Below are positions 1 through 43,679 of a stretch of 43,679 nucleotides of DNA, one piece after another. The stretch is from Butyrivibrio sp. Its GTDB lineage: Bacteria; Bacillota; Clostridia; Lachnospirales; Lachnospiraceae. The notes below the pieces were generated by a model that saw only the letters and a list, made by a program, of their open reading frames with translations, had not been told where the DNA came from and did not search any database. Within the stretch, counting starts at the first letter, position 1; the number at the start of each line of letters is the position of its first letter. The DNA lies in NCBI RefSeq assembly GCF_017433805.1, contig NZ_JAFRGN010000073.1:1-43679 (forward strand), read 5' to 3'. The position numbers and the translations under genes were made by a program.

Positions 1-234
1 GCATCAGAAGCATCGGAAACAGAAGCACCAGCGGATATAGATGCAATGATGGCGGCAATGGCAGCGCCAGAAGCATCGGGAACAGAAGCACCAGCGGATA
101 TAGATGCAATGATGGCGGCAATGGTAGCACCAGAAGCATCGGGAACAGAAGCACCAGCAGAAATAGATGCAATGCCAGCGGAAATGCCAGCAGAAGTAGC
201 ATCGGAAACAGAGGCACCGGCAGAATTAGATGCA
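1..234 (+). repeat. 63-bp tandem coding repeats
   Basis: Bases 46-108, 109-171 and 172-234 are three successive 63-bp units encoding 21 residues each. They begin MMAAM, MMAAM and MPAEM and end with TEAPA plus DIDA, EIDA or ELDA. Bases 1-45 are the end of a further unit, so the array continues upstream. The first two full units are nearly identical at DNA level, which suggests recent duplication. Confidence 0.85.
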
Positions 235-1503
235 ATGATGGCAGCAATGGCAGCAGGAGAAGCGGCACCAGCAGCCGAAGCTCCAGTAGAGATGCCGGTA
301 GATATCCCAGCAGAGGAAGTTCCAGTTGAAATGCCAGCAGATATACCTGCAGACATCCCAGCAGATGTGCCGGTAGCTGAGGTAGCTCCAGAAGCGCCAG
401 CAGAGGAAGTCCCTGTAGAAATCCCACCACAGGAGCAGGAAATCCTCGTTGTTATGCCTACAGAGGAAGCAGCAGCAGAAATTCCTGCTGATGCAGATAT
501 AGATCCAGTTATGGCAGCTATGATAGCTGCAGGAGATGCACCAATGCCTGATCTGGCAGCGGCAGAAGCCCCTGTAGAGGAGGCTCCTGTGGAGATGCCA
601 ACAGACATCCCAACAGATACTCCAACAGATATCCCAACAGATATGCCGATGGATATTCCAGTAGCAGAGGAAGCTCCTGCTATGGACATCCCAACAGATA
701 TCCCAACAGATATGCCGATAGATATTCCAGTATCAGAGGAAGCTCCTGCTATGGACATTCCAGCAGATATTCCAGAGACACCAGCAGATATTCCAGAGAC
801 ACCAGTAGATATTCCAGAGACACCAGCAGAGAATCTTGATGCAATCCTTAGTGCAGAAGTAGATGCCCTTGCAGAGCAACCAGTTGCAGAATCAGCACCT
901 GAGGAAGCTTTGGTTGAAGAACCAGTTCTTACAGAAGAGATTCCTATGGAAATCCCAGCTGAGGAATCAGTTCTTACAGAAGAGATTCCTATGGACATTC
1001 CAACAGAGGAACCAGTTCTTACAGAGGAGATTCCGGTAGAAGAAATGGCCCTCACAGAGGAAATCCCTGCAGAAGAGATGCTCGCTCTTGAAGAGCCACC
1101 AGTAGCCGAGGAGCCACCAGTTATCGAAGAGACAGCTATGGCTGAAGAAATTCCTGCGATGGAAGAGACAGAGCAGATTCCTATGGAATTTGACATGGCA
1201 CAGGCAGCAGATGTTCTTTCCGGAGCTGTTCAGGATATTAAGGCCTTCCTTGATGGTGAGGATTATGAATATACAGAAATAAAGACAGCGCAGAATACGC
1301 TCGTTCTTCTCAAGACAGAGGATGGCAATTCAATGGCCATTGTATATGAGGACGATGAGTTTGTATCTCTTGAATCCAGCTATGACAAGGACGGCAAGAC
1401 AAGCTACGGCGATATTATGAATGTCTTCGTAAAAGAGATCATTAAGACAGGCGGATGCAGTGGTATCAATCGTCATAAGGGATCCAAGGTTGTAGCTAAA
1501 TAA
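1..1503 (+). CDS. Acidic Ala/Glu/Pro-rich repeat protein, 5' end outside window
   Basis: The reading frame is open from base 1, so the true start lies upstream and only the last 500 codons are visible. Most of the protein is low-complexity and strongly acidic. It opens with 21-residue repeats around MMAAM..PEASGTEAPA and continues with short runs such as DIPTDIPTDMP and LTEEIPMEIPAEE. From about base 1190 it changes to a compact, ordinary-looking domain of roughly 100 residues, with VQDIKAFLDGEDYEYTEIK and LVLLKTEDGNSMAIVYEDDE, ending in a basic tail. No membrane segment is visible in this part. I do not recognise the family. The repeats resemble a flexible spacer of a surface or scaffold protein, but that is inference; the missing N-terminus would decide location. 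A terminator follows directly. Confidence 0.75.
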   Translation, partial: ASEASETEAPADIDAMMAAMAAPEASGTEAPADIDAMMAAMVAPEASGTEAPAEIDAMPAEMPAEVASETEAPAELDAMMAAMAAGEAAPAAEAPVEMPVDIPAEEVPVEMPADIPADIPADVPVAEVAPEAPAEEVPVEIPPQEQEILVVMPTEEAAAEIPADADIDPVMAAMIAAGDAPMPDLAAAEAPVEEAPVEMPTDIPTDTPTDIPTDMPMDIPVAEEAPAMDIPTDIPTDMPIDIPVSEEAPAMDIPADIPETPADIPETPVDIPETPAENLDAILSAEVDALAEQPVAESAPEEALVEEPVLTEEIPMEIPAEESVLTEEIPMDIPTEEPVLTEEIPVEEMALTEEIPAEEMLALEEPPVAEEPPVIEETAMAEEIPAMEETEQIPMEFDMAQAADVLSGAVQDIKAFLDGEDYEYTEIKTAQNTLVLLKTEDGNSMAIVYEDDEFVSLESSYDKDGKTSYGDIMNVFVKEIIKTGGCSGINRHKGSKVVAK

Positions 1504-1531
1504 GCAGACAAACAAAAATAAAGCTTAATAA

Positions 1532-1567
1532 TAGGCTACTACTTGCTATGAGTGGTAGCCTAATTTT
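1532..1567 (+). terminator. Intrinsic terminator after the acidic repeat gene
   Basis: TAGGCTAC pairs with GTAGCCTA in an 8-bp perfect stem that can extend inward, and TAATTTTG follows. It lies 29 bases after the stop codon. Confidence 0.75.
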
Positions 1568-1621
1568 GTGTAATAGGAAATTGCTCCGCTATGGATGAGC
1601 AACTCGCGGAAAAGAGGCATT

Positions 1622-2941
1622 ATGAGAAATTTATTCCTTAGTGTATGGCAAGTCATCACACTGATAACCACCACAATCGGATATATGCTGCTCTTTAAAA
1701 AGTGCGGCGTAAAAAGATATTGGGCTCTTATTCCATTTGCAAGAGAATACCATATAGGAATCTGCGCCGACAGGGAAAAAGAAGGTCGTGTCTATACCAT
1801 TCTTGCAGTTATTTCGGCGATTGCGGATTTCGCAATGATATTCGTTGATACGAAGCAATTGCTAATTGCATCTATATCACTGATCGTATTGGTGTCACTT
1901 TCTATAGCAAAGCTAATTTACCTTGTCAGAATCTACACAGGACTCACAGGCGTATTTGGAAAGCCCAAAAAGTGGGTAGCTCTGTTTGTATTTTTCGAGG
2001 GTTTTGTGACCATATATTGGGGACTTTCTTCCAAGTTTATTCCAAACAAAAAGCCAGACATTTATTCACTTGATAAGCAGGCCAAGGTTCTCGGCACAGA
2101 TATAGAGAGCATCAAGGATGGACTGACTGTCAACATCAAGGAAAGAACAGCAATTGATTTCTTCAGGAAAAAAGTACTCCTTAAGGATATTCACATGTGC
2201 ATTCCAAAGGGCCACATGGTGCTTCTTTTGGGAGGTTCAGGTGCCGGAAAAACCACCTATCTTAATGCTGTAACAGGCTATGAAAAAGCAAAAGCGTCAA
2301 TACAGCTGGGAGAGAACGATGTTTATCAGGACTACGCCAAGATGATCTACGACATTGGCTTTGTTCCCCAGCAGGATCTGATGCGCGGTAATGATACTGT
2401 TGCTATGACACTTCATGATGCTGCGACCTTAAGACTTCCATCGAGTGTATCCATTGAAGAGAGAAATAAGCGTATTGCTGCAGTTCTTGAGCAGTTTGGA
2501 CTTACTGCTGTCAAGAATAATCTTGTTGAGAAGCTCTCCGGAGGCCAGAGGAAAAGACTTTCCATAGCCATGGAGTTTATTTCTGATCCATTTCTTTTTA
2601 TATTGGATGAGCCGGATTCGGGCCTTGACGGAGTTGTGGCAAGGAGCCTTTTTGAAAAGCTAAGAGCCATCGCGGATCAGGGCAAGATTGTGGTGGTAAT
2701 TACTCACACTCCTGACAGAGTCATAGATCTTTTTGATGACGTCATTGTTCTTGCCAAGGATGCTTCCAGAACTGGACGCCTTGCCTATTATGGCCCGGTA
2801 AAAGACTCCTATGAGTTCTTCGGCAAATCCTCCATGGAAGAGATACTTCTTTCCATCAATCAGAAGGATGAAGGCGGAGAAGGCCGTGCTGATGAGTTTG
2901 TGGAGAAATATGCGGACTACTTGAGAGAATTGGTGGGGTAA
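1622..2941 (+). CDS. ABCG-like ABC transporter ATPase with N-terminal membrane domain
   Basis: ATPase subunit of an ABC-2 type transporter. About 140 N-terminal residues form several membrane segments of the DUF5684-like kind, including a YWALIPFAREYHIG stretch. The nucleotide-binding domain follows: Walker A GGSGAGKT near residue 205, signature LSGGQRKRLSIAMEF near 305, Walker B FLFILDEPDSGLD near 325, and an H-loop in VVITHTP. The GGQRKR signature and a YYGPVKD-like end resemble the ABCG group. I prefer ATG 1622 because AAGAGG sits 4 bases upstream and the membrane domain begins there; ATG 1595 would add nine polar residues. The permease gene starts five bases after the stop, so the two surely work together. 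The substrate cannot be told from the sequence. Confidence 0.85.
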   Translation: MRNLFLSVWQVITLITTTIGYMLLFKKCGVKRYWALIPFAREYHIGICADREKEGRVYTILAVISAIADFAMIFVDTKQLLIASISLIVLVSLSIAKLIYLVRIYTGLTGVFGKPKKWVALFVFFEGFVTIYWGLSSKFIPNKKPDIYSLDKQAKVLGTDIESIKDGLTVNIKERTAIDFFRKKVLLKDIHMCIPKGHMVLLLGGSGAGKTTYLNAVTGYEKAKASIQLGENDVYQDYAKMIYDIGFVPQQDLMRGNDTVAMTLHDAATLRLPSSVSIEERNKRIAAVLEQFGLTAVKNNLVEKLSGGQRKRLSIAMEFISDPFLFILDEPDSGLDGVVARSLFEKLRAIADQGKIVVVITHTPDRVIDLFDDVIVLAKDASRTGRLAYYGPVKDSYEFFGKSSMEEILLSINQKDEGGEGRADEFVEKYADYLRELVG

Positions 2942-2946
2942 GTTAC

Positions 2947-3891
2947 ATGAATACAAATGTGAAAAGACATAGAGGACGAATTACACAGACCTTTATTTAC
3001 CTGGGCAAGCTCTTTAGAATGTTCCTGTTCCAAAATGACTGGAAGGTTCTGCCTATGTCGGCTATCATCGCGGGACTTGTGGCTTTTGCCGTAGGGTCTA
3101 ATCTTTACGTTACAATGGAAGGAACGCTCACAGGAGCCTTTGCTCTTGCCTGCGTATGCATATGGAACGGCTTTTTTAACTCGATCCAGGTAATCTGCAG
3201 AGAAAGAGCTATCGTCAAAAGAGAGCACAGATCAGGCCTTCACATCAGCTCCTACATCGTAGCCCACATGATATATCAGGCTATCCTCTGTGTTTTGCAG
3301 GTTGTGATAATGATTTTTGTCTGCATGAGTATGGGAGTAGCTATGCCCAAAGATAGCCTGGTTACACCATTCCCAATCGTAGATGTAGGTCTAACGCTCT
3401 TTCTTATTACCTACTGTGCAGATATGCTGGCTCTTTTAATCTCATCAATTGCCAAGACTACAACAGCAGCAATGACTATAATGCCATTTATGCTGATTGT
3501 TCAGCTCCTGTTTTCAGGTGGATTTTTTAACCTGCCACAGGAGGCAATGATATTTACTAATTTTACAGCCACCAAGTGGGGACTTACAGCTCTTTGCGCT
3601 CAGGGCGACTATAACTCGCTTCCTATGGTCAGTGTATGGAATAGCGCCGTAAATATGAAAGATATTGAGGTGGAAGGAGAAAAGCCATTATTGGAAGTTC
3701 TGCAGTATATTGAAAGAAATGATATGCGCGACGATGTACTTCTTGAATCAGGCAAGCAGAACCAGAAGCCGGAGTACAATTTTGATATTGATATTGTGAT
3801 GAACTGCTGGACTTGGCTTATAATCTGGACAGTTCTGTACATTTTGATCACCATAATTGTCTTAGAACGCATAGATAAAGACAAGAGATAG
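2947..3891 (+). CDS. ABC-2 type permease
   Basis: Membrane subunit paired with the preceding ATPase. The protein has 314 residues and about six hydrophobic segments, near residues 37-57, 62-82, 105-130, 140-165, 178-200 and 285-310. It has a longer hydrophilic loop between the last two (about 205-280), as in ABCG-type half transporters. The sequence CRERAIVKREHRSGLHISSYI between the second and third segments matches the conserved cytoplasmic loop of ABC-2 permeases, where a charged RE...R..G element contacts the ATPase. It begins five bases after the ATPase stop, so translation is probably coupled. An export role is inferred from the ABC-2 fold; the substrate is unknown. Confidence 0.85.
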   Translation: MNTNVKRHRGRITQTFIYLGKLFRMFLFQNDWKVLPMSAIIAGLVAFAVGSNLYVTMEGTLTGAFALACVCIWNGFFNSIQVICRERAIVKREHRSGLHISSYIVAHMIYQAILCVLQVVIMIFVCMSMGVAMPKDSLVTPFPIVDVGLTLFLITYCADMLALLISSIAKTTTAAMTIMPFMLIVQLLFSGGFFNLPQEAMIFTNFTATKWGLTALCAQGDYNSLPMVSVWNSAVNMKDIEVEGEKPLLEVLQYIERNDMRDDVLLESGKQNQKPEYNFDIDIVMNCWTWLIIWTVLYILITIIVLERIDKDKR

Positions 3892-3943
3892 TATTATACT
3901 AGATACAAACTTGTATTTTACTGGATTTGCGAGGAGATTGGAT

Positions 3944-4873
3944 ATGAAAAAGAGATTGTTGCCTATACTGCTGACTGTGGCGCTCATTGCAGGCTGCGGT
4001 GCGACAGGTTTATCGGCAAATAAAGGGGATAATAATGAGGCAGCTGCTGAGATTTCAGTGGAAGCAGCCTCAGAAGTGGCATCAGAGGCCTCATTAGAAG
4101 CAACAGTAGAAGCCATAGTAGAGGCTACACTGGAAGCTACAACAGAAGCTACCGTAGAAGCAACAGTAGAAGCTTCTAAAGATTCAACCACAGAAGCTAC
4201 AGCAAAGGCTTCAGCAGATGCCTCATCAGGAGCTTCAGCAGAAGCATCTAAAGAGAAAAAAGCAGAAGCAGCCACAGAGGCCACAACACAAGCTGCGGCA
4301 GAAGAAGTTATAGTATTTGATGATTCAGCGCCAGCGCCTCAGCCACTTGACTATGGCAGGATCATTTTCACCGGAGATTCCAGAACTGTAGACATGTTCT
4401 ATGGCGACAGAGGCGAGATATGGGGTGAGTATCACGATGGAATCCCTGTGTACTGCAGAGATGCCTGTCAGAGTGACTACATGATCAATGCCATTAATTC
4501 CTTTGGAATGGATAATTTTGATACTCTTGTAACCTGGATGGGCTGTAATGACTATGGCAATTTTAGTCCATATGAATCCTACTATAACACCCTTCTTGCC
4601 CAAGGCAAAAATATCGTAGTGTGCACAGTTGGACCTACAGATAACAACACTCTGGCAAATGATTTTGACAGGGAATACTATACTAATGAAAGACAGGTAG
4701 CATTCAACAATTCTCTGGTCAGCTGGGCCAATAGTAATGGCGTCAAGGTCATAGATCTTTATTCTTATATAGCAGGAAATGGCAACTTATATATCAATCC
4801 TGCTGACGGTATTCATTACATGCCTCAGCCTACAACCGAAATCTGGAATTATATCCTGAGTTGCCTTAGGTAA
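3944..4873 (+). CDS. SGNH-hydrolase-like lipoprotein
   Basis: A predicted secreted lipoprotein of 309 residues. The start at ATG 3944 is chosen because GAGGAG precedes it and MKKRLLPILLTVALIAGC is a clean lipoprotein signal with lipobox LIAGC. A linker of about 100 residues rich in Ala, Glu, Ser and Thr follows, with many EAT and EAS units. The C-terminal part looks like an SGNH/GDSL esterase: block I is FTGDSRT near residue 143, a WMGCNDYG block comes near 197, and the catalytic DGIHY is near 287. Such enzymes remove acyl groups from surface polysaccharides, peptidoglycan or plant polymers. GDSR in place of GDSL is seen in several Firmicute members. The substrate is unknown. It lies 52 bases after the permease and could be read from the same transcript. 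Confidence 0.8.
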   Translation: MKKRLLPILLTVALIAGCGATGLSANKGDNNEAAAEISVEAASEVASEASLEATVEAIVEATLEATTEATVEATVEASKDSTTEATAKASADASSGASAEASKEKKAEAATEATTQAAAEEVIVFDDSAPAPQPLDYGRIIFTGDSRTVDMFYGDRGEIWGEYHDGIPVYCRDACQSDYMINAINSFGMDNFDTLVTWMGCNDYGNFSPYESYYNTLLAQGKNIVVCTVGPTDNNTLANDFDREYYTNERQVAFNNSLVSWANSNGVKVIDLYSYIAGNGNLYINPADGIHYMPQPTTEIWNYILSCLR

Positions 4874-4981
4874 TCACTTTATCTATTTTTAATAAAATAA
4901 TAATCGTTTATCAAGATATCGTCTTTTCGTTTATCATATAATGTTATAGAACCATAACCGCAAAGATTATGATGGATATCT

Positions 4982-6580
4982 ATGGACGACAAGCTTAAGA
5001 TAATAAAACAAAATGTTAAAAAAGCAGGAGCAAGGCCTGTTATCCTCATGATAATAGTGCCTTTGCTTTTTTGTGTCTTCGCGGTAGCAGTCGTTAACGC
5101 GTTTCTTAAAAAGCAATATCAAATGATACATTACGAGGATACCATCAGATCTTCTGATCTATCCGCTGATTTTATGCCATATCTTGACAGTGCGGACATT
5201 CTTGTAGAGGCGGCAGCAGATGGTGTTGACGTTGTGGCTGCTGATATTGATCTTACTACCTTCCAGAGGCTTACTGAGGATATAGCAAGAGAGTCAGGGG
5301 ACCATGAAGTTATGGTGGTGGATATAGACGGAAATGTTATTACCTGCTCTTTTCCTGAGGAACTTGGTGTTAACTTTGCCACAGATCCACATCCCGACAG
5401 GAAGACCTTTTACGAGAACTGGAAGAAAAATGAGAAAAACTCCTTTGTAACTGTTTTTGATGGTAAAAGATATCTTGTTTCACCACAGACAATCAAGTTT
5501 GGATGGACTGCCTTTACCTTCACAGATGTTGACGCACTCTTTACCACGCTGGACAACTACGCAGTGTTCAGTGTTATTAGCATTATCATTTTTGCAATTC
5601 TCCTGACCTTACTCATTCTTGTAATTGCATCCAGAAGAGTTAAGGCAGATAACGATAACGAGAGCCTCAGTGCCCTGTCCAGGATATATATTTCCCTTCA
5701 CAAAATTGATCTTGATAATGATACCTTTGAGCAGATAATGTGCCACAACTACAAGGCCAGCACTATTATTGGAGAAAAACGCACAGAACCAGGTAAAGTA
5801 ATGACAGAGATTGTAAATGCAGTTGCGGATCAGAGGTCATTACAGGAGATGCTTGAATTTGTAGATCTTAAGACTCTTGACGAAAGAATCGGTCAAAAGG
5901 ATGCGATAGCAATGGAATTCCTTGGCTATGAGCACCTATGGCACAGGGCAAGATTCATCGTTGTGGACAGACATCAGGATGGAACTCTCAAAACAGTATT
6001 ATTTGCTTCAGAGCTCATCGATGATGAAAAGAGATATAGAGATGAGCTTCAGTACCTGGCAGAAACTGATCAGCTAACAGGTATAACTAACAGAGGAAGC
6101 GGCGAAAAGAAGATCAAACAGCTAATGGCACTTGGAAAAGGTGGAATGTTTGTGCTGTTCGATGCTGATAAGTTTAAGAGCATCAATGACACCTACGGTC
6201 ATGAAGCTGGAGATTTGGTTCTGATATCAATTGCTGATAAGATGAAACATTCCTTCCGTGAAAAAGATATTATTATGAGACTTGGCGGTGATGAATTTGC
6301 AGCTTTTGTTCCCGGCGTTTGTGACAAAGAAGAGGGAGAGCCGATCATTCAGCGCTTCATAGAAGCCATTGAAAGCATAAATCTTACGGAAATTGAAGGC
6401 AGAAAGATATGCATAAGCATTGGCGTGGCGTTCTATCAGGAAGATGACAACTACGGCTTTGATGAATTATATAAAAGAGCTGATAGCTGTGCATATGAGA
6501 GCAAGAAGACAACTGTCTGCGCTGTGACCTTCTACACCATGTGGTATGATAAATACCCGCTATTATTTCTAGACAAATAA
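4982..6580 (+). CDS. Membrane diguanylate cyclase (GGDEF) with extracellular sensor
   Basis: Makes c-di-GMP from two GTP. Of 532 residues, a membrane segment at about 19-42 and another at about 193-217 enclose an extracellular domain that looks Cache-like. A cytoplasmic region at 230-345, possibly PAS-like, leads into a GGDEF domain. The substrate-binding helix reads FDADKFKSINDTYGHEAGD and the active loop is RLGGDEFAAF near residue 435, both intact. REKD lies exactly five residues before GGDEF and fits the RxxD product-inhibition site. Upstream is AT-rich with TATAAT at 4937-4942 but no convincing -35. The stop is just before the operator of the next gene. The sensed ligand is unknown. Confidence 0.88.
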   Translation: MDDKLKIIKQNVKKAGARPVILMIIVPLLFCVFAVAVVNAFLKKQYQMIHYEDTIRSSDLSADFMPYLDSADILVEAAADGVDVVAADIDLTTFQRLTEDIARESGDHEVMVVDIDGNVITCSFPEELGVNFATDPHPDRKTFYENWKKNEKNSFVTVFDGKRYLVSPQTIKFGWTAFTFTDVDALFTTLDNYAVFSVISIIIFAILLTLLILVIASRRVKADNDNESLSALSRIYISLHKIDLDNDTFEQIMCHNYKASTIIGEKRTEPGKVMTEIVNAVADQRSLQEMLEFVDLKTLDERIGQKDAIAMEFLGYEHLWHRARFIVVDRHQDGTLKTVLFASELIDDEKRYRDELQYLAETDQLTGITNRGSGEKKIKQLMALGKGGMFVLFDADKFKSINDTYGHEAGDLVLISIADKMKHSFREKDIIMRLGGDEFAAFVPGVCDKEEGEPIIQRFIEAIESINLTEIEGRKICISIGVAFYQEDDNYGFDELYKRADSCAYESKKTTVCAVTFYTMWYDKYPLLFLDK

Positions 6581-6596
6581 GTGTTGTGAATGTAAG

Positions 6597-6634
6597 ATTA
6601 ATGTGTTTGGAAAACGATTTCCAAGCACATTAAT
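6597..6634. promoter_or_regulatory. 38-bp palindrome containing a LacI-type operator
   Basis: The core TTGGAAAACGATTTCCAA (6607-6624) is a LacI-family operator around a central CG. The symmetry continues outward to ATTAATGTG on the left and CACATTAAT on the right, giving 17 of 19 pairs over 38 bp. It lies 18 bases before the LacI-type start codon, which suggests autoregulation. As RNA it would also fold into a long hairpin after the diguanylate cyclase gene, though no T-run follows. Confidence 0.75.
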
Positions 6635-6652
6635 ATTGTATGCGAGGGGAAA

Positions 6653-7642
6653 ATGGTTTCGATAAAAGATGTAGCCAGAGAAGCGGGTGTAGCTATCTCC
6701 ACAGTTTCCAAGGTTTTAAATAATTATCCAAACGTAAGTGAGACTACCAGACAGAAGGTCAATGAGGTTGTAGAAAGACTTGGTTTTGTGCCCAATACAG
6801 TGGCAGCAAGCCTTTCCTCCAAGAAGACTGGAAGAGTAGCTCTTTTACTCAAGCTCAACCTTGATACCTCAGCAAGTGATGAGATCAACATGCAGTATAT
6901 TTCTGGTGCCATTCACAAGGCCAAGGAACTGCAGATGGATGTTATCACTGTATTCACTTCCATGATCGAGGATATGAACGTTGATGAGGTTACTAATTAC
7001 TTTGAATCTCAGGGTATCAGAGGAATCATAATCTACGGACTCACTACCAGGGACAAGGTACTTCACAAGCTTATTGACAGTGGCAGATTTAAGATAGTAG
7101 TAATAGATGCACCTATGGTTAACGAGAGTACTTCCTGTGTGGGTGTAGATCACGTAAAGGCCCAGTATGATATAGCCAAAAAGACCATAACTGAGAATAA
7201 GTGCAAAAAGATTTTGTACATTTCAGGCGAAGAAAATGGCTATGTAACAGCACAGAGACTTGAAGGAATCAAGAAGCTCTGTGAGGAGAAAAAGCTTAAG
7301 CTCACTGTACGAAACGGGGGCTTTTCAGAACTTCGTGCAAGAGAGCTTACAATGCGCTTTTCCAAGAATAATGACTGCGTTGTATGCGCTTCTGACCTTA
7401 TGGCTATTGGAGCGATGAAGGCTCTTATAGATATGGATATTTTCAGACCTGTTTGCGGTTTTGATGGCATTATTCTCATGGGCTATGTGGGTAAGCAGAT
7501 GAATACAGTCAAACAGGATTTTGTTCAGATATCAGAGACAGCCATTGAGGAACTTAACAGGCTTCTTTCTGGTGAAACAGGTCGAAATGTGGTAATGCCA
7601 CACACACTTGTTAGAATGAAGTACGAGGATATCATCAGGTAA
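6653..7642 (+). CDS. LacI-family transcriptional regulator
   Basis: A DNA-binding regulator of 329 residues. The N-terminal helix-turn-helix is typical: VSIKDVAREAGVAISTVSKVLNN, then the hinge GFVPNTVAASLSSKKTG with the leucine-less AASL minor-groove helix near residue 51. The rest is a periplasmic-binding-protein-like effector domain, expected to bind a sugar or sugar phosphate. GAGGGG lies five bases before the ATG. The gene has a matching palindrome directly upstream, and two more copies precede the glycogen phosphorylase gene that follows. The simplest reading is that this protein represses itself and the phosphorylase in response to an alpha-glucan breakdown product. The role is inferred from context; the family assignment is firm. 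Confidence 0.9.
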   Translation: MVSIKDVAREAGVAISTVSKVLNNYPNVSETTRQKVNEVVERLGFVPNTVAASLSSKKTGRVALLLKLNLDTSASDEINMQYISGAIHKAKELQMDVITVFTSMIEDMNVDEVTNYFESQGIRGIIIYGLTTRDKVLHKLIDSGRFKIVVIDAPMVNESTSCVGVDHVKAQYDIAKKTITENKCKKILYISGEENGYVTAQRLEGIKKLCEEKKLKLTVRNGGFSELRARELTMRFSKNNDCVVCASDLMAIGAMKALIDMDIFRPVCGFDGIILMGYVGKQMNTVKQDFVQISETAIEELNRLLSGETGRNVVMPHTLVRMKYEDIIR

Positions 7643-7665
7643 AAGCTTTTGTAAAAAACACTTGC

Positions 7666-7679
7666 GGAAAACGTTTTCC
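7666..7679. promoter_or_regulatory. LacI-type operator 1 of glycogen phosphorylase
   Basis: GGAAAACGTTTTCC is a perfect 14-bp palindrome with the central CG typical of LacI-family operators. It lies 24 bases after the stop of the LacI-type gene and shares the GGAAAACG core with that gene's own operator. Confidence 0.75.
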
Positions 7680-7705
7680 TGTGTTAAGGTTATTGCATCG
7701 GTTTA

Positions 7706-7719
7706 AGAAAACGTTTTCC
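7706..7719. promoter_or_regulatory. LacI-type operator 2 of glycogen phosphorylase
   Basis: AGAAAACGTTTTCC holds the perfect 12-bp palindrome GAAAACGTTTTC. Its centre is exactly 40 bp from the centre of operator 1, close to four helical turns, so two dimers would lie on the same DNA face and could interact. Confidence 0.72.
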
Positions 7720-7777
7720 ATATTACATAAAGGAACACGAAATACATCTTTGTAATGAAGCGAGAGGAGAATCAATC

Positions 7778-10087
7778 ATGTCCAAGCACACAAACATGCA
7801 GCGTGACGTACTTGTACTTAATCTTGAGGAACAGCTTGAGGGAATTGCTGACGAGAAGTACGGCAAGACACTTAAGGAGTGCACAGATCGTGAAACATAT
7901 TTTGTACTTCTTGATATGACAACACGTCTCATGGACGTAGCAGAGGTATATAACGGGGAGAAGAAGGTTTACTATATTTCAATGGAATTCCTTATTGGTA
8001 AGCTCCTTTCTAACAACCTTATCAATTTGAGAGTATACGACAGAGTTAAGGCTATTCTTGAGAAGAACGGCAAGGACCTTGCAGTTATCGAAGAGTGCGA
8101 GCCAGAGCCATCACTTGGTAACGGCGGTCTTGGAAGACTTGCAGCATGCTTCCTTGATTCAATTGCAACTCTTGGTCTTGCAGGAGAAGGAATTGGTCTT
8201 AACTACCACTTCGGACTTTTCAAGCAGGTATTCAAGGATCACCTTCAGAATGCTGAGAAGAATGACTGGATCGAGGATCAGTCATGGCTTGAGAAGACAG
8301 ACACAACCTTTGAGGTAGCTTTTGGTGACAAGAAGGTTGTATCACGCCTTTATAACATGAGTGTAGTTGGTTATGATACAGGCGTTAACAAGCTTCGTCT
8401 CTTTGACATCGAGTCAATTGATGAGAGTCTTGTTAAGAAGGGTATTGATTTCGATAAGACCAAGATCGACAAGAACCTTACTCTTTTCCTTTATCCAGAT
8501 GACTCTGATGAGGCAGGAAACCTTCTTAGAATCTACCAGGAGTATTTCCTTGTTTCAAACGCAGCTCAGCTCATCTTAAGAGAGCAGAAGGAGCGTCAGT
8601 ATGACCTTCACGAGCTCAATAACCATGCAGTAATTCAGATCAACGATACACATCCTACAATGATCATTCCTGAGCTTATTAGAATCCTCGTTGAGGAGAA
8701 GGCATTTAGCATGGATGATGCTATTGATGTAGTTAGCAAGACCTGTGCATATACTAACCACACAATCCTTGCTGAAGCTCTTGAGACATGGCCTCTTAAG
8801 TATCTTGAGAAGGTTGTTCCTCAGCTCGTTCCTTACATCAAGGAGCTCGACAAGAGAGTTCGTGCTAAGCACAAGAACCCTAAGGTTCAGATCATCGACA
8901 AGGATAAGAGAGTGCACATGGCATTTATTGACATCCACTATGGCTTCTCAATAAATGGTGTTGCAGCTATTCATACAGATATCCTCAAGGATAGTGAGCT
9001 TAACGATTTCTACAAGATCTATCCTGAGAAGTTCAATAATAAGACAAACGGTATCACATTCCGTAGATGGCTTCTTTCATGTAACCATCCACTTGCTGAT
9101 TTCCTTTCACAGACAATCGGCGATGGATTTAAGAAGGATGCTAATAAGCTTGAGAAGCTCCTTGATCACATTGATGACCAGGAAGTTCTTGATGAGCTCG
9201 AGGCAATCAAGATGGGCAAGAAAAAAGAGCTTGCTGCTTATCTCAAGGAACATGAGAATGTAGAGGTTGATCCTGATTCTATCTTTGATATTCAGGTTAA
9301 GAGACTTCACGAGTACAAGAGACAGCAGATGAATGCTCTTTACATCATCCATAAATATCTTGAGATCAAGGGTGGCAAGAAGCCAACAAGACCTCTTACA
9401 TTTATCTTTGGTGCTAAGGCTGCTCCTGCTTATGTAATTGCTAAGGATATCATCCACCTTCTTCTGGTACTTCAGGAGATCATCAACAATGATCCTGATG
9501 TTAACAAGTACATGAAGGTTATCATGGTTGAGAACTACAACGTAAGCTACGCTGAGAAGCTCATCCCTGCATGTGATGTTTCTGAGCAGATCTCACTTGC
9601 ATCTAAAGAGGCATCTGGAACAAGTAACATGAAGTTCATGCTCAACGGTGCTATTACTCTTGGAACTGATGACGGTGCTAACGTTGAGATCCACGAGCTT
9701 GTAGGTGATGACAATATCTACATCTTTGGTGTTAAGGCTGATGAAGTAATCAAGCACTATCAGAAGGCTGATTACGTATCCAAGGATTACTACAAGAAGA
9801 GCAAGGTTATCAAGGAGGCTGTTGACTTCATCGTCAGCAAGGAGTGCCTCAAGGTAGGTCACAAGGAGAATCTTGAGAGACTCTACAACGAGCTTCTTAA
9901 CAAAGACTGGTTCATGACTCTTATCGATCTTGAGAGCTACATTGCCAAGAAGGATGAAATCTTCGCAGATTACGAGAAGCGTGATAAGTGGAAGAAGATG
10001 ATGCTTACTAATATTGCCAAGGCTGGTTATTTCTCATCAGATCGTACTATCGCTGAGTACAATCGTGACATCTGGCATTTGAATTGA
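7778..10087 (+). CDS. glgP: Glycogen/maltodextrin phosphorylase
   Basis: A cytoplasmic GT35 enzyme that releases glucose 1-phosphate from alpha-1,4-glucans. The 769 residues cover a full-length family member. Recognisable blocks in order are [72 protein letters not shown] and [19 protein letters not shown]. The last contains the lysine that binds pyridoxal phosphate (SNMKF). GAGAGGAG before ATG 7778 sets the start. Twin LacI-type operators lie upstream, so expression is probably controlled by the neighbouring regulator. Whether its natural substrate is stored glycogen or imported maltodextrin cannot be told here, so malP is an equally fair name. Codon use is strongly biased, in keeping with high expression. 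Confidence 0.95.
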
Positions 10088-10221
10088 TCTTTGGTTTCTA
10101 AGGCGGAGGATAGGTGTAGGTTAATAAATGTTATATCGTGGTTTAGTTACTTTAAAATTTCTTAAATAATCGTGAAATAATACGAAATAAAGGTTATTAT
10201 ATACGATATAATGATATAATT

Positions 10222-10265
10222 ATTGCACATTGGAAGAGAATTTCTTTTTCCAATGTGCAATTTTT
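10222..10265 (+). terminator. Strong intrinsic terminator or leader hairpin
   Basis: ATTGCACATTGGAA (10222-10235) pairs perfectly with TTCCAATGTGCAAT (10248-10261) and five T follow. It lies 134 bases after the phosphorylase gene but only 39 bases before the chemoreceptor gene. TATAAT copies at 10207-10212 and 10215-10220 lie just before it, so it might be a terminator for the upstream gene or an attenuator in the receptor leader. Confidence 0.8.
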
Positions 10266-10304
10266 GTGCGCAAAATGCACTTTTAACCTTGTCGGAGGGT
10301 AGAA

Positions 10305-12323
10305 ATGAATACTAATGGATCAGCAAAAGGAAAAGAATGTGTAATACGCAAAAAGAACAAGAAGATAAGTTCCAAACTGCTTATGTACATCTTGCCTGTT
10401 GTTATCATAACTGTTCTTATTCTGGTTAACATTGCTGCTTCTTTATCCAAGAACAGAATGTCTGAGATGGCAACTGAAACTCTGGAATCATCTATTTCCA
10501 ATCAGTCTGACAATATTGAGTCATGGCTTGATGAGAACCTGCGCTATTTTAATACGGTCAAGCACACAATAGAGAGTCAGAAAATACAAGAGGCTGATTA
10601 TGTATCTTTCCTTGACTCGTACTATGGCTATAATTCCAATTCCCCTAAGGGCTTTTATATTGGAACTGCTAGTGGCAAATTCTATAAGGCAGGGGAAGCT
10701 GATCTGGATGAAAAAGATGTTCTTGGAAGTACCTGGTACAAGCAGGGAATTTCAAGGGTGCAGATGGCCTATGGAACAGCCTATACAAATGCTGAGGGCG
10801 AAACAGTTATAAGTGCAACAGGTATCATAGATGATGGTTCTGATGAAATCAAAGTAATAGGTGCTGACGTTTCACTTAACAAGATCAGTATCATTGTTAA
10901 CTCTGGCGTTAAGATGAACAAAGCAAGCTCCTTCCTTGTAGATACTAACGATTACAAGATCCTTGCCCACAGAGATTTTAACATAGTAAATACCACTCTT
11001 TCTGAGAGCAGTACAGATGATCTTTTGGCAGGAGCAGCTAAGGCTATTACAAGTAAAGACTATAGCAGTAAGGAAATTGGTGACTATGTTGTGGCTTTTA
11101 AGGAAGTATCAGGAACTGACTGGGTTCTTGTATCCTATATTCCGACTAATGTTATCATGAGCACGGTTTCCCAGATTGGAATGCTGCTCTTTGCAGTTGG
11201 AGGAGTAGCGATAATTCTAATAACAATCCTTATCCTGTTTGTTGTCAGAAAAGTTATCGCTCCTCTATCTAATATTTCTAATAACATTACTGCAATGTCT
11301 GAGGGCGACTTTACTATCGAAGTTGATTCATCAAGTGATGATGAAATCGGCGTGATGGGCAGTAAGGTATCAGACTTTGTTAAGAGCATGAGAAAAATGC
11401 TCGCAAGTATCAGTGAAGAGTCTGACAAGCTTCAATCTGAATCAGACAATTCTGATATGGTTTCAAGGACAATGTACGAAGCGTCACAGTCACAGGCAGA
11501 AGCAATGCAGCAGCTGAACGAGACTGTAGATCAGCTTGCATCTGCTGTCAATGATATTGCCCAGAACGCTACAGTCCTTGCTCAGGTAGTTGCTGATACC
11601 AGAGAAAACAGTGAAAAAGCTGATGAGAGCATGAAGGAAACGGTTGGAATATCACAGAAGGGCAGAGATGACATGGAGAAACTAAATGTTGCCATGGAAG
11701 GTATCGCCCAGTCCAATGAAAAGCTTGTTGAGTCAATCAATAAGGTTGGTACTGCATCAGAAGAAATCACTAATATTGTCGGCATGATCGGTGAAATTGC
11801 AGAAGAGACGAATCTCTTATCACTTAATGCAAGCATAGAGGCAGCAAGAGCCGGCGAAGCAGGTAAGGGCTTTGCTGTTGTTGCCACACAGATTGGTAAG
11901 CTGGCACAGACGTCAGCTGAAAGTGCCCAGAATATATCTAATCTTATCGAGGAAGTGCATAAACTGATTGAAGACGCGGTTGAGCAGGCTCACGAAAGCG
12001 CTGACAATATCAAAGAAAACAGCGAGCTTATAGGTGTAGCGGTAGATACTTTCGACCACATTTATAACAATATTCAGGAGTCTAATGGCCTGATCGAAGC
12101 CATGATAACTGATATAGAAAAGGTTGACGACGTAGCAACAAATGTTGCCGCTATTTCTGAGGAACAGGCAGCAAGTGCTGATGAAATCCTTGCTACATCA
12201 GAGAATATGGTTGAAATGGCTAACAATATCACAAAGAGCAGCCAGGATGTGGCTAATAATTCACACGAACTTGCGGGAACTTCTCAGACACTTACATCCT
12301 ATGTACAGAAGTTCAAGATCTAA
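10305..12323 (+). CDS. Methyl-accepting chemotaxis protein with Cache sensor
   Basis: A transmembrane chemoreceptor of 672 residues. The first membrane segment is at about 24-47. An extracellular dCache-type ligand domain spans about 50-280, with the typical W..[23 protein letters not shown] early block and a later YIPTNVI end. The second membrane segment is at about 287-312, followed by a HAMP domain ([17 protein letters not shown]). The signalling domain has the highly conserved hairpin tip [19 protein letters not shown] near residue 500, which binds CheA and CheW. GGAGGG precedes the ATG. A sugar-binding lipoprotein follows 102 bases later and may supply the ligand. No C-terminal NWETF-like CheR pentapeptide is present. 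Family assignment is firm; the attractant is unknown. Confidence 0.95.
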
Positions 12324-12366
12324 GAAGCGTATTTGATTTGGACTATTTATGGAAACATAGTTACCG

Positions 12367-12399
12367 TGACACGATGCAAGCAGGAGCAACTACGTGTCA
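12367..12399 (+). other. Hairpin in the chemoreceptor / binding-protein gap
   Basis: TGACACG (12367-12373) pairs with CGTGTCA (12393-12399) around a 19-base loop. It lies just before the ribosome binding site of the binding-protein gene and has no T-run. It could separate or stabilise the two parts of the transcript. I could not match it to a known riboswitch. Confidence 0.4.
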
Positions 12400-12425
12400 T
12401 GTCCATTAACTAAGGAGGTTAGGTA

Positions 12426-13433
12426 ATGGGTAATAACCATATGATCAGGAAAATAACTACATGTCTTTTAACTGCTGTATTAGTAGGGAGCAGTATAATA
12501 GGATGTTCATCAAATACAGCTTCATCCGGAGGCGGTGGATCAGCCGGCAGTTCCAAGATACTTTTTATGATGACAGATGTAGATGACAACTACAGAGCAA
12601 CGCTTACAGATGCCATCATGGCTGCTGCAAAGAGCCAGGGAGTTGCAATTGATTATGTAGAAACTGGCGGAAATGCAGAAACTGAAGCAAATCTTATTAC
12701 AAGTGCCAAAGCTTCGGGATATACAGCCATTATCCTAAGACCCGGGGATGCCAGTACTGCACTTCAGATGAATGTTGCTTCCAATGATCTGCCAATTGTA
12801 TATGTCAACAATCAGCCTTCGGATTCGCACCTTGAAGGCGGCAAGTATATATTTGTTGGTTCCGATGAGTATCAGGCCGGGCAGTATCAGGCAGAATATG
12901 TCCTCAAACAACTCGGAAATCCCAAGACACTTGATGTTATTATTTTTGAGGGCGAAATTGGACATTCAGGAACTATTGGAAGAACCAAATCGGTAAAAGA
13001 GACACTTAGAGCAAATGGTTGTGCAGCTAATTATGTATTCGTGGATACGGCTAACTGGTCTGATGTAGAGGCCAGAAGCAAGTTCGCTATATTCATGAAA
13101 ACTGGCCAGAATGTTGATGCTATCTTCTGTAATAATGACACTATGGCTTTGGGCGCAGTTCAAGGGCTCAAGGATTTTGGACTGGACTACAGCAAGATTC
13201 CTGTAGCCGGAGTTGATGCTACAGCAGATGGCTGTGCTTCTATCCTGGCAGGAGAAATGGCTTTCACAGTTCTTCAGGATGCCAAGGGACAGGGAGCAGC
13301 AGCGGTTGAAGCAGCCAAGGTCCTTGGAAGCGGCGGAGACCTCAGCAGCGTGGAAGGTACATCTGAAGATAAAAAATATGTGTGGGTTCCATTTGCACCA
13401 GTTGATAAATCCAATGCAGCTTCTATCAATTAA
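12426..13433 (+). CDS. Sugar-binding lipoprotein (type 1 periplasmic binding protein)
   Basis: A predicted membrane-anchored binding protein of 335 residues. An AAGGAGG seven bases before ATG 12426 fixes the start. The signal ends at lipobox IIGC and is followed by a Ser/Gly linker. The mature part looks like the RbsB-type family of CUT2 sugar transporters: ILFMMTDVDDNYRATLTDAI at the first strand, GYTAIILRPGDAS, YIFVGSDEYQAG, and DAIFCNNDTMALGAVQGLKD. No ABC permease or ATPase lies nearby, and a strong terminator follows, so it is an orphan. Directly downstream of a Cache chemoreceptor, it may present a sugar to that receptor or serve a transporter encoded elsewhere. Both are inference. Confidence 0.88.
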   Translation: MGNNHMIRKITTCLLTAVLVGSSIIGCSSNTASSGGGGSAGSSKILFMMTDVDDNYRATLTDAIMAAAKSQGVAIDYVETGGNAETEANLITSAKASGYTAIILRPGDASTALQMNVASNDLPIVYVNNQPSDSHLEGGKYIFVGSDEYQAGQYQAEYVLKQLGNPKTLDVIIFEGEIGHSGTIGRTKSVKETLRANGCAANYVFVDTANWSDVEARSKFAIFMKTGQNVDAIFCNNDTMALGAVQGLKDFGLDYSKIPVAGVDATADGCASILAGEMAFTVLQDAKGQGAAAVEAAKVLGSGGDLSSVEGTSEDKKYVWVPFAPVDKSNAASIN

Positions 13434-13508
13434 AGATAGAACAAAAACTAAGACTTCAATTACTAATATGAAAATATATTAGAACTTCATAACTAAATGT
13501 TGAAAAAG

Positions 13509-13546
13509 GATCTCTAGTGGAAATTTTCCATTAGGGATCTTTTTTT
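13509..13546 (+). terminator. Intrinsic terminator after the binding-protein gene
   Basis: GATCTCTAGTGGAAA pairs with TTTCCATTAGGGATC using two G-U pairs, then seven T follow. It closes the chemoreceptor / binding-protein unit. Confidence 0.9.
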
Positions 13547-13768
13547 GCGCTCAAAAAAGCCCCAAATATCTATAGAAAAAATGAACATTATAAACTGAAT
13601 ATTAACTATCATGAAACGAATATAAAATGACAAGATAGATGTCAAATATGATTAAAAATATGATTTACCCCAAAATATAATTCATATATCTAAAAATCTA
13701 TTACTAAATGAACCACAGAAACCTAGACCAGCAAACAGTTTTGGATTGATATCACGAGGAGATAAAAA
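13547..13768. other. AT-rich intergenic stretch before the second-messenger operon
   Basis: Together with the terminator this makes a gene-free gap of 335 bases. It is very AT-rich and has no convincing open frame or stable hairpin. The only signal I can point to is a possible promoter at 13652-13681, listed separately. Confidence 0.5.
13652..13681 (+). promoter_or_regulatory. Possible promoter of the hydrolase/HD-GYP/FecR/cyclase operon
   Basis: TTAAAA (13652-13657) and a perfect TATAAT (13676-13681) are 18 bases apart. The -35 match is only moderate and the region is AT-rich, so chance is a real alternative. Confidence 0.35.
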
Positions 13769-14578
13769 TTGAAACTAACGATTTGCGGCACACGAGGATC
13801 CATCCCGGTATTCGGAAAAGAATATGAGAAGTATGGCGGTTCTACATCATGTTATCTGATTGAAACAAGCTCTATGGCACTTATTGTAGATGCCGGAACA
13901 GGAATCATAAACGTAAAAGGGCTTAGTCAGCAGAATATTCCTATTCTCATAACACATTCCCACATAGATCATCTGATAGGACTTATGAGTTTTGAAGGGC
14001 TTAAGGATGCCCATAAAAACATAGATATATACCTTGCTAAAAGAGAAGGCTTATCACCCAAAAAGCAGATAGAAAAGCTTATTTCAAATCCACTTTGGCC
14101 CTGCAGAATTGATGATTATCCTGCGAAGGTAGCAATAAACGAGCTTAAGGTTTCCGGAAAAGAGTTGGTATTTGGCGATATTAAGGTCTTTTCCATGGAA
14201 GCAGATCACCCTGGAGGCTCCACAATCTACAGGTTAGAAAGTGGCAATAAGAAGATTGTCCTTGTAACTGACCACGAGCACAGGGATGAACAGAAAACAA
14301 AGGAACTTGTCTCTTTTGCCAAGGAAGCAGACTTGATTCTCTACGATGCACAGTACACCCAGGAAGAGTATGAAAGGCATAAGGGGTACGGCCATTCAAC
14401 TCCTGAAGCTGGAATTAAGTTAAAAGAGATGGCAGAGGCTAAGAAGCTAGTGTTTATCCACTACCTGCCAGCTCACACAGATAGCTTTATAAAAGACCAG
14501 GAAGAAAGCATAAAGAAGCAGTATAGCGAAAGTAAAGATATATCCTTCGGCTACGAAGGGGAGGTTATCACTTTATGA
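13769..14578 (+). CDS. Metallo-beta-lactamase-fold hydrolase
   Basis: A cytoplasmic metal-dependent hydrolase of 269 residues. The start is TTG 13769, with GAGGAG seven bases before it; no in-frame ATG fits the conserved N-terminus KLTICGTRGSIPV. The HxHxDH metal motif is THSHIDHLIG near residue 62. Further metal-binding positions are plausible in EADHPGGS, VLVTDHEH, YDAQY and the final VFIHYLPAH. The opening GTRGS and the YDAQY block match the PhnP / ribonuclease Z-like branch, often found with signalling domains. The stop overlaps the HD-GYP start by four bases (ATGA), so the two are translationally coupled. The substrate is unknown. A nucleotide or cyclic-nucleotide phosphodiester is a reasonable guess from the company it keeps. 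Confidence 0.85.
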   Translation: MKLTICGTRGSIPVFGKEYEKYGGSTSCYLIETSSMALIVDAGTGIINVKGLSQQNIPILITHSHIDHLIGLMSFEGLKDAHKNIDIYLAKREGLSPKKQIEKLISNPLWPCRIDDYPAKVAINELKVSGKELVFGDIKVFSMEADHPGGSTIYRLESGNKKIVLVTDHEHRDEQKTKELVSFAKEADLILYDAQYTQEEYERHKGYGHSTPEAGIKLKEMAEAKKLVFIHYLPAHTDSFIKDQEESIKKQYSESKDISFGYEGEVITL

Positions 14579-16020
14579 AGGAATTTCAGATTGACCAGCT
14601 GATAAAGATAGCGATTGCTTTATCCGCAGAAAAAAACATAGATAAGCTTCTGGATATGATCCTCAAGGAAGCAATAACGATCAGTAACTGCGATGCAGGG
14701 ACCGTGTACGTAAGGGAAGGTGAGCAGCTCTTTTTCCATAATACCTACACCGGGGCAGCAGGCTTTCCTGATGATATGTCCAGTAAGAAAAAATCAATGC
14801 CACCTCTGAACCTTAGCCGCGAATATGTAAGTGCCTGTGCGGTGCTTGATAAAAAGAAGATCAATATCGCTGATGTGTATGAATCAGAGGAATATGATTT
14901 CTCCGGCGCTAAGAAATACGATGCCATGAACGGCTACAGAACTAAGTCAATGCTGGTAATCCCACTTGAGGATGACAAGAGCGAAGTGGTAGGAGTACTC
15001 CAGCTCATAAACGCTCAGGACTCTAACGGAGAGGTTATTCCTTTCCCTGTAGAAGTAGAGGACATAATCGCAGCGCTTGCATCTCTTGCAGCAGTGAGTC
15101 TGACCAACAGAAGACTTTCACAGCAGGTTCTTGATACACTTCATTCCTTCGTGGAAGTAATGGTAGAGGCTATTGATACCAGAAGCTCCTACAACGCCAA
15201 TCACACAAAGAGTATGGTGAGCTACGCAAGGAAGTTCCTTGATTATGTCGGACAAAAGCACGACAGCAGGCCTCTCACCGATGAAGAGGCAGATTCCTTC
15301 CTTATGAGTGTGTGGCTTCACGACATTGGCAAGCTGGTTATTCCGCTTGAAGTAATGGATAAAGCCACAAGGCTTGGAGATAAAAAGGCAGTTGTCAAAA
15401 ATAGAGTAACAGTTGCCTGCCTTATGGAAGAAATCGAGGGACTCAAAAATCCAGCTGATAAAGACAAGCACGAAGCTAAGATTGAGGAGATCAGAAAAGC
15501 CTATCAGCTCATAGATGAGAGCGATACAAAAGGTTTTTTACCGGATGATGTTCTGGATAACTTAAGGGCAGCAGCAAAGCTTCAGATCCTGGATGAGTCG
15601 GGAAAAGAAATAGCTCTTTTAACAGAGGATGAGACAGTTGCAATCACTGTAAGAAAGGGGACTCTTACAGATGAAGAGCGAAACACAATGCAGTCCCATG
15701 TGGTATATACCGGCAAGATGCTGGACAAGATGGATTTCAGAGGAATATACGCAAAGGTTCCCGGATGGGCTTCATCACATCATGAACTACTGGATGGTTC
15801 AGGCTATCCACAGCACAAGAAAGCCGAAGATATACCGATGGAAGTCAGATTCCTTACGATTATAGATGTCTATGATGCACTGACAGCGGAAGACAGACCA
15901 TATAAACCGCCGATGCCTACGGAAAAGGCATTTGGAATACTAGATAGCATGGCACAGGAGGGGAAGATAGACAGGAATATCCTGGAACTATTCAAAGAAA
16001 GTAAAGCTTGGGAGAGGTAA
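14575..16020 (+). CDS. GAF and HD-GYP domain c-di-GMP phosphodiesterase
   Basis: Predicted to hydrolyse c-di-GMP. Of 481 residues, the first 185 form a GAF domain (DAGTVYVREG..LFFHNTYTG, then SMLVIPL..VVGVLQLINAQ). The HD-GYP domain has the metal pair in WLHDIGKLVIP near residue 248 and the signature HHELLDGSGYPQ near 402, followed by IIDVYDALTAEDRPYKPPMP. The catalytic motifs are intact. Unlike the classical domain, about 95 residues are inserted between the HDIGK helix and the KGTLTDEER..MQSHVVYTGKML segment that normally follows almost at once; the insert is charged and largely helical-looking. It overlaps the hydrolase gene by four bases and is followed by the FecR and cyclase genes. Confidence 0.9.
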   Translation: MKEFQIDQLIKIAIALSAEKNIDKLLDMILKEAITISNCDAGTVYVREGEQLFFHNTYTGAAGFPDDMSSKKKSMPPLNLSREYVSACAVLDKKKINIADVYESEEYDFSGAKKYDAMNGYRTKSMLVIPLEDDKSEVVGVLQLINAQDSNGEVIPFPVEVEDIIAALASLAAVSLTNRRLSQQVLDTLHSFVEVMVEAIDTRSSYNANHTKSMVSYARKFLDYVGQKHDSRPLTDEEADSFLMSVWLHDIGKLVIPLEVMDKATRLGDKKAVVKNRVTVACLMEEIEGLKNPADKDKHEAKIEEIRKAYQLIDESDTKGFLPDDVLDNLRAAAKLQILDESGKEIALLTEDETVAITVRKGTLTDEERNTMQSHVVYTGKMLDKMDFRGIYAKVPGWASSHHELLDGSGYPQHKKAEDIPMEVRFLTIIDVYDALTAEDRPYKPPMPTEKAFGILDSMAQEGKIDRNILELFKESKAWER

Positions 16021-16077
16021 ATACATAGTTAACAAACCGCCTCGGACAGATGGGCTCTTGTCCGGAAAGGAGTGACC

Positions 16078-17544
16078 ATGAAAAAGACCTTTAGTATTAA
16101 GAAAATTGCAGTAATAGCTGCAATTCTCATGGCCTCTGTAGCAGGAATTATTATATTTATCTATTCACAAAGGCTGACTGCTACAACTATGAGGCTCCTC
16201 AAGATGCAGGGAATAGTTAAGCTATTCGACAAGGAAAAAGAGAAAACTATCATTGATAACATTCGCCTTGCTAGTGGTAATTCAATCAAGACAGAGGCAG
16301 CATCCCTTGCAGCTATTGCTCTTGATGATTCCAAGGTTGTAACGATCAATGATGAGAGTAGAGCACAGTTCGAGCAAAAGGGCAAAAAGCTTAATATCAA
16401 GCTTACAGACGGAAGCCTTTTCTTTGAAGTAAGTAAGAAGCTTGCTGCAGATGAGACCTTTGATATCAGAACCTCATCCATGGTAGTAGGTATCAGAGGA
16501 ACATCAGGATATGTGGCAGTTGATGAAGAAGGACATGAAACTCTCTATATCACAGATGGAGAGGTTGAAGTTATAGGTACCAACCCTGTAACAGGCGAAC
16601 AGAAGGTTATTAGAGTAAAGGCTGGCCAGAGAATCAGAGTATATCTGTACAATGACAGGCCCAAGGACAGCATTATGTTCACTCTTGAAGATGTATCAGA
16701 AGATGATCTTAAACAGGCAATCAAGGACAGACTTATAGAAAATGACCCTCTTTTAGCTAAGGTATGTAATGCTACAGGGTGGGATAAGAATAAGATTCTT
16801 GGAATTGAAATGATCCCTGAAGATGTAGTTCCTACCAATGCTGGCGATGTTATAGAAGAGCCTGAAAAAGAGGAAGTTGCCAGCGCAGCAGAAAGTTCTT
16901 CCGCAGAGGAAGTTGTAGAAGAAGCAGCTGCTACTACGGCATCTACAGAAGAAGTTGAAGAGCCGCAGCAGGTAGTAGAAGAGACAAAACCTGCAGTAGT
17001 ACTTCCAGATACATCAGAATTTGATCCTGCTTACTACGCATCACAGAATCAGGATGTTGTAGATCAGTATGGAAATGATCCGGAAGCTCTTTATCAGCAC
17101 TATCAGGAATTTGGTGAGGATGAAGGAAGAGCAGCAACAGCATCTGAAGCTCAGGAACAGAATAGCTCTCAGGAAGAAGCATATTTGCAGTTCCAGCAGG
17201 ATCTTGCAAGAGCTCAGGAAGAACAGGCTGAGCAGCAAAGATTGGAGCAGCAGCAAAGACTTGATCAGCAGGCAATGCAGAATGCCCTGAATCAGGCAAA
17301 TAATATGAATCAGGATAACGGCCAGGATGATACTAATTATGTTGATAATAATAGCACTCAGGTAAACAATACTCAGCAGCAACCAAATAATGACTATAAT
17401 CCATACGCTGATCCTAACAGTGAACTGTATGACCCTGATAATACCAATCCTGATAATCCAAATTATATAGATCCTGATGCAGGAGATCCAAATAATGATC
17501 CTGGAAATGGTAATGGTAACGGTAATGGAACTGGTGGACCTTGA
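16078..17544 (+). CDS. FecR-domain membrane protein with surface repeat and Gln/Asn-rich tail
   Basis: A 488-residue protein anchored by one N-terminal membrane segment (about 8-25). ATG 16078 is chosen because AAAGGAG precedes it at a five-base spacing. A FecR domain follows: SLFFEVSKKLAADETFDIRT, then VVGIRGTSGYVAVDEEG and VIRVKAGQRIRVY, near residues 100-200. An acidic Ala/Glu linker leads to FDPAYYASQNQDVVDQYG...LYQHYQEFGEDEGR near 314-353, a module known from many extracellular proteins. The tail is rich in Gln, Asn, Asp and Gly, ending in NGNGNGNGTGGP. The domain is probably outside the cell. FecR genes often sit next to CHASE2 cyclases, as here; a sensory partnership is likely but unproven. 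Confidence 0.85.
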   Translation: MKKTFSIKKIAVIAAILMASVAGIIIFIYSQRLTATTMRLLKMQGIVKLFDKEKEKTIIDNIRLASGNSIKTEAASLAAIALDDSKVVTINDESRAQFEQKGKKLNIKLTDGSLFFEVSKKLAADETFDIRTSSMVVGIRGTSGYVAVDEEGHETLYITDGEVEVIGTNPVTGEQKVIRVKAGQRIRVYLYNDRPKDSIMFTLEDVSEDDLKQAIKDRLIENDPLLAKVCNATGWDKNKILGIEMIPEDVVPTNAGDVIEEPEKEEVASAAESSSAEEVVEEAAATTASTEEVEEPQQVVEETKPAVVLPDTSEFDPAYYASQNQDVVDQYGNDPEALYQHYQEFGEDEGRAATASEAQEQNSSQEEAYLQFQQDLARAQEEQAEQQRLEQQQRLDQQAMQNALNQANNMNQDNGQDDTNYVDNNSTQVNNTQQQPNNDYNPYADPNSELYDPDNTNPDNPNYIDPDAGDPNNDPGNGNGNGNGTGGP

Positions 17545-17569
17545 TCATAGATTATAAAAGGCGTTTGCC

Positions 17570-19414
17570 ATGAGAAAGAAGATAATCAGAAGCTATCTTA
17601 AAAGACCTAAATATAGAAATTTAGCCATTCTATTCTTTATACTGACGGTTTTGTATACCTTTGCTGTGTATTTTAAGGTTGTTAACCGTGCAGATAAATG
17701 GATTCAGGATTCTCTTTACCAGAAGCCACAGGCAGTCTCTGGCGAAGTAGTGATAATTGGCATTGATAATGAGACAATAGAGCACTTTGGCCCATATAAT
17801 ACCTGGGATAGGAACATTATGGCCAGTGCTCTGGAGGCTCTGGGAAGTGACCCTGATAATAAGCCCGCAGTTGTAGCAATTGATACGCTGTATATTGGCG
17901 ATACTGATAAGGCTGCTGACAGTAGACTGGCTAATGCAGCGGAGAAACTTGGAAACGTAATAGTAGCGTCAGCAGGTGTATTTGGCTCAGGTTTCATAGA
18001 GGATGAAAATGGCAAGTTTCAGATGCATGGGCATCTCGTATATGGCTATGATGAGCCTTATGAGGGCCTTAAAAACGTAACCCGTCAGGGCCATATAAAT
18101 GCCATGTACGATATGGATGGTGTTCTTAGACACTCGCTTTTGTACTTTGATTATCAGGACAGTAAGGGTGATACCAGACGCATTTATTCCATGGCTCACG
18201 AGGCAGCCAGCATGTACGGTGAGCTGAATGGGATAACAATAAATGATCCTGAAGTTGATGAAAGAGGACACTTCTATCTGTCCTACACCGCAACACCTGG
18301 AACCTACAACGATGGAATGAATCTATACAAGCTCATAAACGGGGATGTTCCGGCAGATTATTATGCTGGAAAGATAGTACTGATAGGCCCGTATGCCGCA
18401 GGACTTCAGGATGAGTACTTTGCTCCCATAGATAGAGCCCAGAAGATGTACGGAGTAGAGTATCAGGCCAATGTTATAGAGGCACTCCTAAGAGGCGATT
18501 ATAAAAAAGAAATGTCTGACGTCCTGCAGGCTGGCCTGTTGTTTATAGCTATACTTGTCGGAGTTACCGTTTTTGTCATGGTTCCGGTCAAGGCAGCTAC
18601 GGTGATCATGATATTTATGATGGTAGTATCCTTTGGCGTATCCTATATCCTCTACGTCAGAGGCTGGCTGGTTCATGTAATATGGATGCCACTAGGAATA
18701 CTGATAATGTATGTTGCTTCTCTTGGAGTTCATTACCTTAGAGCAGCGCTTGAAAAGAGAAGAGTCACCAAGACCTTTGAAAGATATGTGGCTCCTGAGA
18801 TCGTTAAAGAGATCATGAAGGAGGGCATGGAGAACCTGTCACTTGGTGGTAAGACCTGCGATATAGCAGTTCTTTTCGTAGATGTCAGAGGCTTTACTAC
18901 TATGTCAGAGAGATTATCTCCTGAAAAGGTAGTATTTATCCTCAACAAATACCTTACAATGGCCAGTGATTGTGTGGAAAAGAACAAAGGAACTCTTGAT
19001 AAGTTTGTAGGCGATGCCATGATGGCCTTCTGGGGAGCTCCGCTTCCACAGGATGATGCGATCTACAACGCAGTCAGAACTGCTATGGACATCATAGATG
19101 GTGCGAAAAGAGTTTCAGATGAATTAAAGGAAGAAATCGGAGAAGAACTAAGAGTTGGCGTTGGCGTTAACTTTGGACCAGCAGTTGTAGGAAATATGGG
19201 CGCAGTTAAGCACATGGACTACACAGCTATTGGAGATACGGTCAATACCGCAGCAAGACTTGAAGCAAATGCTCCTGGCGGAACTGTATATATCAGCCGC
19301 GTTGTAGCAGATGCCCTTGAGGGCAGAATAAAAGTAACTTCTCTCGGAGATACGATCAAATTAAAAGGAAAAGCAGAGGGTTTTGAAGTACTAAAGGTTG
19401 ATGAACTTATGTAA
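17570..19414 (+). CDS. CHASE2-domain class III adenylate cyclase
   Basis: Predicted to make cAMP at the membrane. Of 614 residues, a membrane segment (about 18-38) precedes an extracellular CHASE2 sensor (about 45-325, with VVIIGIDNETIEHFG and YAGKIVLIGPYA). Three more membrane segments lie at about 322-398. The cyclase domain has both metal aspartates, in FVDVRGFT near 437 and FVGDAMMAFWG near 480. The lysine in TLDKFVGD and the aspartate in HMDYTAIGD fit adenine specificity. The transition-state Asn and Arg are present in DTVNTAARLE. All catalytic positions are thus intact. The start is 25 bases after the FecR gene, so both are surely co-transcribed. Its stop lies six bases from the end of the convergent tetR gene. 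Confidence 0.93.
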   Translation: MRKKIIRSYLKRPKYRNLAILFFILTVLYTFAVYFKVVNRADKWIQDSLYQKPQAVSGEVVIIGIDNETIEHFGPYNTWDRNIMASALEALGSDPDNKPAVVAIDTLYIGDTDKAADSRLANAAEKLGNVIVASAGVFGSGFIEDENGKFQMHGHLVYGYDEPYEGLKNVTRQGHINAMYDMDGVLRHSLLYFDYQDSKGDTRRIYSMAHEAASMYGELNGITINDPEVDERGHFYLSYTATPGTYNDGMNLYKLINGDVPADYYAGKIVLIGPYAAGLQDEYFAPIDRAQKMYGVEYQANVIEALLRGDYKKEMSDVLQAGLLFIAILVGVTVFVMVPVKAATVIMIFMMVVSFGVSYILYVRGWLVHVIWMPLGILIMYVASLGVHYLRAALEKRRVTKTFERYVAPEIVKEIMKEGMENLSLGGKTCDIAVLFVDVRGFTTMSERLSPEKVVFILNKYLTMASDCVEKNKGTLDKFVGDAMMAFWGAPLPQDDAIYNAVRTAMDIIDGAKRVSDELKEEIGEELRVGVGVNFGPAVVGNMGAVKHMDYTAIGDTVNTAARLEANAPGGTVYISRVVADALEGRIKVTSLGDTIKLKGKAEGFEVLKVDELM

Positions 19415-19420
19415 AAGAGA

Positions 19421-20023
19421 TCACTCAACAACAAACTGATTGATGATACTTCTGGCAGCAAGCTCCAAGTGAGGCTTTAAGTCCTCAAGTGTAATGGGAT
19501 CGTTGTACATGATAGAGCTATAACCTGTAGAACCAACAAGCTCAATTATCATAAAAAGCATGACCTCAGGGTCACGGAATTTTAGTCCGGATTCCTCAAT
19601 CATATTGCGATATACTTTGCCAAAGTCAACGTCCTCACTGCTCATAGGAGTGGTGAGGGCTTTTTTGAATACTGCCCAGGACAGGTCTTTATATATGAAG
19701 GCAAGAAGGCCCTTGTTGGCATCAAGTTCATCAAGAACATAGTCCATAATGAAAATGAGCCTGCCTTCAAAATCGTGTATATCCTGTTCCTGAAGTGCGT
19801 TGTAAGCCTGCATGAACAGCTGACTGGATTTATGCGCGATCAGTCTGTTCCTTATATCATATTTGTCTTTAAAATATAGGTAGAAAGTGCCCTTGGCAAC
19901 TTCTGCCTTATTTACTATATCCTGAATGGAAGTCTTATTTATTCCCTGTGATGTGAATAATTCAAAGGAAGCATTCAGTAGATTTTCCATTTTAAGTTTC
20001 TTGTTCTCATCTGCTTTTCCCAT
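19421..20023 (-). CDS. TetR-family repressor of the adjacent efflux genes
   Basis: A 200-residue regulator. Its N-terminal helix-turn-helix is typical of the family: KMENLLNASFELFTSQGINK, then TSIQDIVNKAEVAKGTFYLYFKDKYDI at about residues 30-56. The C-terminal ligand domain is variable, as usual. The gene is divergent from the MMPL exporter. Two palindromes, TGACC-N3-GGTCA, flank the exporter promoter, the classical arrangement for a TetR repressor that also controls itself. The inducer is probably a substrate of the exporter. It converges with the adenylate cyclase gene with only six bases between stops, and no terminator is visible there. Family assignment is firm; the regulatory link is inferred from arrangement. 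Confidence 0.9.
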   Translation of the reverse strand: MGKADENKKLKMENLLNASFELFTSQGINKTSIQDIVNKAEVAKGTFYLYFKDKYDIRNRLIAHKSSQLFMQAYNALQEQDIHDFEGRLIFIMDYVLDELDANKGLLAFIYKDLSWAVFKKALTTPMSSEDVDFGKVYRNMIEESGLKFRDPEVMLFMIIELVGSTGYSSIMYNDPITLEDLKPHLELAARSIINQFVVE

Positions 20024-20160
20024 TTATAATCCTCTTTTCTGTCCCTATTTTATCATATTCCGGCAATAACTGCAGATTACTTTATGTGTCAAAAAAGCGA
20101 ATAAAAAGTAATTATAATTCACGCGGAAACTTTCGGATTGAAAATATTTTTTAAAAATTA

Positions 20161-20175
20161 TTGACCAGTGGTCAT
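20161..20175. promoter_or_regulatory. TetR operator O1
   Basis: TGACCA-G-TGGTCA (20162-20174) is a perfect 13-bp palindrome. Its left half forms the -35 element TTGACC of the exporter promoter, so a bound repressor would block polymerase. Confidence 0.75.
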
Positions 20176-20189
20176 TTATATGTTATACC
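20161..20189 (+). promoter_or_regulatory. Promoter of the MMPL exporter operon
   Basis: TTGACC (20161-20166) and TATACC (20184-20189) are 17 bases apart. TG at 20181-20182 makes an extended -10. The promoter starts inside operator O1 and fires towards O2, about 86 bases before the exporter start codon. Confidence 0.6.
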
Positions 20190-20202
20190 ATACTATAGAA
20201 AA

Positions 20203-20215
20203 TGACCATCGGTCA
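20203..20215. promoter_or_regulatory. TetR operator O2
   Basis: TGACC-ATC-GGTCA repeats the half-sites of O1 with a different centre. The centres are 41 bp apart, close to four helical turns. It overlaps the expected start of exporter transcription, and read on the minus strand it supplies a TTGACC that could serve the divergent tetR gene. Confidence 0.7.
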
Positions 20216-20274
20216 ATAATAAATTTCAATTATTATTCATCTGATGGATATAAAAATTCAGAGGAGGAAATGTT

Positions 20275-22401
20275 ATGAATAAGCTTTCACAGATAATTGT
20301 AAAGCTGAGATATGTAATCCTGATCGTAGCCTTTGCACTTTTAATACCGTCAGCTATCGGATATTTCAACACAAGGGTCAATTACGACATCCTGACATAT
20401 CTGCCCAAAGATATTGAGACTATGAAAGGACAGGATATTCTGCTGGATCAGTTTGGAACAGGTGCTTTTGTTCTTTATGTAGCTGAAGGCATGGATGAGA
20501 AGGATGTTTCAAATCTAAAAGCAGAAATAGAAAAAGTTGATCATGTATCTGATGTCATCTGGTATGACTCAGTTATGGATATATCAGTTCCTATGGAGAT
20601 GCTTCCGGACAGAGTATATGAAGCATTTAACAGTGACAATGCAACAATGATGTTCATCATTTTTGATGAAGGTACATCAGCAGACGGAACAATGCAGGCC
20701 ATTGAAGATATCAGAAAAGTTTCTAACAAACAGTGCTTCATGAGCGGCATGAGCGCCATTGTTACAGATACCAAGAACATGGCAGAGAAGGAAACTCCTA
20801 TTTATGTAGGAATTGCAGTACTTCTCGCTGTAATAGTTCTTTCACTTACAATGGATTCTTACCTTATTCCTTTGTTCTTCCTGCTTAGTATAGGAATGGC
20901 AATTGTTTACAACATGGGAACCAACATATTTAAGGGAGAGATTTCTTTTATCACTCAGTCACTGAGCGCGGTACTTCAGCTTGGAGTTACACTGGACTAC
21001 TCAATCTTCCTGTGGCACAGCTATCAGGAAGAGCTTGAGAATAACGATGATAAAAAGGATGCCATGGCCAAGGCTATTTCAGCAACCTTCACATCAGTTA
21101 TTGGCAGCTCCATCACAACAATCGCAGGCTTTATAGCTCTTTGCTTCATGAGCTTTACACTTGGTCTTGACCTCGGTGTAGTAATGGCTAAGGGCGTTGT
21201 ATTCGGAGTTATCGGCTGCGTAACAATTCTTCCTAGTATGATCCTTGTCTTTGACAAGCTCATAGAGAAGACCAAGCACAAGCCACTGATGCCTGAGTTT
21301 GTTAAGATACCTAAGTTTGTGTCTAAGCACTACCTTGCATTCTTCCTGGTATTTTTGGCACTTATTACACCAGCTATATATGGTAACAATCATACAAGTG
21401 TATACTACGACCTCACACAGACTCTTCCAGATACTCTTGAGAGTGTTCAGGGAGCCAACAAGGTTGATGAAGAGTTTGATATGAACTCCGCATATATGCT
21501 ACTTGTAGACAAGAATCTTGATACAGCACAGATGAATCAGATGATTCATGAGCTCAAAGCTACGGATGGAATTCTTTCAGTACTCGGCACAGATTCACTT
21601 ATGGGACCTTCTTTCCCAAGAGAATTCATTCCGGAAGACCTTCTTTCAGATCTTGAGAGTGATCAGTGGAAGATGGTTCTTCTTACAACGGATTACAAGA
21701 TTGCTTCTGATGAGATCAATAATCAGATAACTACTGTAGACAAGATAGTTAAGAGTTATGATCCTAATGCCATGGTAGTAGGTGAAGCTCCTTGTACAAA
21801 AGACCTTATCAATATTACAAACCATGACTTCCAGGTTGTTAATACAGTTTCTATTGGCTTGGTATTTTTGATCATAGCCTTTGTACTTAAGTCAGCATCA
21901 CTTCCATTTATCCTGGTTGCAGTTATTGAGTTTGCGATCTTTGTAAATATGGGTCTTCCTTATTACACACAGACTACAATACCTTTCATTTCATCGGTTG
22001 TAATTGGAACAATCCAGTTGGGAGCTACAGTTGACTATGCAATTCTTATGACAACAAGGTACTTAAATGAGAGGAACGCAGGTCATGACAAGAAAGAAGC
22101 TACATTAATAGCTCTTTCAACCAGCATGAAATCAGTTATCGTAAGTGCTCTTTCATTCTTTGCAGCAACCTTCGGAGTAGGACTTATCTCCAGCATTGAT
22201 ATGATCGGTTCACTTTGTAACCTGATGGCAAGAGGTGCCATTATCAGTATGTTCACAGTTATTCTGGTACTTCCTGCTATGTACATGATCTTTGATGGAC
22301 TGATCATGAGAACGACCTTTGGTATGAAGGTTAGTGATAACAAGCCACATCATGGCGGCCATCACAGTGGACATCACCTTCACATACACAAGGTTGCTTG
22401 A
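20275..22401 (+). CDS. MMPL/RND-family exporter
   Basis: A proton-driven membrane exporter of 708 residues, of the MMPL/HAE3-like kind. It is built from two similar halves. Each has one membrane segment (about 13-31 and 355-373), an extracellular domain, then five clustered segments (about 175-330 and 520-680). The conserved repeats are visible as LQLGVTLDYSIFLWHSYQEE in the first half and IQLGATVDYAILMTTRYLNER in the second, each with the intramembrane aspartate expected for proton transfer. GAGGAGG precedes ATG 20275. The C-terminus ends in a histidine-rich tail (KPHHGGHHSGHHLHIHK) that could bind metal. It is controlled by the divergent TetR. The lipoprotein gene 86 bases downstream is its likely partner. 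Substrates may be lipids, fatty acids or hydrophobic drugs; this is family-based inference. Confidence 0.9.
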   Translation: MNKLSQIIVKLRYVILIVAFALLIPSAIGYFNTRVNYDILTYLPKDIETMKGQDILLDQFGTGAFVLYVAEGMDEKDVSNLKAEIEKVDHVSDVIWYDSVMDISVPMEMLPDRVYEAFNSDNATMMFIIFDEGTSADGTMQAIEDIRKVSNKQCFMSGMSAIVTDTKNMAEKETPIYVGIAVLLAVIVLSLTMDSYLIPLFFLLSIGMAIVYNMGTNIFKGEISFITQSLSAVLQLGVTLDYSIFLWHSYQEELENNDDKKDAMAKAISATFTSVIGSSITTIAGFIALCFMSFTLGLDLGVVMAKGVVFGVIGCVTILPSMILVFDKLIEKTKHKPLMPEFVKIPKFVSKHYLAFFLVFLALITPAIYGNNHTSVYYDLTQTLPDTLESVQGANKVDEEFDMNSAYMLLVDKNLDTAQMNQMIHELKATDGILSVLGTDSLMGPSFPREFIPEDLLSDLESDQWKMVLLTTDYKIASDEINNQITTVDKIVKSYDPNAMVVGEAPCTKDLINITNHDFQVVNTVSIGLVFLIIAFVLKSASLPFILVAVIEFAIFVNMGLPYYTQTTIPFISSVVIGTIQLGATVDYAILMTTRYLNERNAGHDKKEATLIALSTSMKSVIVSALSFFAATFGVGLISSIDMIGSLCNLMARGAIISMFTVILVLPAMYMIFDGLIMRTTFGMKVSDNKPHHGGHHSGHHLHIHKVA

Positions 22402-22487
22402 TATTTAGGAAAAAAGGATACAAAGTCCTGCTGATGCAGGGCAGACAATATATAGCCAGCACTTTTAGGTGCAGAAAAGAGGAGAGT

Positions 22488-25400
22488 ATGGTTAAGAAGA
22501 ATCTTTTAAGATCAATTTCAGTAATTATGGCATGCATGATGGCTGTTATGACAGTAGCGTGCGGCTCTAATAACGTAAGTACAGCTGATACAGCAAATGC
22601 AGTTGAGACAGCGCAGGAACAGCAGATTGAAAAGAGTATCATGGCTGGTTCACAGATTGCAGCTTCTATTGGAGAGGCTGGTAAGGTTGAGACTGTATAT
22701 GTTACAGCAGATGCAAACGGATCTGTTAACGATGTAATCGTAAGTGAGTGGCTCAAGAATGCCACAGCTTCCAGCGAGCTTTCAGATACTACAGAGCTCA
22801 AGGATATTGTAAATGTTAAGGGCGATGAGACTTTCACTGACAACGGTGACGGAACAGTTACATGGGATGCTGAAGGTTCAGATATCTACTATCAGGGAAC
22901 TACAGATAAAGAGCTTCCTGTAGATATGAAGATTACTTACACACTTGATGGAAAAGAGATTTCTCCTGCAGATATTGCAGGCAAGAGCGGAAAAGTTACT
23001 ATTCGCTTTGAGTATGATAACAAGGCTAAGCAGACAGTTGATGTTGATGGCAAGGATATCGAGGTTTACACACCATTTGCAGTTGTTTCAGGTATGATGC
23101 TTGATTCAGATAAGTTTGCTAATGTTGAGATTTCAAATGGTAAGATCATTTCTGATGGTGGTAACTACATTGTTATGGGAGTTGCTCTTCCTGGATTAAA
23201 AGAGAGTCTTGATATTTCTGATGATAAATGGGATGAACTTGATGATTCAGAAGAAATCAAGGATAAGCTTTCAAATGGATTTGAGATTACAGCAGACACA
23301 ACAGATTTTGAACTTGGTATGACAGTTACAATGGCAAGTTCAGATATTCTCTCAGATTTTGGTTTATCTGATCTTACAGATTCAGGTAAGATCGATGATC
23401 TCAAGGATGACATGAACGAGCTTAATGACGGTTCAAACAAGCTTGTTGATGGTGCAGGCGAGCTCAAGGATGGCACAGGCAAGCTCTATGATGGAACTAA
23501 AGAGCTTTACGATGGAGCTGGTGAGCTTAAGGACGGAACAGATAAGCTCTATGATGGAACTAAGGAACTTAAGGACGGCACAGGCAAGCTTGTAGATGGT
23601 ACCGGTAAGCTTAAGGACGGAACAGGTAAGCTCAAAGACGGCACAGGCAAGCTCAAAAACGGAACTGAAAAACTTGCAGATGGTGCAGGGCAGCTTGTAG
23701 ACGGAGCTGGTAAGCTCGCTGATGGAACAAGCAGCCTCAAGGAAGGTACTGGAAAGTTATATGACGGAACAGGAAGTCTGTACGATGGCATCGTAGCTTA
23801 TACAGATGGCGTAGCCAAGGCAAATGCAGGTGCTGGTGAATTGGCTAAGGGCGCTGCTTCAGCCAAGGCTGGATCAGCAAAGATTTCAAACGGCATTAAG
23901 AGTGCTGAGGCAGGAGCTGGTGATCTTGCCACAGGCGCTGCGAAAGTTGATGGTGGTGTTCAGCAGCTTGTATCTACCATGAATGGTATGGTTGAAACTC
24001 TTCAGGGTTCAGCAAGTGAACTTCAGGCAAATAGACAGGCTTTTGCTGACGCTTATTCATATCTCACAACTCCTGGCACTACTTGTTCAGATACTACACT
24101 TGGAATATTAAATCAGTGCACAAATGGCAAGATAACAGCTGCAAATGTTGAGGCGGTTAAGGCAGCAGGGCTTGCACAGATGGCTGGCACTCAGACAGGC
24201 GATGTACACCAGGAAGATAATGGTTCTGAGCTTGATCTGGACGTAACAGGTGGAGATCTCCAGAATCCTGATACAGAATCAGAGGATGGTAAAGAGACAA
24301 CTTCAGATTCAGCTTCAGAAGCTGGGACAGAAACGGGAGCAGAATCTGGAGCAGATGCAAACAACAATACAAATACAGATACAAACACTGATACAAACAC
24401 AAACACTACTACAATTGCTGATGAGACTGTTCCTACAGCTTCTACACCAGCTGGTACTCAGAGTGATGAAAATGTAAGATCAGCAGCAGACTCTACTGAA
24501 GAGAATGGTGGTAGTGGCAGCAATGGTGTAAGTGATGACGGACAGACATCATATACAAAAGAGCAGGTTCAGGCTCTGATTGATGATGCAGTAGCTAAGG
24601 CACTTGCCAAGGCACAAGAAGAATATGAGAATCAGGCTAAGGAGCAGAAAGAACAGGCTGAGAAGGAATATGCTGAGAAAGCACAGGAACTTCAGAAGCA
24701 GGCAGAAGAACTCCAGAAGAAGGCTGATGAAATTAAGAACCAGGTACAAAATGCTCAGCTTGTAACTCTTTATATGTCAGCTCTTTCAGCTACTGGTACA
24801 GCTGTAAACGTATTTGATACTGTTCTTTCAAAAATGGGCAATGTAGGTATGACTCCAGAGCAGCAGCTTGCAATCAAGACTTTATTAGATGGAACAAATA
24901 CTCTTTCAGCTGGAGCAAATTCTTTACAGGGTGGTCTTAAAACACTTGATGCAGGCGCAGAAGCCCTTGATTCAGGTCTTGGAGATCTTAGCAACGGAGT
25001 AGCTTCGCTTGCAACTGGTATTGGTACAATTGCAGCAAGCAGCGATAAGTTAAAGAGTGGAGCTAGCCAGCTTAAGAGCGGCGCAGGCGATCTTAATAAT
25101 GGCGCAGGACAGCTTAAGGATGGCGCTTATCAGCTTAGTAGCGGAACTAAGGAACTTAAGAGTGGCGCAGATGAGCTCAACAGCGGAGCAGGTGAACTTG
25201 ATAATGGCGCTGCAGAGCTTGATAACGGAGCAGGCGAGCTTAATAGTGGAGCAGGCGAGCTTGATAACGGAGCGGCAGAGCTTATGGACGGTGCAGGACA
25301 GCTCAATGATGGAGCAGTTAAGCTTTACGATGGAGCTGGAGAACTAAATGATGGTGCTAAGAAGCTTGATGATGGTGTTCAGGAACTTCTTGATGGTATC

Positions 25401-25595
25401 TGCAAGTTTGATGAAGAAGGCATTAAGAAGTTGTATGAAGCATTTGATGGTGATCTTACTGAGTTTGCTGACAAGATGACAGCTATTCAGGAGGCTGGAA
25501 GCAACTATACATCATTTGGTGGTGCAAATGCTGAAGAGAAGAGCAGTGTTAAGTTTATTATCAAAACAGAAGGCGTCAAGGCTCAGGATATCTGA
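22488..25595 (+). CDS. Giant two-arm heptad-repeat lipoprotein partnered with the exporter
   Basis: A 1035-residue predicted lipoprotein. ATG 22488 follows AAGAGGAG, and the signal ends in TVAC; an upstream TTG would put junk before the signal. Residues 30-300 form a globular part with DGKEISPADIAGKSGKVTIRFEYDNK. Residues 309-490 are 26 consecutive seven-residue units such as GKLKDGT and AGELKDG, all in phase on glycine. Residues 491-795 hold a helical portion, a Thr/Asn/Asp-rich linker, and a charged coiled coil (EQKEQAEKEYAEKAQELQKQ). Residues 796-970 are 25 more heptads. It resembles the heptad region of YhgE/Pip proteins but lacks their membrane domain. It sits in the exporter operon, so a role as an extracellular accessory or periplasmic-adaptor analogue is my inference. 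Confidence 0.8.
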   Translation: MVKKNLLRSISVIMACMMAVMTVACGSNNVSTADTANAVETAQEQQIEKSIMAGSQIAASIGEAGKVETVYVTADANGSVNDVIVSEWLKNATASSELSDTTELKDIVNVKGDETFTDNGDGTVTWDAEGSDIYYQGTTDKELPVDMKITYTLDGKEISPADIAGKSGKVTIRFEYDNKAKQTVDVDGKDIEVYTPFAVVSGMMLDSDKFANVEISNGKIISDGGNYIVMGVALPGLKESLDISDDKWDELDDSEEIKDKLSNGFEITADTTDFELGMTVTMASSDILSDFGLSDLTDSGKIDDLKDDMNELNDGSNKLVDGAGELKDGTGKLYDGTKELYDGAGELKDGTDKLYDGTKELKDGTGKLVDGTGKLKDGTGKLKDGTGKLKNGTEKLADGAGQLVDGAGKLADGTSSLKEGTGKLYDGTGSLYDGIVAYTDGVAKANAGAGELAKGAASAKAGSAKISNGIKSAEAGAGDLATGAAKVDGGVQQLVSTMNGMVETLQGSASELQANRQAFADAYSYLTTPGTTCSDTTLGILNQCTNGKITAANVEAVKAAGLAQMAGTQTGDVHQEDNGSELDLDVTGGDLQNPDTESEDGKETTSDSASEAGTETGAESGADANNNTNTDTNTDTNTNTTTIADETVPTASTPAGTQSDENVRSAADSTEENGGSGSNGVSDDGQTSYTKEQVQALIDDAVAKALAKAQEEYENQAKEQKEQAEKEYAEKAQELQKQAEELQKKADEIKNQVQNAQLVTLYMSALSATGTAVNVFDTVLSKMGNVGMTPEQQLAIKTLLDGTNTLSAGANSLQGGLKTLDAGAEALDSGLGDLSNGVASLATGIGTIAASSDKLKSGASQLKSGAGDLNNGAGQLKDGAYQLSSGTKELKSGADELNSGAGELDNGAAELDNGAGELNSGAGELDNGAAELMDGAGQLNDGAVKLYDGAGELNDGAKKLDDGVQELLDGICKFDEEGIKKLYEAFDGDLTEFADKMTAIQEAGSNYTSFGGANAEEKSSVKFIIKTEGVKAQDI
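23412..23957 (+). repeat. Heptad arm 1: 26 in-phase 21-bp units
   Basis: Twenty-six consecutive 21-bp units each encode seven residues ending in glycine, starting MNELNDG and ending AAKVDGG. Units in the middle are almost identical (GKLKDGT), while the last eight are Ala-rich (AGELAKG, SAKISNG). Confidence 0.9.
24873..25397 (+). repeat. Heptad arm 2: 25 in-phase 21-bp units
   Basis: Twenty-five consecutive 21-bp units, from IKTLLDG to VQELLDG. All end in glycine except the eighth, which ends in Ser (IGTIAAS). Here the Ala-rich, irregular units come first and the regular AGELDNG-like units last, the mirror image of arm 1. Confidence 0.9.
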
Positions 25596-25600
25596 GCCTT
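25578..25600 (+). other. Hairpin across the lipoprotein stop codon
   Basis: AAGGCTCAG pairs with CTGAGCCTT around a five-base loop, and the TGA stop lies inside the right arm. There is no T-run, so it is probably a 3'-end stabiliser or a weak terminator rather than a standard one. Confidence 0.45.
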
Positions 25601-25640
25601 GGATAAGGCCTGAAATACTGATGTAATCTATGCTATGGGG

Positions 25641-25679
25641 TTCACATTAATTTCACATTTTTTGGTGCATTTTCACATT
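25641..25679. repeat. Three spaced TTCACATT repeats
   Basis: TTCACATT occurs at 25641, 25652 and 25672. The steps of 11 and 20 bases keep the copies on roughly one face of the DNA, as expected for a regulator bound to direct repeats. No family can be named. Confidence 0.5.
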
Positions 25680-25710
25680 GCCAACAAACGATTAATCAGT
25701 TACGATGTTA

Positions 25711-25722
25711 AACGCTAGCGTT
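25711..25722. promoter_or_regulatory. Perfect 12-bp palindrome, possible operator
   Basis: AACGCTAGCGTT is a perfect palindrome with flanking TTA and TTGTTTA extending partial symmetry. It lies 82 bases before the small gene at 25804. The size and central symmetry fit an operator, but nothing identifies the regulator. Confidence 0.4.
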
Positions 25723-25803
25723 GTTTAGTAGTGATTTTATGATTAATTGTTATTGATGACTTTCTTACATCGAGTCTGGGGGGACTATGCCGGAGGTAAT
25801 GTG

Positions 25804-25968
25804 ATGGGCGAATGGAGACAGGCCTTTGATCGTATCATGGATCAATTATATAATCATCCAGAGGAGATGAGAGCAAGACTTCTTGCTAAATATGAGACTT
25901 CTAGTAATAATTCAGAGTCTCGTCCTCAGACAGCTATCGAAATGCTTCGTAGCATGAGATGCGAATGA
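25804..25968 (+). CDS. Small hypothetical protein (54 residues)
   Basis: A short gene encoding MGEWRQAFDRIMDQLYNHPE and then a charged, helical-looking chain ending in IEMLRSMRCE. GGAGG at 25792-25796 lies seven bases before ATG 25804, which I take as the start; in-frame starts further upstream have no ribosome binding site. It has its own upstream region with TTCACATT repeats and a palindrome, and a strong terminator shortly after its stop. These signals make a real gene likely. I do not recognise a family. There is no signal peptide or membrane segment, so it should be cytoplasmic. Confidence 0.6.
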   Translation: MGEWRQAFDRIMDQLYNHPEEMRARLLAKYETSSNNSESRPQTAIEMLRSMRCE

Positions 25969-25986
25969 TAATTATTTAGATAAAAT

Positions 25987-26039
25987 AAGAGCTTAAGGCA
26001 ATCATTTGAAGATGCCTTAAGCTCTTTTTGTTATTAGTT
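25987..26039. terminator. Bidirectional terminator
   Basis: AAGAGCTTAAGGCA pairs with TGCCTTAAGCTCTT and TTTTT follows on the plus strand. On the minus strand the stem is followed by TTATTTTATC. It serves the small gene and the convergent ptsI gene, whose stop is four bases away. Confidence 0.9.
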
Positions 26040-26042
26040 ATA

Positions 26043-27749
26043 TTATTCTTTAGAAGCTTCTTTTAAAGCTGCCACAATTTCAGCCTCTGTTGTAAGAGCC
26101 ATGATCTTGTCAGCAAGCTCATCTGCTTCTTTTTTGCTCCATTTGGAAATGATGCAACGCGCTGTCAGCACCAGTACAGGGTTAACTGAGAACTCTGTAA
26201 GTCCAAAGGAGATGAGAAGTGGGATCATAAGAGGATCAGCTGCAGCTTCTCCGCACATTCCTACAGGAATTCCTGCCTCTCTACCACATTCTATGATATG
26301 TCTGATAGAACGAAGTACTGATGGCTGGAAAGTGGAATATAGGTATGCTACGTCGCTATTTCCCCTGTCTACACTCATTGTATACTGAGTAAGATCGTTA
26401 GTTCCGATTGAGAAGAAATCAGCCTCTTTTGCAAGAATATCAGCAATAAGGGAAGCTGCTGGTGTCTCAATCATGCATCCAACTTCTATATCCTTGTCGT
26501 AGTCTGTTCCATTTGCATCGAAATCTTTTTTGATCTCTGCAACCATTTCCTTAACAGCTCTAAGCTCTTCAACACAGGTTACAAGAGGAATCATGATCTT
26601 GACCTTGCCAAAAGCGCTTGCTCTGATGATTGCGCGCAGCTGGAGCATATATGCTTCTTTATTTCCAAGACAGTATCTTACAGCTCTATAGCCAAGGAAT
26701 GGATTTTCCTCCTTCTTCATTCCAAGATAAGGAATATCCTTGTCTCCGCCAATGTCCAAAGTTCTGATAATAACTGGCTTGCCACCCATAGTTACGGCAG
26801 CTTCCTTATAAGCATTAAACTGTTCTTCTTCAGTAGGAAGGTGACCACTGTCCATGAACAGGAACTCTGAGCGGAAAAGACCTATGCCTTCGCCGTCGCA
26901 CTCAAGAGCCTTCTTGGCATCCTTGGGAGTTCCGATGTTACAGAAAAGCTCAACGCTTTCACCATCTGCTGTCAAAGTTTCTTTTCCTAAAAAGCCCTTA
27001 AGCTCAGACTGTTTGCGGATAAAATCCTCGCGCTTAATAAGATACTTGGATAAGATATCTCCTTCAGGATTGATGTAGACAATGCCCTCAGTTCCATCAA
27101 CAATAGCTGTATCCTTATCCTTCACAAGTGTTGTGATGTCAGGAACAGACAGAACAGCTGGAATTTCCAACGCTCTTGCCAGGATGGCAGAGTGGGATGT
27201 TTTGCCTCCCACCTCTGTGATTATTCCGGCAACATTTTTGTTGTTGATCTGAGAAGTCATGGAAGGTGTGAGATCTCTGGCTACAAGGATAGTGCCAGGC
27301 TCAACCTTGCTGATATCTATATCTTTGATGCCTAAAAGGAGCTTTAACATGCTTACCTTGATATCACTGATATCAGAGGCACGCTGTTTCATCATCTCGT
27401 CATCCATCTGTGAGAACATGCCGATGAACATGTCGCAGACTGCTTCAACAGCAGCTTCTGCGCACTGTCCTGCATCAATCATCTTGGTCATTTCACCAGC
27501 CATGGAAGGATCAGAAATCATCACAAGGTGACCTTCGAGGATTTCAGCCTCTTTGGGACCGATTCTCTTTCTGATGTCCTCCGCCATAGCAGAAGTTTCA
27601 GCCTTAAAAGCTTCTACTGCCTCGCTAAAACGCACTTTTTCAGCAGCAGTATCTTCAATCTTTTTCTTCTCGAAACTTAGATCGTGCTCGACTATTACAC
27701 AAATGCTTCCAATGCCAATACCACGGGATGCAGCTATTCCTTTGAACAT
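26043..27749 (-). CDS. ptsI: PTS enzyme I
   Basis: Phosphoenolpyruvate-protein phosphotransferase, the first general protein of the phosphotransferase system, acting in the cytoplasm. It takes phosphate from PEP and passes it to HPr. The 568 residues match the usual length of 560-580. The phosphorylated histidine is His186 in GGKTSHSAILAR. The PEP-binding domain shows GLFRSEFLFMD, CMIETPAASL, DFFSIGTNDLTQYT and GIPVGMCGEAAADP. GGAGG precedes the ATG. It is the last gene of the fructose operon, 21 bases after ptsH. All key residues are present. Confidence 0.97.
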   Translation of the reverse strand: MFKGIAASRGIGIGSICVIVEHDLSFEKKKIEDTAAEKVRFSEAVEAFKAETSAMAEDIRKRIGPKEAEILEGHLVMISDPSMAGEMTKMIDAGQCAEAAVEAVCDMFIGMFSQMDDEMMKQRASDISDIKVSMLKLLLGIKDIDISKVEPGTILVARDLTPSMTSQINNKNVAGIITEVGGKTSHSAILARALEIPAVLSVPDITTLVKDKDTAIVDGTEGIVYINPEGDILSKYLIKREDFIRKQSELKGFLGKETLTADGESVELFCNIGTPKDAKKALECDGEGIGLFRSEFLFMDSGHLPTEEEQFNAYKEAAVTMGGKPVIIRTLDIGGDKDIPYLGMKKEENPFLGYRAVRYCLGNKEAYMLQLRAIIRASAFGKVKIMIPLVTCVEELRAVKEMVAEIKKDFDANGTDYDKDIEVGCMIETPAASLIADILAKEADFFSIGTNDLTQYTMSVDRGNSDVAYLYSTFQPSVLRSIRHIIECGREAGIPVGMCGEAAADPLMIPLLISFGLTEFSVNPVLVLTARCIISKWSKKEADELADKIMALTTEAEIVAALKEASKE

Positions 27750-27770
27750 ATAATAATCCTCCAGCTAATA

Positions 27771-28034
27771 TCAGTCGCCAAGTCCACTTTCAACGAGCTC
27801 GATAGCCTTTTTGAGAGCATCTGCCTCATCTGGACCATCGCATACGATTTCGATTTCGCTTCCGCACTTGATACAAGCGCTCATGAGCATCATAACGCTC
27901 TTAGCATCGTAAGTTGTGCCATTGAATACAACCTTAACATCGCTTGCAAAAGGGGTAACGGTCTGGCAAAAGAGACTTGCTGGACGCATGTGCATTCCCT
28001 GTTCATTAGTTACTGTAATTTTCTGTGATACCAT
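27771..28034 (-). CDS. ptsH: Phosphocarrier protein HPr
   Basis: Small cytoplasmic phosphocarrier of 87 residues, the normal length. It receives phosphate on His15 in GMHMRPAS from enzyme I and hands it to the EIIA domain of the fructose permease. Ser46 in DAKSVMML is conserved, the site used by HPr kinase in Gram-positive carbon catabolite control, so the protein is suited to that role too. GAAAGGA precedes the ATG. The gene lies 18 bases after fruA and 21 bases before ptsI. Finding ptsH and ptsI inside a fructose operon ties the general PTS proteins to fructose supply. Confidence 0.97.
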   Translation of the reverse strand: MVSQKITVTNEQGMHMRPASLFCQTVTPFASDVKVVFNGTTYDAKSVMMLMSACIKCGSEIEIVCDGPDEADALKKAIELVESGLGD

Positions 28035-28052
28035 TTTTTATATTTCCTTTCA

Positions 28053-29981
28053 TTAATCGTCTACTTTTTTCTTAAGAATTCCAAGCATCAGACAGCCAGC
28101 AGCTGATCCGGCAAGGAGAGCAACGAGATACATTGCTACGTTACCAACTACAGGGAATACGAAGATTCCGCCGTGAGGAGCCATAAGTGTGCATCTGAAT
28201 ACCATTGAAAGAGCGCCTGCAAGTCCTGAGCCAACCATAAGTGATGGGATAACTCTGATAGGATCAGCAGCTGCGAATGGGATAGCACCCTCAGTGATGA
28301 AGCAAAGACCCATGATGAAGTTAACAGGGCCAGACTTTCTCTCAGCTGGTGTGAACTTATTCTTAAAGAAGATTGTTGCAAGAGCAATAGCGATAGGAGG
28401 AACCATTCCGCCTACCATAACAGCTGCCATGATCATGTAGCCTGTCTCGCTCTGGCTTGCAAGAGCAGCTGTACCAAATACGTAAGCAGCCTTGTTAAGA
28501 GGGCCACCCATATCTGTTGCCATCATAGCGCCGAGGAGAACACCAAGTGCTACGATTGAGCCTGTTCCCATGCCTTCAAGGATGCCTGTGATCCATGCGT
28601 TAAGAGCGCCAACGATAGGGTTGATAGCGCACATTACAAGACCAATAACCAGGATTCCGCAAAGAGGATAGATCAGAACTGGCTTAATTCCTTCAAGGGC
28701 CTGTGGAAGCTTGTCACAGATTCTCTCAAGGAAAAGAACTATGTAACCTGCAGCAAAACCGGCTACGAGAGCACCAAGGAAAGCTGAAGGAATGTTTCCA
28801 CCAGGAGCAGCGAAGGTTGCACCAGTGCTTGCAAGAGCACCACCTACGAAACCAACTGCAAGACCTGGACGGTCAGCAATACTCTGAGCAATGAATCCGG
28901 CGAGGATAGGAAGCATGAATCCAAATGCAACGCCGCCGATTGTCTTAAACCATGCAGCAACTGGTGTGTTAGAACCGAAGTTGCTAGGATCGATTGAATA
29001 GTCATCCAAAAGGAATGCGATAGCAATGAGGATACCGCCGCCAATAACGAATGGAAGCATGTGTGAAACACCATTCATAAGGTGTTTGTAAAGCTTTCTT
29101 CCAACTGTCTCGTTAGAGTCATCGGATGCTTTTGCGATAGCGCCTGTGTGCTTGTAGGACTTTGTCTCGCCCTTAACAGCCTTATTGATCAGGTCTTCTG
29201 GATTGTGGATGGCTTCCTTAGTAGAAGTAATGATTACTTCCTTGCCATCAAATCTTCCCATATCGATATTCTTATCGCACGCGATGATGATTGCATCAGC
29301 CTCTGCGATTTCAGATGCTGTGAGAACATCCTTTGCACCTGCAGAGCCGTCTTTTTCTACCTTGATAGAAAGACCCATCTCTTTAGCCTTGAGCTCAAGA
29401 GCTTCTGCAGCCATGAAGGTATGAGCGATACCTGTAGGACAAGCTGTTACGCCAAGAAGCTTTTTAGGAGTTGTACTTGCTGCTGGAGCAGAGCCAGCTT
29501 TCTTAGCAGCTTCCTCCTTGTCTTTTTCTGCTTCCTTGGCATCGATGATGCTAAGGAACTCTTCTGGAGTCTTAGCTGCGATAAGCTTAGAAGCAAAAGC
29601 CTGATCCATGAGAAGAGTCATAAGCTTGGATAATACTTCAAGATGTGTATCTGCAGCTGTATCAGGTGCAGCAATCATGAAGAATAACTTACTTGGGTTG
29701 CCATCAAGTGACTTGTAGTCAACACCTGCTGGAACTGTCATAGCTGATAGACCAGGATTTGCTACAGCAAATGATTTAGCGTGTGGAACAGCGATTCCCA
29801 TTCCAATTGCTGTAGAGCCTTTTTCCTCTCTTGCGAGGATTGCCTTCTTAAAGGCAGATGCGTTGTTGAGATTACCAACCTTCTCGTGCAGCTCGATCAG
29901 AGCGTCGATAACAGCGTTCTGGTCAGCTGCTGAAGCATTGATACTAATGCCGTCTTTTTTGAGTAAATCTGTGATTTTCAT
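28053..29981 (-). CDS. fruA: Fructose PTS permease EIIABC
   Basis: Membrane permease that imports fructose and phosphorylates it at carbon 1. With 642 residues it joins all three domains. EIIA is at 1-145, with phosphorylated His67 in GIAVPHAKS. EIIB is at about 174-275, with Cys181 in VTACPTGIAHTFMAAEA. EIIC is at about 300-640, with multiple membrane segments and GGxxAxxGATFAAPGGNIPSAFLGAL-like pore elements. An Ala/Lys-rich linker lies between EIIA and EIIB. I take the ATG at 29981, directly after AAAGGAGGG; an ATG nine codons upstream would place that ribosome binding site inside the gene. It follows fruK by 93 bases and precedes ptsH by 18. Confidence 0.95.
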   Translation of the reverse strand: MKITDLLKKDGISINASAADQNAVIDALIELHEKVGNLNNASAFKKAILAREEKGSTAIGMGIAVPHAKSFAVANPGLSAMTVPAGVDYKSLDGNPSKLFFMIAAPDTAADTHLEVLSKLMTLLMDQAFASKLIAAKTPEEFLSIIDAKEAEKDKEEAAKKAGSAPAASTTPKKLLGVTACPTGIAHTFMAAEALELKAKEMGLSIKVEKDGSAGAKDVLTASEIAEADAIIIACDKNIDMGRFDGKEVIITSTKEAIHNPEDLINKAVKGETKSYKHTGAIAKASDDSNETVGRKLYKHLMNGVSHMLPFVIGGGILIAIAFLLDDYSIDPSNFGSNTPVAAWFKTIGGVAFGFMLPILAGFIAQSIADRPGLAVGFVGGALASTGATFAAPGGNIPSAFLGALVAGFAAGYIVLFLERICDKLPQALEGIKPVLIYPLCGILVIGLVMCAINPIVGALNAWITGILEGMGTGSIVALGVLLGAMMATDMGGPLNKAAYVFGTAALASQSETGYMIMAAVMVGGMVPPIAIALATIFFKNKFTPAERKSGPVNFIMGLCFITEGAIPFAAADPIRVIPSLMVGSGLAGALSMVFRCTLMAPHGGIFVFPVVGNVAMYLVALLAGSAAGCLMLGILKKKVDD

Positions 29982-30074
29982 AGTCCCTCCTTTACGGGAT
30001 TGCCCCATAGTACTTGTACCTTTTTTCTATATATAAAGAGTTCTTGGATAAACAAACTCACTTATATCTGTGCC

Positions 30075-30980
30075 TTACAATCTGGCGTATAACTCTCTGA
30101 TAGCTTCGCCTGTAGCAAGATCATCTGAAAAAGCAGTAGCACTTCCTGCTGCAGTTCCCATCTTGAGGGCTTCTGCGTAGTCGTGCTTGTTCATGTATCC
30201 GGCCACGAAACCTGCAACCATTGAATCGCCGGCTCCAACTGAGTTTCGAACCTGACCTTTAGGAACGCCAACTCTGTGTTTTTCACCAGTTTCTGTAATG
30301 AGCATTGCGCCATCGCCTGCCATTGAGATCAGAACGTTTCTGGCACCCATCTCCTGAAGCTTTTTGGCGTGTGCTTCAATTTCATCATCAGTCTTAAGAA
30401 CTGTTCCGAACATCTCACCAAGTTCGTGATTATTAGGCTTGATAAGGAATGGGTGGTACTTTAATACGTTCTTAAGTAGATCCTTGGTTGCATCCACAAC
30501 TGTATTGATCTTTCTGTCTGACAGTCTTTCAAGTATCTTTTCATAGATGTCACTTGGAAGAGAGTTTGGAATACTTCCTGCCAGAATAATTGTGTCGCCA
30601 TCCTTGAGAGCATCAAGCTGTTTAAAGAGCTTGTCGATGGCTTCCTGAGGGATATTTGGTCCCTGGGCATTTATTTCTGTCTCAGCAGCGCCCTTGATCT
30701 TGACGTTGATTCTTGAAATTCCTTCCGGAAGCTCAATGAAATCAGCCTTGATTCCCTTTTTGTCAACGCTTTCAGCAATGGCTTTTCCTGTGAATCCGGC
30801 TACAAAGCCAAGAGCAGTATTCTCAAGGCCTAGATTCTGAAGGATGGTAGAAACATTGATTCCTTTTCCTCCAAAGTAGCACTCCTCGGAATCTGATCGA
30901 TTAGTCATTCCAGGTGCAAGCTCTGTTCCCATGCGTACAACGTAATCAATCGCGGGATTAAAGGTAATTGTGTAGATCAT
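30075..30980 (-). CDS. fruK: 1-phosphofructokinase
   Basis: Cytoplasmic kinase that turns fructose 1-phosphate from the permease into fructose 1,6-bisphosphate for glycolysis. The 301 residues form a PfkB-family fold. Signature 1 is seen as GGKGINVSTILQNLG near residue 38, and signature 2 as NSVGAGDSMVAGF near 246, with catalytic base Asp252. The start NPAIDYVVRM block is typical of the 1-phosphofructokinase branch (TxTxNPAxD). Its ATG overlaps the fruR stop by four bases, so the two are translationally coupled. Confidence 0.95.
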   Translation of the reverse strand: MIYTITFNPAIDYVVRMGTELAPGMTNRSDSEECYFGGKGINVSTILQNLGLENTALGFVAGFTGKAIAESVDKKGIKADFIELPEGISRINVKIKGAAETEINAQGPNIPQEAIDKLFKQLDALKDGDTIILAGSIPNSLPSDIYEKILERLSDRKINTVVDATKDLLKNVLKYHPFLIKPNNHELGEMFGTVLKTDDEIEAHAKKLQEMGARNVLISMAGDGAMLITETGEKHRVGVPKGQVRNSVGAGDSMVAGFVAGYMNKHDYAEALKMGTAAGSATAFSDDLATGEAIRELYARL

Positions 30981-31738
30981 TTTTTCTCCTCATTAACATT
31001 TTTGATAATGGTTTTACTGCTGTAGTTCTTAGAAACTTCACTGTCGGTAATAATGCAGCAGTTAGGTATCTCGGCAAAGGTTACGGAACTTACCTTGCCA
31101 AATTTGCTGTGGTCAGCAAGTATGTATGAAACATAAGCGTGTTTGACTGCTTCCTGCTTGACCAAAGCTTCATCCACATCAGGAGTAGTGTAGCCTGCGT
31201 GGAGTGATATTCCGTTTGTGCCCATGAATGCCTTGGTGAAATGATATTTACTGATGCCTTCAATGCAGTCGGGACCAATGATGGCCTCTGTAGTAGGTTT
31301 GCATCTGCCGCCGATTATCATGGTGTTGAGGCCTTTTTCTAACAGCTTCTTGGCGTGAACGATTCCGTTTGTGATGTACTTGGCTCTGGTGTTAGTGATG
31401 TATTTGATCATCTCCAGAGTAGTAGTGCCTGAGTCAATGTATACGAAATCATCATCATTGATGAGAGAAGCTGCATATTTGCTGATGGCCTCTTTTTCAT
31501 GAATGTTCAGAGCAGCCTTAGCTGATACTGAAGGCTCAAAGGTATTCACGTCAGTGTCTGAAATAGAAGTAGCACCTCCAAATACCTTGATGATTCGCTT
31601 CTCGTCATGTAGCACAGCAAGATCTCTTCTGATAGTTGCTGCAGAAGCTCCGAATTCCTCCATGAGCTCAGCTACTGTAACTGCATTTTTTTCATTTATA
31701 TATGAAACTATTAAATCCTGGCGTTCTTTGGTGAGCAT
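30977..31738 (-). CDS. fruR: DeoR-family regulator of the fructose operon
   Basis: A 253-residue regulator and first gene of the fructose operon. The N-terminal helix-turn-helix reads ERQDLIVSYINEKNAVTVAELMEEFGASAATIRRDL, with the family mark TIRRDL. A phosphosugar-binding domain follows, with YIDSGTTTLEMIKYI and MIIGGRCKPTTEAIIGPDC. Proteins of this type usually respond to fructose 1-phosphate. It overlaps fruK by four bases. A promoter is visible upstream, and further out an array of phased AATCA repeats, likely binding sites for this or another regulator. The name fruR rests on family and context. Confidence 0.93.
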   Translation of the reverse strand: MLTKERQDLIVSYINEKNAVTVAELMEEFGASAATIRRDLAVLHDEKRIIKVFGGATSISDTDVNTFEPSVSAKAALNIHEKEAISKYAASLINDDDFVYIDSGTTTLEMIKYITNTRAKYITNGIVHAKKLLEKGLNTMIIGGRCKPTTEAIIGPDCIEGISKYHFTKAFMGTNGISLHAGYTTPDVDEALVKQEAVKHAYVSYILADHSKFGKVSSVTFAEIPNCCIITDSEVSKNYSSKTIIKNVNEEKK

Positions 31739-31781
31739 GTATGTTACCCCGTTGTCATAAGAAATAGAAAATAGAAAGATG

Positions 31782-31811
31782 ATTATAGTAGACCATCTAA
31801 GTGCATGATAA
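31782..31811 (-). promoter_or_regulatory. Promoter of the fruR-fruK-fruA-ptsH-ptsI operon
   Basis: On the minus strand a perfect TATAAT (31787-31782) lies 18 bases after TTATCA (31811-31806), a four of six match to the -35 consensus. Transcription would start about 37 bases before the fruR start codon. Confidence 0.6.
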
Positions 31812-31823
31812 CATCATGAAGGT

Positions 31824-31934
31824 TCACAATCAATCAAAAATAATCACAAACAATCACGGAGATATTTGTCAATTAATCACAATACTTCACAAAACAATCA
31901 TAATCAATCATGAAATGGACACTAAGTAATCACA
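31824..31934. repeat. Helically phased AATCA / TCACA repeat array
   Basis: AATCA occurs nine times, starting at 31828, 31832, 31842, 31852, 31875, 31896, 31902, 31906 and 31928. Seven of these follow steps of 10, 10, 23, 21, 10 and 22 bases, that is, one or two helical turns. Five overlap or neighbour TCACA (31824, 31844, 31877, 31887, 31930). Direct repeats of this sort are typical DeoR-family targets. The array lies upstream of the fru promoter and also upstream of the divergent signalling operon. Confidence 0.65.
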
Positions 31935-32078
31935 AATTATTCATAAACCATTCGACAAAAGTATTAAAAAACAATAAAGCTTTATCTGTATAGCGTATAT
32001 ATTCTTTACAAGAAGGCGACTCGAATATTAAAATAAGATTAGAGTTTTTCTACATTATTGCCTTAGGAGGTGCTGATT
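31935..32078. other. Leader of the CheC-like operon
   Basis: The remainder of the 340-base gap between fruR and the signalling operon. It is AT-rich with no gene and no clear hairpin; I could not find a well-matched promoter for the plus strand. It ends in AGGAGG (32065-32070). Confidence 0.4.
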
Positions 32079-32681
32079 TTGGAAGAATTAAACTTAACCC
32101 AGGAGCATATAGATATCATCGGTGAGATCGCTAATATTAGTATGGGTAATTCCGCAACAACTCTGAGTATGATGGTTAACAAGAAGGTTGATATCACAAC
32201 TCCTAATGTAAAGATGATTAAGAGAAGTGAAGCCTTGGATGATTATGAGAAAACCTGTATCTTTGTACAGATTCATTATGTTAAGGGACTTGAGGGAAAT
32301 AACGTGTTGGTGCTCAAGGAGCATGACGTTAAGGTTATGACCGACCTTATGATGGGCGGAGACGGTACAAATACAGCAGGTGATATTTCTGATCTTCATC
32401 TGTCAGCTGCTTCAGAAGCCATGAACCAGATGATGGGAACTAGTGCCACATCTTTATCATCTATGCTTGGAGTGCCTACAGATATCAGTACTCCTATAGT
32501 TAATCAGATTGATGTAGAGAGTATCAAAGTTTTTGAAAAAATGTTTGATACTACTTATGATAAGTTTGTTAAAATAGCTTTTAGGATGACAATAGGTGAC
32601 CTTATTGATTCCGTCATGGTACAATTATATCCGGTGCAGTTCGCTGTGGATATGTGCCAAAAATTTATGAACAAAGGATAA
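32079..32681 (+). CDS. CheC-like chemotaxis phosphatase
   Basis: A 200-residue protein of the CheC/CheX/FliY family, which removes phosphate from CheY in chemotaxis. Two phosphatase signatures are visible: GEIANISMGNSATTLS with Glu and Asn three apart near residue 20, and SAASEAMNQMMGTSATSLS near 112. Both keep the E-x2-N pair, so both sites may be active, as in CheC. TTG 32079 is taken as start because AGGAGG lies eight bases before it; GTG 32070 would overlap that site. No FliN-like C-terminal domain is present, so it is not a full FliY. It heads a five-gene cluster with DUF4317, a LytTR regulator, a kinase and a GGDEF protein, rather than other che genes. A target other than CheY is possible. 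Confidence 0.8.
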   Translation: MEELNLTQEHIDIIGEIANISMGNSATTLSMMVNKKVDITTPNVKMIKRSEALDDYEKTCIFVQIHYVKGLEGNNVLVLKEHDVKVMTDLMMGGDGTNTAGDISDLHLSAASEAMNQMMGTSATSLSSMLGVPTDISTPIVNQIDVESIKVFEKMFDTTYDKFVKIAFRMTIGDLIDSVMVQLYPVQFAVDMCQKFMNKG

Positions 32682-32692
32682 CAATACTTAAA

Positions 32693-33829
32693 ATGAATAA
32701 GGCAGAAACATTAGAGATCAAGAAACAGTTTACACCAGACAGATGCACTATCGATCACATTTGCGGATGCTATGTTGATCACGAAAAGAACAAGAGACTT
32801 ACATTTAGAAAAGCCTTTGGACAGATTCCAGAGGAGGAAATGTTCAAATATCTGGATATTTTCCAGCATACACTTGCAGGTACTTTTGGCAAGAACCTAA
32901 TTAGTCTTGAGTTCCCTCTAGACCAGGAACAGCCAGGAGGGACTCAAGATTTTCTTTTGACCTTAAGAGATTCCAGACTTGAGGACGATGAGCTTGTGGA
33001 TGAGTTCTACGACAAGATCATCGCCAATTATATCAATGGAGAGAACTACTATATTATTGTAGTTCATGCAGTATACGATATTCCTGGTATAACCAAGGAC
33101 GGTATTGAGATGGAGGACGCTTCAGAGAAGATTTATGACTATATTCTCTGCAGTATCTGTCCTGTTAAGCTGTCCAAAGCAGGCCTTGGCTACAACGAGT
33201 CCAAGAATGCCATTGAGGACAGATATCGTGACTGGATCGTAGAAGGACCTACCAAGGGATTTCTTTTCCCAGCCTTCATAGAAAGAGATATGGATATTCA
33301 CAACATGCTGTATTTCACCAAGAAGCCTGATGATCTGCAGCCTGAATTTGTGGAGGCTATGTTTGGTGGAAGAGCTCCAATTTCCGCACCTGAGCAGAAA
33401 GACATTTTTGATGCGGTAGTTCAGAATACAATCGGCGAGGAAGCTGATTACGATATCATGAAGAATATTCATGACAACTTAAACGAGATGATCGAGGACC
33501 ACGAGGGCGACCCTGAGCCACTTGAGCTCACCAAAAAGGATGTTAAGCAGCTCCTTCAGGATAGCGGAGTGGCAGAGGAACGTCTTGAGTATTTTGATGC
33601 AAATTATGAGAAGTGCGCTGGAAATGAGGATTTCCCTCTTTTAGCCAGCAATATTGCCAACACCAAGAAGTTCGATATAGAGACTCCTGATGTTGTGATC
33701 AAGGTTAAGCCAGACAGAACAGACCTTGTAGAATCCAGAATCGTAGACGGCAGACAGTGCCTTGTTATTGCGGTTGATGATCACATTGAAGTCAACGGTA
33801 TAAATGTCCGTACTTTCATGAACAAGTAA
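32693..33829 (+). CDS. DUF4317 family protein
   Basis: A 378-residue cytoplasmic protein. The opening MNKAETLEIKKQFTPDRCTI, the DHICGCYVDHEKNKRLTF block and YDYILCSICPVKLSKAGLGY in the middle match my memory of DUF4317, common in Lachnospiraceae and Clostridia and without known function. The cysteines in HICGCYVD and CSICPV could suggest a metal or redox site, but that is speculation. ATG 32693 gives the conserved start; an ATG at 32654 would overlap the previous gene. It begins 11 bases after the CheC-like gene and ends 14 bases before the response regulator, so it belongs to the same transcript. No signal peptide or membrane segment is seen. Confidence 0.75.
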   Translation: MNKAETLEIKKQFTPDRCTIDHICGCYVDHEKNKRLTFRKAFGQIPEEEMFKYLDIFQHTLAGTFGKNLISLEFPLDQEQPGGTQDFLLTLRDSRLEDDELVDEFYDKIIANYINGENYYIIVVHAVYDIPGITKDGIEMEDASEKIYDYILCSICPVKLSKAGLGYNESKNAIEDRYRDWIVEGPTKGFLFPAFIERDMDIHNMLYFTKKPDDLQPEFVEAMFGGRAPISAPEQKDIFDAVVQNTIGEEADYDIMKNIHDNLNEMIEDHEGDPEPLELTKKDVKQLLQDSGVAEERLEYFDANYEKCAGNEDFPLLASNIANTKKFDIETPDVVIKVKPDRTDLVESRIVDGRQCLVIAVDDHIEVNGINVRTFMNK

Positions 33830-33843
33830 ATTAAGGAGACAAG

Positions 33844-34551
33844 ATGATCCAACTGGCAATAGTTGAGGATGAAGATTCATATGCAGCTCAGCTGACGGAG
33901 TATATTAACCAGTACCAGTCTGAGAGTGGTAAATACTTCAAGATTACCAGGTTTACTGATGGTGATGAGATTACCAATGGCTATAAGGGACAGTTCGATA
34001 TTATCCTCATGGATATTGAGATGAAGCTTATGGATGGTATGACCGCCGCAGAGGAGATCAGGAAGCTTGATAGCGAAGTGGTCATAATGTTCATTACTAA
34101 TATGACTAATTACGCTATAAGGGGCTATCAGGTGGATGCGCTTGATTATGTGCTCAAACCAGTCAGCTATTTTGCCTTCTCTCAGAAGCTTGGAAGGGCT
34201 ATTAGCAAGATAAGGAAGTCCTCTTCCAAGGTTATTTCAGTTGATATGCCTTCAGGAGTCAAAAAGCTGGATATAGACAATATCTTCTATATAGAAAGCG
34301 AAGGACATAACCTTAATTTCTATACAACAGGAGGAGAGTTTACTATCAGGGCCAAGATTGGCGATTTTGAAGAGCAGCTCTCACCATACTCTTTTTTCAG
34401 GAGTAATAAAGGGTATTTAGTTAATCTTAAATATGTTGATGGAGTTGAAAATGGCTCCTGTATTATAGCTGGTAAGCAGCTTCTTATCAGCAGATCCAGG
34501 AAAAACGACTTCATGAGCGCGCTTACGGATTATATGGCTTCGTTGCCATAA
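33844..34551 (+). CDS. LytTR-type response regulator
   Basis: A transcription factor of 235 residues, the usual length for AgrA/LytR-like regulators. The receiver domain (about 1-120) has the acidic pair in VEDED, phosphorylation site Asp57 in ILMDIEM, and the conserved lysine in YVLKPVS. The LytTR DNA-binding domain (about 133-232) shows FYIESEGHNLNFYTTGGEF and FFRSNKGYLVNLKYVDGVE. The gene is followed 11 bases later by its probable kinase. Two repeats matching the LytTR consensus with the right spacing lie at 37017-37046, so the second GH3 region may be a target. GGAG lies just before the ATG. Confidence 0.93.
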   Translation: MIQLAIVEDEDSYAAQLTEYINQYQSESGKYFKITRFTDGDEITNGYKGQFDIILMDIEMKLMDGMTAAEEIRKLDSEVVIMFITNMTNYAIRGYQVDALDYVLKPVSYFAFSQKLGRAISKIRKSSSKVISVDMPSGVKKLDIDNIFYIESEGHNLNFYTTGGEFTIRAKIGDFEEQLSPYSFFRSNKGYLVNLKYVDGVENGSCIIAGKQLLISRSRKNDFMSALTDYMASLP

Positions 34552-34562
34552 ATGGTTTTAAT

Positions 34563-35873
34563 ATGGAGAACATTTATCAGGATATTCCCAGAATATATAC
34601 TGCGCTTGCAGAATGGCTTGCGTGTCTGACCTACTGTATGGTCATGAAGCGCAAGATCAAGAATGAAGATTTTATTCTTGTTACCATTTTGTGCCTTATA
34701 GTGCAGAGCATGTTTCTGGTTCTGACTAAAGGGCTTCCGGTTGTATTCTGGATTCCCTGTATGCTGATTGCTGTAGGAATAATGTATGCCTACATGGCAT
34801 TTACCTGCGACAACAGCAGAAACGTTATTGGATATTACTGCGCAAGAGCCTTTCTTCTGGCGGAGCTTGCTGCATCACTTGAGTGGCAGCTTGCCTGCTT
34901 CTTTAGGAATATGACAGATTCCATACTGGTTCAGGCTGTGATCCTGATAGGAGTATATGGTCTTGTCTTTACCTGGGCTCATTACATGGAAGTCGGCATC
35001 ACGCGAGGCGTCTTCCAGCTGGAGATCAACAATCACGAGCTGTGGGCTGCGATTCTGATCGCGGTTATGGTGTTTGCCTTTAGTAATCTGAGTTTTGTAT
35101 TTCGTAACACGCCATTTTCCGGTGGAATTGCTGCGGATATTTTTTACATCAGAACTCTCGTGGATCTGGCAGGAATCATGATCCTTTATGTGTACCAGAG
35201 CCGAATCTGTGAGCTTCTTGCGGAAAAAGAGCTACGTAATATCCACTCAATGCTCAAGGCTCAGTACGACAAATACAGGAACTACCAGTCTACCTTTGAA
35301 GTCATCAACATGAAGTACCATGACCTCAAGCACCAGATTGCAGGCCTTCGCGCAGAGATGAGTGATGATGAGCGAAAGAGATGGATTGATTCACTTGAGC
35401 AGGAGCTTGAATCCTACAGCCCTGAGCTTGAGACGGGCAACAGCGTTCTGGATACACTTATTGCAGGTAAGATGATGAACTGCAGAGCCAATAATATCAA
35501 GATTACCTGCGTTGCAGATGGTGATATTTTGGACTTCATGCATGTTGCGGATATATGTACTATTTTTGGAAACGCACTTGATAACGCCATTGAGAGCGTT
35601 ACCCTTATAGATGACCCTGAGAAGAGGCTGATCCACTTATCTCTTTCTCAGAAAAAGAACTTTATATTAATACAGATAAATAATTACTGCGAGAATACAA
35701 TCACCATGAAGAACGGTTATCCTGTTACAACCAAGGCTGACAAAGGAAATCATGGCTTTGGACTTAAGAGTATCAGGTATACTGTCGAAAAATATCATGG
35801 AACACTTAATTTTGACTTGAAGGATAACTGGTTTGAGCTGAAGATGTTGATTCCAAAGGGGAACAATGTATGA
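34563..35873 (+). CDS. GHKL sensor histidine kinase (AgrC-like)
   Basis: A membrane kinase of 436 residues. About six membrane segments fill the first 215 residues, with no large extracellular domain, as in AgrC-type kinases. A coiled linker leads to the phosphorylated His253 in KYHDLKHQIAGLR. The GHKL ATPase domain has the N-box FGNALDNAIESV near residue 338 and the G-box NHGFGLKSIRYTVEKYHG near 397. It lacks the classical HisKA domain, as is normal for this class. It pairs with the LytTR regulator just upstream and overlaps the next gene by four bases. Peptides are common signals for this class; no peptide gene is visible here, so the signal is unknown. Confidence 0.92.
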   Translation: MENIYQDIPRIYTALAEWLACLTYCMVMKRKIKNEDFILVTILCLIVQSMFLVLTKGLPVVFWIPCMLIAVGIMYAYMAFTCDNSRNVIGYYCARAFLLAELAASLEWQLACFFRNMTDSILVQAVILIGVYGLVFTWAHYMEVGITRGVFQLEINNHELWAAILIAVMVFAFSNLSFVFRNTPFSGGIAADIFYIRTLVDLAGIMILYVYQSRICELLAEKELRNIHSMLKAQYDKYRNYQSTFEVINMKYHDLKHQIAGLRAEMSDDERKRWIDSLEQELESYSPELETGNSVLDTLIAGKMMNCRANNIKITCVADGDILDFMHVADICTIFGNALDNAIESVTLIDDPEKRLIHLSLSQKKNFILIQINNYCENTITMKNGYPVTTKADKGNHGFGLKSIRYTVEKYHGTLNFDLKDNWFELKMLIPKGNNV

Positions 35874-36997
35874 ACATGCTGGCCATAGCAGTAGCTGATT
35901 ATATTGGCTTTGTCTTGCTGATAGCAATGCTTATCAGCAGCCATATAAGAAGATCTGCCAAGTTAGATGAATACAGGTTATTTACTGTGATCGCCTTTAT
36001 GTCTGCAGTAGCATGCGTAGTAGACGTGCTCATGTTTTATTGTGACGGAAAGAGCGGGGCTGTATTCAGGTTTGTCAATCTGGTTGGCAATACCTACTGC
36101 TTTTTCACCAATCCGTTTTTTGCCATTGGTTGGTGCATGTACACGGAACTCAAACTCTATAAGTCCCGCTCCAGGATCAGGAAGAGATACAGATATATTG
36201 CTATACCAGGTATCATCTTTATGATACTTGCGTTAGCGAATCTATTTGTTCCAGTGGCCTTTTATCTGGATGAATCTAATGTATATCACAGGCTTCCACT
36301 TAGCTATGCTTTTTTTATTCTTGAATTCCTCTATATGGCTTATAGCATTTATACAGTTATGGCCTATGAATCAAGATATGGCAAGGTGAGATTCTTCCCA
36401 ATCTGGTTGATGATGGGACCTATAGTTCTGGGCTGTGTTCTACAGCTGATGTTCTATGGTCTGTCACTGATCTGGGTATCTCTTGCGATCGGACTTACTT
36501 CTATATATATGTCGATGCAGAATGAATTCTCTTATCTGGACACTTTGACGGGGCTATATAACAGAGCTTATCTGGACTATATCCTGGAGGGCTATTCCAA
36601 GGATCCTAACAGCCGTCTTGGTGGAATCATGATCGACGTGGATTATTTTAAAAAGATAAATGATACCTTTGGACATTCCGTTGGTGACGAGGCTCTTATT
36701 GATGTAGCAAGAGTCCTTAGATTTAGTAAGCCCGACAAGGCTTTGGTTGTGAGATTTGCAGGTGATGAGTTTATTCTTCTTATGAAGGACAGCACAGACG
36801 AATCAATGCAGAAGATTATCAAGGCCATCAGGGATGAGCTGGATCTTTTCAATGATACGGAAGGTCGTCATTATAAGCTTTCTCTTTCTATAGGCTATAC
36901 ACTCTTTGATCCGGAAAAAGATGACGTGGATAGTTTCTTCAGACACATGGATGACAACATGTACGAAGAAAAGACACAGAAACACTCTGAGCGATAG
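35870..36997 (+). CDS. Seven-helix membrane GGDEF protein (AGDEF variant)
   Basis: A predicted membrane diguanylate cyclase of 375 residues. Six or seven membrane segments cover the first 220 residues. The GGDEF domain follows: YLDTLTGLYNRAYLD, then MIDVDYFKKINDTFGHSVGDEAL, and the active loop RFAGDEFILL near residue 297. AGDEF in place of GGDEF is known to be active in some enzymes. There is no RxxD five residues before the loop, so product inhibition is probably absent, unlike the cyclase at 4982. The ATG overlaps the kinase stop by four bases (ATGA), so c-di-GMP synthesis is translationally coupled to the two-component system. Confidence 0.88.
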   Translation: MNMLAIAVADYIGFVLLIAMLISSHIRRSAKLDEYRLFTVIAFMSAVACVVDVLMFYCDGKSGAVFRFVNLVGNTYCFFTNPFFAIGWCMYTELKLYKSRSRIRKRYRYIAIPGIIFMILALANLFVPVAFYLDESNVYHRLPLSYAFFILEFLYMAYSIYTVMAYESRYGKVRFFPIWLMMGPIVLGCVLQLMFYGLSLIWVSLAIGLTSIYMSMQNEFSYLDTLTGLYNRAYLDYILEGYSKDPNSRLGGIMIDVDYFKKINDTFGHSVGDEALIDVARVLRFSKPDKALVVRFAGDEFILLMKDSTDESMQKIIKAIRDELDLFNDTEGRHYKLSLSIGYTLFDPEKDDVDSFFRHMDDNMYEEKTQKHSER

Positions 36998-37016
36998 TGA
37001 AACGATTAAGTTGCAT

Positions 37017-37046
37017 ACCATTCATGACAAAAAGCGTACCGTTTAT
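37017..37046 (+). promoter_or_regulatory. Direct-repeat pair fitting a LytTR binding site
   Basis: ACCATTCAT (37017-37025) and ACCGTTTAT (37038-37046) are separated by 12 bases. The published LytTR/AlgR consensus is a pair of 9-bp repeats of the form [TA][AC][CA]GTTN[AG][TG] spaced by 12-13 bp; the second copy fits fully, the first misses one base. The flanking ATGACAAAAA is also repeated, giving 17 of 21 matches with a 21-bp period. Confidence 0.6.
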
Positions 37047-37071
37047 GACAAAAACGGCACGCTTTATTTTT
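37031..37071 (+). terminator. Intrinsic terminator of the signalling operon
   Basis: AAAGCGTACCGTTT (37031-37044) pairs with AAACGGCACGCTTT (37052-37065) with one mismatch, followed by ATTTTTG. It overlaps the second LytTR-like repeat. Confidence 0.8.
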
Positions 37072-37182
37072 GCGTGTTAACCTCTTATTGTAAGCGCTGC
37101 TGCGAATGTATCATGCGGCAGTCAAACAAGGGTTATGGTCCTGACCAGTCCATTTCCTATTATGAAAAGGGAGGTTCAATCT

Positions 37183-40131
37183 ATGTTATCTATCAACATG
37201 GCGGACGTTATGAACGTCATCAATTCTATCAAGTCTTACTTGATTGCTATTGGTGTGATAATTGCGGTTGCTATCGTAATCATGATCGCAGTTATGAAGC
37301 TTAAGAAGTCAACCAAGAAGCTTGTAAGAGGCACAGCACTTGTTGCTATGCTTACTGGTATTGTTGTTTGTGTGAATATGATCCTTACAGGACCTATGAG
37401 CACAATGCTTGATCTTGTTAGTGGAAAAGGAACTATTTCTAAGGCTACTTCAGATGAAGCAACTACTCTTGCTCAGGACATCGCAAGAGAAGGTATCGTA
37501 CTTCTTGAAAACGAAGGTAATACACTTCCAGTAGCTTCTGGAAGCAAACTTAATGTTTTTGGATGGGCTTCAACAAATCCTATCCTCGGTGGTGCAGGTT
37601 CAGGTGCTCTTAACGAGGCTTATGCTACTATCGATCTTCTTCAGTCACTTAAGAGTGCTGGAATCGAAACAAACGAAGAGCTTACTAAGTTCTACACAGA
37701 CTACAAGGCAGACAGACCTGTAGTTGGAATGTGGAATCAGGACTGGACACTTCCAGAACCTAACGTATCTCTTTATACAGATTCACTTATTTCAAATGCA
37801 AAAGCTTATTCTGATACAGCTATGATCGTTATCAGCCGTTCAGGCGGTGAGGGTGCTGACCTTCCAGCTAATATGCCTGCAGTTGTTGACGGATCATTCC
37901 AGGATGGCACAACTTATACAGCTGGTGTTTACGATGATACTCTTAACGAGGGTAATGACTGGGATGCTGGTGATCACTATCTTCAGCTTACAAACAGAGA
38001 GGAAGAGATGATCGACCTCGTTTGTGCTAATTTCGATAAGGTTATCCTTGTTTACAACGGCGCTAATGCTTTCGAGCTTGGTTTTGTTGAGGATCACCCA
38101 CAGATCAAGTCAGTTCTTTGGGCTGCTGGTATGGGCCATGTAGGTATGCAGGCTCTCGGCGAGATCGTAACTGGTGAGGTTAACCCATCTGGTAAGACAA
38201 TCGACACTTATGTTTACAACATGAAGGAAACACCATGGTGGAATAACTTTGGTGACTTCAACTATGCAAATATGGATGAGTTTGCTTATATCTCAACAAA
38301 CTTCATGACAGGCGCTGAGTCAAGAGCAGACGTAAGTTTTATCAACTATGTAGAAGGTATCTACGTTGGCTACAAGTTCTATGAGACAGCAGCAGTAGAA
38401 GGTCTCATCAACTATGATGAAATGGTTCAGTATCCATTTGGATATGGACTATCATACACAACATTTGAGCAGACAATGGGTGACATCACAGAGGCTGATG
38501 GAAACATCACTTTTGATGTTACAGTTACAAACACTGGCGCAGTAGCTGGTAAGGACGTTGTAGAAGTTTATTACAATCCTCCTTATGAGAACGGTGGAAT
38601 TGAGAAGGCAACAGCTAACCTTGTAGAGTTTGCTAAGACTTCCAAGCTTGAGCCAGGTGCTTCAGAGACTATCACAATCTCTTTTGCAGTAGAAGATATG
38701 GCTTCCTATGATTATCAGAACGCTAAGGCTTATGTTCTTGACGCTGGTGACTATGAGATTTCTATCAACAAGGATTCTCACAATGTAATTGATTCTAAGA
38801 CATACTCAGTTGGAACAACTGTTACTTATGACGGATCAAACAAGAGAGCAAGCGATAAGGTTACTGTTACTAATGCATTTGATTATGCAAACGGTGGTCT
38901 TGAGTACCTCTCAAGAGCAGATGGTTTTGCTAACTATGCTAAGGCTACAGCAGCTCCAGCAAGCTATGATATGCCTGCAGATGCTAAGGCTACATTCTAC
39001 AACATCAGCAACTACCTCACACCTGAGGTTACAGCGGCTGATGAAGATGCAAACGCAGCAGCAGTTACAACAGGTGCAGCTACAAGCCTTACACTTAAGG
39101 ATCTTCGTGGCGTAGCTAAGGATGATGCTAAGTGGGATGAGCTTCTTAACTCAATGTCACTTGATGATATGAATGCTCTTATTTCTCTTGGCGGATACCA
39201 GACAAACTCAGTTGAGTCAATCGGTAAGGTTCGTACAAATGACTGTGACGGCCCTGCTTCTATCAACAATAACTTCACAGGCGTTGGATCACTTGGATTC
39301 CCTGTAGGTGTTACAATTGCAGCTACATTCAACAAGGATCTCGCTTATTCATTCGGTGATTACATCGGTAAGATGGCTAACGAGATGGATGTATCTGGTT
39401 GGTATGCACCAGCTATGAACATTCACAGAACAGCATTTGCTGGACGTAACTTCGAGTACTATTCAGAGGACGGTGTTCTCTCTGGTAAGATCGCTTCTGA
39501 GGCTACTAAGGGCTCATGGGCTAACGGAGTTTACGCTTATGTTAAGCACTTTGCTCTTAACGATCAGGAAGGCAACAGATGCGACATGCTCTGCACATGG
39601 ACAAATGAGCAGGCTATGCGTGAGATTTACCTCAAGCCTTTCGAAATCTCAGTTAAGAATGTTGAGATGACAGCAGTTATGTCTTCCTTCAACTACATTG
39701 GAAACCGTTGGGCAGGTGGTAGCAGCTCACTTCTTAAGACAGTCCTCAGAGATGAGTGGGGCTTCAATGGCTTCGTTCTTACTGACTACTTCGGAGTATA
39801 TGGCTACATGTCATCTGACCAGGCTATCAGAAATGGTACAGACTGTATGCTTGTTAACTATCCAACAGCTACAAACAATGTACAGTTCAGAGATACAAAC
39901 GGAGCTCAGCAGGCTATGCGTGAGGCTACCAAGAACATTCTCTACACTGTAGTTAACAGCCGTGCTTATGCACCTGAGAATCTCAAGGAAGGTATGGCTT
40001 CATGGAAGGTTCTCATGATCGTACTTGATGTTGTATTCGGCGCACTTATGGTTTGCCTTATGGCTGTATTCTGCAAGAACTTCAAGAAGAACAGAGAAAA
40101 AGAGGCAGCAGCTGAGACAGCACAGCAGTAA
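37183..40131 (+). CDS. Circularly permuted GH3 glycosidase anchored at both ends
   Basis: A beta-glucosidase-family enzyme of 982 residues. ATG 37183 follows AAGGGAGG by eight bases. Two membrane segments (about 17-38 and 50-69) flank the basic loop KLKKSTKKLVRG, which should be cytoplasmic. The GH3 C-terminal sandwich comes first (GIVLLENEGNTLPV; SRSGGEGADL with the likely acid/base Glu). A fibronectin-III-like domain follows (FGYGLSYTTFE, VTNTGAVAGKDVVEVYY). The TIM barrel comes last, with NDCDGPASI, GRNFEYYSEDG, YVKHFALND and nucleophile Asp868 in VLTDYFG. A third membrane segment (about 940-962) with a basic end closes the protein. The swapped order is known in Butyrivibrio and Ruminococcus. 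Topology puts the enzyme outside, tethered at both ends; this is my inference. Confidence 0.88.
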   Translation: MLSINMADVMNVINSIKSYLIAIGVIIAVAIVIMIAVMKLKKSTKKLVRGTALVAMLTGIVVCVNMILTGPMSTMLDLVSGKGTISKATSDEATTLAQDIAREGIVLLENEGNTLPVASGSKLNVFGWASTNPILGGAGSGALNEAYATIDLLQSLKSAGIETNEELTKFYTDYKADRPVVGMWNQDWTLPEPNVSLYTDSLISNAKAYSDTAMIVISRSGGEGADLPANMPAVVDGSFQDGTTYTAGVYDDTLNEGNDWDAGDHYLQLTNREEEMIDLVCANFDKVILVYNGANAFELGFVEDHPQIKSVLWAAGMGHVGMQALGEIVTGEVNPSGKTIDTYVYNMKETPWWNNFGDFNYANMDEFAYISTNFMTGAESRADVSFINYVEGIYVGYKFYETAAVEGLINYDEMVQYPFGYGLSYTTFEQTMGDITEADGNITFDVTVTNTGAVAGKDVVEVYYNPPYENGGIEKATANLVEFAKTSKLEPGASETITISFAVEDMASYDYQNAKAYVLDAGDYEISINKDSHNVIDSKTYSVGTTVTYDGSNKRASDKVTVTNAFDYANGGLEYLSRADGFANYAKATAAPASYDMPADAKATFYNISNYLTPEVTAADEDANAAAVTTGAATSLTLKDLRGVAKDDAKWDELLNSMSLDDMNALISLGGYQTNSVESIGKVRTNDCDGPASINNNFTGVGSLGFPVGVTIAATFNKDLAYSFGDYIGKMANEMDVSGWYAPAMNIHRTAFAGRNFEYYSEDGVLSGKIASEATKGSWANGVYAYVKHFALNDQEGNRCDMLCTWTNEQAMREIYLKPFEISVKNVEMTAVMSSFNYIGNRWAGGSSSLLKTVLRDEWGFNGFVLTDYFGVYGYMSSDQAIRNGTDCMLVNYPTATNNVQFRDTNGAQQAMREATKNILYTVVNSRAYAPENLKEGMASWKVLMIVLDVVFGALMVCLMAVFCKNFKKNREKEAAAETAQQ

Positions 40132-40167
40132 TTATTCAGCTACTGAATAAACAATAAATTTAATGCA

Positions 40168-40210
40168 GGAATCTTAGGCGGTGGGAAGGTTCTCGCCTGC
40201 CTAAGATTCC
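40168..40210 (+). terminator. Strong hairpin between the two GH3 genes
   Basis: GGAATCTTAGGC pairs perfectly with GCCTAAGATTCC over 12 bp. Only ATATTGT follows, not a proper T-run, so it may be a weak terminator or a hairpin that sets different mRNA levels for the two glycosidases. Confidence 0.55.
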
Positions 40211-40242
40211 ATATTGTAAATAAAGGTAATGCGAGGGAAAAA

Positions 40243-42663
40243 ATGAAATATCAAGATATCATTGAGAAGATGACAATCGAAGAGAAGGCTGCTTTTTTAA
40301 GTGGTAAGGGTGAATGGCAGACCAGGGATTTTGAGAGACTTGGAATTCCTTCAATATTCTGTTCTGATGGCCCTCACGGTATCAGAAAGCAGGCTGGAGC
40401 AGGAGACCATCTTGGACTTAACGAGTCAGTTCCTGCAACATGCTTCCCTACAGCAGCAACAATCGCCAACAGCTGGAATAAAGAGCTTGGCGAAGAACTA
40501 GGTAAAACTCTCGGTGAAGAGGCTATGGCAGAGGGTGTCAATGTTTTACTTGGACCTGGCCTTAATATCAAAAGAAGTCCTCTTTGCGGAAGAAATTTTG
40601 AGTATTTTTCAGAGGATCCATATCTTGCAGGTAAAATGGCTGCATCTTACGTTAAGGGTATTCAGTCCCAGGGCGTTTATGCATGTCCCAAGCACTTTGC
40701 GGTGAACTCTCAGGAGCTTCGTCGTATGGCTATGAACTCAGTTCTTGATGAACGTACCTTAAGAGAGATATATCTGACTGGTTTTGAAATTGCTGTAAAA
40801 GAAGGTAAGGCCAAGACTATCATGTCTGCGTACAATGAGGTCAACGGCACATATGCCAACGAAAATAAGCATCTTTTGACTGATATCCTGAGAGACGACT
40901 GGGGCTTTGACGGTATTGTTATCACTGACTGGGGCGCTTCTAATGACCATGCCCTTGGTGTGGCTGCAGGCTCTAACCTTGAAATGCCTAACCCTGGTCT
41001 TGACTCTGCGAGAGAGCTGATCGCAGCTGTAGAGAGTGGCAAGATCAGTATGGCTGATGTAGATGCAAGAGTTGATGAGCTTCTTGATGCTGTTATGACT
41101 CTTTATGTTAACGCTCAGAATAAGCCAACTGACTTTGATAAGCCAGCGCATCACGCTGTTGCAAGAAAGGCTGCTGCAGAGAGTACAGTACTTCTCAAGA
41201 ATGAAGATAAGATTCTTCCTCTTAAGCCAGGCTCAAAGGTGGCTATTATTGGTGATTTTGCATTTGTTCCAAGATATCAGGGAGCAGGCTCATCACTTGT
41301 TAATCCTACTAAGATAGAGACAATATCTGAAGTTATCGGTAACTATGATCTTCAGGTTATTGGTTCTTCCAGAGGCTATTCACGTAATGGTGAAGAGGAT
41401 GCTGCAACCAAGAAGGAAGCCCTTGATATCGCATCAAGAGCTGATATAGTTCTTTTCTTCTTCGGACTTAATGAGGACAGCGAGTCTGAAGGTATGGACA
41501 GAACACACATGAGAATTCCTCAGAATCAGATCAATCTCCTTCAGGAGCTTGGACAGGTTAACAAGAACCTTGTAGGTGTTATCAGCGCAGGTTCTGCTAT
41601 TGAGATGCCATGGCATCACTATTTCAAGGCAATCCTTCACTGCTACCTCAATGGACAGGCTGGAGCAGGCGCTGCTATGGATATTCTCACAGGTGGAGTT
41701 AACCCATCCGGTAAGCTTTCAGAGACTATCCCAAGACGTCACGAGGATACTCCTGCATACCGTTATTATCCAAGCTCTCAGAGAACCTCTGAGTATAGAG
41801 AGAGCCTTTATGTAGGCTATAGATACTACGATACAGCTGAAATCCCTGTCCTTTATCCATTTGGCTTCGGACTTTCTTATACCAAGTTTGAGTACAGCAA
41901 TCTGACTGTAACAGATACAGGCGTAAGCTTCGATGTTAAGAATACTGGCGAGATGGAAGGAAAAGAAGTAGCACAGCTCTATGTTTCACTTCCTGGAGCT
42001 AAGGTGTTCAGACCAAAGAAGGAGCTCAAGGGCTTTGCCAAGGTATCACTCAAAGCCGGCGAGACCAAGAAGGTTGAGATTGCTTTTGACGACAAGACCT
42101 TCCGTTACTGGAATGTTAAGACTAATAAGTGGGAAGTTGAAGGCGGAGAGTACGTGATCAGAATCGGCGCCAGCAGCGCAGATATCAGACTTGAAGGTAA
42201 GGTTACAAGAGAAGCTACAACAGCTGAGCTTCCTTATAACGAGGCTGAGCTTCCTGCATATTACAGTGGCAAGATTCAGAGTGTAGAGGATGCAGAGTTT
42301 GAGAAACTCCTTGGAAGACCTATTCCTGATGGAAAGTGGAGCGGACAGCTCACAAGTAACGACGCTATCTGCCAGCTCTACTATGCTAGGAGCGGTCTTG
42401 CAAGATTCGCATATAAGCGCCTTACAGCTATGAAGAAAAAGGCTGACGAGAGCGGCAAACCAGATCTTAATATCCTGTTCATCTACAATATGCCATTTAG
42501 AGCAATGGCCAAGATGACAGCCGGCGCTGTGAGCATGGATATGGTAGATGGAATCGTAGAGCTTGTTAATGGTAAGTTCTTCGGCGGTCTTGGTAAGATC
42601 ATCGGCGGCTATTTCCGTAATAGTAAGCTGAACAAGCAGTACGAAAGTCGCATCAAGAAATAA
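40243..42663 (+). CDS. GH3 beta-glucosidase, normal domain order, cytoplasmic
   Basis: A glycoside hydrolase family 3 enzyme of 806 residues that should remove terminal sugars from beta-linked oligosaccharides. The TIM barrel has FCSDGPHGIRKQ, GPGLNIKRSPLCGRNFEYFS, CPKHFAVNSQE and nucleophile Asp229 in VITDWGASND. The sandwich domain has STVLLKNEDKILPLKPG and the acid/base Glu in EDSESEGMDR (residue 414 or 416). A fibronectin-III-like domain follows (FGFGLSYTKFEYS, LKAGETKKVEIAF), and about 140 extra C-terminal residues whose role I cannot tell. No signal peptide or membrane segment is present, so it is cytoplasmic. GAGGG precedes the ATG. With the outer permuted GH3 it may act on the same oligosaccharide after import. 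Exact sugar specificity cannot be told. Confidence 0.93.
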   Translation: MKYQDIIEKMTIEEKAAFLSGKGEWQTRDFERLGIPSIFCSDGPHGIRKQAGAGDHLGLNESVPATCFPTAATIANSWNKELGEELGKTLGEEAMAEGVNVLLGPGLNIKRSPLCGRNFEYFSEDPYLAGKMAASYVKGIQSQGVYACPKHFAVNSQELRRMAMNSVLDERTLREIYLTGFEIAVKEGKAKTIMSAYNEVNGTYANENKHLLTDILRDDWGFDGIVITDWGASNDHALGVAAGSNLEMPNPGLDSARELIAAVESGKISMADVDARVDELLDAVMTLYVNAQNKPTDFDKPAHHAVARKAAAESTVLLKNEDKILPLKPGSKVAIIGDFAFVPRYQGAGSSLVNPTKIETISEVIGNYDLQVIGSSRGYSRNGEEDAATKKEALDIASRADIVLFFFGLNEDSESEGMDRTHMRIPQNQINLLQELGQVNKNLVGVISAGSAIEMPWHHYFKAILHCYLNGQAGAGAAMDILTGGVNPSGKLSETIPRRHEDTPAYRYYPSSQRTSEYRESLYVGYRYYDTAEIPVLYPFGFGLSYTKFEYSNLTVTDTGVSFDVKNTGEMEGKEVAQLYVSLPGAKVFRPKKELKGFAKVSLKAGETKKVEIAFDDKTFRYWNVKTNKWEVEGGEYVIRIGASSADIRLEGKVTREATTAELPYNEAELPAYYSGKIQSVEDAEFEKLLGRPIPDGKWSGQLTSNDAICQLYYARSGLARFAYKRLTAMKKKADESGKPDLNILFIYNMPFRAMAKMTAGAVSMDMVDGIVELVNGKFFGGLGKIIGGYFRNSKLNKQYESRIKK

Positions 42664-42885
42664 TAGGACGCCATAATTTATATATGGCTGTACATTGGTA
42701 ATAGGACGATATCTTGCATAGAATATACAACGTCGCTCGTAGTTCTGGACATTACGATGAGCCAATACAATGGTATTGTCTCATCTCCATAGAACTAAAA
42801 TCGCTCCTATTTGTATATTCAAAGCAAGATATCTGTATATGACAAACTGGACGCCATATAAGATGAATTATGGCTGGTTATGGCT
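42661..42885 (+). ncRNA. Highly structured intergenic element, possible novel RNA or mobile repeat
   Basis: Three hairpins in a row fill this gap. Hairpin 1 pairs GCCATA (42670-42675) with TATGGC (42683-42688). The central rod (42708-42833) has 23-base outer arms matching at 21 positions (42708-42730 with 42811-42833), then TAGTTCT/AGAACTA, GATGAG/CTCATC and CAATAC/GTATTG around an AATG loop. Hairpin 3 pairs GCCATA (42853-42858) with TATGGC (42869-42874). GGACGCCATA begins both outer hairpins and TAATAGGACG occurs at 42661 and 42699. No gene fits here. It could be a leader RNA of the GtrA gene, a small RNA, or a MITE-like insertion; the class is uncertain. Confidence 0.5.
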
Positions 42886-42936
42886 AGATAGACTTAAAAC
42901 ATATATTTTGATATTTGATTGGAGGAATTTTTAATT

Positions 42937-43494
42937 ATGAAATGGTGGAACAGTTTTGCAGAAAAGCACCCTGCTATTGCGAAGTGGGTGAGAGAAGGAG
43001 GTCTTTTTGTAATCGTTAGTAATTTGATTACTGTATTTAAGTACCTGCTTCTTACTTTCCTTCCTGCAGCCTTTGCTTTCCTTGGAGACAGATCTTTTGG
43101 ATGGCCAGGAATCCCTCTTACAATCGCAGGAGAGACTTTTGACTGGAACATCCTTGGATACGATCAGGCGCATGGTGGTCTTGCATACTTCACAGCTTAC
43201 ATGATCGCTATGGTAATTGGTGAGTGCATCAACTTCCCAATTCAGAAGCTTTTCGTATTCCGAAACCACGATAAGCCTGGCAAACAGATTGCCTGGTATG
43301 TAGTAGCATTCATCGTGATCACCTGCATCGTTAACTCAATCAACTGCATCTGGGTTGCAGTTGCAGGCAAGTTCGTACCTGCTTTTGTTTATAACATTGG
43401 TACAACAGTTCTTAACGGTGGTGTCAGCATGGTTGTATTCTTCTTTGTTAATAAGATCATCTTCCCTGAGACAGTAAATAAGGAAGAAAAATAA
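42937..43494 (+). CDS. GtrA-family membrane protein
   Basis: A 185-residue membrane protein with about four hydrophobic segments (roughly 22-48, 82-105, 118-140 and 145-172). The block FPIQKLFVFRNHDKPGKQ after the second segment matches the conserved NFxxxRxxVF element of GtrA-like proteins. Members are thought to move polyprenyl-linked sugars across the membrane or to assist glycosyltransferases in cell-wall and polysaccharide decoration. ATG 42937 is nine bases after GGAGGAA; the TTG at 42919 overlaps that site. It is longer than the usual 120-150 residues, with extra residues between the first two segments. No glycosyltransferase gene is next to it in this window. Confidence 0.75.
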   Translation: MKWWNSFAEKHPAIAKWVREGGLFVIVSNLITVFKYLLLTFLPAAFAFLGDRSFGWPGIPLTIAGETFDWNILGYDQAHGGLAYFTAYMIAMVIGECINFPIQKLFVFRNHDKPGKQIAWYVVAFIVITCIVNSINCIWVAVAGKFVPAFVYNIGTTVLNGGVSMVVFFFVNKIIFPETVNKEEK

Positions 43495-43497
43495 ACT

Positions 43498-43543
43498 TAC
43501 CGAATTCGGTAGCTTTAAAGCCATTGCTCGCTTATGAGCAATG
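43498..43543 (+). other. Series of palindromes after the GtrA gene
   Basis: TACCGAATTCGGTA (43498-43511) is a perfect palindrome, GCTTTAAAGC (43512-43521) is another, and CATTGCTC (43522-43529) pairs with GAGCAATG (43536-43543). They are packed end to end just after the stop codon. They may form a structured 3' end or hold operator sites. Confidence 0.5.
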
Positions 43544-43569
43544 TCATTAAGTTAAGGGCGACGACAATA

Positions 43570-43607
43570 AGACTCTTATACCAGAAATGGTATAGGGGTC
43601 TTTTTTT
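43570..43607 (+). terminator. Intrinsic terminator after the GtrA gene
   Basis: AGACTCTTATACC pairs with GGTATAGGGGTCT, with two G-U pairs, and seven T follow. Confidence 0.92.
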
Positions 43608-43619
43608 CTGAAAAAACAG

Positions 43620-43679
43620 TTGACAGTAGGGCTGAAAAGTGTGGCCGCTTTCGCTACTGATTATATTTAGAGGTAGCGA
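43620..43679 (+). promoter_or_regulatory. Consensus -35 and inverted repeat at the window edge
   Basis: A perfect TTGACA lies at 43620-43625 without a matching -10 at normal distance. TCGCTAC (43651-43657) and GTAGCGA (43673-43679) form a 7-bp inverted repeat around an AT-rich centre with TATATT. This could be the control region of a gene beyond the window. Confidence 0.35.

Follow-up and report, generated by a model that had tools for sequence, protein, structure and literature searches.

The stalk gene of the window, which is the whole stretch of 43,679 nucleotides of Butyrivibrio DNA that was analyzed, is best read as encoding an exporter-associated, length-tunable antiparallel hairpin stalk that is adaptor-like and served by a dedicated TetR regulator (Table 1). 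It is rather probable that the protein is exported and works as the stalk subunit of an MMPL/RND exporter under TetR control, with its base on the exporter and its hairpin directed outward. The base would be a beta domain built from about 235 N-terminal residues and the last strand of the protein. The glycine heptad arms would leave this base and together form a single long hairpin of antiparallel helices, whose end would carry the variable tip outside. Most likely, the base would be seated on the exporter at the membrane's outer face, with the hairpin extending or enclosing the export path outward, like the adaptor hairpins or the mycobacterial MmpL coiled-coil. Contact with the exporter, oligomerization and substrate conduction are the steps that we infer. 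The stalk bears on the route by which substrates of RND-type pumps in single-membrane bacteria get past the wall, and on whether such pumps need a partner at all.

Table 1 Positions of the stalk gene, its parts and the exporter operon in the window.
Feature	Position	Strand	Basis
TetR-family regulator, divergent from the exporter operon	19421..20023	-	PF00440 TetR_N, 48.5 bits
Palindrome TGACC-N3-GGTCA, candidate TetR operator 1	20162..20174	.	Motif search
Palindrome TGACC-N3-GGTCA, candidate TetR operator 2	20203..20215	.	Motif search
MMPL-family RND exporter, 708 aa	20275..22401	+	PF03176, 174.3 bits against a gathering cut-off of 20.5
Hairpin stalk protein gene	22488..25595	+	Open frame, ATG start, 1035 aa
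Signal peptide with lipobox MTVAC	22488..22562	+	Sequence; Cys codon 22560-22562
N-terminal beta domain, residues 62-297, conserved base	22671..23378	+	AlphaFold2, structure comparison, alignment
Arm 1, 26 heptads, Gly-ending throughout	23412..23957	+	Recount; model helix 300-500
Middle, 305 residues: small helical tip, disordered linker, extra helices	23958..24872	+	AlphaFold2 model
Arm 2, 25 heptad slots, 24 Gly-ending	24873..25397	+	Recount; model helix 790-1006
C-terminal tail	25398..25592	+	Model strand 1019-1027 (25542-25568; DSSP) closes the N-terminal beta domain

The glycine heptad repeat and the predicted hairpin

The stalk gene starts 86 bases after the MMPL stop; a longer reading from a TTG start at 22398 is an alternative. 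In the initial annotation, 26 consecutive glycine-ending heptads were counted in arm 1 and 25 in arm 2, all in phase, around a middle of 305 residues. The recount returned 26 of 26 units for arm 1 and the same length for the middle. The 25 slots of arm 2 do lie in one phase; not all of them end in glycine, since the slot at 25020-25040 reads IGTIAAS and splits the run into 7+1+17. The heptad repeat is real. The longest run with glycine at every seventh position was 6 in 1000 shuffles of the whole protein, and the longest runs were 8 and 7 when the composition of each arm was shuffled within the arm (5000 shuffles each).

The repeat type is already known as TIGR03057 (xxxLxxG) of NCBIfam, to which the protein belongs with 207.3 bits against a cut-off of 18.6 over 11 stretches. 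All 11 matches of this model in the same genome, which is 98% complete, fall in the stalk gene. At E ≤ 0.001, the stalk protein matched five NCBIfam families and no Pfam family, and the base domain searched against Pfam and the PDB sequences gave nothing useful, the best PDB match having an E value of 0.13.

The composition had also been described as mirrored between the arms, and this was confirmed in part. Units of the D-G type lie at the outer ends of both arms (17 of 26 units in arm 1; 8 of 25 in arm 2, including all of the outermost six). Alanine is enriched beside the middle in arm 1 alone and is evenly spread across arm 2. When averaged over the family for arrays of at least 20 units (78 for arm 1 and 70 for arm 2), both arms change from a D/E-rich base to an Ala-richer tip.

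AlphaFold2 models of single chains, of modest confidence, predicted a pair of long helices as well as a strand near the C terminus that closes the N-terminal beta domain, which would place both arms on one base. The pLDDT of the base block was mostly 75-95, with dips to 62 and 58, and the mean column identity of the N-terminal beta domain was 36% in an alignment of 41 sequences. The tail beyond the last unit, which holds the closing strand in the model, had a median of 61-62 residues and a 5-95% range of 46-78 over the detectors in set 1. Because Foldseek alone superposed the helical matches at an rmsd of tens of angstroms, VIA-align was used for the structure comparison. By this comparison, the predicted base is similar to the mu-homology domain, and the structural matches span residues 62..1029. 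The structure rows shown were filled by the mu-homology domain and were without EsaA or a membrane fusion protein, an absence that does not exclude either of them.

The signal peptide is the only hydrophobic segment found in the stalk protein by simple hydropathy. It ends with a lipobox cysteine, which marks the protein of the window as a lipoprotein by sequence, as had been annotated. The term does not extend to the family: by pattern, the lipobox was found in 27 of 30 Butyrivibrio proteins and in 60 of 154 proteins of the family, which argues against a general lipid anchor. In a distant subgroup, many proteins (among L199-L218 and L262-L289) have a short amphipathic C-terminal tail of the SFWQKLLxLF type, which is perhaps an anchor to the membrane surface; the tail is absent from, e.g., L204, L265, L272, and L275.

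The earlier length estimate of 26-27 nm per arm is arithmetic for straight helices of 182 and 175 residues at 0.15 nm per residue. Over 153 proteins, the mean arm length ranged from 6.8 to 55 nm with a median of 20 nm. By detected heptads alone, a thick wall would be beyond the reach of some members. This speaks against wall spanning as a strict rule, and the earlier proposal of a wall-spanning conduit goes further than the evidence.

Arm lengths across the homologues

In a sample of the family with one genome per genus, 111 of 200 had the base domain, and genes for such stalks lie beside a membrane exporter gene in many bacteria of the gut and rumen. The search with the 41-sequence alignment found the base domain in 34 of 148 genomes at the class level and in 12 of 149 at the phylum level, the genome of the window included. 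From the scan of named genomes, the best 80 of 556 confirmed loci were taken; the first 28 rows of these 80 are Butyrivibrio homologues with 55-84% identity. The heptad profile was trained on 80 homologues (set 1) and the window protein, with 2170 units. Set 1 is thus a training set and is not independent, whereas set 2 (80 further loci) and the outside set are independent. Four loci cut by contig ends (L120, L139, L173, and L183) and one with a short frame (L129) were left out of the arm statistics, and two duplicates (L163 and L176) were removed, leaving 154 proteins. L105 failed the anchor step, so that 153 proteins remain for the analyses of composition, phase breaks, cysteines of the middle and arm length in nm.

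The arms vary widely in length among these 154 proteins, from 6 to 55 units in arm 1 and from 5 to 51 units in arm 2, and yet the two arms of one protein are nearly equal. The correlation between the arm lengths was r = 0.953 (n = 154), 0.893 (n = 153), and 0.893 (n = 152) at a segment minimum of 2, 4, and 6 units. At the same minima, it was 0.946, 0.897, and 0.905 in the untrained set 2 alone and 0.893, 0.794, and 0.828 within Butyrivibrio (30 proteins, window included). A count of glycine runs free of the profile gave r = 0.815 for 72 of 81 proteins. The correlation survived the correction for relatedness by independent contrasts on the base-domain tree (r = 0.915, 0.753, and 0.766). The arms were within 3 units of each other in 124 of 154 proteins, and permuted pairs gave a mean of 40.9 and a maximum of 61 over 10,000 permutations. 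Independent variation of the arms, which would speak against the pairing, was looked for and was not seen as a rule. These lock-step lengths strongly support the earlier proposal that the two arms fold back as an antiparallel helical hairpin, and the modest-confidence models and the structural comparisons agree.

The share of units in arm 1 had a mean of 0.51-0.52 and an SD of 0.033 to 0.050. If each unit fell to either arm at random, the binomial SD would be about 0.085, with a minimum of 0.067 in 2000 trials. This indicates that the arms are held equal, beyond being alike on average, and we infer that the equality appears to be kept by selection. The length of the middle was related weakly to the arms (r = -0.14 and -0.11 for all 154 proteins, down to -0.31 in set 2). 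By contrasts, it ranged from -0.08 to -0.47 according to the setting, partly because small stray segments of the middle were counted to an arm.

In the outside set, drawn from the distant family, the class and the phylum, two arms were found in 53 of 60 proteins, with r = 0.92 and a rank correlation of 0.79; the other 7 were without the two-arm glycine pattern. The SD of the share was 0.071 versus an expected 0.103, and the share was between 40 and 60% in 47 of the 53, the exceptions being L256, L270, L204, L275, L287, and L276. Seven MMPL-linked relatives of the base (L206, L207, L209, L212, L213, L214, and L288) are of similar length with few or no glycine heptads, and their arms may be an ordinary coiled coil.

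Mirrored phase breaks were in modest excess, at 11 of 29 where 5.1 were expected; 11 of 5000 trials did as well. The offset, 3.6 units, was taken from the data itself, and the match looks striking in L118 and is missing in L069, L081, L110, and L161. Charge pairing from arm to arm was looked for and not found. A conserved tip was considered and not supported: blastp matched the tip in at least 4 of 154 proteins, the window included. Nor was a tip disulfide like that of MmpL5 supported, with 102 of 153 middles having no cysteine. Within the family, one hairpin occurs in a graded range of lengths, about 6 to 55 heptads, and this natural series could be of use for work on how envelope machines are measured.

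Exporter partners, related systems and alternative explanations

The link to an exporter that had been proposed is strongly supported by gene order. Counted outward from the stalk-gene loci, 207 of the 220 rows fetched, two of them duplicates, have an MMPL gene next to the stalk gene and in the same orientation. The adjacency was found in 71 of 80 loci of set 1 (69 upstream and 2 downstream), in 77 of 80 of set 2 (all upstream, with two rows duplicating rows of set 1), in 19 of 20 distant family rows, and in all 40 class and phylum rows. No more than 100 bases separate the two genes in 65 of the 69 upstream cases of set 1 and in 70 of the 77 of set 2. Among solved structures, the nearest relatives of the MMPL protein in the window are MmpL4 and MmpL5, with E values of about 1e-10 to 1e-9. 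The same genome has two further ORFs that match MMPL (G000:C70 and G000:C14, with 874 and 766 aa), and no second heptad gene was found near them.

In 13 rows no MMPL gene adjoins the stalk gene, and three of these rows (L062, L154, and L177) start close to the end of a contig. In six others (L087, L098, L107, L109, L113, and L116), an ABC ATPase and an FtsX-type permease lie upstream in the same order, and L047 and L064 have neither an MMPL nor an ABC exporter; the survey for ABC genes covered the rows other than L129, L154, L177, and L217. Eight proteins from five of the six ABC loci were scanned, and all eight matched FtsX or ABC_tran. The ATPase of L107 scored best with the MacB, DevA, DarD, and LolD models, below their cut-offs. 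The stalk homologues at the six ABC loci have fewer glycine heptads than most. Judged by these neighborhoods, one stalk type thus pairs with two unrelated exporter types, and this partner switch supports indirectly the analogy to periplasmic adaptors that was drawn in the initial annotation.

The adaptors AcrA and MacA of Gram-negative bacteria have a hairpin inserted in a beta base, and this one family partners both RND and ABC exporters. The stalk would share the hairpin in a beta base and the RND and ABC partners with these membrane fusion proteins. The stalk base, however, is mu-homology-like in the models, and no Pfam family, those of the HlyD or lipoyl type included, matched the stalk protein at the above threshold. 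The hosts of the stalk belong to a mostly single-membrane phylum, unlike the hosts of AcrA and MacA.

Of the mechanisms backed by data, the nearest by analogy is that of the coiled-coil extensions in MmpL5 and MmpL10. Like the system proposed here, MmpL4, MmpL5, and MmpL10 pair an MMPL/RND exporter with a long hairpin of antiparallel helices at its outer side. Passages of PMC12501195 describe the MmpL5 extension as required for efflux and model it as a tube, and the coiled-coil of MmpL10 is a tube too in passages of PMC12183618. In the mycobacterial proteins the hairpin is inserted in the pump, whereas here it belongs to a subunit apart from the pump, which varies in length and has a beta base of its own. 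Several MmpL5 and MmpL4 chains have 964-975 aa, and other listed chains have 739-783 aa or are constructs of more than 1000 aa. Judged by size, the MMPL protein of the window, with its 708 aa, is too short to house the hairpin insert (about 196 residues in periplasmic domain 2). Fusion of pump and stalk in cis was considered and set aside, since nine long RND-like Lachnospiraceae ORFs with 2-12 detected heptad units each gave no proof of it. In these RND-like ORFs (L240-L248, of 1113-1359 aa), the part ahead of the second membrane helix is unusually long and carries a few heptads; a hairpin is possibly built into these pumps.

YhgE/Pip proteins have the same xxxLxxG heptad as the stalk protein. 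Among 14 such loci, six have two near-equal arms (22/25, 20/26, 21/19, 24/23, 16/17, and 17/19 units, the first two from one genus), three have one unbroken array of 46-53 units, and five have little or none; the nine with arrays are L220-L228. Arm pairing may therefore extend to xxxLxxG proteins in general. In YhgE, a single membrane protein, the arms are followed by several hydrophobic helices, which the stalk protein is without. No YhgE/Pip model was among the five NCBIfam matches of the stalk protein, and TIGR03062 had 0 matches in the same genome. The chemoreceptor (MCP) hairpin, which is antiparallel and helical, is the best low-rmsd hairpin match to both stalk models. Its length classes arose through symmetric heptad insertions and deletions, as set out in passages of PMC5907407. 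Unlike the stalk, MCP serves cytoplasmic signaling, has discrete length classes and is without an exporter.

EsaA/YueB of the type VIIb system is described in passages of PMC10765036 as an elongated extracellular dimer of wall-spanning length, with a proposed but unproven conduit, and its length indicates that a single-membrane bacterium can build a wall-length stalk. EsaA/YueB has two to six membrane helices and is part of a secretion system, whereas the stalk protein has its signal peptide as the only hydrophobic part; no EsaA model was among the five NCBIfam matches, and simple hydropathy found no flanking membrane helices. Among the open-licence papers listed by searches for a heptad protein beside an MMPL exporter or for YhgE, no title dealt with it, and the combination of a separate stalk, an exporter swap and length-locked arms was not found there either.

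A bolder form of the exporter reading, of which we are doubtful, would make the stalk a separate adaptor family of single-membrane bacteria whose fold has no relation to membrane fusion proteins. RND and ABC exporters would both be served by it, and its length-matched hairpins would build a tube, tunable in length, that leads substrate across the wall. Slightly less credence is given to a surface display stalk, which would hold the variable tip beyond the wall, where the tip would serve attachment or act as receptor or decoy, the exporter being only an anchor or the supplier of an unrelated envelope lipid. Pip, a heptad relative, is a phage receptor. The wall-spanning EsaA/YueB is described as one too in passages of PMC10765036. 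The middle is variable and often rich in Thr, Asn, Asp, and Glu in the examples shown, and the length range is wide, all of which favors display; however, this reading leaves unexplained both the exporter adjacency in 207 of 220 rows and the switch to an ABC exporter.

A third possibility, clearly improbable, is a non-conducting regulator or substrate loader, in which the base would hand over substrate or gate the exporter and the hairpin would be a spacer that senses the envelope or wall distance. It would fit a base that is conserved while arm lengths vary and the tip is hardly conserved, but arms of up to 55 units are not obviously needed by a spacer. We give almost no credence to ordinary slippage-prone repeats, with similar arm lengths as a by-product of repeat expansion in some genomes. 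Short tandem units do expand easily, and the arm lengths differ even within one genus; the SD of the arm share is nevertheless 0.033 against a mean of 0.084 for binomial independent growth, and the 124 of 154 pairs within 3 units exceed the permuted maximum of 61 in 10,000. This under-dispersion of the arm shares disfavors slippage as a full explanation.

The candidate operator pair and other genes of the window

The twin palindromes sit between the TetR and MMPL genes, 41 bases from start to start. The motif was expected 0.02 times in the window, where 2 are present, and these were the only such sites found in the 3.45 Mb genome. In set 2, 37 of 73 loci had it inside the 380 bases that surround the start of the MMPL gene, versus 1 site in 916,079 other bases there. 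With the motif so concentrated at the MMPL start, the regulator looks dedicated to the operon, and the twin palindromes are probably a dedicated pair of TetR operators. Where MMPL is present and the upstream flank has at least 900 bases, a TetR-like gene lies beside the operon in 48 of 67 loci of set 1 and in 61 of 72 of set 2. The pairing of TetR and MMPL resembles the FarR-FarE fatty-acid exporter of Staphylococcus.

The region 16072-19414 encodes a FecR-domain protein, followed directly by a protein with CHASE2 and an adenylate/guanylate cyclase. On the minus strand, 26043-31738 holds a block that resembles a fructose PTS operon, with enzyme I, HPr, a PTS subunit, a kinase, and a DeoR-like regulator, all named by eye from their translations.
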